Assembly (NCBI GenBank): GCA_951394045.1 | Contig: OX595985.1 | Coordinates: 2,604,001-2,668,000, forward strand | Direction: 5' to 3' | DNA from: Nitzschia sp. DOCU1 | Lineage: Eukaryota; Bacillariophyta; Bacillariophyceae; Bacillariales; Bacillariaceae | DNA: 64,000 nucleotides | In this document: piece after piece, positions 1-64,000 of the stretch | Layout: the number at the start of each line of letters is the position of its first letter | Position numbering within the stretch: the first letter of the stretch is position 1 | Made by a program: the position numbers and the translations under genes | Notes under the pieces: model-generated | Told to the model about the DNA's origin: nothing | What the model saw: the letters and a program-made list of their open reading frames with translations, nothing else | Database searches by the model: none

Positions 1-815
1 CCCTTAACCTTGTACGACTTTCTTGTCACCGAGGGGCTTTCCAACTTGATGAACGTGTCATCGTCGGGGTCCGTTAGCGGTGCCTTTGGCATGAGGGACG
101 TCCTGCTCTTTACTGTCACTCGGTTCATGCCAGGGCTTGCATATGGGGCCGAATCAGATGATCGACCTCCCTTTGGACTGGCCTTTACGCTGTATCTCGG
201 ACTAAGAGCTCCTTCACTTCCCTGCCGTTGTAGACCGACAAATTTGGACATGGAATTCCGTCGAACTCGAGCGGTATGAGCCGACGAGTCCAGAGTTTCC
301 CTGTTTCTCTTCTCAAACAAGCTCAGACGTTCTTGCACGCTGCTCGATCGACTTGGCTGCTCCTTTCTTGTCGTCGTCGTCGTCGGATCATCTGCCAGCG
401 GTGCTTCATAAATAATAGTCTGCGATTCGTCCATACTGGTGACCTTTTCCCGTGAAGGCGCCGGAGAATCATCGAGCATTGGGGCGCTCGGAATTATTTC
501 AGCTTTAAAAGTATCGTCAGACCGAGATGGACGCTTATTGGGAGAACCGATTCTCTGTTGTAACTTTTTCCTGGTGATAACCGGACTTCCGACCTTGACT
601 GGCAAGTGTGCGGGCTTGTTCTTATTGTCGAACATGCTGATCCTACTCAGCAAAGCGGTGCTTTTCCTCGTCGGTGACCGAGCCGGTGAAAGATGAAGTG
701 ACGTCGAGAGGGAAGCCTTTTCGTCATGTTCAGAGGAGTCGTCGAAAGTAACACTCGGCGGCAGCTTGATGTCGTTCACTGACGATCGCCGTCGGATGTC
801 CATTTGCGGCTCCAT
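1..815 (-). CDS. Hypothetical Ser/Pro/Arg-rich protein, N-terminal part (cut by window edge)
   Basis: The minus-strand frame from the ATG at 815 has no stop through position 3, so at least 271 codons are present and the gene continues beyond the left edge. A second in-frame ATG lies at 803. The product is hydrophilic, with many Ser, Arg, Lys and Pro residues and short basic S/T-P or S-P patches such as SPARSPTRKS and RIGSPNKRPS. Some patches recur loosely (PSVTFDD near the start, PSVTRKSYKVK at the cut end). I see no signal peptide, membrane segment or known domain. The composition suits a disordered, phosphorylated regulatory or cytoskeletal protein, but that is inference only. It is divergent from the gene at 1606. 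Confidence 0.6.
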   Translation of the reverse strand, partial: MEPQMDIRRRSSVNDIKLPPSVTFDDSSEHDEKASLSTSLHLSPARSPTRKSTALLSRISMFDNKNKPAHLPVKVGSPVITRKKLQQRIGSPNKRPSRSDDTFKAEIIPSAPMLDDSPAPSREKVTSMDESQTIIYEAPLADDPTTTTTRKEQPSRSSSVQERLSLFEKRNRETLDSSAHTARVRRNSMSKFVGLQRQGSEGALSPRYSVKASPKGGRSSDSAPYASPGMNRVTVKSRTSLMPKAPLTDPDDDTFIKLESPSVTRKSYKVK

Positions 816-1605
816 TATGACTCAGAGTTATCACAGCCGGCCTCAGGGAGGGATAACAGAGATAGCAAGCTTGGCAACTGCCAGCAATTTCTTACACTTA
901 ACAAATTGGTAGCCAGCTGCAACTGTTGCGGCCAGAGACGAGAAGGAAACCAACAAGTCCACGCAGACCGTTCAGTGGATCCAAGGTGACAAGACACTCC
1001 GCCGCTTTGTTCCGCAGTGTGTTCGAGGATCACTGCAGCCGCTGGCCTACTGTGTTCGTATTTTTGTGTTGTGCGCGCATCAACACAGCGACAAACGTTT
1101 GCGGGGCCGTTTCTCGCTGGCTTTGGGCCAGGCGGGGACATCCAGTGAGAAACATTTATGCCACAGGGCTTTTGACGCGTTCGAACTTTTCGGGGTTTTC
1201 GCCGAGGACAGCGCGCGCATCAGCGGCGAATACAAATTAGTCAAATGAGTCATAGAATCTCCGAAGCGCAGGCTGAGCCATGCCACCCACGCGCCTGCGT
1301 TGTGACTTAAAAATTTGGCGCCAAATATCAACAGATGGCGTATGCAAGTAAGGACGGCCATTTTGCCTAATAACCATATCCATGGGCGTGCCGACGCTTC
1401 TAAGTAAATAAAATGTAAACCTGCCAAAAATTCCAAGATATCATGTGCAACCGTCTCCGTTCCTCGGTTGCCCCGCTGCGTACGATACTGCTTTACACGA
1501 CCCGTGACTTGGAACATCGTTCCCACTGCCCCCGAGGCGATGCTAACTACCTTGTTGTCTCCATGAACAGACACTCTCTGCACTAAAAACAACGTTTGAT
1601 GAAAG
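816..1605. other. Divergent intergenic region
   Basis: About 790 bp separate the two divergent genes at 815 and 1606, so it should hold both promoters. Reading frames here overlap each other on both strands and none shows a recognisable domain. One minus-strand frame (1080-1643) runs across the start of the 1606 gene and is judged a chance frame. No repeat or RNA gene is seen. Confidence 0.5.
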
Positions 1606-2874
1606 ATGAATAGGCGGAATAGGAACGGAACACACGGGTTCAATAAGGTGCTGCTGTGCGCTCTTTGTATTCAGCTAGGGCATTGCGCGAGATCTTCGAC
1701 GACGATCACTCACCCAGCCCGTTCATCAAACGGAGACTCCTCGGTCCCAAGCCGAAGATTGGACGGCTACGACGATAGCAACGGATATGGTGGATATGGA
1801 GATTCCTATGGGTATGGCTATGACTACGGTTATGGTTATGGTTATGAGTCTGGTTATGGTGACGAGGATGGAACAGCATTGGCTTCAGGTGATGGTGCAG
1901 AGACGCCCTCACCAACAGGAAGCTCAAAGCCTACACCCGCCCCTAGCCCTCATCCGACCAATGATGTCTGGACTGTTGTTAAAGACGCAGAGGGTTTTTT
2001 AGATTCAACGTGCGGTGTCGTCACAGAAGACCGATCAGGCAGCTATTCATTTACAGAGACGATTGACTTTGAGTACTACTTGTATCTTTCCGATGACGCG
2101 ACGCTCGCTGACGCGGAGCAAGCAGCCGCGACTGCGGAAACCCTTTTACATGCAGCTCTGACCAGAAGCGCAATTGTTTGCAACGACGACGATGATGGTA
2201 AAGTAGTGACTGCGCTTTCCTCAAAGGGAATGGATGTTGTAATGGGTGAATGCAATGGCATTACACCAGAGGCCTCGCAATCATGTTGGCAGATCAGCGC
2301 GCAAATAACCGCAACCATTGCTAGCTCCCTATCATATTCTCAGCTGGTGGACTTATTCTCTGTCTGGATCGAAGAATCATTGGAAAAGATTGCGGATGGG
2401 AGTACAATTTTGAAAGCTGATTTCCAAGGTTTCCACGTCAGCGACGGCAAGGAGACTGCCGGTACCGATGTCACCTCGTCTTCAAGTACGAGCGTATCAG
2501 AATTGAATCTCTCAAATATTCCGGCTGATGCGAATACACGCCAACCGCTGGGGTTACTGGTGCTAGCGCTTGCCGCCATTGTGTTGTTGCTACTGACAGC
2601 TTTCCTTGTCCGTCGGAGAAATCGGCGCCAAAAGGCTTTTGTCAAATATGTACACGATGCCCATGCTTTTGAGGTGGACGACCCGCCCATTCGCCCGGAT
2701 GAGATCGAACCCCGAGCAATTGTGGTGAACGACGATGAGCAATTGGCTGACCCGGACTCTGAATTAGTACGGGGTTTGGAGGATCCATGCCATGACCCAA
2801 GAAAATGCTGTATCGAGAAGTGTGAACTTTGTCGACAGCTCCATCCTACTGTATTCGTCCCGGTGAGAAGATAA
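1606..2874 (+). CDS. Single-pass membrane protein with Tyr-Gly-rich repeat
   Basis: A 422-residue single-exon protein. The N-terminus (basic start, then VLLCALCIQLGHCARS) resembles a signal peptide. Residues about 50-85 form a low-complexity stretch of repeated Tyr-Gly and Gly-Tyr pairs with Asp, Glu and Ser. A Pro/Ser/Thr linker follows, then a folded region of about 160 residues with several Cys. One transmembrane helix lies near residues 308-330 (LLVLALAAIVLLLLTAFLV), followed by RRRNRRQK, so the C-terminus should be cytosolic. The tail ends in a Cys-rich patch (KCCIEKCELC). This type I layout suggests a cell-surface or vesicle protein; YG-rich stretches are known from cell-wall and adhesive proteins, but no function can be assigned. 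Confidence 0.75.
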   Translation: MNRRNRNGTHGFNKVLLCALCIQLGHCARSSTTITHPARSSNGDSSVPSRRLDGYDDSNGYGGYGDSYGYGYDYGYGYGYESGYGDEDGTALASGDGAETPSPTGSSKPTPAPSPHPTNDVWTVVKDAEGFLDSTCGVVTEDRSGSYSFTETIDFEYYLYLSDDATLADAEQAAATAETLLHAALTRSAIVCNDDDDGKVVTALSSKGMDVVMGECNGITPEASQSCWQISAQITATIASSLSYSQLVDLFSVWIEESLEKIADGSTILKADFQGFHVSDGKETAGTDVTSSSSTSVSELNLSNIPADANTRQPLGLLVLALAAIVLLLLTAFLVRRRNRRQKAFVKYVHDAHAFEVDDPPIRPDEIEPRAIVVNDDEQLADPDSELVRGLEDPCHDPRKCCIEKCELCRQLHPTVFVPVRR

Positions 2875-3696
2875 AACATGGGGCGTTGCTTCTTGCTCTT
2901 CGAGCATAGAAGGCGACCTATATTATACAAGACAGTGGGGTGGCACAATCATCTCATCTGTTTCTCGAAAGATTGCTTGCAGTTGCGATCAAAACCCATA
3001 GAACGCGTTTGCACTTCACTTAATAGTAGATAATTCCTCAAGACTTGGTCACGACCAGACAAACTAACGTTATATCTATTGCCGGAATGCGTCTACATTT
3101 CAACGAGTACGAGAGGAGGTGCGATAGTACAAAAGTTGACCATTCGATATTGCTAGCTAATGGTTGGCGGTGATGGACAGCCCCGTTTTCACTATTCAAG
3201 AGATACTTGGCAAGGAATGGTTCTTGCCAAAATGCATACACGTACAGAAATAGCCGATGCATAATACCTCTCCCGTAGAGGTCTTGCTCGTCTCAGCTAC
3301 CGGTGGTAGCTGATGCTATCATATGCATAGGTATTTACGGAACCATATTAACTATTGTATACATGCACACTATATAGGACCGTAGTATTCTTGTGGTTTT
3401 GCAGTGGCACCGCCTCTCTTTCGTGTCGTTCGACGAAGGTCGGCGAAGGCGACTGACTCGTAAATATGGCGAGAATTCGACTCCAATCAGGTCTTTCGAA
3501 TGGGTTCATTTAGAAGCACTGCGAAAAGGCGAAATGAGCCCCCCACCATGCAAACCCTGCACGGGAGACATTCGAGATTCAAGCAAGCCAGCCGGGCCTG
3601 TAAATTTTTCGCCATCATGGATAACTCTTGTGTGGCGCTATTACGTGGCGTGTAGTTTCGACGGGAACAGCTCGGTGTTCCACACAGACTGCCGCA
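2875..3696. other. Intergenic region
   Basis: About 820 bp between two plus-strand genes. A palindrome-like stretch, AGCTACCGGTGGTAGCT, lies near 3296-3312. Short frames on both strands lack ATG starts or recognisable similarity. Nothing else is seen. Confidence 0.45.
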
Positions 3697-4857
3697 ATGA
3701 TGGATGGCAGCAATCTGACAAACTCTGACGGGGTAAATAAGAACCACAAAGTGAAATACCCTCTTTGTTTCATTCTTTTCATGATGGAGTTTCATCAGCA
3801 AGACGAGTCATCATCTTCCTTATTATCAACCCTTAGTACGAAAGCACAACACCAAATCATGGTATCTCCAATGAGGATGGCCTCGATCGGTGACATTGTA
3901 ACCGTGCAGATGAATCTTACCCCAGAGAATGGACTAATTTTGGAGCCTTTGTTTGATACCTGCGGGAAAATATCTTTTGTACTGGGTGGTGGAAACTACC
4001 TTCCCGGACTTCATGAACTAGTAAAGGGGATGCGAGTAGGAGAGCACGTGAGCGGTGTTTCCATTGACGGCGGCTGGGGTAAACGTAACCCAGATCTTGT
4101 CATTGATGTGCCCAAAAGCAACCTCATCAAGATGAAGAACGTGGACACTATTACTGTTGGTGCTACGCTCAACTTAAAAGGCGGCATCCAGGTTTCAGTA
4201 TTGAAAGTTACAGAAGATACTATAACCGTGGATGCCAATCATCCTTTGGCTGGATCAGGCTACACATGTGACTTGACTGTCTTGGATATCGAGGGGTATC
4301 CCGAGGACAAGTTGTTGTACAGTGATGTGCCAGATGCAAGCGACCATACTCCTCACCTGGAGGTTGCTACATGGGCGATGGGTTGCTTTTGGGGAGGCGA
4401 GCTGGCTTTTATGAGAACACCAGGCGTCGTGGGGACACGGGTCGGATACACTCAGGGAGTCCAGGTGGATCCAACCTATGAAGATGTCTGTCAAGGCGAT
4501 ACCAAACACCGCGAGGCTATTGTGGTTGTCTACGACAATAGAATCGTCACCTACAAAGAGTTGATCAAGGTATTTATGGAGCGCTTGGCGGCAACAGTGA
4601 ATCAATACAAGATCAATCTCTTCAATGACGACGATGAGGACGACTCGCTTCAATACCAGCATGGAATCTACTATCATAACCAAGAGCAACGGATACAAGC
4701 CGAGGAAGCTGTTCGTGCCAACAATAACAAATACAACGTGGAGCTGCTTCAAGCTGCAAAGTTTTACGATGCGGAAGCGTATCACCAGCAATACCTACTG
4801 AAAGGCGGCCAAAGTGCCAGGAAAGGATGCAAGGAAACCATTCGGTGTTTCGGCTAG
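3697..4857 (+). CDS. FKBP (SlyD-like) peptidyl-prolyl isomerase fused to peptide methionine sulfoxide reductase A
   Basis: A single open frame encodes two enzyme domains. The first ATG gives 386 residues; ATGs at 3700, 3781 and 3859 are possible, so the N-terminus is uncertain. Residues about 60-215 match the SlyD-type FKBP pattern: VTVQMNLTPENG, then GGGNYLPGLHELVKGMRVGE, an insert-in-flap region, and a return to VDANHPLAG. From about residue 224 the MsrA fold begins with the catalytic motif GCFWGGE (Cys230), followed by TRVGYTQG, HREAI and YHNQEQ, which are typical of MsrA. Two late cysteines (378 and 384) could serve as resolving cysteines. MsrA reduces methionine-S-sulfoxide in proteins; the FKBP half catalyses prolyl isomerisation, so the fusion fits repair of oxidised, misfolded proteins. 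No clear targeting peptide is seen. Confidence 0.85.
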   Translation: MMDGSNLTNSDGVNKNHKVKYPLCFILFMMEFHQQDESSSSLLSTLSTKAQHQIMVSPMRMASIGDIVTVQMNLTPENGLILEPLFDTCGKISFVLGGGNYLPGLHELVKGMRVGEHVSGVSIDGGWGKRNPDLVIDVPKSNLIKMKNVDTITVGATLNLKGGIQVSVLKVTEDTITVDANHPLAGSGYTCDLTVLDIEGYPEDKLLYSDVPDASDHTPHLEVATWAMGCFWGGELAFMRTPGVVGTRVGYTQGVQVDPTYEDVCQGDTKHREAIVVVYDNRIVTYKELIKVFMERLAATVNQYKINLFNDDDEDDSLQYQHGIYYHNQEQRIQAEEAVRANNNKYNVELLQAAKFYDAEAYHQQYLLKGGQSARKGCKETIRCFG

Positions 4858-5104
4858 GTAGTAGGAAAGATGTCACGGCAGAAACTGGTACAAACATTTT
4901 GTATCAATAATGCATAATCTCTAAATGCCATTTAATCCACTCAGCAGCGTACTAGCGTATATTTGACTATACCAAGCAGGATATTAACGTATCAGGAATC
5001 GGTTCCATCCAGGTCTTTGCCGCAGTCGGACGGTAGAAGCTCACTTTGAATGACGATCATCCAAATGTAGTAGTTACAAGTTCGAGTAATACTCCATGCA
5101 TTCA

Positions 5105-6476
5105 TCATTCAATTGCTTTTCGTTTTCGTTCTTCATTCAACAGAAGTTCCCATTGCTCGTCTTGTTTCCATGGATGTTTCCAAAATCGTTGCGTTGTCCC
5201 AATCGTAATCACTTGAAGTGGCGTGGGTGAGTGAAAGGCCATGCTGGATATATCATGATCTTCTCTTCCAATGACATAACCTCCCGGTGCAATTCTCGTC
5301 TTGGAAAAGGCCACCTCACTCAAAACGAAATCAATCAAGTCATAAGATAAAATGTACAATTGACCACTCATGTACAAATGAATTCCTTCAAATTCATTGC
5401 CCCAAAAGCTTTCGAGTCTTGGAAGATCTTCTGCTGCTGGTGATTCCATGGCAGCAGCAGCATCTGGCTTGCTGTTGCTGTCAGCACCTCCTTGGTTGTT
5501 CGCCTCCGCTGGATCATTATTATTGTTGTTGTTATCATACGCCTTGTCCTTTAGTGCTCCTGCCAAAATACCTCGATGAAAGGGTGCAGGTGCCAAGTCT
5601 GTCTCGGCAAATGCGAGATACTTGTCCACTAACAAAAAAGTATCATGATTGAGTTTGATACAATATTCAATCCTGGGATTTTCCAAATTGCCGCCAAGGC
5701 CCATAATGTCACGATGAGCATAGTACAAAAAGGTCTGGGACTTGCCATTATGATCATTTTCTCTAAAAGAAGGAAACGAGAGGGATGAGAATAGCGAGCC
5801 GTGCGTTGTTGCCGTGAAACGTTGCATTGACTCACCGAATGTTGAGTCTCGTCACGTCTGGTAAATTGACATCCTGCGAGTAAGGATTGACAATCTTGTC
5901 CACCAAGAGTGCCAGAGTCTCGCCAGAATCAGTGGTATCTTGTACGATTTCACTGGGCATACTCTCATCATCCGTCGAATGAGCACCCACTACAAACGTA
6001 TAAATCAACAAGCATTCATTGGTCGCTAAAGAGGATGATACTCGTTCTAGGAATTGTGGCAAACTGCACGTTCGGGGATCGTCGTGCCACACATCTTCCA
6101 ACAAGGTTCGGTACTGTTGTCGTTGCCTGGCACCCGCAGCATCATCTCGACTAAAAATTCCCACGAGTGCTCTTGATTTTCGTCTAGAGGAGACTTCTGG
6201 AAGTTGTTGCTGCTTGGTTTGTCGTTCCACCGCCACCAACTGACGTCCTTGCCGCGTCCAAGTTGCGACTCGGCTGCCAATGCGGCTGCTATCGTCCGTG
6301 TTGGATTTGCTGGATGCTGCTGCTGCAGTGTAGGATGATTCCAGATGAATTACTCCAACATTCAAGATTGTAAGAAGGACTGTAAACAACATTAATCCGG
6401 CAAACAACACATTGATTGTGCTGAACAACGTAGACCGCCTGGTGAACGGTGGTGAAGTGGATGAAACAGCGGCCAT
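5105..6476 (-). CDS. Type II membrane glycosyltransferase-like protein (GT31-like), two exons
   Basis: Exons run 6476-5836 and 5762-5105 on the minus strand. The 73-bp intron has GTGAG and TTTTAG ends and restores the frame exactly (432 residues). A short cytosolic N-terminus with TRRS is followed by one hydrophobic helix (residues about 17-40), giving a Golgi-type II layout. The lumenal part contains NPRIEYCIKLNHDTFLLV, YMSGQLYILSYDLIDFVL and GREDHDIS. These correspond in order to the DxD-containing strand, the SG-Y acceptor segment and the E-D-V/I-x-G element of beta-1,3-galactosyltransferase (GT31)-like enzymes. The DxD position reads NHD, so metal binding or activity may be altered. An Asn/Asp/Ala-rich insert (NNNNNND) breaks the middle. 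It is divergent from kinase K1. Confidence 0.65.
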
Positions 6477-6968
6477 AGTTTCCTCTGCTGTGTCACTCGA
6501 ATGAATAATAAGAATAATAAAACTCTACAAAGAAACGTGTCCTTTCTATGATTCCTTTCCTTAGATCCGAATGTAGTGGAAGACCTGCAGCAAAGAGGGA
6601 TATGACCACCGCCGTTGGTTGTGTTCCACCATTGTCATTGCCGTCGCCGCCAAACTCTCACGAGGGGGAGGGCAGGCGCGGAGTCAGTCGTGCGTGTCAC
6701 AACGCGCATTTTTGCTGTGGACCAGTCAGGGGTATGCGCAACGCGCACGTTGGCACGTGTCCATCTATCTTCAATCGTTCACGTTTTTTGTTCCCGCCAC
6801 ACTCCCTCCGACATTTTTCATTCCGTTGTGCAACGGGAGACCATGTCATTGACAAGAAGAGATAAAAGATAATAGGGGCATCTGAGATTGGACTCCAAAC
6901 ATTTTGTTCATTTATTTTATTCTTCGTTCTCTCATCCATTGTCGTTTTCGTTTGCCACAAACGAAGAA
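6477..6968. other. Divergent intergenic region between glycosyltransferase-like gene and kinase K1
   Basis: About 490 bp holding both promoters and the 5' leader of K1. It contains a GC-rich stretch around 6590-6730. Short overlapping plus-strand frames here lack supporting features. Confidence 0.45.
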
Positions 6969-8498
6969 ATGGATATTCGAAAGCGCTCGACACCAGTGTC
7001 TTCCAATGGAGCATTGTCAGAAGCACAACACGATGTTGAATCATCGTTGCCTTCCTCCGACAAGGCTCCTTTGTCTTCCAAGAGACGGAGAGCAAAGACA
7101 TTCAGTCTCAGTCTTTTATGGTCCAGTTTCATTCAAGAAAAGAAACAATTGCCGAAAATCGTCATGATGGTAGGCACGGTCTTTGGCTTGTATTATATTT
7201 CGATTCTCGGCTACTATTGGAGGGGCCTACCACTCTCCAATCAGAACCGAACCATGGATCGTGTTTTGCATCATAGTATACCCGGCTATTTGACACCACA
7301 TGGTCCCATCGTTGGACGACAATATCTTCCCCAAAGACCACGCATGATTGGATATTACTTTGAAAATACATCCACGGATAGCTATTTGGGTATTGAACGA
7401 ATGAATAGCAATATGTTTCGAATGAAAAGTAACCGAGCCATGAATATCAGTCCAGATTACTTTGAAGGACAAGCTCGTTTAAGACGCTCTCAAGATTATT
7501 TGGATGGCAAACCCGACACGTTTGAACATGGCAGTTGCGTCGCACAATATTCATGGCAAAAACAATCCTTTCCCACCTGCAATCATTTGTTTGAACAAGA
7601 CATGACAAACTTTCAAGGTAAAAATGCTACCGTGGGAGTATCCAAACTCGGCCATGGGTATTGGAGAGATGTATGGGCTGTATTGGGCCCCCATGATAAA
7701 ACAGTGCTGAAAACATTGAGATATGAACATGCCTATGAAGAACGAAATTATGATCGACATCGAAGGGATGCTGTGGCAATGGAACAACTCACGTCGAGTC
7801 CATGGGTGATGGATATTTATGGATATTGTGGAAATTCGGGTCTCTTTGAGTATGCCGATGGAGGATCGTTGGATGATAGTGTCTTTAGCGACGACGAAGA
7901 AGATAAATGGACATCGCAAGAAAAGTTGGTGGTGGCCTATCAAGTGGCGACTGCCATTGCTGAAGTACACAACTTTCACAAGGAAGGTGTCCCAGCGATT
8001 GTGCACACGGATATTACCACGAGTCAGTTTGTCTATGTTAGCAAGGCTGGAATCTTCAAGCTCAATGATTTCAACCGCTGCCGATTCATCCGATGGAACA
8101 AGAACAGGAACCAAACTTGCACATTTCATATAGGAAATAACCCGGGTACATTTCGGGCCCCAGAAGAATACCTGTACGAAGGAGAAACCGAAAAGATTGA
8201 TGTATACTCCATGGGGAATATCTTGTACTCCCTGTTGACTGGGCTTTGGCCGTTTGAGTCATTTGAGAAATCCAAAAAGGCCCGAGATATGGTCAAGAAA
8301 GGCTATCGACCGCCCATTAGCAAAGAGATTTTGGAAACGACCGACCCCTTTGATAAAGCACTATTGTATGCTACCAAAATGAGTTGGAGCCAAAATGTCA
8401 CGAGACGAGCAACGGCGCGAGAGGTTCAAAAGTATCTTGAGGGGCGCCTAGAAGCACTTGGTGTCCCAAGAACCCCAGAGCTACAATCTCAGCATTAA
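6969..8498 (+). CDS. Membrane-anchored atypical protein kinase K1 (DFN-type, predicted lumenal)
   Basis: 509 residues from the ATG at 6969 (context GAAGAAATGG); the frame is open further upstream but has no ATG. A basic N-terminal tail (SKRRRAK) precedes one transmembrane helix at about 64-84. After it come N-glycosylation sequons (NRT, NTS, NIS, NAT) and a Cys-x5-Trp-x5-Pro-Thr-Cys-Asn motif, then the kinase domain from about 225. The glycine loop is degenerate (GHGYWRDVW). The VAIK-type Lys is present (VLKTLRY), as is the helix C Glu (VAMEQL). The catalytic loop reads HTDITTSQF (HTD for HRD, Gln for Asn) and the metal motif is DFN rather than DFG; APEEY is intact. The positive-inside rule puts the kinase in the lumen or outside. 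It belongs to a family with the genes at 25509, 43136 and 45625. Activity is uncertain. Confidence 0.85.
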   Translation: MDIRKRSTPVSSNGALSEAQHDVESSLPSSDKAPLSSKRRRAKTFSLSLLWSSFIQEKKQLPKIVMMVGTVFGLYYISILGYYWRGLPLSNQNRTMDRVLHHSIPGYLTPHGPIVGRQYLPQRPRMIGYYFENTSTDSYLGIERMNSNMFRMKSNRAMNISPDYFEGQARLRRSQDYLDGKPDTFEHGSCVAQYSWQKQSFPTCNHLFEQDMTNFQGKNATVGVSKLGHGYWRDVWAVLGPHDKTVLKTLRYEHAYEERNYDRHRRDAVAMEQLTSSPWVMDIYGYCGNSGLFEYADGGSLDDSVFSDDEEDKWTSQEKLVVAYQVATAIAEVHNFHKEGVPAIVHTDITTSQFVYVSKAGIFKLNDFNRCRFIRWNKNRNQTCTFHIGNNPGTFRAPEEYLYEGETEKIDVYSMGNILYSLLTGLWPFESFEKSKKARDMVKKGYRPPISKEILETTDPFDKALLYATKMSWSQNVTRRATAREVQKYLEGRLEALGVPRTPELQSQH

Positions 8499-8558
8499 CG
8501 ATTGACATTTACAACCGCTACTTGTAGATTCTGCATTATAGTTGTGTGTAATTCTGGT

Positions 8559-9050
8559 CTATGCAGTAAAGCTAATCTCGAGATAGATTTTGGCCTTTTT
8601 GGAAAACCATCCTTCCCCCTTCTTATTGTCCACGACCATTTCGACTTGCGTTGGTTCGCCGTCCAGTTTCAGCTTCTCAAGATTGACCGTACATCCACCG
8701 AGACTATCATCGCGACCAAAATCGTCATCCATAACTGTCAGTATCACAAGAAATCAAGCACATTAGCGCCAAAGAAGAAAATAGTTGTCCATCGCATTGG
8801 TCTTGACCTACTTACCCTTTATATGCAACTTCATATTGTCAGTGGTGGGGACATTTTCGAATGTGAAGGTTTCATTGTATTCAGGATTGACTTCATTCTT
8901 CTTCTTGCTGCTCTGGTGCTTGCCCAAAGTCTTGTCGAATACCCACCGGTCCTTTTCCAGCTCGAACTTGACATATGGATCCGACTTGCCAACGCCGTCT
9001 GCGTCGCGCAAGTTGGTAATCTTTTTGAGGACTACGGTAAGAACGCCCAT
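8559..9050 (-). CDS. Single C2-domain protein, copy 1
   Basis: Exons 9050-8816 and 8734-8559, with an 81-bp intron (GTAAG...CAG), give 136 residues. The whole protein is one C2 domain: GVLTVVLKKITNL, the calcium-loop residues DADGVGKSDPYVKF, then NPEYNETFTFENV, and across the splice site KLHIKVMDDDFGRDDSLGG. Asp residues at both loop regions are kept, so calcium-dependent membrane binding is likely. There is no other domain or membrane segment. It resembles small plant and protist C2 proteins of about 140 residues. It is a tandem paralogue of the next gene, with the intron at the same place and phase, and is convergent with K1. Confidence 0.88.
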
Positions 9051-9556
9051 AGTGATAGTTATATCAATAATAAAATGGAAAGAAGAAAATTTGTGGAGAG
9101 AAATCGACTCAATTTATGCTCTCGGCGTTGAGAGTTGTGGTGGGAATCTACTTTTCTCCCACCGATCGTTGAAGGACACACGATCCAAAAGAGAAGGAAG
9201 CGCCGTATCTTGCCCCGCTATTCTGTGTCTTTTTATCATGCTTGCCTTTGGAAAACCACGGTAAAGGATAGCCACGACTTGAGTTACCGGGACTGAGCGG
9301 AGCCATTCGATCATTCTGGGCTGTGGTAGCTATGTTTGTGCCATCCGAGCTAGCTATGAAGTCGGCGGGTTATTTTCGTTTTCCCACGAAGTACTCAATT
9401 GACCGTACAAGGTACGTAGTATGATATCGATTTGTTACGCCCTAGTCGGTGACGATATGTTGTCGAACGTCATCGCCGATCTTGTTGGAGCTACAAACTA
9501 ATAAGCATTAACGATTGGAATCTTCCCTTACTTCTTGTAGATTGCATTCTAGTAGA
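9051..9556. other. 5' flank of C2 copy 1, 3' flank of C2 copy 2
   Basis: The part from about 9200 to 9480 is similar to 10600-10910 upstream of C2 copy 2. Shared stretches include CCCCGCTATTC, AAAACCACGGTAA, TTACCGGGACTGAGC and CGATCATT. This shows that the promoter region was copied along with the gene. Confidence 0.6.
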
Positions 9557-10060
9557 CTATTCAGTGAAGCTAATGTCGAGATAGATTTTGGCTTTCGTGG
9601 AAAACCATCCGTCTCTCTTATTATTCACAGCCATTTCGACTTGCGTTGGTTCGCCCTCGTTCAGTTTCAGCTCCTCAAGATTGATCGTACATCCACCGAG
9701 ACTGTCATCGAGACCAAAATCGTCGTCTATAACTGTCAATATCACAAGAAATAACGCATATTAGCGCCCAACAAAAAGAAAACAGTCGTCCGACACATCT
9801 TTCTTCACCAAATACTTACCCTTTATGTGCAACTTCATATTGACTGTTGTGGGAACATTTTCGAATGTGAAGGTTTCATTGTATTCAGGATTGACGTCAT
9901 TCTTCTTCTTGCTGCTCTGGTGTTTGCCCAAGAAGGTCTTTTCGGACACCCATCTGTCCTCCTTTTCCAGCTCGAACTTGACATACGGATCCGACTTGCC
10001 AACGCCGTCTTCGTCGTACAGGTCGGTAATCCTTGTGAGGAGTACGGTCAGAACGCCCAT
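9557..10060 (-). CDS. Single C2-domain protein, copy 2
   Basis: Exons 10060-9820 and 9732-9557, with an 87-bp intron, give 138 residues. The protein matches copy 1 closely: GVLTVLLTRITDL, DEDGVGKSDPYVKFELEKE, NPEYNETFTFENV and KLHIKVIDDDFGLDDSLGG. The calcium-binding Asp residues are kept. Differences from copy 1 are scattered substitutions and two single-residue insertions, so both copies appear to be under coding constraint. The intron position and phase (phase 1, inside the strand before the second Asp loop) are the same as in copy 1. Confidence 0.88.
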
Positions 10061-10981
10061 ATCTCAAATAAGATTAGAAGAAAAAAAATGTTGTGTAGAG
10101 AGAGATCGAACCAATCAATGCTCTCGGCGTTGAAAGTTTTGTTGGTATTTGTTTCCCGGTAGACCATCATCGCCGTTCCCAATGTTGGGATGAATCGAAT
10201 TTCGACTGAGGAAAAACCGGCACTCCTCCGGGCGACTTGGCGGCTCGTGACTCGTCAGCTCGTGAAGGCATTTGAAACGGAAGGTGGAAGAGAAAAGGAT
10301 AAGGAGGCGGAAGGCGGAAGAGGAAAGACAGCACGTTCATCAACCGTCGCGGATAAGAGTGTATGTGATGTGCGAGAGGACGCGACCGAAGGCACCAAGT
10401 AGTAAGGATTTTTTGAACTCATTAGTTAGTTCAAAACAATCTCGGTACTACTAGTAGTAGGAGCATCGATTGATTGATCTTCTATTAGTGTGTGAATAGC
10501 TACCGTAGACCACGTTCGATTGAGACAACGGATTTTATTTGGCAAGATGCATCCAAACAACTACGAGTGCGTCAGTCATCGATGGGCGGAATCTTTCCCC
10601 GCTATTCCATGTCTTTTTCTCAGTTTTATTGGCGAAGTGTACCAAAACTTCTAGCTAGAAAACCACGGTAACGAAGAACCACGAGTTGAATCCCTAATTA
10701 CCGGGACTGAGCTGAAGGATTGGTTACCCCTCGATCATTTTGAGCTGCATCCGAGTTAGGCGAGAGGACATCGACGGGTTATTTTCATTTTCCAATGAAG
10801 TATTCAATTGAACATGCCAGCTAGTATGATATTGATTCGTTACGCCCTATACGAGAAGAGTCGGAGGCTTCACCACACGAAATGGTGTCGAACTGTATCG
10901 ACAATCTGATTGGCAGCATGACTTGACCTTGCAACTATCTACTTGAATCAATTGCGCTAGACCGAAGAAATGGCAACTTAT
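10061..10981. other. 5' flank of C2 copy 2 with extra insert
   Basis: The distal part (about 10600-10910) is the copy of the 9200-9480 flank. The proximal part holds a purine-rich stretch (10260-10330, GGAAG/GAGGAGG-like) and a small ATG-started frame at 10190-10402 of 70 codons with charged composition and no known similarity. I do not call that frame a gene. Confidence 0.45.
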
Positions 10982-12022
10982 CTATTGATTTCGCAGTGCC
11001 TTATAAGTCATAGACGATATGACACAATCTTGGAGTGCCACTCCAGAGGAATCAAAGATCGTAATCCTCCCATCATCTTTGTCCCTTCGATGCAGGTCTG
11101 TTCTTTGCACGAGGTTACCCATAGAAACAATAGACTCTTCTTTTACCAACCCATTCAGGACCGCCGTTCGAAACTCCCCTCGTTCGAGAGACTGCGGGAC
11201 TGTATCAGCTACCAACAGGTCAGCCGTGGCCACTAACTCGGGATCGAGCTCAACCTTGCCAGGAGCATCAGCACCAATGCAAGTGATGTGCAGACCATTA
11301 TTTTTCTTGCGATGGGGTAGAGCGCTAAGGTCCTTTCCGAGTAGTGGGTCTCGTGAACCTGTAGTGGTGACTATCAAATCGCATTCCTGCAAGAGCTTGT
11401 CGATCTCGTCCACCACATGCATGTCCCAACCTTCTTCTGAAAGCTCGTCACAAAGTTCCCGCGCTTTACCAACTGTGCGACCCCAGACGAGCACCTTGCG
11501 GCAATCGGTCACATTGGGAAGCATTCGTAATTGATACCGGGCTTGGATACCAGTGCCGACCATCCCAATGCAGGCAATATTCTTGGGTGCTAACAGTTGG
11601 GCTGCCAGTGCTCCTGCTGCAGCCGTCCGAATTTCCGTCAAAATCCCGTCGTCCAGTAAAAGCGCCTCCAGCTTTCCCGTTTCCTGTGAGTATACTTGCA
11701 TGAGACCCGAGTTGGTCGGCATGGGGTATCCTCCACTCGCCACCTTGATTACGTAGTGATCTTGTCCTTTGAAATAGCCAGACTTGACACAAGTTTGAGC
11801 TGCATAGCCTTCCACCTCCACAAAGGGGAACGGTGGAAGACCCATAGTCTGAATCGGAGAGGCGAAGAAGTCGCCCTTTGTCAACGCCACAAAGCCATCC
11901 CGAATTCCCTGGATGAGATCTTTGGCAAACGTTGGTTGTGCAGTTACTTTCTCTATTTGATCGAGTGTGTACAATCGTGGGATGTCCTGCTTCTGCTTCT
12001 TCGATGGCGGCGGTGATGCCAT
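10982..12022 (-). CDS. Ornithine cyclodeaminase / mu-crystallin family protein
   Basis: A single exon of 346 residues from the ATG at 12022. The family pattern is complete. A conserved Lys sits in YVIKVASG, then LLLDDGILTEIRTAAAGALAAQLLAP leads into the Rossmann motif GMVGTGIQARYQ, followed by VWGRTVGKARELC, IVTTTGSRDPLL and the C-terminal IFDSSGVALQD, the D-S/T-G-x-A-x-x-D signature. Members use NAD(P) to deaminate ornithine to proline, reduce ketimines, or oxidise other small amino acids, so the substrate cannot be fixed here. The N-terminus (PPPSKKQKQD) is basic and lacks a clear targeting signal, which suggests a cytosolic enzyme. It is divergent from the beta-propeller gene. Confidence 0.9.
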   Translation of the reverse strand: MASPPPSKKQKQDIPRLYTLDQIEKVTAQPTFAKDLIQGIRDGFVALTKGDFFASPIQTMGLPPFPFVEVEGYAAQTCVKSGYFKGQDHYVIKVASGGYPMPTNSGLMQVYSQETGKLEALLLDDGILTEIRTAAAGALAAQLLAPKNIACIGMVGTGIQARYQLRMLPNVTDCRKVLVWGRTVGKARELCDELSEEGWDMHVVDEIDKLLQECDLIVTTTGSRDPLLGKDLSALPHRKKNNGLHITCIGADAPGKVELDPELVATADLLVADTVPQSLERGEFRTAVLNGLVKEESIVSMGNLVQRTDLHRRDKDDGRITIFDSSGVALQDCVISSMTYKALRNQ

Positions 12023-12369
12023 GTTGAGAGATTACTATCCTTAGGTTCGTCGTTTCCTTGCAATGATTCAGATTGGTGGACTACGTAGCATCATGGACAC
12101 TAAGGGCCATCGTGTCGCGTCGTTGTCGAGTTGTCAAGTTGTATCTTCGCATTCAGCATTGGGCAGTCGAAGATCCAACGTCCATCCTTTGTGCGTCAAT
12201 CAAATTAGTCGCCTCGCTTCGAGCGCGCCTCGCCGCCCGCCATCCATTTTTGTTCGTGTAATCGCGGAAGCTCAACGATGACCATTACGATGACGGTGGG
12301 GTGTCACTTCGAAAGTATCCTACCAGAGAAGATGGTAGAGACTGGTCGTTCCAAGACAGTTTGACAACA
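12023..12369. other. Divergent intergenic region
   Basis: About 350 bp between the divergent genes at 12022 and 12370. It has no obvious motif beyond a GC-rich patch at about 12220-12245. The frame of the 12370 gene is open upstream to about 12301 but lacks an ATG there. Confidence 0.45.
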
Positions 12370-14628
12370 ATGACGGAACCAAAGAGTGGGTTCAGTGCCT
12401 TGAATCCTCAATCTCCAGACCAAAGCGGCGCCGACGACAATGATTCTATCCAAGAACTCTGCCACGTCCTGTCGGACAAATTTCCACACGTGGATATGCT
12501 TCGGAAACGCGGATACTGTCATTTGCCGCAAGGAATGGACAAAGGTCACTGCCAGGATGCCATGAAAAGAATCTGGGATTTTTATCAAGATGTTAGCAAT
12601 GGAGTGGTCGACCCCAAAGATCCTGTCAGCTGGAACGAGAAACGTGTTTATCCGCCTGAAGGATACTTCTCTGGATTTGGAGCAGGATGGCTTTTGGGGG
12701 CCACACGAGAGATCTTGGCAGAAACTATTTATGAGCCTTTGTTTGGTACACCAAAATTACATGCGTCCAAAGAAGGATTTCGATTGATGATCAACGCTTC
12801 GGACTCGTCGACAGTGGTTCAAGTGCCATCGCGGTGTACAAACATGGAGATGAACGAGCCATTGCAAAAATACATTCGTGCATTGGTAGTGCTTTCTTCG
12901 GGATCGGCATCGACTGTCAAATGCAATTTATTGGTTCCGAATGCTTTGGATGGCTCGTCACCGTACGAGACATTGGAGTTGACAATCGGAGAGGTGCTAC
13001 TATTTCGCTCCGACGTTCAGGTCGAAGAAGAATATCCTGCCATGTCGCTCTCGGCAAAGACGTCCCTTTCCGAGATTCCAGCAGTTGCCTACTTTACAAT
13101 GCATCCAGCTCCCACTTTTGATTCCGCAAATGTTAAACGAAAATTTTGGAACCAAAAGATTGAAGCTTACAAACAACGCCAGACTGGTTCGTATTTTGTA
13201 AACAGCGACTTGGGAATGCCACCGCTGGAAACAACAGGCAGATGCTACTATCGAACCATGCCAGCCATTGTCTCGAGACGGCTAGCCGAGCTGTATGGGC
13301 TGCTTCCCTATGAATCCGACGATCCAGAGGACGATTTGAAACGAGGACGAATACGGGGTGTTTGCTTTGAGGAAGACGAGTACGAAGAGCTGCCGGATCC
13401 CATTCGACCACCATGTCGCGCTCAGCCATTACAGCTGACGTCGGCCAATCCACAATTATTGTCAGGCCAGGACAAGTATCTAGGAGGAATGGCATCTCCA
13501 TGCGGCAAATACGTGTATGGCGTCCCGGGAACGGCCCGCCGAGTCTTGAGAATTTGTACCGAAACGGGAACCATGGATTGCATCGGTCCAAGCTATGATG
13601 GAAAGTTCAAGTGGTTGCGAGGCGTGGAAATTCCTCCTGGTGCCATGGGTAATTCACCGGATTACCCTTCGGGATGCTGTATTGCATTACCTTGCAACCA
13701 CCTGTCATTGCTCAAAGTCAACCCATCCAACAACAAGGTCTACGTCTTTGGGAATGAAGTCTTGCAACAAGCATGTTTGGGGGTCGAGGGCTGGTACTAC
13801 CATGGGGGTAACCTAGCTTCCAACGGATGGATCTATTGCATTCCAGCCAACGCCAACTATGTCGTCAAGCTGAATCCGTTGACGGATGAAGTGCAAATGA
13901 TTGGGTCATGCTTCCAGGGTCGTCAAAAGTGGTATGGTGGTATCATTGGAAGCGATGGCTGCATCTATGGAGTTCCTCATAACGCCACAACGGTTCTCAA
14001 GATCAATCCTCGGACGGACGAGGTCACGACCTTGGATGGCACGAATGGGCCACTTCCAGAAGGAAACTGGAAGTGGCATGGCGGACTAAAGGCAGCGGAC
14101 AAAATTATTGGATTCCCAAACAACTCGGACTACATCCTTGTGATTGACTGCCAACAGTCGACGGTTTACATGGTAGGTGGTCCTCATATTCTGAAATCCG
14201 GCCGCCATCGAATTCCACAGGACGGTCGCTACAAGTATCTTGGCGGCGCCTTGACTCAAAATGGCCGATACGCCTACCTGTTTCCTTGCGACGCCGAGCG
14301 GGTCTTGCGCTTTGACTGTCTCACGGACGAAATTGTCCTTGTGGGACCTTGTTTATTGGATGGTGAGAACAAGGCACAGAATGGCTTTGTAGCTACTAGT
14401 GATGGGTGCCTGTATGGAATCCCCCAACGAGGCGTTGGCGTCTTGCGTATCATTCCTGCCTACCAAGAAGACGGAACTGGGGATCAAGTGGACATTATTC
14501 CTTGTGGAGAGAACATGATGGGCGTCAAGGACAAGTTTGAAGGCGGGGTCCTCGGCCACGATGGTTGCATCTATTGTATCCCACTCCGAGCAAGGGCTTG
14601 CGTCAAGATCATCCCCGAGACGCTCTAG
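12370..14628 (+). CDS. Beta-propeller repeat protein with N-terminal dioxygenase-like region
   Basis: 752 residues from the first ATG, at 12370. Residues about 365-752 hold seven to eight repeats of about 45-55 residues with the shared pattern K-W/Y-x-GG-x4-DG-x-I-Y-G/C-I-P-x-N-A-x-x-V-L-K-I-N-P-x-T-D-E-V. Clear examples are GGIIGSDGCIYGVPHNATTV and GGNLASNGWIYCIPANANYV. This repeat style predicts a closed beta-propeller and resembles repeat proteins that are common in diatoms. Residues about 30-250 (FPHVDMLRKRGYCHLPQGMD, then YFSGFGAGWLLGATREIL) look like the start of a phytanoyl-CoA-dioxygenase-like fold. I could not find a convincing HxD...H metal triad, so that half may be inactive or a different fold. 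There is no signal peptide. Confidence 0.75.
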   Translation: MTEPKSGFSALNPQSPDQSGADDNDSIQELCHVLSDKFPHVDMLRKRGYCHLPQGMDKGHCQDAMKRIWDFYQDVSNGVVDPKDPVSWNEKRVYPPEGYFSGFGAGWLLGATREILAETIYEPLFGTPKLHASKEGFRLMINASDSSTVVQVPSRCTNMEMNEPLQKYIRALVVLSSGSASTVKCNLLVPNALDGSSPYETLELTIGEVLLFRSDVQVEEEYPAMSLSAKTSLSEIPAVAYFTMHPAPTFDSANVKRKFWNQKIEAYKQRQTGSYFVNSDLGMPPLETTGRCYYRTMPAIVSRRLAELYGLLPYESDDPEDDLKRGRIRGVCFEEDEYEELPDPIRPPCRAQPLQLTSANPQLLSGQDKYLGGMASPCGKYVYGVPGTARRVLRICTETGTMDCIGPSYDGKFKWLRGVEIPPGAMGNSPDYPSGCCIALPCNHLSLLKVNPSNNKVYVFGNEVLQQACLGVEGWYYHGGNLASNGWIYCIPANANYVVKLNPLTDEVQMIGSCFQGRQKWYGGIIGSDGCIYGVPHNATTVLKINPRTDEVTTLDGTNGPLPEGNWKWHGGLKAADKIIGFPNNSDYILVIDCQQSTVYMVGGPHILKSGRHRIPQDGRYKYLGGALTQNGRYAYLFPCDAERVLRFDCLTDEIVLVGPCLLDGENKAQNGFVATSDGCLYGIPQRGVGVLRIIPAYQEDGTGDQVDIIPCGENMMGVKDKFEGGVLGHDGCIYCIPLRARACVKIIPETL

Positions 14629-14668
14629 CTACTATGTAAACGTTCTAGTCGAATTCTATTAGTCTTGC

Positions 14669-16306
14669 CTATCGTTTACTACTTGGTCCTTGGAGTTGCC
14701 ACATTTGACAAGTCATTTTATGACGTTGCTTGTCTCGTTTTTGACAGGCTTCACTGCAATAGTACGCGGCCTCGGACGATCCTTGACAATCCGCACACGC
14801 CACTGGCAATTCCCTCAAGAGCTGACATTGATCACAACGTTGCCGGGGATGAACCTTGCCCCATTCCCACAACCAAAGATCGTCATGTTTCGCACTATAA
14901 TTCCAAACGCCTTGGGTTCGTAAACAAATGTGCCATCCTTTGTGGCCTTTTTGAACGTCATTGTAATCGACGGCTCCACCCCATTCCAATGCGCTCATTA
15001 ACCCCTTTCCCAGGCCAGTGGGATCATCGTCAATATATCGTTTTTGAGTCGGCGTCAAAGTAGTATCCTTGGTTCTAAGCCATTCTCGGACTGCGGAAGC
15101 AGGTAATGGTTGCAAAATGGATTGACCTTGGGCATTGGTCGTTTTGAGTGGTCCCAGTTTTTGCAAACACGTTTCGACTCGTTTCATCCAAAATCCACCA
15201 AAATGAGCCGCTTGTTTGGCATTGACAAACATGGGGATGGTTCGTTCACAAATGGGACATGTTGATTTATTGCTTGCCAACTTTGGTTGTTTGGGCGATT
15301 GTTGTTGGTAGTGTTTGAGACATCGTGCGTGCAGGATATGATAACAACTGGGGCTCAAATCCGCCACAGCCACGGCCGCCTCTCCCGTGGTGGGATGAAA
15401 CAAGGGATCCTCACAAAGTGGACATTCATTGTAGAACGAACGATCCGTCAAGGGCGTAATGGATTTTCGTTGCTGTTTGATACGCGACAGATTCGGTTGA
15501 ATCACCAGTTTGGGTTTGGGTGTACTTGTTGTTGTGGGTGATGGTTGTGACACGCTGGCTGTCAGTTTTAATAATTCGGCCGATGAAATGACCGATGGTC
15601 GACCTCCACTATACGGCGAGGCATCCACACCACTAGGTGCTGGCGGCGATCCATACTTGGCAATGGCATGGCCATACTTTCGTCCCACAGCGTTTGGAAC
15701 AGCATCATTGGCAGCTCGATAGGAAATGGAATTCCGGCTCGTCGATTTATTATCAGCAGCTTGTTGTTGTACTGATGACAATAACATGACACCTGCCAAA
15801 ACACAGGCAAATCCCAACCACCACGTCGATACAAATCGTTCCTTCCACACCAGATAGCCCCAGAGTGCCGACGTGGCAAAATTACACGCCGTCGTAATGC
15901 TGGTTCCCACCACACTCCCCGATTGTTGCATCCCCTTGACAAAGGCGGCAATCATGTAGGCATTGAGAATTAACATGCCTATTAAACACACGATTCGTGG
16001 TCCCAATAGTAGGAATTGACACCAATCCACTTCGAAAATATGTAGCTCCAGTGCGGCCGCTTGAATCCAATGCACACGTACGTGTTGTGCGTAGGGCATG
16101 AGATTGATTCGATATCGTACCATTAAATCTCCTAAAACTTGATAGACAAAGGCAAGCAAAACTTCATCCAAATCTCGCGTCAAACGTTCTTCACAATCAT
16201 CATAAAGCCGATTTAGAGGCGTGTCATTGGAAACAGCAATCTTGGCGAGACAGGAGGCTGTTGCTCCTAGAATTCCACCCCAGACGGCCCAGCGATGTTG
16301 CCACAT
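14669..16306 (-). CDS. TMEM42/EamA-like membrane protein fused to RING and MYND zinc fingers
   Basis: One uninterrupted frame of 545 residues. The first ~185 residues begin WQHRWAVWGGILGATASCLAKIA, like TMEM42 (a small drug/metabolite-transporter relative), and contain about four hydrophobic helices, ending TWWLGFACVLAGVMLLSS. A polar linker follows. At about 290-355 a RING-type finger is seen: CPLC, then CYHILHARC, then CPIC. At about 483-530 a MYND finger is seen: CDQCQLL...CADC...AAYYCSEACQKRD...HKMTC. RING fingers usually recruit E2 enzymes and MYND fingers bind proline-rich peptides, so a membrane-anchored E3 ligase is the simplest idea. The ATG at 16306 begins directly with the TMEM42-like motif. 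It is convergent with the 12370 gene, 40 bp away. Confidence 0.8.
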   Translation of the reverse strand: MWQHRWAVWGGILGATASCLAKIAVSNDTPLNRLYDDCEERLTRDLDEVLLAFVYQVLGDLMVRYRINLMPYAQHVRVHWIQAAALELHIFEVDWCQFLLLGPRIVCLIGMLILNAYMIAAFVKGMQQSGSVVGTSITTACNFATSALWGYLVWKERFVSTWWLGFACVLAGVMLLSSVQQQAADNKSTSRNSISYRAANDAVPNAVGRKYGHAIAKYGSPPAPSGVDASPYSGGRPSVISSAELLKLTASVSQPSPTTTSTPKPKLVIQPNLSRIKQQRKSITPLTDRSFYNECPLCEDPLFHPTTGEAAVAVADLSPSCYHILHARCLKHYQQQSPKQPKLASNKSTCPICERTIPMFVNAKQAAHFGGFWMKRVETCLQKLGPLKTTNAQGQSILQPLPASAVREWLRTKDTTLTPTQKRYIDDDPTGLGKGLMSALEWGGAVDYNDVQKGHKGWHICLRTQGVWNYSAKHDDLWLWEWGKVHPRQRCDQCQLLRELPVACADCQGSSEAAYYCSEACQKRDKQRHKMTCQMWQLQGPSSKR

Positions 16307-16429
16307 TATATTTGGAGATCCTCTTGGCTAGGCTAGCTTGGGTCAATGCGATTGAAAGAGAGAGAGAGAAGACTATGGTCTGAAACTTGGAAAAGCAGCA
16401 ACGATGGTCGAGACGAGAGGTGCATGGCG

Positions 16430-16820
16430 GCGCGGACGAATCCAGACCGACGCGATCTTGGATCCGGATCGAATGAGTCAGTCGTTCAACAACGCGCGCG
16501 CGCATCACTCGCGATCTTCGTAAAGGTCGGTCGAATGAATCGAATCAATGGAGTTCCACTCGGACCGACCCATCCGACCACCCAAAAGATCGAACGACTA
16601 GGAGATAGAGGGGACACGTTCCCTCCGACATACCTGGTACACACTTTGACGGCGACACAGGTTGGCAGCTCTCGAGGAGTGGTGCTCTTGCAATCTTTGC
16701 TTTGGGTGACGATTGGATTTGCCAGTATAGACAAGTGACGTTAGAGTAGGATCTTTGTGTTCTTCTTGTCGATCCGAGCAGTCACGGGCGGGCGATTTCA
16801 TCGGTGGAGCGATTTCATCC
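16430..16820 (+). repeat. Dispersed direct repeat, copy A (promoter of 16946 gene)
   Basis: About 390 bp are similar to 25095-25445, in the same orientation and also just upstream of a plus-strand gene. The last 90 bp (16717-16806) match 25354-25443 with only three mismatches. That core contains TGACGT at 16736-16741, a bZIP-type element known in diatom CO2/cAMP-responsive promoters. The distal part is more diverged, with indels. A short GC alternation (CGCGCGCGC) lies near 16492-16502. Confidence 0.8.
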
Positions 16821-16945
16821 TTCCTTCATCGTCACAGCCAGTCGCTCCCCTCCCTGGTTCACGTATCTACCCAGACTATGCGACTTTTCTTTGCATCGTC
16901 GACCTTACCTGCGCGTTTGACTGCGAACGAAGCCACTCGCCCAGA

Positions 16946-17389
16946 ATGGATCATCGAGAGCAGACATTTCATTCCTTTTGCGGATTTTACGACTTCAATG
17001 ATCCTACCCACGGCGTTAAGGTGTACGTGTATGGTGGCCCCACGTGTGTGGCGCCTATGAACGACATGAACAAGAATCGAATAGTCTCTGAGATGCTTGA
17101 GGGTGATCTTGCTTCCTCTCTGTCTTTGGGGCATGTGGCTGATATTTCCTGTGCTTTGGCGCATTTGTATGAGCACGATGACCTTCAGACCACCATTTTT
17201 ACTATTACAGATGGCCCCATCAACCAAATGGACAGCGACGACAACCGGTGGTGCCATGAACGAATGCAACAAGTACGGCAGTGGATGACTGGCTGGCCGG
17301 TTGTTGCTTCTGAGCTACACGGCGGACAAGAAGAGCCCCCCCCCCCCCCGGAATTGGAGAACTCCCGCCTCGTTTTTTTGACGAACTGA
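16946..17389 (+). CDS. Small orphan protein of 147 residues
   Basis: The first in-frame ATG is at 16946; the frame is open further upstream without an ATG. The product is acidic, starts MDHREQTFHSFCGFYDFND and has a likely folded core (GVKVYVYGGP, LGHVADISCALAHLYEHDD, TTIFTITDGP). I do not recognise a family. The tail holds five prolines encoded by a run of 14 C at 17336-17349, which makes the final frame sensitive to length errors. The promoter is shared with kinase K2 at 25509, so the two genes may be co-regulated, or this gene may have been seeded by a copied promoter. It could also be a non-conserved young gene. Confidence 0.4.
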   Translation: MDHREQTFHSFCGFYDFNDPTHGVKVYVYGGPTCVAPMNDMNKNRIVSEMLEGDLASSLSLGHVADISCALAHLYEHDDLQTTIFTITDGPINQMDSDDNRWCHERMQQVRQWMTGWPVVASELHGGQEEPPPPPELENSRLVFLTN

Positions 17390-17937
17390 GGATCCGCGAG
17401 TCTACCAACGCAGGCTGAGAAGTCTTCTACAGTCGAGTACCGGTTTGTACCGTGGAGTTTCTTGAAGTGGCGCCACTCAAACTTTGCTACTGTAGCATTA
17501 TTGGTAAAATGAGACCGGGATCGTATTTTCTGGTAGCCCGGCCACGCAGTCTACGTCATCATACCCCATCCAAAATTGGAGTATTTGACCCATAGGATAA
17601 GGCGAGCGGGAGTATGAAAATGCAACGAGGGTCTCATTTGCAGTCGTATAAATATTGATGGAAATGAGACCCTACCACGAGAAAAAAGCGCTACACTCCT
17701 AAAAATGAGACCCAGTAGCTAAAAGAAGAGTTGTGACTATGCGTTAGCTCGGCATCCTTCGTTCTCAACCCCGAACCTTAGCAAAAGTAAAATACTACCA
17801 TATTTAGCGTCGTCATTCATTGAATTCATGGACGACCATTTTATAGTATCATAGCTGCCTATTAGACTACTAAGCCGGATCTAACGATGGCTATGGAGTT
17901 GCTCTACTACTAGAGCACAGAAAGGAAGAAGAAGCAA
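17390..17937. other. Intergenic region with AAATGAGACC repeats
   Basis: About 550 bp without a gene. The decamer-like motif AAATGAGACC occurs three times on the plus strand (near 17507, 17662 and 17703) and once inverted (17629). TATAAATATT lies between the inverted pair. No coding frame is supported. Confidence 0.6.
17629..17672. repeat. 11-bp perfect inverted repeat
   Basis: GGGTCTCATTT at 17629-17639 pairs exactly with AAATGAGACCC at 17662-17672 across a 22-bp AT-rich spacer. A third copy, AAATGAGACCC, follows at 17703-17713. It could be a hairpin, a protein-binding palindrome, or part of a small mobile element end. Confidence 0.6.
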
Positions 17938-19027
17938 TCATGATATATTCCCTGACCATTTCTCTAGTTCTACATTGCGCGGGCGTCTAGCGTCAAATTC
18001 TTTCAGTAGGCGTACGACTTGCTGGGTAGTCATTTGTGCCATGAGTAGCCGTGCCTCCAATCCATAGTGAGCTGGAACATCCCCTGCGATTCGTTGGGGA
18101 CTCAAGGACCGTGGTAATATAGCTGCTCCCCAGTCCACAAGTGTAACAGCAGCTTCACTGGCATTTTGGGATACTTGTTGTTGTTGCTGGTGCAATTGAT
18201 GATTGATCCATTCTCTGGAATGTCGGTTCAATTTCAAAATGGCATCATTTCCTTTGTTTTCGGCAAGGCCTGTCGTTCGCCACAATACACCATACGGACG
18301 ACCATGTGGCTCGTGCGTTTGCCTTAGAATAGAGGCCATTCGACCGGCACCAGACAATCCAAAACGATCCAGCCTTTCTTCAATGGGGATGTTTTGTTGC
18401 CTTCGTAGGAATCGCCGCGTCGAATTCCGTTCATTTTCGGTAGACGATTGACCCTGGTGCAATAGTGGATCTCCTTGTAGTTCTTGTACCAGGGCCGTAG
18501 TGTTGTTTTCTGTTCCCGACACGTCACAATCGTTCGTTCGTTCGTATCGCTTCCCACACACCAGCTCCCACTATAATCAAGGAATACCGCTGCAAGTCCC
18601 AGGCCGACTCCTGTGAAATTCGCCACACATCCTTGTAACAGTTTGCTCGCACATAATCAAAGGATCTGCTGCTATTGCTACGTGTCGCCACTTTTCGACA
18701 TAAGCTTTCGTTCGTCCACATGCCATCTTCCATTTCAGCTGTCAAATACTCTTGCCTTGCAGTGAGCCTTTGCTGAACACAGGAGTTTTCTTGAATGGTT
18801 CCTGCCGCATCACAACCCGTGTGGCCCCCACCGATCACAATCAGGTCATAGTCCACATGATCGTCTGTCGTATAAACTTGTAGAGCAGCAGATGACACTT
18901 GAGCTATTCTTGATAGTCTGGATAGGGGAGCCTGAAACGCCTGGGACGATCTTGTTAGTAGCCACAACATTGTCATCACCAGAGCACCTTGTTGCCAGGC
19001 TCTTCCACAGAAAATCCGATGCAACAT
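17938..19027 (-). pseudogene. Chimeric, frameshifted gene: MnmG-like N-terminus joined to SGNH-hydrolase-like C-terminus
   Basis: From the ATG at 19027 the first frame encodes a hydrophobic presequence ending SQAFQAP, an ASAFAP-like plastid-targeting site. Next comes DYDLIVIGGGHTGCDAAG, the start of the FAD-binding fold of MnmG/GidA. That similarity then stops. Downstream, DYVRANCYKDVWRISQESAW and LIIVGAGVWEA resemble an SGNH/GDSL-like esterase. The frame closes at 18524. The remainder continues in another frame (from about 18561 to 17938), including VLWRTTGLAENKGND and GDVPAHYGLEARLL, with the Asp-x-x-His pair of the SGNH active site. The break lies at a tetranucleotide run (CGTT x3 plus CGT, 18531-18545). 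One 4-bp unit fewer would join the frames. The GDS block expected at the esterase start is replaced by the MnmG piece, so function is unlikely. Confidence 0.65.
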
Positions 19028-19504
19028 GTCCCGCCGCGCTCCGATGCTGCCGACTGACGCGTCGTTGCGCGAGATGTGGTGTCGATGCGTAGTATGTTGG
19101 GCAGGTTACGTAGACTTTGTACTAAGGTCTACAGGGTCTCATGTACGGTGATATTTTTTTGAGGTACGGTCGCAATAACAAGTGTGTGGTCTGCAACGGC
19201 ATTGCTCGACAAGATTTCCGGGGACAAAGGCATACGACACTGGGTGGTGAGCTTTCGGTCGACCAGTCCGTCCAGCATTGCTTCCTTCTACGCCGTTTGG
19301 TTGGGCAGTGTGAGTTTTTCACATGGAGGAAAGAATATACTCAATTATTCCTGTATTGCTTTGCCATTCGCAGAACTTCGGCAGTCATGCAAAACTAAGA
19401 GGAGACCTAATTGCTACTGTAGTTAGATTGTGATAGAAGGCTACCAAATGATAATGATATACAGAATGATCTAATATGTAATAATATAGGGACAGCACCC
19501 TCCT
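19028..19504. other. Intergenic region
   Basis: About 480 bp between two minus-strand genes. Small frames are present on both strands, with no supported product. Confidence 0.4.
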
Positions 19505-22500
19505 CTACTTTGATACTTCGTAGCTAGTCACATCGTCCGGTTCAGGTCGAGTAGGCTGATAGACGATCGCTTCGGGATTCATCGTTCCCATTAGAAGGCA
19601 GTGTCCAATATAACTGTCATTGGGAATCTGGTTGCAACATGACGCTCTTTCAAGCTGAAATTCCCAAGGTCCGGTGGTTTCTTCCGGTTCCTTCTTGTCC
19701 GTTACAAAATACAGCCCATCATAGCGATAGTAGGTCTTAGATGCTATTTCTTTTGGGTGGGTGCCAGTGGCTTGGAGCTCGTGGTTGTAGTGCGTTGGCC
19801 GAAAAACACGAATTGGCTCGTGAAGATCACAACTCTTCACAACTCCAAGTGCTCCCTTGCTCTGCTCAACGAAGTACCTGAGGTTAAACAGTTTGTCATG
19901 CCCCAACTTGTCCGGTCTTTTGCCCGACACAACCATGGCGTCGCAACCAAAATCCCTGTTGCCGGATATGCCACGTTGTGCCATGATATGGCCATTCAGG
20001 GTCAACATTTCATATCGGGTGTACAACTTGCCCTCGTCCAAGCCTGGAATTTGGCCAAACTGATGGTCACGACCTTTCCTCGGTGCCAGAGTATCACATG
20101 CAACTCCAGTGTCATTTTCAAATACAACCATTTCCCCCTTGCGGAAGACAAGGACCAGCCGTCTATCGTCCTCGGCTTCGGATGCGCAGGGCATGGGTCG
20201 TTGAGTTTCTGTTCCTCCAACGGCAGCGCCGATGAAAGAATTCTCCATTGCAATCGGGGAGGGGGTAATTGCAGCGGCATCACTAGACCTTGTTGGATTG
20301 GGCGTTTGTGGCTCGGCTGCGGGGGTAGTAAGCACCCGGCGTTTTGGCCTTGGCGCATCAGCCACACCATGAACATAGTGCTTTTGCATTTCACCTGGAA
20401 GTCAAAACACAAGTGAGTTACAATCGCATGCAGTACCACGGACTAAAACGGCGCTCTTACCATCCATTGAATAGCCGTCCCCTGAAAAATTGAGCACTTG
20501 AATCGTTAGACGACATCAGTTGTAAAATAATGCACATCACTCGCATACTAGACCTACCTGCTTCAAGAAACAGCTCGATATCTTCATCTCCGTGTTGGAG
20601 TTCTACTCCTGGGCGTGGCCGAATCCGAACGACACGAATCTGCCTAGTAGGCATTTGGATTATTGCAGCCAGAATAAGCTGTTCACCTTGGTCGTCGTCT
20701 TTGTTGCCGTCATTGAGAAAAAGGCATGGTGTGAGTCTTCTATCACATTGGATTTCGGAATGCTCCTCTAAAAATCTTACCAGCATGGAAACCCATCTTG
20801 TCTTTGAAATCTCGGTACAACACGGCATGGACACCGGTAGTCCATTCAGCAACACCACAAGTTTCCGCCATTCTCTCTGACACTTCCGCGACTCCATCAA
20901 AATTGGCTAACGGAACGCTCTTCATCTTGATCCGTTTACCCAAATACGCATAACCAGGCTGTGGATCTTCAAAGTCTTCCGTGGCATGTTTGTGCATCAG
21001 GAAATGGCAGCGGGGCTCATCGTCTGCGTGGATCTTGTACTGCCGAAAGAAGCCTGCGCCCTCGTCACTCAGCAAATCTTCCGAAACATGCGTGAGTTCA
21101 GTCTCGGATAGCATGGAAGGATAAATCTTAATGGTTCCGCCTCGATGCAACTTCTTCTCCAAACATTTTCCAGCGCCTTCAGAGCTCTTTTTGGGAGCCG
21201 AAAACAATTTGTCTCGACTGCTCCATGTCTCTGTGTTGGCGTCATACGTCTGGATTGTAGCGACGATACGCTCCACCATCGGGTGCTGCGCCATTTCTTG
21301 GTTGGGCGATACTCTAGCATTGGGCGTGGGTTTCGCATGGAATCCCCTTGCAGGCCTGCCAGCCCCTAGAGGACAGTCTTTCAAAGATTTCTTCACCATA
21401 CGGCTTTTCTTTGCCGGTCGGTCCTTTTGAAGCACACTCTTGACTTTTGCTTTAGCCTTGGGCGTGGCTTTGGCACAGGATCGCTTCTTTGCTGGCTTTC
21501 CAGCCGGTAGAGGACGAGAGCGGCGACCGTCTTTATCCGTGAAGTATTTCAAAGATTTCTTTACTACAAGGCCTTTCTTTGCCGATGGCTTTCGGTTCTT
21601 TTGAGGAACACTCCTGCCTTTTGCTTTAGCCTTGGGCGTGGCTTGGGCACGGGATCGCTTTCCTGGCGTTTCAGCCCCTAGACGACGAGACAAGGATTTC
21701 TTCCCCACACGGCTTTTCTTTGACGGAGGCTCTCGTTCCTTTTGAGGAACACCCAATTTTGCTTTTTTGCTCCTGGTATTGCCGGCGGTTCGGGAGTACA
21801 CCGCTGCTTTTATGTCTGCGGGGACGCAAAAGGACACATGGTTGGCAAAGGCAATGCTTCCTCCTCGACCAACACCCAGAGGACCACTTGGCAGCTGCCG
21901 ATGGAAGCTTCTTTGTCCAAAAATTCTTTGATATCGTCTTGCCAACTTATCCTGCACCTTGCCTTGCAAGGAAGTGGAAGGATCTAGATCTGGAAGCTTT
22001 TGTGTCATGGAATGTTCTGGGCACAAAACGGCCAACTCGTTAAATGCACTGGTTGGAGGCAAACACTTCGCATGGTACGCTGAAGGACAAGACAAGCAGC
22101 ACTTTTTGGAAATGAAAACAGCAAGGTGTTTAGTACGTTGAACGATGCGCAGCACGACACAATTCAAGAACCAAACCAACAACAAATAAATCTTACGTGG
22201 AGGCGGCATCCCTTCCTAGATTGATAAATGCTCGTTTGCTTTTTCTTGCCGCGTTTTTCCTTGGCCTCGTCTTCTTTTTGTTCCTTCTCGAGAGCATCGT
22301 CTTGCGTGCACGTCCAGCAATGATGTGCCGGACAAACAAAGGAAGGAACAACACAAGTTGTACTGATGACATCCTCTTCGACACTCCTCGGACTGACACT
22401 GCCAGTACTGAAAGCCTGCTCCTCCACCATCTTGAATGAAACGTTATTCGATGCTAGGCAAGATTTGTGAAAGAAGCGACCACACTCATCTTTTCGGCAG

Positions 22501-23219
22501 GCAAAGACGTCCACGTTATCCTGCCCGTACTCTTTACAAAAGGGACATTGATGACAGGATTTAGTACAGTCTTTGCAGATCCAATCTTCGTCTTCACAAG
22601 GAACCTGAGACAAGCCTGCGCATGGTAAATGAAAGACACGGTGACAGTCTCCGTCGCAATACACTAATACGTGGGCGTTGGGGTCGTCCATCAAGCATTC
22701 CGCCTCTTTGCACTCGGCACAAACCCAATTCATATCTTCGGCTTCGGTACTTTTCGCCTTTTTCTTCTTCTTTGTCTTGGAGTTCTCAGCGCCATTGTTG
22801 TCTTGCAAGCGATGCCTTTTATAGTCCCGAGACTTCTCGTTGTCGTGGGGGCTGCCACTGTGGTTGGACGATGGCTGCCAGGTGCCATCGTCATCGCCAT
22901 CGTCATTGCTAACGATTATGGACTTTTCTGGAGGCTGCTCAAGTTCACCATCCCATGCTTCTTCGTTCGGGCTGTCACTGTGGTTGGACGGTGGCTGCCA
23001 GATGCCATCGTCATCGTCATTGTCGACGACCATGGACTCAAGAGCACCATCCCATGCTTCTTCGTTGGGGCTGTCACTGTGGTTGGATGGTGGCTTCCAG
23101 GTGCCATCGTCATTGCGAACGATTATTGACTTTTCTGGACGAGGCTGCTCAAGAGCACCATCCCATGCTTCGTCCGGCGGCATGATGATGCTTGTGAGGA
23201 ACGAGCAAAGGAGAGACAT
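19505..23219 (-). CDS. PHD-finger / AlkB-type 2OG-Fe(II) dioxygenase / SRA-YDG domain protein, five exons
   Basis: Exons 23219-22197, 22101-20781, 20698-20558, 20481-20461 (21-nt microexon) and 20394-19505 join in frame to 1131 residues; all four introns (95, 82, 76 and 66 bp) are GT-AG. An ATG at 23183 is an alternative start. Domains in order: three acidic EAWDGALE repeats; PHD and extended PHD-like fingers at about 160-375 (CAECKEAEC, CDGDCHRVFHLPC, CGRFFHKSC, CCLSCPSAYHAKC, CPEH, the last spanning intron 1); Lys-rich TPKAKAK repeats at about 480-620; an AlkB-type fold at about 655-860; and an SRA/YDG domain at about 945-1085 (LYTRYEMLTLNGH, QRGISG, YYRYDGLYFV). The AlkB iron motif is H780-x-D782 (GFHADDD), with the distal His at 844 in MDGEMQKHYVHGV. 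The usual second 2-oxoglutarate Arg (TFR) reads TTP. A nuclear role in removing alkyl groups from DNA, guided by histone and methyl-cytosine reading, is inferred. Confidence 0.82.
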
Positions 23220-23501
23220 TGTAATACACTGCAATAAGGGCGACCTATGTATCGGGTGATGGAAATGCGATACCGCTAGAAAGTGATGAAAAAGATCCCG
23301 TCATTTTTTTGTGAGAGGGATTTCAGATTTTCAGGGGAAGGAGAGGATTGCGAGGGAAACAAGCCATCATCTTCCACAGAGAACCGATCCTTCTGGAGGG
23401 AAATTTGGAGCTATTTAGATAGACGATCATCTATTACGGTAAATTGCAGTTAAAATTTCCCCCTGCGAAGCGTCGAATTCAAAAATGGCTCGCCAGCCTT
23501 C

Positions 23502-23966
23502 ATTCAGCTTTGGATCTTGCGACCATGGGCGATGAGCCTGTCGATGCCGCGGGGAGGAAGCGTATCCTAAGAAACGCCAAGTCAAACCGATCTGCGCACA
23601 CCGTCGCTTCTTCCGGAGCTGAACTCAAACTCTTTTGGCCTATGAAATGCGAGGTGGCGAGATTGATTGCGGAGTTTTTGGGAGCGGGGGGCGTCGTTCA
23701 TCTTAAAAGTCATAGAATTAAAATGTTCAAATAATTCAGCTTTGGATCGTGCGACCATGGAACGATGAGCCTGTCGATGCCGAGAGGGAGGAAGCGCATC
23801 CTAAGAAACGCCAAGTCAAACCGATCTGCGCCCACCGTCGCTTTTCCGGAGCTGAACTCAAACTCTTTTGGCCTATGAAATGCGAGGTGGTGAGATTGAT
23901 TGCTGAGTTTTTGGGAGCGGGGGCGTCGTTCATCTTAAAAGTCATAGATTTAAAATGTTCACATAA
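23502..23966. repeat. Tandem direct repeat, two copies of about 232 bp
   Basis: Copy 1 starts at 23502 and copy 2 at 23734, both with ATTCAGCTTTGGATC. They stay alike through GAGCCTGTCGATGCCG, CTAAGAAACGCCAAGTCAAACC, CTCTTTTGGCCTATGAAATGC and AAAATGTTCA. Short indels put the two copies in different reading frames. Both could encode the fragment ELKLFWPMKCEV, so the unit may derive from a coding exon, but no complete gene is visible. Confidence 0.8.
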
Positions 23967-24690
23967 TCACAGTAGAAAGAGGCATGTTGTGATACCAATC
24001 TACCGGGAGGGATAATTGCTATTAAAGCAGCAAAAGAGTGCGCGCCATCACCATTACTCCAGCTACAATTCTCTACACCTGAATTTGGGCTCGTCAATGA
24101 ACTTGCTTCTTCTAATAGTGAAGTAATGAGCTATCAGTTTTAGAATGCAAAATATAGCTTGTTTCCTTCGGTCGCTTTCCGATTTCGCCTCATCGCCAAA
24201 AGCGCCTTCGAGGCTCTTCAATAGTCTTCATAGGCTGGGTCCGTCGTATTTGAGTCGTGAATGTCCACGAATGCTCATGAAACTGGGCTCGTGTATTATT
24301 AGGACATTCTGCTACTCTATTACTATTAATATCACTGTTACTGCTACTATAGCTGAACTTTACTAGTGGTGCTATTTAGCTGGTCACCTTGGTCACATTA
24401 TGGTGCTTATCTAGAGCAAGAGCAGAGAGTGAAGCAGGTCGCTAGAGTAGTAGTTCCCATTCAAACGTTTTGTATGGTCAGTACCGGGACAAGTACTTGA
24501 TCTCGTCAAAATATACAGTTTTCTCAATCAAATTGTCGCCTTTCAAAGCAGGATCAGCATAAATCAGCGATGGTTCTTTGGTTTCCCTCCTCGCCACACT
24601 TTGCATTCTTGTTGCAAACGTCGATTCTTGGTGCCGTCGCCCCTTTGGGTAGCAACAGCTACGTCTTCCGACTGTAGATTCGATTCAACA

Positions 24691-24899
24691 TTAAAAGTGG
24701 ATAGTTTTCTCAGTCAGAAACATCGGCACAACTATTTCCTCCCCTTCCCCAAGACGAGCCATAAGATGATCATCAAAGTCCAGGAGCACTTTCAGGGTTT
24801 CCAGAATTTCTTCTCGAGAAAAACTCACTGTCTTCTGCCGTTTCACCAAGCGAGTGAAGGGTTCGCTGGCCCCTTGCTCCGCTATGCAAATCCTTGTGA
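24691..24899 (-). pseudogene. Possible coding remnant
   Basis: On the minus strand a stop-bounded frame of about 65 codons ends at the TAA at 24693-24691. It has normal protein composition (for example PFTRLVKRQKTVSFSREEIL, then LGEGEEIVVPMFLTEKT). It has no upstream ATG in the frame, and an AG acceptor-like site precedes it. It may be a terminal exon or a relic of a lost gene. I cannot assign a family. Confidence 0.25.
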
Positions 24900-25094
24900 T
24901 CTATATACAAAATCGGATATCGACGTGCGGGTAGAGCTGCCAAGCATATTGTTGCTAACTTTTAGTAGTACGGCAATATTAACAGCTGCTGTAGTGTACG
25001 ATAAACGGCATGCACTTCTCGACGGCCATGGTCGTTTGGGAAGGGTGTGCGTGATGGTGGCGCGCTCATGTAACCGGTTTGGAAAAGCTCATAA

Positions 25095-25445
25095 CCTGCA
25101 ATTCTGGCGGCGGAAGGACGATCTTGGATCTGGATCGAATGAGATCCAAAAAGCGATCTTCGTAACGGGTCGGTCGAATAAATCGAGTCTAACCGACCCA
25201 TCCGACCACCCAAAAGATCAAAGGCGGAGTGGACACGTGCCCTCCGACACAATGACAGAGTTGCCTGCTTTGGCGACACAGTCGGCATCTCTCGAGCCTT
25301 GCCATCTTTGCTTGGGGTGACATTGGCTTTGCTGCTGTTGCATACTTTGCTCTATTTGCCAGTATAGACAAGTGACGTTAGAGTAGGATCTTTGCGTTCT
25401 TCTTGTCGATCCAAGCAGTCACGGGCGGGCGATTTTATCGGTGTA
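25095..25445 (+). repeat. Dispersed direct repeat, copy B (promoter of kinase K2)
   Basis: Counterpart of 16430-16820. The 90-bp core at 25354-25443 matches 16717-16806 with three mismatches and contains TGACGT at 25373-25378. It ends 65 bp before the K2 start codon, so it very likely contains the K2 core promoter or 5' leader. Confidence 0.8.
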
Positions 25446-25508
25446 GGCGAGTTCATTACTGTTGTTGCTCTCTTTCTACCCAGAATCTGCACCGCAAACA
25501 TTGTCACA

Positions 25509-27059
25509 ATGCTACGATCCGTGGCTAGCAAAGCCAGCTCGCCCGTCAATCAAGTGTTGCCTTTGGTGGCCGGGAACTTGTCTCCCAGAAACAAAAAGAA
25601 TGACGACTTTGCCGCAGCAACTTCTGACGAACTTTGCGTGTCGTGGTTTCAACGGTGGCCACGGCGATGGATCTTACAATTTCGCAGGTTACCACCGCCT
25701 CTACAATGGATTTGGGTAATCGTGTTGTGCACAATCATAGCAGTGGGGTTCTCCGGAATCCAGGTCCTGCCAACACGCGATCCCATGCTGCCCTTTCGGA
25801 ATCGACCCGTCGATATTCCACATTTACCCCGCATTGTCAAACTGGGTCCCACCACGATTTCAGTAACTAATGCCAAAGGCGTCATGGTACAAGTTACGGG
25901 AGGTGGTGATGTCACAGTGACCTTGCCTTTGGAAATGGTGGACACTTTGCCGACACCTGGTGTACGCGAATTAATCGAAAGATACAATCCCATGCCGATT
26001 GACACTCCTAAATTGAGGCCCGTGTCAACAGTGGACAAGGGCAAGTGTCAACAAATGCATGATTGGCAGTCGGGACATGCTCCAAATTGCAATGTTGTAC
26101 ATGAAAGTAGCTGGGGCTTTTCACATCCGCTGGGATGGAATTTTGAGTCAGTCCCAGAAGACTTTGACTTTGAGTCAGTCTCCGAGGCTGGTCAACTCTT
26201 TGACGATCCAAATGAACATTTTCGAATGGTAGCTGGAGGTGCCTTTCGATGGGTCTTTATGATTCGAGAATTCGATGGGACGCGACGAGCTATCAAGACG
26301 CTGAGAATTGATTCCAAATCACGAGACTTTGATTTGAGAAATTTTGATCGGCATCGACGGGATGCTGTGGCCATGGATCAATTGACAGCGAGTCCATTGG
26401 TGGTGGATATGTATGGATATTGTAGCAACACGGGACTCTTTGATTGGGGTGAAGGTGGGGATTTGTCCAATATCTTTCGTCGACAACCGGATATTGCCAA
26501 GGATCAATTGCTTAGAATTGCGTACAATGTCAGTTTGAGCATTCATGATGCGCATCATTTGGATGATCGGGGACGGCCTACCATGGCGCATACCGATATC
26601 AAACCCGATCAATTCTTGTATCAGAATGGATATTATCGATTGACAGATTTCAATCGCGTCCGCTTTTTGTTGTGGAATCACAAAAAAGACAAGAAATGTG
26701 GATTCAAGGTGGCCAAGAATGGTGGACTCTGGCGATCCCCAGAAGAATATGCGTACGGACTGGAAACCGAAAAAGTGGATGTATACAGCTTGGGCAATGT
26801 ACTTTATTTTATGTTGATGCGTGAAAATCCTTGGAAAGGAGTATCCGCCAAGGATCTTTACAAACGCGTCCAAGACGGCCAGAGACCGAGCATCCCAGAA
26901 GAAGTGGAATCCTCGACGGAAATTTACGATCGCTACATGATCCAAGCTATGAAGCAGGCCTGGACTCATGACATGTACGACCGACCAAGTGCGTTTGAAA
27001 TTGCGCAGATTTTACACAAGGGAATTGAAGAATACGAGGCCCAAAGCAAACTTGACTAA
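25509..27059 (+). CDS. Membrane-anchored atypical protein kinase K2 (DFN-type, predicted lumenal)
   Basis: 516 residues from the ATG at 25509, single exon. A short basic N-terminal region is followed by one transmembrane helix at about 66-86 (WIWVIVLCTIIAVGFSGI). The family motif Cys-x5-Trp-x5-Pro-Asn-Cys-Asn-x2-His-Glu precedes the kinase fold. The VAIK Lys is kept (RRAIKTLRI). Helix C has Asp for Glu (VAMDQL). The catalytic loop is AHTDIKPDQF, metal motif DFN (LTDFNRVRF), and SPEEY replaces APE. Compared with K1 the glycine loop is looser (VAGGAFRWVF). The region of about 90-190 after the membrane is specific to this copy. The promoter is copied from, or to, the 16946 gene. Confidence 0.85.
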   Translation: MLRSVASKASSPVNQVLPLVAGNLSPRNKKNDDFAAATSDELCVSWFQRWPRRWILQFRRLPPPLQWIWVIVLCTIIAVGFSGIQVLPTRDPMLPFRNRPVDIPHLPRIVKLGPTTISVTNAKGVMVQVTGGGDVTVTLPLEMVDTLPTPGVRELIERYNPMPIDTPKLRPVSTVDKGKCQQMHDWQSGHAPNCNVVHESSWGFSHPLGWNFESVPEDFDFESVSEAGQLFDDPNEHFRMVAGGAFRWVFMIREFDGTRRAIKTLRIDSKSRDFDLRNFDRHRRDAVAMDQLTASPLVVDMYGYCSNTGLFDWGEGGDLSNIFRRQPDIAKDQLLRIAYNVSLSIHDAHHLDDRGRPTMAHTDIKPDQFLYQNGYYRLTDFNRVRFLLWNHKKDKKCGFKVAKNGGLWRSPEEYAYGLETEKVDVYSLGNVLYFMLMRENPWKGVSAKDLYKRVQDGQRPSIPEEVESSTEIYDRYMIQAMKQAWTHDMYDRPSAFEIAQILHKGIEEYEAQSKLD

Positions 27060-27114
27060 ATGGAAGCAGGCTCAAGCACGTATTTGGAAGACTTGTGCTA
27101 TACTGAAATTGGTA

Positions 27115-27642
27115 CTATGGCGGCGTCAGGATCAGTCGATACTCGTGAGTGTCTTCAAAGCCGAAGGATTCATACAATGGCCGACCGGCGTCGCTGGCGT
27201 GCAGGTTTAGGCAGGGATATCCTTCTTGTTTGGCCAGCTTAATCAGTCGTTGTACCAGGGCTCGAGCAATTCCCTTGCGGCGGTGTCCAGTTTCGACGTA
27301 CACATTGGTCAGCGTGGCACGACGGAGGTCATGCGACATTACCTTGCCGAACGGTCCGCCGATACTAGTCCAAATGGCGGCGCCTGCTACAATGGAATTT
27401 GTTTCGCTATGGACGACCGCATAACCTTTGTAGACACCGTTGGCGAGACTTTGTTCTAGCCATGGCATGTAGAACTGCCGAGCCTTGGCCACTTGTGCTT
27501 CCTCCATTCCCATTTCCAAAAAGATCTTGTCTCGTTGGTCGGCAATTAACTTGTCGTCGTCAACAGAGAAAGCGCGAAAGTGATAGTCATTGTGCAGGAC
27601 CAGTGACTCGTCGTTTTCACTGCGTTGGCTAAGTGGGACCAT
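27115..27642 (-). CDS. GNAT-family N-acetyltransferase
   Basis: 175 residues from the ATG at 27642. The GNAT core is plain: a beta strand with GAAIWTSI, then TLTNVYVETGHRRKGIARALVQRLIKLA, which contains the acetyl-CoA loop R/Q-x-x-G-x-A (RRKGIA). This is followed by YPCLNLHASDAGRPLYESFGFEDT, the typical C-terminal G-x-x-L-Y-x-x-x-G-F pattern. It is likely a cytosolic enzyme acetylating a small molecule or a protein N-terminus; the substrate is not evident. It is convergent with K2, 55 bp away. Confidence 0.88.
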   Translation of the reverse strand: MVPLSQRSENDESLVLHNDYHFRAFSVDDDKLIADQRDKIFLEMGMEEAQVAKARQFYMPWLEQSLANGVYKGYAVVHSETNSIVAGAAIWTSIGGPFGKVMSHDLRRATLTNVYVETGHRRKGIARALVQRLIKLAKQEGYPCLNLHASDAGRPLYESFGFEDTHEYRLILTPP

Positions 27643-28808
27643 GTTGACACCAGAAGAAGGATGTTCGAAATCAACGTCAAGGTCGGTGCTGGCTAGCTCT
27701 ACTAGGCACTATTTGTAATCAACTGCCCGCGGCACCAGTACCGACGAAGAATTGTGATTGTCAGAGTCTTGGCGTCAAAATCGCAATTGAAATAATCATT
27801 ACTGAAATCAATTCGTTGATGTTTTGGCTATGATCGACAACACTGCGCCAAGATACGATCCAAACGGGGACCCCAGACTTGAAACGTGCGTCATCTTAGT
27901 CGCTCCTCTCTAACAGCAAATTCGTAAGCAGTGGTGGGCCGAGACCTGCAGCTGAAGTTCGTCCAAGGCAGGACCTGGTAGCAGCCCAACGAGTCTACTT
28001 TTGTTAAATTGAAAGTGGCGATTTCCAAGCTTTTGGGTACTAGAACACTTTGAATCTCCACATCGTGCTGCTCTAGAGGGGATATCGTAGCAAACACTTC
28101 CGCGTGAGTCGGATAACTTTGGGGGCACCAGTGGCGAAGGCCTCCCCCTCCCCGATCCAAGAATCCCACTAAATCATCTCGCTCTCTGCTCCACAAAAGG
28201 CGAAGGCCGCTGAGCGCTGGGCTTGCTAGCTAGCTAGCTACCGGTAGACTTGCTGGTTCCACTTTCTGTCCACGCCACGGGAACTTTTCGTGGGCAATAG
28301 AGTACAAGGTTGCTTCTCCTTGAAGACCTCTCAGACCTTACGATACTGTCTGGAGCTCGAGCTACCGTAGATTTTTTTTCTCCAATCCTGTAGAAAGTTT
28401 ACCGGACCCATGGTGAGAAAACGAGGTCCTTATCGCTTACTAGTTTTTATGTGAGGTCTCATTTTCATGTGCCGACTGGATGTGTGGAAGTAGCCTGCTG
28501 TGAGAACAAAATGGCTACAGCTAAGCCTTTACCATGGTTCACTGAATTTTCTACGAACTTAAAGTTCCGATGTTCGCAAACAAGAGGTCCCACTTGTGTA
28601 GCGGTGGCATTATCAGATAGCATCGTAGTAGCCAGATTCGCAAAAGGTTCGTCATTGCTTCGAGCTCCTATGACGCATCATCAGTTTCGATCTTGGAAAA
28701 AACGAATTAGTCGTCTTCATAATTTTCGTCAGCGCTGCTTCGTTCCGAGCTTTGTTCAAGAATAGTCTATCAAAACCAGCTGTTTGCAAAAGAAACATCC
28801 CTTTCACA
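27643..28808. other. Intergenic region
   Basis: About 1.17 kb. A minus-strand frame at 27891-28196 lacks an ATG start and any recognisable domain. An AGCT microsatellite followed by CTACCGGTAG lies near 28226-28247. The motif GAGGTCTCATTTT near 28453 is an inverted copy of the 17.5-kb AAATGAGACC motif. Confidence 0.5.
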
Positions 28809-30235
28809 ATGAAGTTTACACTTGTCGCTCTTGCCAGCATGGCTTTCACCGCCGAAGCTCTGTTGATCAATCCTCTGGGACAAGGGAAGACTAGAACCAA
28901 GAAGGCTCCCACCGACATTTCCAAAAGGTGAGGTCGCCAGAATCTTTTTGTGAAGTCATTGAAAACGATCTTTTTCAGCTGTTCTAACATATTTTTCTAC
29001 CCTCCAGCTTCAAAGATCGTGCTTATGTTACCCGCGATATTAAGACCCCTGATCCTATCCCCGAGGAAGGTCAACAAGCCGCCCTGGAATTGATGGCCAG
29101 CGGTCGACTTTACCGGTACAACGTCGCCCCCGGAGAGGACAGCGTTGTTAGTCAATGCGAACAAGAGATTGCAGATTACACTGGATTCAAATACTGCGTC
29201 GGACTCAACTCGTGTGGATCTGCTCTTATGCTTCTTTTGAAAACCACTGGATTGCAGCCGGGCGGCAAGGTCTTGAGTAATGCTTTCACCTTTGGCGCAG
29301 TCCCCAGCGCTATTGAGCATGCCGCCGGCAAGGCCGTCTACGTGGAGTCAAACAAAGACCACGTTATTAACGTTGTTGACTTGGAAAAGAAGCTTCAGGA
29401 AAACCCAGACGCCAAACACGTCCTTATTTCCCATATGCGAGGAAAGGTTGCAGATATGGATGCGATCAAAACGTTGTGCGACAAGCACGGCGCTATCCTC
29501 CTGGAAGACTGCGCCCATTCGTTGGGTGTCATGTGGCGAGGTCAGCATACGGGACACAAAGGGATTGCCTGTGCCATTAGCAGTCAATCGTACAAAGTGA
29601 TCAACTCGGGAGAAGGCGGTTTTTTGTTGACCGACGACCCTGAAATCGCCGCACAGACTGCAGTCATCGCTGGTGCCTACGAGGGACTTGCGGGCAAGCA
29701 CAAGACTGTTCCCGGACCCGAACATTTCGCGAACAAGCCCGTTCAACTTCCCAACTATTCCCTTCGAATGAGCAACTTGGCAGCCTCTGTAATCAGACCT
29801 CAAATTAAGACTTTGGAAGAGCGAATCGCAAAGTACAACCAGAGATATATTGACTTGGTGAAAAAACTGGAGTCCCGTGTTGGTGACCACATGTACATTC
29901 CTCAATTGACTCCTGGGGTCACCCGCATGGTTCATGATTCTATTCAATTCAACTTGGATGAGAAATTCACGCACGAAATGGTTCAAGAATTCTTGGACGA
30001 ATGCATTGCTCACGGACTTCCCGTAGAACTCTTTGGTCACAAGAGCAATGCCCGAAATTTCATCAATTGGGGGTTTGCCCCTGCTGGTGTTCCCCTCCCA
30101 GAAACTGCCAAGATGTTGGAACGCGCATGCGACTGTCGGATGCCGCTAATGTGGGACGATGAGGACTTTGACGATCTAGCCAATGTGCTGATTGAGAGCG
30201 TCGAAGTTGTTCTTTCCAAGCACAACATGCTGTAA
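28809..30235 (+). CDS. DegT/DnrJ/EryC1/StrS-family PLP aminotransferase, two exons
   Basis: Exons 28809-28927 and 29008-30235 (80-bp GT-AG intron) give 448 residues. Exon 1 encodes a signal peptide (MKFTLVALASMAFTAEALL). The catalytic part shows SGRLYRYN, then GLNSCGSALMLLLKTTGLQPG, AFTFGAVPSAIEHAAGKAVYV and LLEDCAHSLGVMW. The PLP-binding Lys is in SQSYKVINSGEGGFLLTDD. These are hallmarks of sugar aminotransferases that place an amino group on a keto-deoxy nucleotide sugar. The signal peptide suggests entry into the secretory pathway or the complex plastid; there is no clear ASAFAP motif. Substrate unknown. The enzyme may supply amino-sugars for glycoconjugates. Confidence 0.88.
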
Positions 30236-30570
30236 ATGCAGCCGCAGTACTTTGTCGACGCCTTTTATTGTTCTCGTGGTTGATCCCATCGACGATTGTG
30301 GGCGTCGGTTACGATATTCTCAATTTCCATCAGATTTGGTCAATTTTCTTACAGTTCAAGGAGAGCCATGTCAATGATCCTATCAATTTTTGCATCTCAC
30401 TGTAGCAGTAATGTCGAAAGTGTGAGCACCTGAAATTAGAGATAGTGAAAAACTAGGACAGTTGCTCTTTGCGGAGCTTCGGTAGTCACCCGTTTCTCGG
30501 AAACCTTGTTACTGAAGAACGTTCACGGCATGCCTGTTGATGCGAAGTCGTCTTCGCAATCCCTCCGGGA
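30236..30570. other. Convergent intergenic region
   Basis: About 335 bp between convergent stop codons at 30235 and 30571. It should contain both 3' ends. Nothing else is seen. Confidence 0.4.
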
Positions 30571-31458
30571 CTACTTCGTTGTTTGAGCCGCCGAGATGGT
30601 TTCATCTACTATGGATTGGACGTCATCCTTGTCCACAGCGTAGACTTTACACCTTGCCTCGCCGTTCCGTTTCGAGAGAACTAGCACTTGATAGTCTTCA
30701 TTTGCATGCAAATTGACGTTCTGGGCTTTGCACGTTTCCATCCAGCATTCACAAATCTGCACTAGAGCCTCTCTGAGATTGGAGGGTGGTGTCGAAGAAC
30801 GCTTTTTGGCAAGCTCCTCTCGTACCGACGCGGCATGTTTGCCAATGGCCGTTGCACCTCCCCAAGATTGCCAGGCCCCACTGGGGTCTATGGAGTAGAC
30901 ACCAAAGATCCTCTCTTTGTCCGAGTCGTCGCCACCAACTAGAAGACACTGAACGCCATAGGGTCTGACTCTGCTGCCAAACGCTGCCTCCCGAAATGTT
31001 TCAGCCATGCCCATCGTCATGGAGTGAGTGGTCATGTACTGGTCATAAATATTCCAGTGCGAGTCGACCTGTTTCTGTAGGACTCGAGCAAGATGCTCCA
31101 CATCCGACCCCAATCCTGTCATGACGCACAACGAGTTAGGCCCTAAAGACAACCAGGACGGAGCAAATTGCACCGTGTCGGACTGAACCGGCGAAACTCG
31201 CAAGCCCGAAATCTCTTCTGATGCTGGAGGTATGGAAGGCCTCCAAAGGTTGGAAGAAGGCCCACGGAGAAAGATGAGGACGAAATCTTGATATCGCAGG
31301 ACCACTGCCGTTCCTTGAGCACACGAGGCAGCCCAGGAACGGTCAAACCCTCGAACAGGAGTCCCGATGGATCCCCCAGGTGTACTTCCGCGGCATTCTC
31401 GGAATCCAAGCCAAAGAATTGTCAATAGTAGACTCTCACGAAGTCGAAGTGACAGCAT
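30571..31458 (-). CDS. 20S proteasome alpha-subunit-like protein with predicted signal peptide
   Basis: From the ATG at 31458 the protein has 295 residues and begins with a signal-peptide-like segment (SLRLRESLLLTILWLGF). An upstream in-frame ATG at 31587 would add 43 residues and hide the signal, but it lies within 25 bp of the CCAAT cluster, so 31458 is preferred. The core matches proteasome alpha subunits: QGTAVVLRYQDFVLIF, CVMTGLGSDVEHLARVLQKQ, VRPYGVQCLLVGGDD, then FGVYSIDPSGAWQSWGGATAIGKHA. The usual alpha N-terminal signature (YDRxxTxFSPEGRLxQVEYA) is missing or replaced. Targeting through the secretory route suggests a proteasome-like component in the periplastidal space or ER of a complex-plastid alga. 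This is inference and needs localisation. Confidence 0.7.
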   Translation of the reverse strand: MLSLRLRESLLLTILWLGFRECRGSTPGGSIGTPVRGFDRSWAASCAQGTAVVLRYQDFVLIFLRGPSSNLWRPSIPPASEEISGLRVSPVQSDTVQFAPSWLSLGPNSLCVMTGLGSDVEHLARVLQKQVDSHWNIYDQYMTTHSMTMGMAETFREAAFGSRVRPYGVQCLLVGGDDSDKERIFGVYSIDPSGAWQSWGGATAIGKHAASVREELAKKRSSTPPSNLREALVQICECWMETCKAQNVNLHANEDYQVLVLSKRNGEARCKVYAVDKDDVQSIVDETISAAQTTK

Positions 31459-31587
31459 CACGGGATAGGTTTGTTTGTTTCTACTGTCCGCTCCGAATGT
31501 TGTATGGTGACAATCATTGTCGTCGATGATGCAAGACCTTGCGACCGATGGGCACCTCTGTGCTTCCGTTACGCAACTGTGGCCCAT

Positions 31588-32064
31588 TCGGTGCTGAGCG
31601 AAAAGCTAAACTATTGACCAATCATATCGCGTAACATAATCCAATCAACCAATAATATCACTGTATATAAAATATTGACCAATCATATCACGGAAAAGCA
31701 GAAAAGATCTCGCGCGTCTGCCGCTGCGTCAGCATCATCCATCCTCATCACATCATCTCTCTGCTTGTGCTGTTTGATGATAGGAAGCAACCGATCGCAA
31801 CCGATCCCATTATTAGTGCTTGGAGCAAAGCGACCGGCATCATCAGCACCCCCACCTCTGCTTGCTGCCTGTTATTTATTTGATTGATGCTTGGACCCAA
31901 CCGCTCCGATTTTATTGTTCAGAAAATCGATAGTACCACATTTGTGACGTCATTGAGGATACTCATCAATTCTATCGGATCCCCCGACCACAACATTCGG
32001 CCAATACTTCTACCCAACGGATTCATCCATCAAACCGCAATTTTCATCCAGTTCTCCGTGAAAC
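31588..32064. promoter_or_regulatory. Divergent promoter with four CCAAT boxes
   Basis: Within 31612-31690 there are four CCAAT elements, including a 17-bp direct repeat TATTGACCAATCATATC at 31612-31628 and 31673-31689. A TATATAAAA element lies at about 31664-31672. CCAAT boxes are the binding site of NF-Y. The cluster sits between the proteasome-like gene on the minus strand and the lumenal protein gene on the plus strand, so it may serve both. Confidence 0.6.
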
Positions 32065-33111
32065 ATGCTGTCTTTGCGATGGCTGGTCTGCCAAACATTT
32101 GTGGTCACCGCTTGCGTCGCATGGACTTTGTCAACGGGCGTGACACGGCGGCAAGCTTTCGAAGCAAGTTTCGTTGTGGGTGGTGTTCTTTTGGCAGACC
32201 CAGCCCCTGCCTCGGCGGTAAAAGGAGCTGCCGAGCTTGACTTTGAATTCTACATGCGAGACTTGATGGGGGGCAATAAGGTGGAAGGTACGATACAGGC
32301 GTCAGCACCTCCAGCATTGGCGCCTCCAAGGACTCTGGGTGGCAAGTTGCTTCCAATGATGTTGGACGAGCAGTGTTCCAAGAATTGTATTCCGTGTCAA
32401 GCCCTGATTCAACAGATTCAACAACGTACCAATCAAGATCCGGATGTCATTGCACTAGATATCCAGAGACGAGTCCAAGATTTGCGCGAGCGATCAGGTC
32501 GGAGCTTCAGAATCCGAGCACCCTGGAAAGAGGAAAAGGTATCGGACCAGTATTATTTCGACTTTACATCCTATGCTTTCTGGCGAACTGCTGCTGATCT
32601 GCTACCTGACTATCTGGATCGCGACAAGTTTGTTCGGAGAACCGGGCGGCTCTTCTACGAGAGACTTCTATCCGAAGGGCTTGTGACCACATCCGTCAAG
32701 GCCAATTCGAACAATATGCTTTCCAGCCTAATACCAGCAACATTGGAAGTGTTAGAGGCCTTCAAGAGCAGTGGCTTTTTAAAAGATTACCGAATACGCG
32801 GTGGCGATGACAAGGAAGCTTCCGATCCGGTCTTTGATGAGCTAGACGACGAGAGCATTGTAGCTGGTGGAACACTGGACTGTCTCGTTTCCGTATTTGA
32901 GCCTGCAACGCTCGGCGCCAGTCTGCAAATAACAGGCGAGCAGTCACGTTTCGCTCCAGACTTTGTAGCGTGTACACTTGCAGCGCTCTGGGATAGAGTT
33001 GGAGTCAAGTCTTCCTGGGAGACCTTTTTCGTCGATCCAGAGTACCGTCCAAACCCAAAAGACTATTTCCCAAACGAACAGCTCATTCAGTACACTCTTA
33101 GTAAGAAATGA
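32065..33111 (+). CDS. Predicted thylakoid-lumen protein, conserved unknown
   Basis: 348 residues from the ATG at 32065. The start has two targeting layers. First is a signal peptide (MLSLRWLVCQTFVVTACVAW). It is followed by TRRQAFEASFVVGGVLLADPAPASA, a twin-arginine-type lumen signal ending in an A-x-A cleavage site. This tripartite design is typical of nuclear-encoded thylakoid lumen proteins in complex-plastid algae. The mature part contains CSKNCIPCQ, SDQYYFDFTSYAFWRTAADL and a C-terminal VGVKSSWETFFVDPEYRPNP. I do not know a defined domain for it, but the arrangement suggests a photosystem-associated or assembly factor. Confidence 0.7.
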   Translation: MLSLRWLVCQTFVVTACVAWTLSTGVTRRQAFEASFVVGGVLLADPAPASAVKGAAELDFEFYMRDLMGGNKVEGTIQASAPPALAPPRTLGGKLLPMMLDEQCSKNCIPCQALIQQIQQRTNQDPDVIALDIQRRVQDLRERSGRSFRIRAPWKEEKVSDQYYFDFTSYAFWRTAADLLPDYLDRDKFVRRTGRLFYERLLSEGLVTTSVKANSNNMLSSLIPATLEVLEAFKSSGFLKDYRIRGGDDKEASDPVFDELDDESIVAGGTLDCLVSVFEPATLGASLQITGEQSRFAPDFVACTLAALWDRVGVKSSWETFFVDPEYRPNPKDYFPNEQLIQYTLSKK

Positions 33112-33235
33112 AACTCTCAAGTGCCAGCACGATCTTTGTGATAGCCTACCATATGTAATATGCGCGTAGAAGGATGTCAGAGACAAGTAGTATTAATAAT
33201 GACAATTGCTAGCTAGTAAGTAAATATGGTCGACA

Positions 33236-33826
33236 TCATTGGACAGAAATTGCGGCATTGTAAGTCTGACACCGCGAAGGACTTTCGCTGGCACCTTTTA
33301 TAGATAATCTTCGAGGTGTTTGTCGTTTTGCTCCCGTATTACGCGATGCTTCCCGTCCATTGTAGACTCCAGCGTCGGCCACCTTGGCCACATGTTGGTC
33401 CAGATGCGTCATGTAGAAACGAGCTGCCTTTGTCTTGTATTGAATATCTAGAGCACTGATCGATTCGCCTTGCATTTGATGTCGATGAAAAAAATGCTTC
33501 ATTTGTTGATTTCCCCCTTCCAGTAGCGCCAAGACTTGAGAGTGAGACCACGCATCCATGTCAACGGATCGAACTCGCGAGGTTTTAACGCCATAGGATC
33601 GATGACGACCAGAGCAGTTGACACATAAAAGAACACCGTAAGTTACGCTGGCCCATTCTGGATTCGGGTTGCCACAGTCGATACAGTTCGTGTTGCCAGG
33701 AATCTGATAGAGGAGTCGGCGGCAGTTTCGTGGGAAGGGCAGGCCATCGTGCTTTGGCACATGGCGAAGGGTTTCAAGCTCCTTCGCGGCTCTTTGAACA
33801 AGAAGTTGATCTTGCGAGTTCTTCAT
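33236..33826 (-). CDS. ArfGAP-domain protein
   Basis: 196 residues from the ATG at 33826. The ArfGAP zinc finger is complete: CIDCGNPNPEWASVTYGVLLCVNC fits C-x2-C-x16-C-x2-C, followed by SGRHRSYGVKTSRVRSVDMDAW with the catalytic Arg finger region (RHRSYG). The domain then continues through HSQVLALLEGGNQQMKHFF. The protein ends in a short basic/Ser-rich tail without membrane-binding domains. ArfGAPs stimulate GTP hydrolysis on Arf GTPases in Golgi and endosomal trafficking. It is convergent with the lumenal protein gene. Confidence 0.92.
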   Translation of the reverse strand: MKNSQDQLLVQRAAKELETLRHVPKHDGLPFPRNCRRLLYQIPGNTNCIDCGNPNPEWASVTYGVLLCVNCSGRHRSYGVKTSRVRSVDMDAWSHSQVLALLEGGNQQMKHFFHRHQMQGESISALDIQYKTKAARFYMTHLDQHVAKVADAGVYNGREASRNTGAKRQTPRRLSIKGASESPSRCQTYNAAISVQ

Positions 33827-34266
33827 GATAAGACAAGAGGTTGGCCAAAAATGAGGCTACGGTATGAAATCGTTTCGTCGACGAGAATAGAACGACGCTT
33901 TGTGACTGTCGGTGTCAAAGTTGTGAAGGCCTTTGAAAACAAAAAACACCTGATGAGAATAGTGGAAGCCAAGATCAGACCGGGATTTCGCGACCAGAAT
34001 ACTTCATGCTAACATTTATGTGCAAGAATCCCCGACGGCATAGGTAATATGGTGGCGGTCACGGACACACGGAGTCGATGTGCACTTCTCGGCTTTGGGA
34101 ATGGGCCCTTCGGAAGAATTTTGCCTACGTAGAAAACTTACCAGAGAATTATGTCCGCAAGCTCCATGGGACCGTCTGTCTGTACACCATGGGTCCTTTT
34201 AGTCGAGTTGTTTAGGTTCGCTCGATGCGTGTGGATAGCCGAAACGCAATCGTCATTTTTTTGACC
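33827..34266. other. Divergent intergenic region
   Basis: About 440 bp between the ArfGAP gene and the CDK-like kinase. An in-frame ATG at 34225 precedes the preferred kinase start. No clear regulatory motif is seen. Confidence 0.4.
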
Positions 34267-35610
34267 ATGGCACTCAAGCGGCAACGCGCCGATGATTACT
34301 CTTCCAGCGTCCCGGCAGCCGGCTACGGGCTGGAGCCATTCGGACAAGAGTCAATCCATGAGGTTGTGAAAGATGGAAATCCGAACTTTACACGCGGAGC
34401 CTTTGGCGAAATCGCCATAGCCCTTGAACGTCACCGAGACAATGCCGACGCGTACCAGTTTTTGGCGGTCAAAACGATTGAACAAGCAATCTCCTCTCCT
34501 GGTGGTGGCTTTCAGTCCTTTGGAAGCCAGAAGCAGTCTTCGAAACTTTCCCGCGAAGTGTTCAATGAGTTGTGTGCGCTGATTCACTTGAATCCTCACC
34601 CAAACATTGTAACCCTGGTGGCCTGGTATCCTTCCACATCATCGTTCGTGTCGAGCACATCATTATCCTTGGCGTTCTCTTATTCACCCGTGGATTTGCA
34701 TCTCACATTAGAATGGAGACGCCGAGCTTGTTTACCTCCTCTGAGTTTCGAGGTGGTCAAAACGATTGCACATGATTTGATGTCGGCACTTCGAAACTGT
34801 CATGAACTTGGTGTATTGCATCGTGACGTCAAGCCAGGGAATTTACTGGTGAAACAGTCTGGGGTTATTCAATTATGTGATTTTGGTTTAGCAAAACCAT
34901 TTTTGCATGAGCATAGCTGTCCCATATCGACGCTACCGGCTCCGGCAAATGGTGAAACTGGGACCAAGGGACTTTGTACACTATTCTATCGACCCCCCGA
35001 AGTACTGCTTGGTGGACCTGCTAACCACTCAGCCATTGACATGTACAGTGCTGGAGTGACTCTCGCAGAGCTTTTTGGTGGTAAACCGCTGATGGAGGGT
35101 CACAATGTAATGGAACAACTTTCGCTAGTCTTTAGTCAGCTGGGGACACCCGACGATACTCGATGGCCGAGTGCACGGCTGTTGCCTGACTACGGCAAGC
35201 TCGAGTTTGCACCGAAGGAGCCCCAGCCGTGGTCGGTGCGGCTTCCTCGGGCGATAGAGTGTAGAGAGCTACCAGAATTTTTGGATCGTCTAGTCGCGTT
35301 GGATCCTTCCCGACGCATGTCAGCCATCGAAGCGATGCAGCACCCGTTTTTGGCACCGGGGGACGACAACAAGGACAGCTTTCACTCGTTCGCAAGACCA
35401 ACCCTCCGCTCCAGACTTGCACGACACCTGATTCCTGTTGACCTTCAGATTCCCCCGCTACTAGCGCCGGAGGACACAGCAACGATGGCTCGAATAGCAG
35501 TAAATATGGCGACGAAGCGGAGATCGCTGCTTTCGAAAACTGGGGCTTCATGGGCTGGGTCAGAGCTACCGCCGACGACAACATTGCAAGAAGCGATTAA
35601 TGCTTGCTAG
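34267..35610 (+). CDS. CDK-like Ser/Thr protein kinase (CMGC group)
   Basis: 447 residues from the ATG at 34267 (context ACCATGG); an ATG at 34225 would add 14 residues. The kinase domain includes TRGAFGEIAIA as a glycine loop, FLAVKTIEQA with the Lys, HRDVKPGNLLV, DFGLAKP, then GTKGLCTLFYRPPEVLLGG and YSAGVTLAELFGGKPLMEG. These match cyclin-dependent-kinase-like enzymes; the activation segment with YRPPE is typical of CMGC kinases. A PSTAIRE-type helix is replaced by a longer Ser/Gln-rich insert (SSPGGGFQSFGSQKQSS) before the helix C region. A 60-residue tail follows the domain. It could be a CDK20/CDK10-like kinase, but the subgroup is uncertain. Confidence 0.88.
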   Translation: MALKRQRADDYSSSVPAAGYGLEPFGQESIHEVVKDGNPNFTRGAFGEIAIALERHRDNADAYQFLAVKTIEQAISSPGGGFQSFGSQKQSSKLSREVFNELCALIHLNPHPNIVTLVAWYPSTSSFVSSTSLSLAFSYSPVDLHLTLEWRRRACLPPLSFEVVKTIAHDLMSALRNCHELGVLHRDVKPGNLLVKQSGVIQLCDFGLAKPFLHEHSCPISTLPAPANGETGTKGLCTLFYRPPEVLLGGPANHSAIDMYSAGVTLAELFGGKPLMEGHNVMEQLSLVFSQLGTPDDTRWPSARLLPDYGKLEFAPKEPQPWSVRLPRAIECRELPEFLDRLVALDPSRRMSAIEAMQHPFLAPGDDNKDSFHSFARPTLRSRLARHLIPVDLQIPPLLAPEDTATMARIAVNMATKRRSLLSKTGASWAGSELPPTTTLQEAINAC

Positions 35611-35846
35611 AAGCCCATTGGTGTGACATGTCTAATCTAACTTCTACCGGTAGACGTAGTAGTATTGTAGAGTATGGAGAACGATATAATCCGTACAGTA
35701 CGGAGAAGCGATGATGTTCCGGTGTTTCTCAAAGGTGGGGAACTCTGCAATATGGTGAAGCTACGCACGTCCTATCGTTACAAATGCATCTCTAGTAGCC
35801 AGCAGGTATTACACTACTACCCAAATGGAACCGAAATCGTACGTCT
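35611..35846. other. Convergent intergenic region
   Basis: About 235 bp between convergent genes. It carries the motif CTACCGGTAGACG at 35644-35656. No gene is seen. Confidence 0.4.
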
Positions 35847-38800
35847 CTAGCGAAAGTAGCCTTGAGGAGGTGGAGCTTGGTTCTGCGGGTGTTGTTGATA
35901 GGACACTTGTTGTTGCAGTTGCAACAGCTGTTGCCGGAGCGTCTCCGCCACGTCGTTGCTGATTTGCTGCCCGCCCGTTTGGCCCTGCGAGGGTTGTTGA
36001 TGTGGCAATTGCTGTCCGCCCGTTTGGCCCTGCGGATGTGACAATTGTTGCTGCAATTGCAGCAGTTGTTGCCTAAGTATCTCCACCATGTCATTGTTGA
36101 TTTGCGGCCCACCCCACATGGGAGGTTGGGTATTTTGCGGCTCCCTTCTCAAGACATCGATAATAGACTGCTGAGGCGTTGGCGAATACTGCGCCGGCTG
36201 TTGAGAAAATGGTAGCTCGGGCCCGAAATGAGAATTCGGCCATTGGGGAAGCTGCTGTTGGGGGTAGTTCGGGGTTGACGGTATTTGCTGCTGTGATTGC
36301 AGCTGGTGACTGTGATCTTGGAAGTATCCCGGTGTCTGCCCCGACCTGTTGGGCGGTGGAATGCCTCCGTAGTTGTTTCTTTCGGCTGCGTTGAGAGCAT
36401 GGTAGTTATGATCGACTACAGTGGCGTCGCTGAATCCGTTCCATCCGTTCTGGCCATGCGACAGGGAAGGATTATGCGCCGAAGAAGAATAGTAGCACTG
36501 CGGTTCGCGAAAATGCATCGCCTGTGATGAAGTCTCACCGGCCGCAGGTACTTCATAGGAGCGATTTGGGTGGTTATCAAATATCCTATCGAACTCGTCC
36601 GCTTGATCGGGTTGAGAAGGACGGCCTTGCCGTGAAAAATTGAATTCGTTGGTGGAACTTCCACCCGTCGCTTGATGATAGGTGCTATAAATGGATGTAC
36701 GATCCTGCCGTACGTTGTTGAAATTCTGAATACCGTTCAACGTGTCTGCCTGCCCGAAATTGTTCGTAATTTCATGCGACTGAGGGGATCGAGCGTTTGG
36801 ACCGCTAGCGTGCGATGCGGTGACGCTTTGGAAAACCTGCTTCTCGCAATTAGTCACCATGGTTGCGAGATTTTCGTCAGACCGAGACATCATCAAGTCC
36901 TCTCCTGCCTTCTTAAGACGAGCTATGGCAGTTTGTCTCAGCCCACCAAGAAGTACGGATGGAACAGGGTATGTATTGGTTTCAATACATCGGTTCAGCA
37001 ATGCAGTTAAGTCCATCTGGTGCTGCATGATGATAGCGTCAGACTTCTGGTTCCATATCGTCAATTTATCCTGCATTGAATGGGGTGAACTAAACGCAGC
37101 GCCCGTTGCAACTGGCGCTGGATTCAAGGAGCTGCTACCGGGATTGTGATGCCGGCGCTGCAGATTCATCGCGGCATTTAAAGACGCCTGCGCCTGCGCC
37201 CTTGCCTGTGCTTCTCTCTGAGCCTTTGCCGTTGCTTCGGCTCTAGCACGAGCCTTTATCCTTGCTTCCTCCGCCCTAGCTCTTGCCGCAGCTTCCTCTC
37301 GCGCTTTCTTTGCAGCCGCTTCAGCGGCACGTCTGGCCAGCTCTTTTTCCCGTTCTGCCCTGGCCTTATCTTGCAAAAACTTGTTCCGCTTTTCAATATG
37401 CTTGCTTCGTCTTGCGTAGGCATCGAGAACCAACCCCGATATATCAATATGGTAGGATGAAACCCAACGCCCTCTGTTCTTGGCGGAATTCACGACGAAG
37501 TGCTCAACAAGACCATTTGAAGGATCTCGTTGCGAAATTTTTACAATCTTTTGGGTCTGAGTCTTACCTCGCCGCAATGCATTCTCGCACGATTGAATGG
37601 TCTACAGAAAGGGACGAGGGTTAGCGACTCGTAATAGCATCCAACAGATTATGCCTGACGCTTCTCTCGCTTACCGATCGGTCCAAAAACGAGTCAAGTG
37701 TTCGGAACTGGAGAATCAGCTCTTCAAAACTTTGGCATTGTTCCGTCTGCTTCCTCCAGACGTGTGCAAAGCAAACTTGACCAACTTCATGGTGAGACGT
37801 GTAAGCCACGTGAGCTGCCTTCACTACGCCACCTTTTCGTCCGAGACGCCTCATTTCATAGGGTGGTAAGTTGCCCATTGTTGCAAAGGGAATGCGTCCA
37901 CAGATTGGCCACTCCATCTGACGTTGAAACCCTCCTTTCACAAGTTTCTCGACGTTTGGAACCTTTTTCAACCTGCAAACTTGAATCTGTGCCTCGAGAC
38001 TATCGCCAGCACGGACCGCTAACCTTGAGACGGGCTCCAGCGTCGGGGTAGAATCGATTGTCGATTCTGCCTCGTTAACAACAGCAGCAAAGCGACCGAC
38101 AGAGCGGCGACTTCGACGCCTACCTGATGCTATTGTATCCGATTGTTTCTTCTTTGTTTTGTTGTTGTTCGACTTTTTGTTTGATCCATTTGTCGGCATA
38201 GAATCCACGGGTTCACCGATTGCCCCCTCCTGCGAGGGTTGCGAGCCTGCCTCCGTTGGTTGAAAAGTGTCGTTGCTCAAACGCGCATCACACCTATCTT
38301 TCGACACAGCTTCGTCTCTGAGAGTAGGCAATGAGAAGGTTTCGGAGGTCATCTGGTCGACCTGCATTAAGTCGGGGACAGCCTCCGACACCGCAACAGG
38401 CGTGGTTGCCACCGCAGCCGACGTTGCGAGGGGCGTGGCATTCATCTCGAAAGTATCATTTACCGCCACCTCGTTCGATGGTGCGATGCTTCTACTGTTT
38501 TTAAATTTTTCATCGTCCTGGGGAACAGCCGCGGCAAGGGTTTCGGATGGCCAGTGTTCGATTTGCATGGGCTCAGGTGCTTCTTTGGACAACGCATCGG
38601 GAGTGACTTCCACTACCGTTGGTGTTGGGGGATGCATGGAACTTGTCTCTGAACTGGGAGTCGCCAAGGTCTGGTTCGTTGCTGGGTTAGGTGCAGTGTT
38701 TGAACCACCCTTGACGATTCCATCCTTTCTTGAAATAAGCGCTGACATGACAAGTGAGGTCACTTCGGCCTCCGTTACGTCAGGGGCGCATTTGGACGAT

Positions 38801-41800
38801 GCCACAGCGGTAGCTCTCTCTCCCGTCAAAATGGCCGGTGAGATCGTATTAAACCCCAAATGCGCCTCGGCCACATTCGTTGTTGTGTTGGGTTTAACAA
38901 TTTTCGGAAGATTGACCGAAGTAGCTTCATTTGCGGAAGGATCCTTTGCATCCGAACTGACGCGGGCGGCCAAGATTTCGCCATTTACCGCTGGGCTACA
39001 CGTTTTGACCTGTTTCCTCTTGCTTCTCGAAACCAGGAGCGGTTTGCTGATGTGTTCTCGAATTCCCTGGACAAAAATATCCAAAGAAAATCCTTCTTTT
39101 TCGCAAAGTCGTAATATTGACTCAGAAGGAGTTTTCTCCCAGATTCGTTTACGACTCTCGAGCTCTACGGTCCAGTCAGAAGCAAGCTCTTCAAACTGAG
39201 TCCCCTCGTCACCCACGCCTTCTTCACCTTTGGCGAGTGGGTTGTGAAACCACCCCTCATCGAAGGCTCTGGGATGTACGCGGTCGACCAACTGCAACAA
39301 AAGTCGAGCCAATCGATTGATCGACTTTGCATTTTTCACCTTGTCATTCCATATTTCTGCCGTGTTACGGGGTAACCCAGCTTCCCAGAACTCGTCTACC
39401 AGGCATGATTTTCGCAATAAAGCCTCCAGTCGGAGCATGTATACCCTGAAAACATGATGCGGGTCCAAAAGGTTCTGACCGTGCAGCAAGCTCTGCGCGA
39501 TCTTATGATCCCAACAAAAGTCTCTGATGAGACCTTCCGAGAGCCTACTGGTCGAAATCTGGTTGCATTCCGCCTCAAAGTCCATGCTCATCAGCTTTGG
39601 GACCTGTGCGCCACCGACGGCCTTCATCAAGATGGAAATCGGTGCCTTTCTGTACTTGGATTCGTAGAAATTTGGGTCAAACGATTCTTGCGGCATGAGA
39701 TAGTGCCGAATCGTCCGGCCATGCACTGACGAGGACTCGTCTGCTGTGGGGATTTGAATGATAGGCCAGGCCTTTCGGAGTGCAGGATCCAATTTGTCAA
39801 GAAAGCTCAGGATGAAGCTGCGATCCTTAACCCTAGGCGCCTCGCCCGGTTGCTCTACCGTGTCGGAGCGACAAAATACGTAACCATGAACAACAAGGAA
39901 CTGTAGCGACGAGTTTGCACCTGAAACGTTGTTCACTGTCAGGGCCGCTGCGCTTTGCTCGGCCATGCCCATAGAACCGTGGCTTGGAGGAAGCGAACCA
40001 GACATTTCTCCTAAAAACGGCGCCTCAGATGGATTTCCATAGCCAAGCGTAAAATTGCGACGCATCTGCTCCTGACGCAAGGCCATTTCGAGGTCTGCCA
40101 TGGAAAACCAGTCTAGCGACGCCTTAGCGCCACCCCTCAGTGGCCCGAAGGTTGCTGGGTCGACATAGGTACATTCAGGACAAAGCCACTTGTCCGGAAG
40201 CGTTTCACCTAGCGGCATATCAATACACCCCCTGTGATAACTGCGTACGCAACCGTCGCAGCAAAGCAATTCGCCTTCTCCCCCGCATACAGCACATTCA
40301 TCATCGTTCTCGAGATTGGAAAATTCTTCCTGTCGAGGCCAGGTCCCGTAGGGCAGTGAATGGCAATCATTCATCATTTTGCGCTTGCTAAATTCAGCCG
40401 AAATCTCCTCTAACGACAATAGTTCATCAAGGAGAAATTCCAGCATGATCAGTTTTTCCTCAGGAGCCAAGCGATGGTACGGAATATCCTTTCGTAGCTT
40501 CTTGATCGGCTCAAAATGAGCCCATTGTTGCTCATACATGCGTTTCTCAAAGTCGCTTTTCGAATCTTGGGACGCTTTGATTGCCTTGTCGGCGTCCGAG
40601 TCGTTCACCACCTCTAATTCTTTTCCACATACAAAATCGCGCAAAACCTTGGCAACCTCATCTTCCACCTCTAATTGCTTTCGCTTTGGAAGATGACTGG
40701 GTGGTGCCCGTGGAGCAGTAGCTGCTGCCCAACTACCAGCCCTGGCAAGATGTTGCAACATGAATTGTTGCTGCTGCTGTTGCATTTGAAGCCGCGCCGC
40801 GACATATGGGTTCAACTGGGAAGGGATAAAGTTTAACCTTGGATCCAAAGTTCCTTGCCCTTGTATCGATGACAGACCGTTCAGAACAGCCCATCGCTGT
40901 AGTTCCATTTGCTGTTGCTGCTGTATTTGAAGTACCTGCTGCAATTGTAGCACTTGCGTAGGTTGTTGTTGCTGAAATTGTGGATTGGGAGCGCCCACAA
41001 TCGTAGCTGGTTTTTTAGCAAGAGGCTCCGTCGACGCGTCTCCTGCGGCAGGACGTTTGTTCACTGAAGATGTCATTGGGGGCGCACCCGATGACGACAT
41101 GGACCCTTTGTTGCTTGACGACGAAAGGGGCAGCTTTCTTCGATTGTGTAAATTATTCGAGTGCGATGGGGATGGGGTAGAAGTAAACCCGACTTGTGCT
41201 GCTGGCGATGCCTTCTTACTCGATGGAGTAGTAGACCCGACTTCTGCTGCCACCTCACTCGAAGCGTCTACGTTGGGGGTGAAAAAGTTAACGGGTCCTC
41301 CTTTATTCCCTGATTCAGCAGTAGAAGTGGTCTTTTCCCGCTCTTCCTGACTAATAGTATTGCCCACCAAAATGTCCAATGCAGCGTCTGTATTCTCTTG
41401 TTTTGTCGTGGGAGTGGAATGATCCAAACTGGGGCGTATCGGTACTTCCATATCCATAACTTTGGAAGGTGTCTTCATTATTGGCGGCGGCGGTGGCAGA
41501 GATGCTTTCTGGATCGTGGCACCCCGATTTTTGGTAGCCGAGTGATGATTGGTCGGCAAGGTCATGAGCGCTCGACTTCGTTTGTTCGCTTTTTTCTTGC
41601 CACTACCGCCACCGCCACGACGACGTCCCCTGGGCCTCGAGGACCGGCGACAATCGTCATCGCTATCATCGTTATCCTCGTCTTCATCCTCGACATTGTC
41701 CCCATATTCACTGTCTGAATCGGATGGGTCCATCCCAGTATATTCCCGGTTTCGCCCGTGCCGCTGTCCCCGCTCTAGCGGTTTGGGCGGCGATTGCTGC

Positions 41801-42597
41801 TTTTGTTGATGCTGCATTAGATGCATCAATGGCGTTTGCTGCTCTTCTTGTTCCGAGCTTTGATTGCCTTCATCATCATATCCGTAATCATCGTCATCGT
41901 CATCTTCAAATGTTTTGTAATCATATTGTTCCATATCCAGAGGCTGCATTCCCGTGAATCGAAAGTCCAAATGCAATTCCTCATCGTGGAAGCGAGCATA
42001 TAATCGATCGGCTGTCAAATGACAGTAATCATCATAAAACAGCGGCCACGACAAGCCATCCAGATAGGTCAAATTGTCCCCCCCTCGTAACGGCCAGCGC
42101 ACATTATCCAAAGTCCGACGCTTGTGCCAATTCCGACCCTTGGCCTTGAAGGCATAGCCGAGTTGCAATTGCTGGAGCAAGATTCGCAACAAGGCCACGT
42201 GGATTTGTCCCAGCACCTTGTTTGGATACGGCAGATACAGAGCTCGTAGAAATACCATGGGAGTAAAGGGCGAGAGTCGCAATGGTACGCTGAGGGTTCG
42301 TAGCAAGGAATAAGCTGCCATGGCCCGATAGCTCAAGGAGGGATCCAATGCAGATTTGCCCCCACTTCCTCCTGGCAATTGCGATGCCGAAAACTGAGAT
42401 GCGTCCATGAACATGGCTCGCTGACGTTCTTTCAAGTGTTTCAAGAGCTGATTTACATCTGTATCTGTAGCATCAGGGTTAAGTTTGCGGCGTTTGCCCT
42501 TTCGCGGTGGTGGTTTGGAGTGCGGTTCCATGTAAAGCATTGGTGGTCCTCGGCCTTCGCCGTAAATCGACTTTTGAACAAACCGAGGATCCTCCAT
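35847..42597 (-). CDS. DDT-domain and PHD-finger chromatin-remodelling-type protein, two exons
   Basis: Exon 1 is 42597-37675 and exon 2 is 37601-35847. The 73-bp intron (GTAAGC...TAG) joins in phase 0 to give 2225 residues. A DDT domain lies at about 85-150 (AAYSLLRTLSVPLRLSPFTP, then LYLPYPNKVLGQIHVALL). The next ~600 residues are acidic, Ser-rich and Gln-rich, with poly-Gln tracts. A canonical PHD finger follows at about 766-815 (CAVCGGEGELLCCDGCVRSY, HRGC, WLCPEC). The C-terminal part has an Ala/Arg/Glu-rich helix (about 1718-1785) and a long Gln/Pro-rich tail with direct repeats (LRQQLLQLQQQ twice). DDT plus PHD is typical of ISWI-partner subunits such as ACF1/BAZ and plant DDT-PHD proteins, so a chromatin-remodelling or transcription role is likely. 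No bromodomain was found. Confidence 0.85.
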
Positions 42598-43135
42598 GAT
42601 TTTTTAAATCAAAGCTGTAAGATAACCAGTTGTTGCTATTGATCCAAGTGGAAAGTTTAATGAGTATTATGGTTGTCCAAAGGAGCAAATGATGGCAATG
42701 GAGTCCTTTTTGGATTTTGCCGGATTTTTGTGGCTGGATAGTGGTGGCATTGCTGCAGTGCGCCCGCCACATTTCTGGCTACCCCACCATTGCCTCCAAC
42801 AGCAAAAGCCCCCATCGTGGACGGACGGATGGCAGCCAGGCCGCCGGTCCGACGTGGGGTTCGCAAAAATGTCCTAGTACATTGGTGTGTACAAATCTAC
42901 AGAGTGTGGACTCCTTCCGATGTCGGCGCGCGCATGCCATGCCTGGTGTCATTTTGGACTCATTGGACTTGTTCCAGCGGAACCTCTCAACTCGCTCCAC
43001 TCTAGCTAGCTAGTAGAGTGGAGTGGCTACTCTATTGGTAGCTACCTACTAGCAGATGCAATACAACAGAAGCAAATGGAGGCAACCACCACCACTAAAC
43101 TGGAATATTCCATGAAAATTGTGATACCGAACAAG
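42598..43135. other. Intergenic region
   Basis: About 540 bp between two minus-strand genes. An AGCTAGCTAG microsatellite with ACTAGTAG-like sequence lies at about 43003-43055. Short frames are judged chance. Confidence 0.45.
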
Positions 43136-45381
43136 CTAATAATTAGGGTCTGGTTCGTCCGCCACCAATTCTTCCTTTCCTGGTTCTAATGGTGTCTCAA
43201 GACCCTGCTGCTTTCGTTGTAGATACTCTTCCTTGGCAGCCCGAAGCATTCGGACAGCCTCGAAAATATCAATGCGATCTTCGGGTTTATAAGCCCAACA
43301 CTTTTCCATTACCTCGACCAACTTACTGGTAATGAAACTATGGGTACGCCAACGGTCATCGATATAGGCGGTGTTTCCCTTGATGAGCTTTTTCTGTGGT
43401 AGGGGAAGAAACAACCAAATAGTTCCATGGAATACTATGAGTACGTGCATGCTGGACGACAGCATAACAGTCGTCGTTGAGTAGAGACGATTCATTTGCG
43501 CGATACCAAGTCTTACCTGAACAACACCATCATCTTCATTCTCGTAGAATACCCATAGTCCCGTAAGCTATGAACCACAAACAGAACAACGCGTGAGATT
43601 GCTGTCGGACCAAAGACTCTCTCGCGAAACACTAACTGTATTACTCACCAAACCATAAATGTTGTTTCCAAATGAAAAGACATCGATCTTTTCGTCCAAA
43701 TCCTTCGCGGCAAATTCTTCCGGAGATCTATAATTGCCATAGGCATTCCCGTTGTTGTATTTGCAATATTCTTGTTTGGCTTCATTATAGAGAGGAAATT
43801 CAGCACGGTTAAAGTCACCCAGCTTGATCTTTCCGTCTCTGGTTTGCAACCATTGACATAATTGAATATCGTCGTGGATACTAGAAAATAAGTAGTAGAG
43901 GGATGAAGAAGTGTCAGCGGGTTCACCACGAACGAGAAACGTGCGTCACTATACACTCAAACGGACACATAACACGCCAAACTTACATGAGACCATCCTC
44001 AAAGCCATGCAGATCCGCTATTGACTCTGCCATTGCAAGCGCCTTTTCGAGTTTCTCTTCTTCGTCATAATTATTTTGAGGTTTCAACTCCGTCTCATCA
44101 TGCAATTCCTCTTGTTTGATAAAGCCGTCACCAGGCACAATATACTCCTCTACTTCAAAGGGAATGGCCTCGACCCACACACTAAAGCCACAATGTCCAA
44201 ATATATCGACAATCCGTGGTGATTTGGTGAGACGCTCCATGACTAGTGCATCATTCAAAATGCCCCAAAAGGTGTCAATGTCATCCTCGTGTTCGTATCT
44301 AGAATCCCAATGGAGACAAAAAGTGAGAGACGTTTCCATGCATTGGGAACTCGAATACCATTTTGACGCACCTTGAAGTCTTAAGAATGCTCTTGACGCC
44401 TTGTGCCACTTGATCGACCACCCACACGTCGCGCCAGTATCCATGACTAATGTAAAAACTATCAAACATTTGGTCCTGTCCTAACCCAGCCCGATTCTCA
44501 TCATATGTATAGGACAACTCCAATTCGTGAATGGCATTGCAAGAAGGATTGTAGAGCTGCATCCAGCTGGTTCGTCGGCATTTATTTGGTTTGTCTTGCA
44601 AATCTTCCGTGTATTCGTCATAATCTATTCTTCGGTCAGTTCCTCCATGCATCGTCGCCAAGAATAATTCCGCTTGCTCATAATCATCCGATCTAATGTT
44701 TCGCTGTGCCCCGAAGGCCCCCACAAATTCCACCTGGTAAATGCCGGGCATCCCCAGGACACTGTCGACGACTCGTTCAGGAGTAAAGAAGCGGTGAAAG
44801 AAGTTCCAGCCGCCAATATCTGTATTCCACCGTTGAAAGTCTAAACAAGGTATCCGCACGGGAATGCAATTGACATGATCGTCTGTAGCGGGTCGTCCCA
44901 TGCTTATTCTCGGACTCCTGCACCACCTCCAGAACTGAGGGGCCAGGCAAATGACACAAACTACCGAAAAGAAAGTGATACCGATCACTAACAATTGATC
45001 CGCCAAGTCATTTATCTTCTGTTGTCCTCGCCTCTTTTGCAGTTTGCCATCTGCTGCTGCGAGTGGCAATATCGTTGCTAGATTTCGTCTTGCCAGTCGT
45101 CGAATCTTTTGGCATCCGCGTCGTCCACACCGGATCATGCATAAACAGGGATTCAAGACGAACTGGCCAAAGGAGCACGCACTAGCGTACATTTTATCAT
45201 CATGAGATATCCGATTTCCCTTGACGTCCGTGTCCGAATCGGAATAGTAGTCGTCCCCATTGGTTGTGTTTCCGTCGTCATTATCGCCATTTCCTGATGG
45301 CGTCGATCCTGGTGGCACGTGTCCGCCTCGGCGTGCTTGTCGGCGGCGTCGATGGTGAGTAGGGCTATCTCCTGTCGGCAT
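43136..45381 (-). CDS. Membrane-anchored atypical protein kinase K3 (tandem paralogue of K4), five exons
   Basis: Exons 45381-44372, 44298-43987, 43880-43649, 43567-43517 and 43393-43136 join in frame to 620 residues; all introns are GT-AG. The N-terminus is Arg-rich (HHRRRRRQARR) with a Cys cluster (CLCMIRCGRRGC) that could be palmitoylated. One transmembrane helix lies near 130-152 (LLVIGITFFSVVCVICLA). After it comes the family motif Cys-x4-Trp-x5-Pro-Ser-Cys-Asn-x2-His-Glu, then HGYWRDVW and the VAIK-type Lys in ILKTSR. The catalytic loop is HDD (443-445), the metal motif DFN (463-465), and RSPEEF replaces APE. The 73-bp intron at 44371-44299 is absent from K4 at the same codon. Lumenal or extracellular placement of the kinase domain is inferred from topology. 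Confidence 0.88.
44299..44371 (-). other. Intron 1 of K3, absent from its tandem paralogue
   Basis: 73 bp, donor GTGCGT, acceptor TTCTAG, phase 2, inside the Arg codon after ILKTS. In K4 the corresponding sequence at about 46795-46810 reads straight through (AAGACCACCAGATATGAG on the minus strand) with no gap. The other three introns are shared by both genes. Confidence 0.85.
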
Positions 45382-45624
45382 TGTCGTCTTATCAAAGCAA
45401 GGCTGGAGTCTGTTTGGACAGAAGCGGGGCTTTCATGAGCCAGTATTGTCCAAGTTCACGAAGAGTACTAGAGGTCGAATAATGAGCGATTCCTGCATCG
45501 CATGGTGTGGTCGTCGTGGTTTTGTGGTGATGATATGGTGGGGAGGCGGGGAAACGCGGGACCCGCCAAAAGCCACCGACCGACCAAAACGACCACATTG
45601 TGCGGATAGACAGACGGACGATAG
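45382..45624. promoter_or_regulatory. K3 upstream region, copied from or to K4 upstream region
   Basis: 243 bp between K3 and K4. The stretch around 45583-45625 (CGACCAAAACGACCACA, then a run ending in GATAGACAGACGGACGAT) resembles 47984-48030 upstream of K4 (CGACCAAAACGACCACA...GAGATACAGACGAT). This indicates that the promoter was included in the tandem duplication. Confidence 0.6.
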
Positions 45625-47802
45625 TCAGCCACTATTTTGCTTCGTGTCGATGTCATTTGATCGTCCTTCCTTTCCTAGTTGTTCTTGTTCTAGTGCGTTT
45701 TCAAGGCCCTGCTGTTTTCGTTGTAGATACTCTTCCTTGGCAGCTCGAAGCATTCGGACAGCCTCGAAAATATCAATGCGATCTTCGGGTTTGTAGGCCC
45801 AACACTTTTCCATTACCTCGACCAACTTACTGGTAATGAAACTATGGGTACGCCAACGGTCATCGATATAGGCGGTGTTTCCCTTGATGAGCTTTTTCTG
45901 TGGTAGGGAAAGAAGCAACCAAATAGTTCCATGGAATACTATGAGTACGTGCGTGCTGGACGACAGGATACCAGTCGTCGTTGAGTTGAGACAAGTCATT
46001 TGGGGGATACAATACGTCTCACCTGAACAACAGCATCATTTTTATCCTCATAAAATACCCAAAGTCCCGTAAGCTATATTACACAAACAGAACCAAACGT
46101 GAGATTGTTGTAGTTGGTGAAAACATGGTCCCGAAATTCTCCCGTCAAAATCTACAATGCTACTCACCAACCCATAAATGTTGTTTCCAAATGAAAACAC
46201 ATCGATCTTTTCGTCCAAATCCTTCGCGGCAAATTCTTCCGGAGACCTATAATTTCCACCGCCGTGTCCGTTGTTGTATTTGCAGTACTCTTGTTTGGCT
46301 TCATTCCAAAGAGGAAATTCAGCACGGTTAAAATCACCCAGCTTGATATTTCCGTCTCTGGTTTGCAACCATTGACATAACTGAATATCATCGTGAATGC
46401 TAGAATAGTAGTAGAAAGATGAATTGTCAGCGGGTTCACGCATGCAACACGTGTATTATACGCACGCATCAGGCAAAACTTACATCAGACCGTCCTCAAA
46501 GCCATGTAGATCCGCTATTGACTCTGCCATTGCAAGCGCCTTTTCGAGTTTCTCTTCTTCGTCATAATTATTTTGAGGTTTCAACTCCGTCTCATCATGC
46601 AATTCCTCTTGTTTGATAAAGCCGTCGCCCGGCACAGTATACGCTTCTACTTCAAAGGGAATCGCCTCGACCCAGACAGTGAAGCCACAATGCCCAAATA
46701 AATCGACAATCCGTGGTGATTTGCTGAGGCGTTCCATTACTAGTGCATCATTCAAAATGCCCCAAAAGGTGTCAATGTCGTCTTCATGCTCATATCTGGT
46801 GGTCTTGAGAATGCTTTTGACGCCTTGTGCCACTTGATCGACCACCCACACGTCGCGCCAGTATCCATGACTAATGTAAAAGCTATCAAACATTTGGTCG
46901 TATCCTAGCCCAGTCCTATTCTCATCATATGTATAGGACAACTCCAATTCGTGAATGGCATTGCAAGAAGGATTGTAGAGCTGCATCCAGTTGTTTCGTC
47001 GGCATTCATTTGGTTTGTCTTGCAAATCTTCCGTGTATTCGAGATAATCTTCGTAATTTTTCATTGGGTCATTTCTTCCATGTATCGTTACCAAAAAATT
47101 TTCTGCTTGCTCATAATCATCCGATCTAACGTTTCGCTGTGCCCCAAAGGGTCCCGCAAATTCCACCTCGTAAATGCCGGGCAAACCCAGGACATTGTCG
47201 ACGACTATTTCAGGAGTAAAGAAGCGGTGAAAAATGTTCCGGTTTCCAATATCCCTATTCCACCGTTGAAAGTCCAGGCAAGGTATCCCCACGGGAATGC
47301 GATTGACATGGTCGTCTGTAGCGGGTCGTCCCATGCCTATTTTCGGGCTCCCGCACCACCTCCAGAACTGAGGGGCCAGGCAAATGACACAAACTACCGA
47401 AAAAACAATGATACCGATCACTAACAGCCGATCCGCCAAGTTATCGTTTTTCCTTTGTTTTGCTCGTTGCTTCTTTTGTAGGTTGCCATCTGCTGCTGCA
47501 AGTGGCAATGTCGTTGCTGGACCTTGTCGAGCCAGTCGCCGAATCCTTTCGTAGCCACCTCGCCCACACCGCATCATACACAAACAAGGGTTCAAGACGA
47601 ACTGGCCACAGGAGCACGCACTAGCGTGAATTTTATCTTCGTGGGGTATCCGATTTCCCTTGACGTCTTTGTCTGAATCGGAATAGCAAGGGTCCCCGTT
47701 GGTAGTGTTTCCGCCGTCGTTGTCGGATGATGATGCTGGCGGCAGGTGCCCGCCTGTTTGTCGGCGGCGGCGATGACGAGTGGGGCTAGTTCCTATCGTC
47801 AT
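45625..47802 (-). CDS. Membrane-anchored atypical protein kinase K4 (tandem paralogue of K3), four exons
   Basis: Exons 47802-46484, 46399-46168, 46073-46023 and 45897-45625 join in frame to 624 residues; introns are 84, 94 and 125 bp. The layout equals K3: Arg-rich start (RHRRRRQTGG), Cys cluster (CLCMMRCGRGGY), one membrane helix (LLVIGIIVFSVVCVICLA), the Cys-Trp-Pro-Ser-Cys-Asn-x2-His-Glu motif, HGYWRDVW and ILKTTRY. The catalytic loop is HDD (442-444) and the metal motif DFN (462-464), followed by YRSPEEF. The C-terminus ends differently from K3 (ALEQEQLGKEGRSND against TPLEPGKEELVADE). Protein identity to K3 is very high over the kinase part, so the duplication is recent. Confidence 0.88.
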
Positions 47803-48522
47803 TGTCGTCTATCAATGCTAGGCCGGGATTTGTTTAGGAAGACGCAGGGCTTCCATGGGCCACAGTATCGTCGACGATCCGAAAGAGTATTGTACTGCAG
47901 ATGACAGAGGTTATTGATGATGCGGTCATCGGTTTTTAATAGAGGGTCGCCGGATGAGGCACATCCAGCAAAAACGCGACCACATCGACCAAAACGACCA
48001 CAGGAATGGGGACAGAGATACAGACGATCATTTTACCAGAGGCTATCTTACTTCTTCGTCGCTATCGTTTGATAGGTGGTTTAGCTATGGAAACTTGAAC
48101 CATGAGACTACCCCACGCGAGCACATCACCTGGCCCTGAGGTCGAGCTCCATCGCCACAACAAAAACTTCTACTTCTACAGTACATAGTATGAAGTGATC
48201 AATTTGTTGATGATGACAGGTAGTAGTATGCTCGTGTGTTTAGCTTCCGAGCCGGCCACAGACGACGTGGTTTTGAGAAACCGTCACCTCTACATACAGT
48301 AGCCCACCAACCAAGTGGTGGAGCTAGGCTCGGCTGAAAGTCGGTAACTCTGTATCAATGGAGTTTCCTGAAAAAACTTGGCCTAAGATGGTATCCAGTG
48401 CTCATGTTCGGCTTCTCGACTACAAGACTTCGATGGCGAGTATAGTAGTTATTCAATGCTTCTTGTTCTTACTCGATGTTTAACTATCACATAGATAATG
48501 CTTCATACCCTCCCCGAGGTTC
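47803..48522. other. Intergenic region
   Basis: About 720 bp. The proximal ~240 bp are the K4 5' flank. The remainder shows no gene, and short frames lack support. Confidence 0.45.
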
Positions 48523-49518
48523 TTAAGGCTTCATTCCCGTGATAATGAGCTCGGGTGGCGTGTCACTTTCTCGCGAGTAAAAGTAGTCTCCCACCTCCTG
48601 TTCCTGATTACGCACCTGCAGCATCAAAAAGAGCTGATTGTGCGAAAATGGATCGTTGAACACTAGATCGGTAATGTCAAAAGTCGCCACCGTAGCATCG
48701 GTTGGCACCTCTACAGTGGGACCGTCCCAAAAGTTCTTGATCTCAAAGGTGGCTCCACTCACGCTCTCAATCATTACTGGCGTGCTAGGGTATCGTGACA
48801 CGATAATCGGGGCGGGCTGTCGCTGGACGTCCGTAATGTCTGCAGGTTTATGATAGAGTTTCAGTACTGCCTTCTTGCCGTCGGTTGCTAGGCGGTCAAA
48901 GGCTGGAATGGACGACGTGTCAAAGATCAAGAGAATGCTAGCGTCGGGGATATCATCGTTCCTAACGAAGCCTCTCTGAACAAGAAGAACATCATCTTTT
49001 CCAAAAGTTGTGCTGGTATACGGGCCTTCGGTGTAAACGTACGTATCTTGTGTGGGATTAAGAGTATACGTATCTTGGACCGGAAGGGTCGGTGCAGGTG
49101 TGGTTGGTGCAGCTACTGGGGTCATGGTTGGAACCGGAGGCGGTTTGGGCGACGTTCCGGGGACCTTGGCAGTTGGATGCGGTACGGTTGGTTTGTAGGT
49201 CGGGACCGCGGGCATGTGAGTCGGGGCCAGAGTGGGAGGAGGCGGCGTGGTAATGGCAATGGCGGCTTGCGTAAACACAATCGTCACAACGATGGCCGCA
49301 ATCACACCCGCGCAGCACACCACCACGGCTAGCTTTCCGAGGCGCTCGAGTCGTTTCTTGCGCCTTCGTTTCCTCTTTTGACGCTTGCGTTCCACTTCGT
49401 CCATGTTCTCAATCACCATTGCATTTCCAGAGAAGGTGCTTTTGGGTACCCGGGTCATGGGCTCATCTTCGTAAGCATCCATTTCTTGTAAATGCAAGTC
49501 GTCGTCTTGGTCCGCCAT
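48523..49518 (-). CDS. Type II membrane protein with Pro/Thr-rich stalk and DNRLRE/CBM96-like domain
   Basis: 331 residues from the ATG at 49518. The cytosolic tail is acidic then strongly basic (RKRQKRKRRRKKRLERLGK), followed by one transmembrane helix (LAVVVCCAGVIAAIVVTIVF, residues about 63-83). A Pro/Thr-rich stalk of about 60 residues (TPPPPTLAPTHMPAVPTYKP and similar) should be heavily O-glycosylated. The C-terminal domain contains QDTYVYTEGPYTSTTFGKDD, SILLIFDTSSIP, AVLKLYHKPADI and a terminal YFYSRESDTPPELIITG. This fits the DNRLRE / CBM96-type jelly-roll found in polysaccharide-binding surface proteins. Likely a cell-surface or Golgi-lumen carbohydrate-binding protein. Confidence 0.78.
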   Translation of the reverse strand: MADQDDDLHLQEMDAYEDEPMTRVPKSTFSGNAMVIENMDEVERKRQKRKRRRKKRLERLGKLAVVVCCAGVIAAIVVTIVFTQAAIAITTPPPPTLAPTHMPAVPTYKPTVPHPTAKVPGTSPKPPPVPTMTPVAAPTTPAPTLPVQDTYTLNPTQDTYVYTEGPYTSTTFGKDDVLLVQRGFVRNDDIPDASILLIFDTSSIPAFDRLATDGKKAVLKLYHKPADITDVQRQPAPIIVSRYPSTPVMIESVSGATFEIKNFWDGPTVEVPTDATVATFDITDLVFNDPFSHNQLFLMLQVRNQEQEVGDYFYSRESDTPPELIITGMKP

Positions 49519-50042
49519 GATGAGAGAATCTACGACTCTGTTGCAACAAACAGAGAGAATACACTCAACTAGATAGCTAGCAGTATGCTGGGTAACCTCT
49601 GCAACGAAGCAAAAGGCTATCCTACTTGTTTTGAGTCATTGATAAGACTTGCGAACGGCGAAAGTCGGCAAATCCAAAAATCTTGGAAAATACTTCGTGC
49701 CTCCAATACGATTCCATGCTTCCGGACCACGCGCATCATTTACCGCGGAAGAGCGAGAAATCGCGAAGGTCATTCAAAAAATACCTCGTAGTACAAATGT
49801 ACGTGGAAAGACGGATGACTTTGAAGATATAGTAGGAGACAACATAGGTTTAATACATATATTAATTCTCTTCGTAAAAATGTTATTGGTCCCACAGAAA
49901 GATTTAGATATCAAAGTACTTTGACACCCGAGGCCACCGATTGAAGTAGGCATATGTGAATTTGGCGGCAAAAGACCCCGGCCGAGGAAGACATGTTCTC
50001 TATCCTCCCCCTTTATCGTCGCCAACATCACCACAAACCTTG
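49519..50042. other. Divergent intergenic region
   Basis: About 520 bp between the surface-protein gene and the exportin gene. The exportin frame is open upstream to about 49956 but has no ATG before 50043. No RNA gene or repeat is seen. Confidence 0.4.
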
Positions 50043-53000
50043 ATGGCGTTGCCGAGTGTCACCTATTTGGTTCCCAAAAACAAAGTCAATACGAAACCAT
50101 CTACCATGGCATCGTCCGAGCTTCAGCAGCTTTTGGCCGTACCTCCTCCGAATTATACTGGCCAGAATTACAATCCCCATGCAATAGCACATGCTGCTTT
50201 GGAGAATCTTCGTGATTCGGGAGATCCGAATTTTCTTTTCATTCGAACGATTCTCGAATCGCCGTCTTCCGAGGAGTTATTGTTCCATTGCATAACGGGT
50301 TGTCGACACGTTATTTTAACTCGGTGGGATGCCTTTTCAGAGCCTTTTGCGAGCTCCTTGAGGGATTTGTTCATGTGCTTGGGCAACATGCATGGCTCCA
50401 AAACGATTCGAATGGCATGTTTTACAACGTCAGTGGCCTTTTGGAAACGACAATGGTGCGACGATGGGAGCATTCCGAGTATTTCCAAAAAGCAATCCTC
50501 CCAAGTCAGTGGACAAGAACAGCACATTCTAGACCAGATTGGGTCCATTCAGCGGATACATCACAAAATGGATCTTTTCAACTACCTTCATTCTCGGATG
50601 ACCACCCATACAAAAATATCTTGCGAATACTTGTCGTCTCTGATTGGCGAGTTTTCGGGCAAATCGGTAGTGCCCTATCGACTACCAATGGAATTTCATA
50701 AGTGTGCCTATCACACATTTGAGGCTGGAAACTTGGAAGACTGTTTGAAGATAGCCATGGGAGCGCTGTCTCAAGTCGTCGGCAATTTGCCGGAAGAATC
50801 CATCGCGACGGCCGTCGTTCAAGTGACGATCGACGTCATGTCGTGGGAGTTTGGAGGCGCCGAGTGGATGCATCTACCCTCTAGCAGAATTTTAATTCGA
50901 CCACCAGCTAGCTGGGCCCAGTATTTGATGCGGCCTGATTTTGTTGCCGCCATGTTTCAGGTCCACGAAGAACACAAGCAGAAAACAGAACTTGCGCATG
51001 GGATTCGCCAGCTACTATTGCTGCTGTGTTCCTTGACGGGTCCCATATTTAGAGAAAAGTCTGAACGGCAGCAGTTTGCAAACTTTTTGTGCGAGGGGAC
51101 GCACAAATTGCTCAATCTCTTTCAAGATTTCCCCGAGCCATCTTTGATTAATGACGCCTACTCGTTGGTATCCAGGCTGGTGGCCAATTTTCGACTGGGG
51201 ATGCTATCAGAACTGCCGTCCTTTATTCCATTTCTTCATTCGATAGCCGCAACGGGCACTGCACTACTGGAAGGGAATCTTTGTGAGTGCGAGGAGATGT
51301 CGGGGGATTTAGAGGCCATGGAGCATCGGGAATGGCGGGAAGAAGCCCTGTCACTCCTCCTACAAGATGTGGTGCTGTTATGCAAAGATCCATGGTTGAA
51401 CGACAGAAAGGCCAGTGAAAGCTGCCGAAGGGAGGCTCAACTAAAGCTGATGCAAACCATTGGCAGCCTCTATCCTCAGTTTGCCAGATGCCGAACCAAA
51501 ATGGCGTACATGGGTGAACACTATCGTGTATCCAAGAGCGTAAAAGTTGAAGAATCGGACGAAGACATTATAGCGGCAGAACTAGATGACGAATTGGCGG
51601 CTGTTGCTTGCATTGGGCGCCTCCATTTGATGAGCTCGCTGTCTACTATGAGCTCTTTGTTTCAAGAAGTGCTCCCACGGCTTCAAGGCGCATGGCAAGA
51701 AAATTCCGGTAACACGCCAGAGTCATCTGCCTTGCTGAAAGAAGCCAGTCTCTTGATGAAGTATCTTGGCCATTTGTTGACGGATGAAATAAAAGCTGAT
51801 TCTGCAAGTCGCATTCCTCACTCTATCGAAATCTCCTGTCAATGGAACGAAAACCTCATCAACGAAGTCGCAACGGTGATCAGAGGCGTTCTTTCTTTGA
51901 TGGAAGCTCAAGCATCAAGCATTGGAGTTTGCCCATCAAACCCACGACTATCGCCTAGCCTTGCCCGCGACTTTGTGTGGTTTCTGAAACTATGGGTTCC
52001 GGCATATGTTTGTTCCGCCACCAATGAGTTCCCGAGTAAATTGGCATTGTTCTGGTCGGCACAAGAGGCAGCGCACCAGGTCATTGAATTTTCGTTATGG
52101 CTATGTCAGCGATACTTCTGCTGTTGGCCTCACATTGAAACAATCAACGAAAGTGCGACAGAACTGTTGATTGAGCTTGCCAAATGCAATCCAACGATAC
52201 GGTCTCTCATGATTCAGTCCCCTTCATTCGGTGAGATTTTCCAGACCGAATGTTTGGTCCTTGGCCTTCAACATGGCTTAATGAGAAGCGAAGTAGAGGT
52301 GGAAATTCTCAGTCGACCTAACATTGTGCTCCCCATGGACATGATCCACGCCTTTTACAACCTTCCCAGCGAAACAAAAGCTGGTGTCCTCGCGGTCATG
52401 CTTATTACATCTGGAGACGTGAGCGAAGCGTCCCGCAATGCCTTCAATGGTTGTCTTCAAGCCGCCCATGATGCCTGCGCGAAAGTTATGGGGATCACGC
52501 AGGTGGATAGGGCAATGGCCCGGACGATGATTGCTGGATGTGTCGACATCCTCCGGGGCGTAGTATACGCTTCCTCCGAAATCTCAGAGCCACAGCGAAT
52601 ACCAAACTTTCTTACTCCGCTGTTGCCGCGACTATCCAGCTTGATGGAATATTACTCCGAAGATATCTCGATTTGTGAGGGTCTGCTATGCCTGTTCCGA
52701 GACTATGCTGAATCTTGTGCAATGACCATGTCATCGGAGCAAAGGATTGGGTTGTTCGAAGCCTCTTCCAACCTTTTGAAGAAGTACTCGGAACATCACT
52801 GTACAGCACGGGTCGTCAAAGCAAGAACGACAGGGAAAGAAGCAGAAGACGAAGAAGAGCAAGCGTACAGTGATATCCTCTGTGCTCTGGAACTCTTGAT
52901 TAACCTCTCGAACACTATTGACCAAAGTGAAACATCAACAGCTACGGATGTGGTGTTTTACGGACTTCAGCAAATCGTGCCGCTCATGACTCAAGGATTG

Positions 53001-53579
53001 CTATCATATCCTTCATTGTGTACAAAATATTTTTCGCTCGTAAGTTTCATGATGGAAAGATACCCAGCTCGCATTACGATCTTCCCTTTTGAGCTCCTGG
53101 ATGCCCTTCTTCAGTCACTTCTGTACGGATCAACGCACCATGATTCTGCAGTTGCGAAGAAATGCCTAGAAGGCTTGGAAGGACTTGCAAAAGCTCATCT
53201 ACAATCAGAGATCATGCGCGGGCATCTGGTCCACCATCCTGATGTCCTGGATAAGTGCACCAAACATCTTTTCCTAAAAGTTATTTTCCAGCAGCTTCTA
53301 TGGGATCGGTTGGAAGAGACCTCCAATGCACTCTTGGTGCTGATGGCGGCTGATGTCGGTCGTTTCGGAATGGTGGCCAGGGAGCTCGAAGAAACAACGC
53401 CTACTACTAGTCCAGACCAGCGTGGACGATTGCATCGTGCCTTTGAGAACCTTGTCCAACACGATGTGATTGCTGGGGCATTACTAGAAGGCTACGAAGG
53501 CCGATCGAATCGACGAAGGTTCAAGGACGAGCTTGAAAAGTATGCCAATGAGGTTCATTCGTTTCTTCTAGTGAAATAG
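50043..53579 (+). CDS. Exportin-4-like karyopherin-beta
   Basis: 1178 residues from the ATG at 50043, single exon; an ATG at 50106 (ACCATGG) would shorten it by 21. The protein is all-helical in appearance with HEAT-type Leu/Ala periodicity throughout. It begins with an importin-beta N-terminal-like region (ILESPSSEELLFHCITGCRH, then LTRWDAFSEPFASSLRDLF). Its length is close to human exportin-4 (about 1150), and segments such as RHVILTRWDAF and KKCLEGLEGLAKAH fit exportin-4/7-type proteins. Exportins carry cargo such as eIF5A or Smad proteins out of the nucleus with Ran-GTP. The exact subgroup is less certain than the superfamily. Confidence 0.72.
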   Translation: MALPSVTYLVPKNKVNTKPSTMASSELQQLLAVPPPNYTGQNYNPHAIAHAALENLRDSGDPNFLFIRTILESPSSEELLFHCITGCRHVILTRWDAFSEPFASSLRDLFMCLGNMHGSKTIRMACFTTSVAFWKRQWCDDGSIPSISKKQSSQVSGQEQHILDQIGSIQRIHHKMDLFNYLHSRMTTHTKISCEYLSSLIGEFSGKSVVPYRLPMEFHKCAYHTFEAGNLEDCLKIAMGALSQVVGNLPEESIATAVVQVTIDVMSWEFGGAEWMHLPSSRILIRPPASWAQYLMRPDFVAAMFQVHEEHKQKTELAHGIRQLLLLLCSLTGPIFREKSERQQFANFLCEGTHKLLNLFQDFPEPSLINDAYSLVSRLVANFRLGMLSELPSFIPFLHSIAATGTALLEGNLCECEEMSGDLEAMEHREWREEALSLLLQDVVLLCKDPWLNDRKASESCRREAQLKLMQTIGSLYPQFARCRTKMAYMGEHYRVSKSVKVEESDEDIIAAELDDELAAVACIGRLHLMSSLSTMSSLFQEVLPRLQGAWQENSGNTPESSALLKEASLLMKYLGHLLTDEIKADSASRIPHSIEISCQWNENLINEVATVIRGVLSLMEAQASSIGVCPSNPRLSPSLARDFVWFLKLWVPAYVCSATNEFPSKLALFWSAQEAAHQVIEFSLWLCQRYFCCWPHIETINESATELLIELAKCNPTIRSLMIQSPSFGEIFQTECLVLGLQHGLMRSEVEVEILSRPNIVLPMDMIHAFYNLPSETKAGVLAVMLITSGDVSEASRNAFNGCLQAAHDACAKVMGITQVDRAMARTMIAGCVDILRGVVYASSEISEPQRIPNFLTPLLPRLSSLMEYYSEDISICEGLLCLFRDYAESCAMTMSSEQRIGLFEASSNLLKKYSEHHCTARVVKARTTGKEAEDEEEQAYSDILCALELLINLSNTIDQSETSTATDVVFYGLQQIVPLMTQGLLSYPSLCTKYFSLVSFMMERYPARITIFPFELLDALLQSLLYGSTHHDSAVAKKCLEGLEGLAKAHLQSEIMRGHLVHHPDVLDKCTKHLFLKVIFQQLLWDRLEETSNALLVLMAADVGRFGMVARELEETTPTTSPDQRGRLHRAFENLVQHDVIAGALLEGYEGRSNRRRFKDELEKYANEVHSFLLVK

Positions 53580-54596
53580 TGGTTCGGCTCGAGCTAGTTT
53601 GCCATGCTTCTACGAGAGGGCCGACGAAAGAAAGAGCACGATTTTCCGAAAATAGCTCTGTCATTCGAGATGAAATCTCGAACTACTAGTTCTCGTAGAA
53701 GTCTAGTAGTAGTACCGGTAGCTGGTAGAGTTAGACAGCGATGACCATATCTACTGCCGGTAATCGACTACGGTAGTCCTATTGGTGAGAGCTAGTGTAC
53801 TACTGCTGGGAAACCCAGCATGGTAGTCGTCAGCAGGACGGCGGAAGCCGACTCAGGAGACCTAAAAATGAACCGCGCAATCTGTTATTATCATAGAAAA
53901 GCTTCCAGAAGTAGAAGCAGAGATTTGTAGCAATGGCGGAAGAGATTAGCCGGTTTCGTCTGATTTGCTTGTTCTCTTGCCTACACCACTTGTTTGTACG
54001 CTAGTACGGGCGGCTACCAGACATTGGAACCCTGTGCTGCTGGGGTGGTGCTTTACGGGGCCGTACTCAGCTCTATGGCACACGCCAGGTAGTTTTAGTC
54101 GGATGCAAAAATAATGAAGCCATGTTTACTACAGTATTGCCGTTCGCCACTCAAACTTTTTGCACCTGACTGAAGCTTCCAAGACTATCCGATAGCACGT
54201 GCTCGATGGGTACCCTGGCACGCGACTTTGGGGGTGTACCACCCACCACCCGCCGTAATGAAAACGCGAGTATCGTCCCGGGATTACACAGGGCAGTTAA
54301 GTGACGGTTAAAATGATGTTGCCTACGAGTAATACGCACACGCCAAAAGTTCGTCAGGCATATATTCAAAGCCGCGGCACATCGAATTCTTCTGCACTCC
54401 GTCACAACGTTCCAATTTTTGCCGCCACATCGCCACAAGAAACGAAGCCTGCGAATAACAATTGATTCGTAAAGAACTCTTCCCTCCCAAAAAGGATTTT
54501 TGTATCGATTCAAAGAGCACCAAGATAAATATTCATTTCGTGAGGACAAAGAAAGAATTCGAGACGTTGCTCATCAACACAGCTTGGAAATTGACG
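53580..54596. other. Intergenic region
   Basis: About 1.0 kb. Repeated CTAGTAGTAG and TACCGGTAGC motifs cluster at 53685-53785. A minus-strand frame at 54151-54549 has no ATG start or recognisable domain and is not called. The frame of the next gene is open upstream to 54462 without an ATG. Confidence 0.45.
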
Positions 54597-55956
54597 ATGA
54601 CCTATAAGAAGGCAATGACGATGGCCACATTCTCTATTGGTGCGGCCCTAATGTTTGTTGTCGTCGTGTCTCGACTGCCCCTTGGTCGAGGAAACCAATA
54701 TGATGAAGCCCCTTTGAATCGAATCGGTGAACTTGAAAAAAGTATTGGTTTTTATCAGGCGATCGAGTTGGCCGATAGCTCTCTGCTTTTTGAAATGCAG
54801 TCAAAATATCAATCCATTCAGGTTCACCAGACAAAACATTTCGGCAAGCTCCTACTGCTTGACGGCGTCATTCAATTAACGGAACGAGATGCTGCTTCTT
54901 ATAATGAAATGATGGCTCACGTACCTATGTTTCTGCATCCGAATCCAAAGCGTGTGTTGGTGATTGGTGGTGGGGATGGATATGTCGTCAAAGAAGTACG
55001 TCGTACGAATCCGTGCCTTGGAAAATGTTAACTCCACTTTTCGCGCTTGTATTCTCACCCCAATAATCGATCAGGTTTTGAAGCACCCAAGTGTTGAAGT
55101 TGTAGATCATGTCGATCTTGATGAAGATGTTATCAAGACCTGTCAAATCTATTTCCCTCAATGGGGTGACTGCTGGAAAGATCCCCGAGTGCACCTTCAT
55201 ATCAAGGACGGAGCAGAGTTTGTCAGAAATAGTCCTGACAATTACTACGACGTTATCATTCAAGACTCGTCGGATCCCTGGGTGGTCGAGGATGACGGAA
55301 CTACAACAGCGTTGCCGTCAGGGGCGCTCTACGAAGAAGTTCATATTTGCCAGTTGTACCGTGTTCTAGCTCACGATGGAATTTTGAATATTCAGGTACG
55401 TCGATGCTTTTAGAGCTGCGAGGAACTTTGTCTACCAGTATCATCGATATTGGGCTCTTGCTCAATGATTGTTCTGCATCATACCTTTCAAACCATCAGG
55501 GTGAGTCGTTCAACGTTCCGGAAAATATCGAAGGCATTGCCGCCTGGAGGAAGCACATGGAAGATTGCGGTTTTAAACGCTCGCGATACGGCAATATCAT
55601 GACAGTCTCCTACACAACCGGACACATTGGAATGTTAATGGGAGAGAAAGACCCACGCTCTGCTTCTAAAGACAATGAAATCAGGGATCGCTTTGATCGC
55701 ATGATCAGGAATGGCGGCCGAACAAGTTACTACCATCCCGGGCTCCAAAGAGGGTGAGTATTGCTCGTCGATCGTTGTTGCAGTCGTCGTGCTTTGAATT
55801 TAATCGGGCTTGTTCATAACACGAGTCTCTTGTTTCCTCAGGGCGTTTGCTCTTCCTTTATGGGCTCACGAGCGCATATATGGCGAAGAAGATACCGCTG
55901 GTTTCCTCTGCGAAGGGGAAGTCGAGGCCGACCGCAGAGGTATTAGAATTGATTGA
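54597..55956 (+). CDS. Spermidine-synthase-family aminopropyltransferase, membrane-anchored, four exons
   Basis: Exons 54597-54995, 55075-55395, 55500-55753 and 55842-55956 join in frame to 362 residues; all introns (79, 104 and 88 bp) are GT-AG. An N-terminal hydrophobic helix (MATFSIGAALMFVVVVS) acts as a signal anchor or signal peptide. The catalytic part has YQSIQVHQTKHFGKLLLLDG, ERDAASYNEMMAHVPM, the S-adenosyl-binding GGGDGYVVKEVLKHPSVEVV (split by intron 1), DHVDLDEDVI, and VIIQDSSDP with the active-site Asp. GGGDG followed by Tyr instead of Gly is unusual. The enzyme moves an aminopropyl group from decarboxylated S-adenosylmethionine to putrescine or spermidine. Long-chain polyamines help silica precipitation in diatoms, so a secretory or silica-vesicle role is an attractive inference. 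Confidence 0.85.
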
Positions 55957-56514
55957 CGCATTAGTCCCACAAAAAGACTAGTAGGGAAGGATGTTTGTCA
56001 TTCCTCGATGGTCCAAGATTGTTTGGAGTCGAATCAAATAGGAACTTTGCAGTCCATGACGGTAGGACTACCGAATACGCAGTCGTATCGCAACGATACA
56101 GGAGGCCCTCTGCTGCTATGCCCCCCACGAAACCTGTGGGTTTTAATTTCGTAATAGGATGCCATTTTTGTCATCGTCGAACTATGGATACGTGCGCCGC
56201 TCCATTTCGGTCCACCAGAGCTGGTTTTCATAGTTGGACCGGAGTTTTGCAACGGCAGTTGTCGTTGCTGTAACAGCTGTCGCGCTCTTCTGATATTGAC
56301 CACGATGCTCGGCACCTGCTCATTCATCCCATATCCTTTACTATAAGCATGGATGAGCTTCTAGTAGTAGGAGCCTAAAAACCTTAGTTTTCTTTCTATC
56401 CACTATTCCATAATGACAGACGCGATTCCCACCGAAACTACGAGATGAAACACGGCCATCCTAACGAAATTTCACCATGACAAACGCATCTTCACCAAAA
56501 CCGAGGCTACTTGC
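55957..56514. other. Convergent intergenic region
   Basis: About 560 bp between convergent stop codons. Frames on both strands are short and unsupported. Confidence 0.4.
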
Positions 56515-56871
56515 TTAAGATTCGATGACATTTTCTGTTTGCAATCCCTTGAAGGTCGAAACCGGAACCAATTGGGCCAATGTGTAAAGCTTCTCGGCAG
56601 CATCTTCGTCTTCGTTGCGCTTTCGGGAAAGTCTCACACGGACTCGGACGGGCGGGCTCTTGATTCCAGTAGCCCATACGTGCTTGTTCAAATCACGGTC
56701 AATTCGGACATCTTGGGTTCCCATGGTCTTTTGCGCAAACTTGCGGATCTCCTTGATCGCTCGCGGTGCCCGGCGTTTGTTTTGAATCTTGTGCGTTCGC
56801 TTGGAGAGTTGGATAGTGTAGTCCCGAGTCACCAGATCGGGCTTGGGAGCGGAAGACTTTGCCTTGGCCAT
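56515..56871 (-). CDS. RPL31: 60S ribosomal protein eL31
   Basis: 118 residues, normal length for eL31. The conserved core is plain: [40 protein letters not shown], then [20 protein letters not shown] and [16 protein letters not shown]. It is a structural component of the large cytosolic ribosomal subunit near the peptide exit tunnel. No intron interrupts the coding part. The ATG at 56871 gives [10 protein letters not shown], the expected basic start. Confidence 0.97.
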
Positions 56872-57543
56872 TGTGCTAGCTCTTTATTAATCTAAGAGAG
56901 GAGGGGGCTGTGAGAAGGTATCGACATGGGAATTTTCCTGCGCCACGAACACAGCAAGGACTCCATCCAGGGCGAGATGTGCTTTTCACCATCGAAAAGC
57001 GAACAACAACGCCATCCAACAACTGCCAGCTTCATCAACACCACATGTTCAGCCCCGCTACAATAAAACGAATATTGAAAGCTGCACCAACAATCCACTC
57101 ACCGACAAATTGACTACAATAGTTGACGATGGCGCAGTTGCTATCAATCTCGACGCGCTGCAACCATGCTCTTTTCATCGGTCCGCCCACGACGCGATTT
57201 CTCTTGGCAACCACCGCCTCTCGCCAAGAACGAAGGACCGCTTACCTCTTTACTATCTTTTTGAGTCGATCGGATCATAGCACGCGCGTCCCTCGCCTCC
57301 CTCGCCTCCCTCCCTCGCCTCGAGGCCTCCCTCCAGGAAAGGCCTAAATCAGCTGCAAATCATTTTATTTTCCGGTGGGTGTGCTTCATTTTTGATGTCA
57401 CAGTCTTCGCGCGCTCGCATCTGCATCCTTGTTGGCGGAAGCAGATCCTGTATCTTGATAATGGTAGTAGTGCTCTCAACATGTGATATGCTTCACTCTC
57501 GACAGATGACATAAAGTTACTTCATCACCCATTGTCATTAACC
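56872..57543. other. Divergent intergenic region with CT-rich tract
   Basis: About 670 bp between eL31 and sarcosine dehydrogenase. A CCTCGCCTCCCTC-type repeated tract lies at 57289-57335. No gene is supported. Confidence 0.45.
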
Positions 57544-60316
57544 ATGGCATCGACGGTTATGCGAAGGCGGCTCCTGAGCAAAGGGGCTGCTCTGCCACTT
57601 TCTGAAAGGTTGTCGAGGCGCCAAATTTCCCCGGCCTTGTCCAACGTTCTTTTGCAACCTTTCCACCCGCAAAAATCTTTTTCCACAAAATCTTCAACGG
57701 TTCCGGATCATGCCAACGTGGTAATTGTGGGTGGTGGCATCATTGGTACATCTGTTGCCTACCATTTGGCCAAACTTGGCGTGGAAGATGTCGTGCTGCT
57801 GGAGCGCGACCGCTTGACCAGTGGCACCACTTGGCACGCCGCTGGTCTCATGACAACGTTTGGATCTTTGAGCAGCACCAGCATGGATATGCGCAAGTAC
57901 ACGCGATCCTTGTACTCGGAGATTCTAGCTCAAGAGACCGGACTGGAAACTGGCTTTATGGATGTGGGTTTTATTGAATTGGCGTGCGATGAAGATCGCC
58001 TCCACTACTTTCGAAGAGTGGCAGCTTTCAATCGGTTGTGTGGCATAAACGTCGAAGAAATATCGGTCGACGATGTCGTGGCCAAGTCTCCATTGACAAA
58101 CCCCGATGGGATCTTGGCAGGTTTCTATGTTCCCGAAGATGGCAGAGTGAACCCGACGGATGCAACAATGGCACTGGCAAAAGGCGCCCGCCAACGCGGC
58201 GTCAAAATATTGGAAGGGATGAATGTTTCTGGAGTCGAAACTACTAATTCGATCGAAACAGGTCACCCGCGAGAAATAAGTGGAGTAACGATAAGAGAAG
58301 GAAATTCAGATGCATTAAAGACCATCCATGCGAATGTTGTGGTCAATTGTGCGGGTATGTGGGCACGACAGTTTGGAGAGGCATCGGGAATCACCATCCC
58401 AAATCAGGCAGCCGAACACTACTATCTGATCACCGAAGACATACCAGGATTAGATCCGCGTTGGCCTGTGGTGGAAGATCCCTCCAAATGCATCTACATC
58501 CGACCCGAAGGCAAGGGTCTTTTGGTTGGCTTCTTTGAATGGGAGGGAGCCCCATGGAATGCCAAGGAAATTCCTCAGGACTTTTCGTTTGGCATTCTGG
58601 AACCAGACTGGGAGCGCATGACTCCATATCTCGAAACTGCTATGGAGCGTCTAGCTCCAGAAATTCACAATGTTGGTTTGAAAACGTTCTTCTGTGGTCC
58701 GGAATCCTTCACGCCCGACAATGCCCCAATTGTGGGCCCTGCTGCAGGAATCAAGAATTACTACGTCGCTGCTGGATTGAATTCGGTAGGGATCTTGACC
58801 GGGGGTGGAATCGGCAAAACATTGGCACAGTGGATAAAGAATGACGGAATCTCGCCGGTGGATGTTGACACGACGGGTATCCATGTTAATCGATTCCATA
58901 AGTACCAGGCCAACCAGCAGTACCGTGAGGAGCGAGTCACGGAGTCCCTTGGAAACACGTACCGCCTGTTGTTTCCTGATCATCAACCGCACACTTCACG
59001 AGGAGCGAAAAAGTCCGTCCTTCACGATCGCCTCGCTGAGCAAAATGCCTATTTTAAAGACGTCAGCGGGTGGGAATCCCCCAGCTGGTATGCGCCTCAA
59101 GGCGTGGCTCCAGTCATTCAGTCGGAAACATTTGGACGAGCGCATTGGTTCCCCTTTTGGGGGGCTGAACACAAGGCTTGTCGAGAAAATGTGGCTCTTT
59201 TTGACATGAGCTTTATGAGCAAGTTTCTCGTTCAGGGATACGACGCTGGCAAGTTCCTCAATTGGCTATCGACCGCCAATATCGACGGTGACTGCAACCT
59301 GATTACTTATACGCAGTGGTTGAATGAACTGGGCTACCTAGAGGCCGATTTGACTATCACCAAGTTGGCCGAGGATCAATTCCTGGTCGTGGCCACCGAT
59401 ACGATGCACAATCACGTCCAGTCGCACATGACCAGGCGATTGTCCCGAGATTGGCATGTGACAGTCACAGACGTCACGTCGCGGTACGCTCAAATCAATC
59501 TCCAAGGTCCTCGCTCCCGAGAGTTAATGCAACGCTTGACCCATACGGACATGATGAATGGTTTCGATTTTCGCACCGCAAAGGAGATTGATATTGGAAT
59601 CGCACGAGCCTTGTGCATGAGGATCACGTACGTTGGCGAGCTAGGGTACGAACTCTTCATTCCGGCGGAGCAAGCGACCTATGTATACAATCGAATAGTG
59701 GAAGAAGGGCAAGACTTTGATTTGAAACATGCCGGACTCAAGGCCCTAGGAAGTTTACGAATGGTACGTCTATTCGAGTTTGCCTGTTTGGTTCACCTAG
59801 TAGGGGAGGCGCAGCCGCTTACTTTTGTTGTTCGACTTGACCCCACAGGAAAAAGGCTACAGAGACTATGGTCATGATATTGACAATACTGATACTATTG
59901 TTGAAGCTGGGTTATCATTCACCTGCGACTTTAGCAAAGGCGGGGACGGCTTTATCGGAAGGGAGCACGCCCTAAAGCAGAAGGCGCAAGCCAAAGAAAA
60001 CGGTGGCCCGTCCCGCCGAATGGCACAAGTGCTGGTTCCAGGAATAGCTGAAGACCCTTCGGCACCCTTGCTATATCATGGAGAAGTTCTATGGCGTAAT
60101 GGCGAACGGATCAGCGACATTCGATCCGCTTCTTTTGGGCATACGGTAGGTGGTGGAGTTGGGCTGACAATGCTTGCGTCGCCGAACGGAGAGCCCATCA
60201 ACAAGGCTTACATTGACAATGGCGACTGGCAACTTGAAGTCGCCCACCAGATGTATCCATGCCAGGTATCTTTGGCGCCGTTGTATGATCCCAAGAATAC
60301 GAGGATAAAAGTATAG
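57544..60316 (+). CDS. Sarcosine/dimethylglycine dehydrogenase, mitochondrial, two exons
   Basis: Exons 57544-59763 and 59849-60316 (85-bp intron, GTACGT...CAG) give 895 residues, close to the 870-920 of the family. The start (MASTVMRRRLLSKG, Arg/Ser-rich, few acids) is a mitochondrial presequence. The FAD fold begins NVVIVGGGIIGTSVAYHLAK, with TSGTTWHAAGLMTTFGS carrying the His that binds FAD covalently in this family. The C-terminal half is a GcvT-like tetrahydrofolate-binding region (GYELFIPAEQ, then, across the splice, SLRMEKGYRDYGHDI and EAGLSFTCDF). The enzyme oxidatively demethylates sarcosine or dimethylglycine and passes the one-carbon unit to tetrahydrofolate. MEKGYRDYG and EAGLSFT favour sarcosine dehydrogenase over dimethylglycine dehydrogenase. 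Confidence 0.9.
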
Positions 60317-61299
60317 ATAACCGAACAAGTATCATACGATCTCGCATGTCATTGCTTACTGGAATCAAAGTACTTGGACCAAATGAAAAGAAGATGAACG
60401 ACGACAACCAACAGAACGAGGCATACAAGTATCTTCGTCCACGGAATCTCATCCACCCCGAGAGGGACAGTGACCTTTCGCCGCCTTCTTTGATCCATGA
60501 GCAACGGTCACAACTGTTTGGTTTGCAACTACAAGTATGTACTGTCAATAAAAAACGCTAATCTGCTTCGACATCTTCTCATTTGTGCATTCGCCAACAG
60601 CCGATTAAGGTGGAAGATGATGCGCCCCATCAAGAAACATCAAGGAAAGAATTGCACACCACGATTGATTGATGATTCATTCGATGATGCCGTGCGCTTC
60701 GCGAGACGTTGAGCGGCATTTTGAGCAACGTTGCCGGTTGCTTTCGCGCCAAAAAAAGGCGTGGTTGGTTCGTGTTGTCACCGCGTTGAATTCGCATGTC
60801 ATTTTTTGAATCGGATTACTTAGGACATGAGCAGTTCAGCAACGGAAACGAACTCCTTACCAATAATTGTTTTTGTCCTTAAGACATACCAAAGACGTGG
60901 ATTGTTAATCAGCTTATTCCGTTGATTGGAAGACCGCTGCCTAACCTTTTCTACACGCCCAGAGCGTCCGCTCTTGCTATGTAGCAGGTTTGAGTGTGAT
61001 GGTGCGCCTTTTTGCCCGACGGCCATCGTCAGAAAGTGACAGCCTCCGCGAGAATGGAGAGTGAGAACAACAACCGGTTCTTTGCTGATAAACGCCGTTA
61101 CATTTGTATACTCTCCTTCTCAACGAGTTATTGTTGACTGAGACCTCCATCTGATCCATATTGTCAAAGTTAATTGTTCTATTTGACGAAACAGCCTCTG
61201 GGACTCCCGAGAGCCTTTATTGTTTGTTTTTGTTTTTGTGGGGGAAAGAGGCCCAAAGGATATTGGAGAACTTATTCGCAAGAATAACAGCAGCCTGAT
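60317..61299. other. Intergenic region
   Basis: About 980 bp between two plus-strand genes. Short frames lack domains. It should contain the Wee1 promoter and leader; no clear TATA box or repeat stands out. Confidence 0.45.
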
Positions 61300-63736
61300 A
61301 TGACTCCCTTTCGAACCATGAAGACAGTCGTAGCAAGTACAAATCACGACGATGATCAATGTGAGATGAATACGTCGATGGATGAAGGAAGTCATTGCTC
61401 GGAGACCTTCATGTTAGCTTCACCCCCACGCTCGTCTCGTGGCAAAATTTCCACCGGTGGTTTGAGGCCAGCCGGTGGGGGATTCGGAAGTGCTGCTAGT
61501 CGCCTCTTTGCTGATGATGACGAAGACTGTGGCTTTCAGAAGCGGCCGTCTATTCTCAAGCCTCTCGACCTTAATATGGACCTTGCCTCCAGTGATAACC
61601 ATGAAGAGCAAGCGGCAGCTGCTGCCAGCAATGGTGCCCACGGATCACGGACGCCTTATCGACGCAAGTCAAGCCATCTGGATAACACAGTACGCAAGCG
61701 ACTAGCGGAACGGCAACTTATTGCGCGAGACTTGAGCTTTGACGATATCGAAGATGAAGAGTCTGAGCAGAACAGTCCCACAGACATGATGATGCAGTCT
61801 CCAAGAATATCCCCTTCATGCTACAAGTCACCTTCTGCCTATCGTGTGGCAACTGGTCATGTAAACAAGTCCCCCTGCTATCGAACCATCGACGGCCGGA
61901 CCGTTCAATCCAAGAACCCGTTCTCCCCCATGTACACTGAAGATAGTGGGGCACAAAATGTTGCAGCTGCTGCCTTGGCTTTATCAGAGTCTCTCAATTT
62001 TCCTGTTTCTCTCGAGGGAGTTTCTACTGGCACCTCCTCAAGCCAGGGAGGCCCTCTGCTTCGTCATCGCCTTCAAAAGCGCGATACGAATTTGCACGCT
62101 TCGGGGTTCCCCTCCTTTGCTGCCTCTGCGGCGGCCCAGTACGAGGACTTTACTAGAGATGGATACCCAGAGAGGCAAGGACGTTATAGTTTTACCGGCT
62201 CCCCCATTCGAGAGATGGAGTTTGAGTCCTCCAATACTCCCGTGGGACAACCAGGCGATTCTTCCATGTTCTCCATACCTCACAAGGTTCGAAGACTTTC
62301 CAAGCAACACGATGCACCGGCCGCTGAGGCGTTCAACACAGACTTTTATGTCGCGATTAATAATCAACAGAAGAGGCCTCCACAGCTGGACGTGGAGGAA
62401 GCCGAGTATGGAGCGCGTAACAAGAATCATTCTTATTACCGTGTGGGTGACGAGATTAGTCCAACGGACGTGATGTCCTTTCCCATGATGATGAGCGCTC
62501 CAAACTCTCCAGGGACACCAGTGCCTCCCACTCCCTCCAAGCCCCGAAATTATCGCCGACGCCCCAAGACTCGATACACCCCAGTGCGTAAATCGGTCGT
62601 CCCCCAAACACCCATACCGGAACGTCGTGCTAGAGGTAACTTTTGCAGTCAAAGTACCGACGAAGATGATAGTGATCGAGAAATGACTACCTCCAAGCCC
62701 CGAGCCCAATCTCGGTTCTATTCTGACTTTGATGTCATTGCGGAGCTGGGAAATGGAAGTTTTGGGAATGTATTCAAGGTCATGAGTCGTCTGGATGGCT
62801 GTATGTATGCCATCAAGGTTGCACACCGGCCGGCAAAGGGGAATTCGGATAAGGACCGCATGCTGAAAGAGGTGAGTTGCAGCACTCGGCGTGCTACTCT
62901 GCATCTTCCCGTATTGAGTTCCTTACATGTTTCTCACACGATTTTTTCCACAGGTCTATGCGTTGGCGGCGCTGTCGGATCAGGCAGACACAGCCACATT
63001 TCATATTGTACGCTATCATCAGGCCTGGATGGAAGAGCAACGACTCTACATCCAAACGGAGTTGTGCACTAGCACACTCTCTGCGGAAATCGAACATCTT
63101 TCTCCGGTCCTCCTTTCTGTCGAGAGACGATACAAGTTCTTGCGTGAGATTTGCCTGGCCCTAGAATTCATTCACAAGAATGGAATGGTGCACCTGGATA
63201 TCAAGCCTGAGAACATTTTCATAAAAAATGATCAATTTAAGCTTGGAGACTTTGGGCTAGTCTCCACGGTTTCGTCGCATGATGTGGAGGAAGGTGACTC
63301 TCGCTACATGTCGATGGAGCTATTGTCTGGCGATCACAACGACCTGACGAAATCAGACATCTTCTCGCTCGGGATTTCTCTCTACGAAATCTGCCTCGGT
63401 GGCGTTCGCCCTCTACCAACTAACGGGCCCGAATGGCAAGCCCTGAGAGCAGCCAATTTTGCAACCCTCGCCAACACTCCAGGCGAGATGGAACGCATCA
63501 TCAAGGTGATGATGGATCCTGATGCGGCGGCTCGGCCGAGTGCACACGAACTACTGAAGCGCCCCCAACTTTTGAGTGCCGAACAAAAGGCACTGTTGGC
63601 GGAGCGCAACAAGGTGGTGCAAGCCAATCTTGCCTTGGCGGAACAAGCAGACCGTTTAAAAAAGCTGACCCCGCCCCCACCCCCGATTCCATCACGACGT
63701 GTGCTGGTGCGAGCCAATACTTGGAATGGAAGCTAA
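61300..63736 (+). CDS. Wee1-like protein kinase, two exons
   Basis: Exons 61300-62871 and 62954-63736 (82-bp intron, GTGAGT...CAG) give 784 residues. The first ~470 residues are disordered and rich in Ser-Pro and Thr-Pro sites (SPRISPSCYKSP, NSPGTPVPPTPSKP, PVRKSVVPQTPIP), typical of cell-cycle-regulated Wee1 N-termini. The kinase domain starts with FDVIAELGNGSFGNVFKV and has YAIKVAH, FIHKNGMVHLDIKPENIFI, KLGDFGLVS and the Wee1-type EGDSRYMSMELL. HLDIKPEN and EGDSRYM distinguish Wee1/Myt1 from other kinases. Wee1 inhibits CDK by tyrosine phosphorylation and holds cells before mitosis. It has no membrane segment, which argues against Myt1. Confidence 0.93.
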
Positions 63737-63817
63737 ACCATTTCATTGTAAACTAATCTTTAAGCGCGCATTCAAAAAAGTAAGCTGACTTCTTATACTT
63801 AGTAGCAGTTTGACGTT

Positions 63818-64000
63818 TTACTCTACTAGCTCTTCCGGTAGACAATTCTGAAGCACAACAGCTTTCATGACGGCATACGGAGCCGTTCGACCCGTCCAGA
63901 GCTCAAATTGTCCCACACCTTGTTCCCATAACATTTCAGACCCACGTACCACTGAGCAGCCAGCCGCTTCAGCTTGATCGAGCAATTTCGTATGGTACGG
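63818..64000 (-). CDS. Shikimate dehydrogenase C-terminus (cut by window edge)
   Basis: The last 60 codons of a minus-strand gene ending at the TAA at 63820-63818. The sequence includes [20 protein letters not shown], then [19 protein letters not shown]. This is the C-terminal SDH pattern: a G-x-x-M-L-x-x-Q-x-x-x-Q-F-E-L-W-T-G motif that holds shikimate. In algae this domain is often fused to dehydroquinate dehydratase or part of a larger shikimate-pathway protein, which cannot be seen here. It makes shikimate from 3-dehydroshikimate with NADPH, normally in the plastid. It is convergent with Wee1, 81 bp away. Confidence 0.85.

What the first reader, a model, noticed from the sequence alone, without database searches (positions are those of the whole stretch)
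19505..23219. One protein joins PHD fingers, an AlkB-type dioxygenase and an SRA/YDG domain
Five exons join without a frame break to place histone-tail readers (PHD), a 2-oxoglutarate/Fe(II) AlkB-type fold (HxD at 780-782, distal His844 in MDGEMQKHYVHGV) and an SRA domain (YYRYDGLYFV) in one 1131-residue chain. SRA domains bind modified cytosine in DNA; AlkB enzymes remove alkyl groups by oxidation. The combination suggests a targeted DNA-demethylation or base-modification-editing enzyme. I know of no characterised protein with this order. The missing second 2-oxoglutarate Arg (TTP in place of TFR) is a further oddity.
Basis: partly seen in the sequence, partly recalled or inferred. Interest (0 to 1): 0.88.

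Follow-up and report, generated by a model that had tools for sequence, protein, structure and literature searches.

The report
Diatom AlkB–SRA enzyme with histone readers
A probable diatom gene encodes one protein that joins histone-reading fingers to an AlkB-type DNA-demethylating enzyme and an SRA DNA-reading domain; the enzyme-plus-SRA core is a conserved family in diatoms and a close relative, and the histone fingers appear to have been added later in this lineage.

The parts
22197..23219 (-). Exon 1 (residues 1-341): acidic repeats, then PHD fingers 1 and 2 and the start of the third
   Evidence: Pfam
22850..23174 (-). Three approximate repeats spaced 99-120 nt coding the acidic EAWDG..DDDGTWQPPSNHSDSP units
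   Evidence: window:22850-23219, repeats D1-D4
22566..22709 (-). First NSD-like PHD (residues 171-218), below its curated cut-off
   Evidence: PF23011 5.3e-4
22323..22553 (-). Second NSD-like PHD (residues 223-299)
   Evidence: PF22908 4.8e-8; NSD3 chain 9.1e-10 for the module
22009..22214 (-). Variant PHD of NSD type (residues 336-372), split by intron 1, below its curated cut-off
   Evidence: PF23004 2.6e-5
22102..22196 (-). Intron 1, 95 nt
20781..22101 (-). Exon 2 (residues 342-781 and first base of codon 782): end of PHD module, Lys-rich linker, N-terminal half of AlkB domain
21312..21752 (-). Lys/Arg-rich linker made of imperfect repeats (KAKAK..PQK..KKS)
20785..20787 (-). His780 of the HxD iron ligand pair; Asp782 is encoded across intron 2 (20781 plus 20698-20697)
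   Evidence: family rows 59 H of 59, 58 D of 58 ungapped
20699..20780 (-). Intron 2, 82 nt
20558..20698 (-). Exon 3, AlkB domain
20482..20557 (-). Intron 3, 76 nt
20461..20481 (-). Exon 4, 21 nt micro-exon inside the AlkB domain
20395..20460 (-). Intron 4, 66 nt
19505..20394 (-). Exon 5: end of AlkB domain and SRA domain, stop codon at 19505-19507
20369..20371 (-). His844, distal iron ligand
   Evidence: 55 H, 1 N, 7 gapped of 63
20141..20161 (-). R914-LVLVF-R920, the AlkB R-x5-R 2-oxoglutarate motif
   Evidence: invariant; R/R in 55 of 55 ungapped rows
19643..20059 (-). SRA/YDG domain (residues 948-1086)

Best explanation
The gene encodes a chromatin-addressed ALKBH2/3-type DNA dioxygenase. 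Shown: the one-chain architecture in the DNA, the complete Fe(II)/2OG ligand set, the SRA fold in the window copy and the AlkB fold in a relative, and the family's conservation. Inferred: the NSD-derived PHD module docks on the histone H3 tail; the SRA domain grips duplex DNA and holds a (probably modified) base; the adjoining AlkB domain flips a nearby N-alkylated base, hydroxylates its methyl group with Fe(II), 2OG and O2, and releases formaldehyde and the restored base. The likeliest job is local reversal of 3-methylcytosine/1-methyladenine in selected chromatin, for instance lesions that the genome's own cytosine-C5 methyltransferases leave behind, in addition to a separate canonical ALKBH2/3-like protein that the genome also encodes.
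Against: No activity or binding data. The SRA pocket is remodelled, so targeting to 5mC, and with it the link to methyltransferase by-products, is unproven. A separate ALKBH2/3-like gene exists (L008), so generic 3mC repair may need no second enzyme. Among the recent copies SRA dN/dS is 0.76-1.26 and AlkB 0.48-0.82, consistent with relaxed or diversifying selection. The window's AlkB segment alone finds no solved structure at E<=1; the AlkB fold was modelled on relative P0001, not on the window copy. CpG observed/expected in the window is 0.97, so there is no sign of heavy CpG methylation.
Confidence: 0.45

Rival explanations
1. A TET-like eraser: the SRA flips or holds 5mC (or 5hmC) and the AlkB domain oxidises 5mC, giving diatoms an active 5mC-demethylation enzyme without TET.
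For: PMC8508711 (passages) reports that ALKBH2, ALKBH3 and AlkB oxidise m5C in vitro. C5-methyltransferase genes are present. No Tet_JBP hit in this genome, although nothing rang in the controls either. All 5 SRA hits in the genome are in AlkB-SRA copies. H3-tail readers would suit a promoter-protection role (inference).
Against: The stacking aromatic at the UHRF1 Y466 position (numbering recalled) is replaced (R in 34 of 46, W in 4; Tyr in 80 of 84 prokaryotic/viral rows) and the YTGxGG stretch is lost. The reported ALKBH2 activity on m5C is weak (no more than 9% product in duplex). CpG o/e 0.97.
Confidence: 0.2
2. An eraser for another mark (6mA, 4mC or a not yet described base), with an SRA pocket re-tooled to hold that base.
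For: Remodelling of the SRA signature across the 46 members compared, together with an Asp kept in 46 of 46 and an aromatic kept in 46 of 46, suggests a changed rather than a lost ligand. A table in PMC8508711 lists m6A under AlkB, ALKBH5 and FTO and m4C under AlkB.
Against: No evidence for any such mark in this genome was sought; the register of the pocket alignment is ambiguous by 2-3 residues.
Confidence: 0.15
3. The AlkB-SRA core is a real enzyme but the PHD part is a by-product of recent segmental duplication and gene conversion, without function in this protein.
For: PHD modules sit in 6 places on contig C1 joined to SET (L122, L123), BTB (L121) and AlkB-SRA (window, L016, L017); 2 of 5 AlkB-SRA copies lack it in the 9-kb stretches fetched (L018, L019); 0 of 63 relatives have it.
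Against: Frames are open exon by exon through PHD and core in 3 of 3 PHD-bearing copies (full models of L016 and L017 were not assembled); PHD dN/dS against the two SET genes is 0.25-0.31 (window, L016) and 0.36-0.46 (L017).
Confidence: 0.15
4. Not a DNA enzyme: acts on RNA or protein, or is catalytically dead and serves as a reader.
Against: Complete ligand set in the family, closest folds are DNA-acting ALKBH3/ALKBH2, SRA is a DNA-binding fold.
Confidence: 0.05

Closest known systems
Human ALKBH3 / ALKBH2 (AlkB family, PF13532)
   Different: Fused to an SRA domain and chromatin readers; the residue two places before the conserved Tyr is V 49, I 8, L 1, T 1 of 59 ungapped rows, where AlkB/ALKBH2/3 have Asn (recalled; instead gaps this stretch by two residues); His844 to R914 is 70 residues in the window copy against 16 in P0001; separate clade (100/99) from the 10 other AlkB proteins found in this genome
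SRA domains of TagI, UHRF1/2, SUVH5/6, KRYPTONITE
   Different: Pocket signature GGYxDDxD...YTGxGG remodelled, two residues inserted in most members, following loop deleted (compared with prokaryotic/viral SRAs)
NSD2/NSD3 PHD module
   Same: PHD_NSD, PHDvar_NSD and first PHD; NSD3 9.1e-10; near relatives in the same genome keep the SET domain
   Different: SET domain replaced by AlkB-SRA
TET/JBP dioxygenases
   Same: Fe(II)/2OG oxygenases joined to DNA- or chromatin-reading parts in concept
   Different: AlkB, not TET/JBP, catalytic family (no PF12851 hit among the 7 families)

Membership tests
AlkB family 2OG/Fe(II) oxygenases | PF13532 over curated cut-off | tested here: met
   50.9 bits against 31.2; 61 of 63 relatives at E<=0.01
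AlkB family 2OG/Fe(II) oxygenases | HxD...H iron ligands | tested here: met
   H780, D782, H844
AlkB family 2OG/Fe(II) oxygenases | R-x5-R at the last core strand | tested here: met
   R914/R920
AlkB family 2OG/Fe(II) oxygenases | Oxidative demethylation of N-alkyl bases | not testable with these tools
   No assay
ALKBH2/3 subfamily | Closest fold and sequence among solved structures | tested here: met
   (with relatives; the window segment alone gave no hit)
ALKBH2/3 subfamily | Tree grouping with ALKBH2/3 orthologues | tested here: inconclusive
   Deep branches unresolved; own L008/L007 not grouped with the family (weak support, no named human sequences in the tree)
SRA/YDG domain | PF02182 and SRA fold | tested here: met
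SRA 5mC readers | Aromatic/Asp base pocket (UHRF1 Y466, D469, Y478; residue roles and numbers recalled) | tested here: inconclusive
   Y478 equivalent aromatic 46 of 46; no Tyr at either candidate position for Y466 in 46 rows (W in 4); D469 equivalent depends on alignment register
NSD-type PHD module | PHD_NSD, PHDvar_NSD and PHD-1st_NSD present | tested here: met
   PHD_NSD 33.6 bits against 23.9; PHDvar 24.6 against 27 and PHD-1st 20.5 against 27 are below cut-off; PHDvar 30.7, over cut-off, in copy L017
NSD histone methyltransferase | SET domain | tested here: not met
   No SET in the spliced protein
TET/JBP | PF12851 domain | tested here: not met
   Not among the 7 families found

The most novel reading that the evidence does not exclude
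The AlkB-SRA family is a stramenopile reader-eraser system of its own. A re-tooled SRA pocket holds a base mark other than canonical 5mC, the coupled AlkB domain erases or oxidises it, and lineages plug in interchangeable histone readers (NSD-type PHD, SGF29 Tudor, CW) to choose where. It would be the diatoms' functional counterpart of TET.
Probability: 0.2. Interest if true: 0.88.

Novelty: new variant of a known kind. Interest (0 to 1): 0.66.

Why it matters
How diatoms remove or repair modified DNA bases is little known to me: a diatom DNMT paper (PMC9998398, passages) leaves UHRF1-type accessory proteins to be investigated. Here all 5 SRA hits in the genome sit on AlkB enzymes. The family gives a single, expressible protein with which targeted base repair or demethylation in diatom chromatin can be tested, and it shows one catalytic core with several different histone readers attached.

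Tried and rejected
Two separate genes or a misjoined frame: rejected. Splice sites of introns 2 and 3 recur in 4 of 4 copies with length changes in intron 2, L017 carries PHDs and half the AlkB domain in one unspliced frame, and relatives encode AlkB and SRA in one protein. Intron 1 was matched only in the window by the pattern used.

Bacterial or viral origin of the fusion: 80 genome loci and 4 viral loci were kept (85 genome stretches matched, the best 80 kept). A motif scan found 0 of 84 with AlkB and SRA in one frame; L092 has an SRA-HNH gene and an AlkB gene nearby but separate.

Missing 2OG arginine: rejected.

Dedicated 5mC reading by the SRA: neither accepted nor excluded. Model coordinates are not readable here, so pocket geometry was not inspected; the PDB sequence search with the window's own SRA exon gave only TagI (8.5e-5).

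Tet_JBP search of the genome gave nothing, but its controls also gave nothing, so it does not show absence.

Earlier description: eight library searches; I saw titles and starts of abstracts only, and none named an AlkB-SRA fusion. Searches returned zero papers; lists were cut (3 of 4; 20 of 44; 18 of 19; 20 of 24; 12 of 38). The library holds open-licence papers only. From memory, Iyer, Aravind and colleagues surveyed eukaryotic base-modification enzymes and might mention the pairing; not checked. PMC11065319 was opened for five terms and gave one passage, not used.

The AlkB tree used 12 of 63 relatives, the window (loop cut out) and 10 own AlkB proteins; 12 of 20 inner branches are open and some branches are long, so only the family clade is used. 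The profile search scored only the 7997 candidates sharing most words.

Full report
What is there. The minus strand between 23219 and 19505 reads as five exons with GT-AG introns of 95, 82, 76 and 66 nt and a 1131-residue product. Pfam finds, in order, NSD-like PHD fingers (171-218, 223-299, 336-372), an AlkB domain (666-852, 3e-13) and an SRA domain (948-1086, 4.1e-12). Two of the three NSD-type PHD models are below their curated cut-offs; PHD_NSD and the general PHD model are above. Introns 2 and 3 recur with their splice sites in 4 of 4 other copies and intron 4 in 3 of 4 by the pattern used; intron 1 was matched only in the window. Intron 2 differs in length by 8, 10 or 17 nt between copies (coordinates).

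Active site. In an alignment with eight relatives, H780, D782, H844, R914 and R920 are invariant. Across 63 relatives the equivalents are H 59 of 59, D 58 of 58, H 55 of 56, R 55 of 55 and R 55 of 55 among ungapped rows. The chain therefore has a full AlkB ligand set.

A family. A search of 5.8 billion proteins with residues 640-1100 gave 22 relatives, 21 with both domains precomputed; a profile search gave 57, scoring only the best-sharing 7997 candidates. Of the 63 distinct relatives, AlkB is found in 61, SRA in 54, SGF29 Tudor in 2, CW in 1 and PHD in none at E<=0.01; some of those lacking one domain may be fragments. The Tudor and CW domains lie after the SRA. In a tree of 12 relatives, the window and ten other AlkB proteins of this genome, the family is one clade (100/99). 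A motif scan of 84 prokaryotic or viral loci found none with both domains in one frame.

Origin of the histone fingers. The genome gives five SRA hits; all lie in AlkB-SRA copies: window, L016, L017 and L019 on C1, and L018 on C4. Three carry the PHD module and two do not in the stretches fetched. The PHD module itself was found in six places, all on C1: the three above, two NSD-type genes that continue into a SET domain (L122, L123; SET about 9e-25), and one that continues into a BTB domain (L121). DNA of the window's PHD part is about 75-76% identical to the SET genes and 85% to L121. The simplest reading is that the 5' half of an NSD-type gene was duplicated and joined to an AlkB-SRA gene. 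Synonymous distances differ by part: window to L017 is 0.28 in the PHD but 0.08 in AlkB, so later exchange among copies is likely.

Selection. NG86 dN/dS between the window and the most diverged copy L018 is 0.40 in AlkB and 0.38 in SRA. Against the SET genes the window's PHD module gives 0.30 and 0.26. Among the recent copies (window, L016, L017, L019) AlkB gives 0.48-0.82 and SRA 0.76-1.26. The core has been kept by selection over the longer span; recent copies look relaxed or diversifying, mostly in the SRA.

The SRA pocket. In 84 prokaryotic and viral SRA segments the signature is GGYxDDxD...YTGxGG (Y 80, first D 79, second D 80, third D 83, Y 83, T 78 of 84). In 46 family members (45 relatives that hold YDGLY, plus the window) the first Tyr is Arg in 34 (Trp in 4), the second Asp is Gly in 30 or Glu in 10, two residues are inserted in most, the third Asp is kept in 46 of 46, the last Tyr is aromatic in 46 of 46, and YTG becomes mostly YAA/YAV. 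The insertion leaves the register open by two or three residues, so the fate of the UHRF1 Asp469 equivalent (numbering recalled) is uncertain, but no member has Tyr at either candidate position for the first one. The SRA fold is safe; its ligand is not known.

How it most likely works. Shown: folds, residues, one-chain architecture in the DNA, conservation. Inferred: PHDs bind H3, the SRA grips DNA, the AlkB domain flips and hydroxylates an alkylated base. I favour local reversal of 3mC/1mA, because the catalytic domain is ALKBH2/3-like, because DNMTs make 3mC and co-evolve with ALKB2 (PMC9246332, passages), and because this genome has five C5-methyltransferase genes over the cut-off, not classified further. 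Against this, the genome also has a canonical ALKBH2/3-like protein (L008: ALKBH3 9.2e-21, ALKBH2 2.4e-18). Oxidation of 5mC is the main rival: AlkB, ALKBH2 and ALKBH3 do it in vitro, weakly for ALKBH2 (PMC8508711, passages).

Novelty. Ten library searches were run, eight of them for this pairing; the papers listed, some lists being cut, name no such fusion in title or abstract start. The parts are known kinds; the combination, its conservation in diatoms and a bolidophyte, the remodelled SRA and the exchange of chromatin readers are new to me. I file it as a new variant of a known kind.

Noticed in passing
L121 (own genome C1:1143500-1152000): A chimera of the same NSD-type PHD module with a BTB/POZ domain in one 658-aa frame, on the same contig as the SET and AlkB-SRA versions.
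   Followed up: partly
P0001, P0005, P0008, P0010, P0055, P0056, P0057, P0059, P0060 (N-terminal regions): A recurring small Cys motif (C-x4-C ... W-x2-C-x2-C; two copies in P0010) before the AlkB domain, with no Pfam name in the members scanned; confident fold in the P0001 model, residues about 31-66.
   Followed up: no
window 23552-23967: A direct duplication of about 230 bp upstream of the gene, 88-98% identical in pieces.
   Followed up: no
L092 (Sphingobacteriaceae MAG): Separate SRA-HNH and ALKBH2/3-like AlkB genes within about 2 kb of each other (the HNH and ALKBH2/3 labels are by eye).
   Followed up: no
window 37621-42597 (minus): A 1658-aa open frame with what looks by eye like a DDT/PHD chromatin-remodelling factor (no profile search made).
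   Followed up: no
L018 (own genome C4) 2501-4051 minus: A gag-like retroelement frame, by eye, upstream of the PHD-less AlkB-SRA copy.
   Followed up: no
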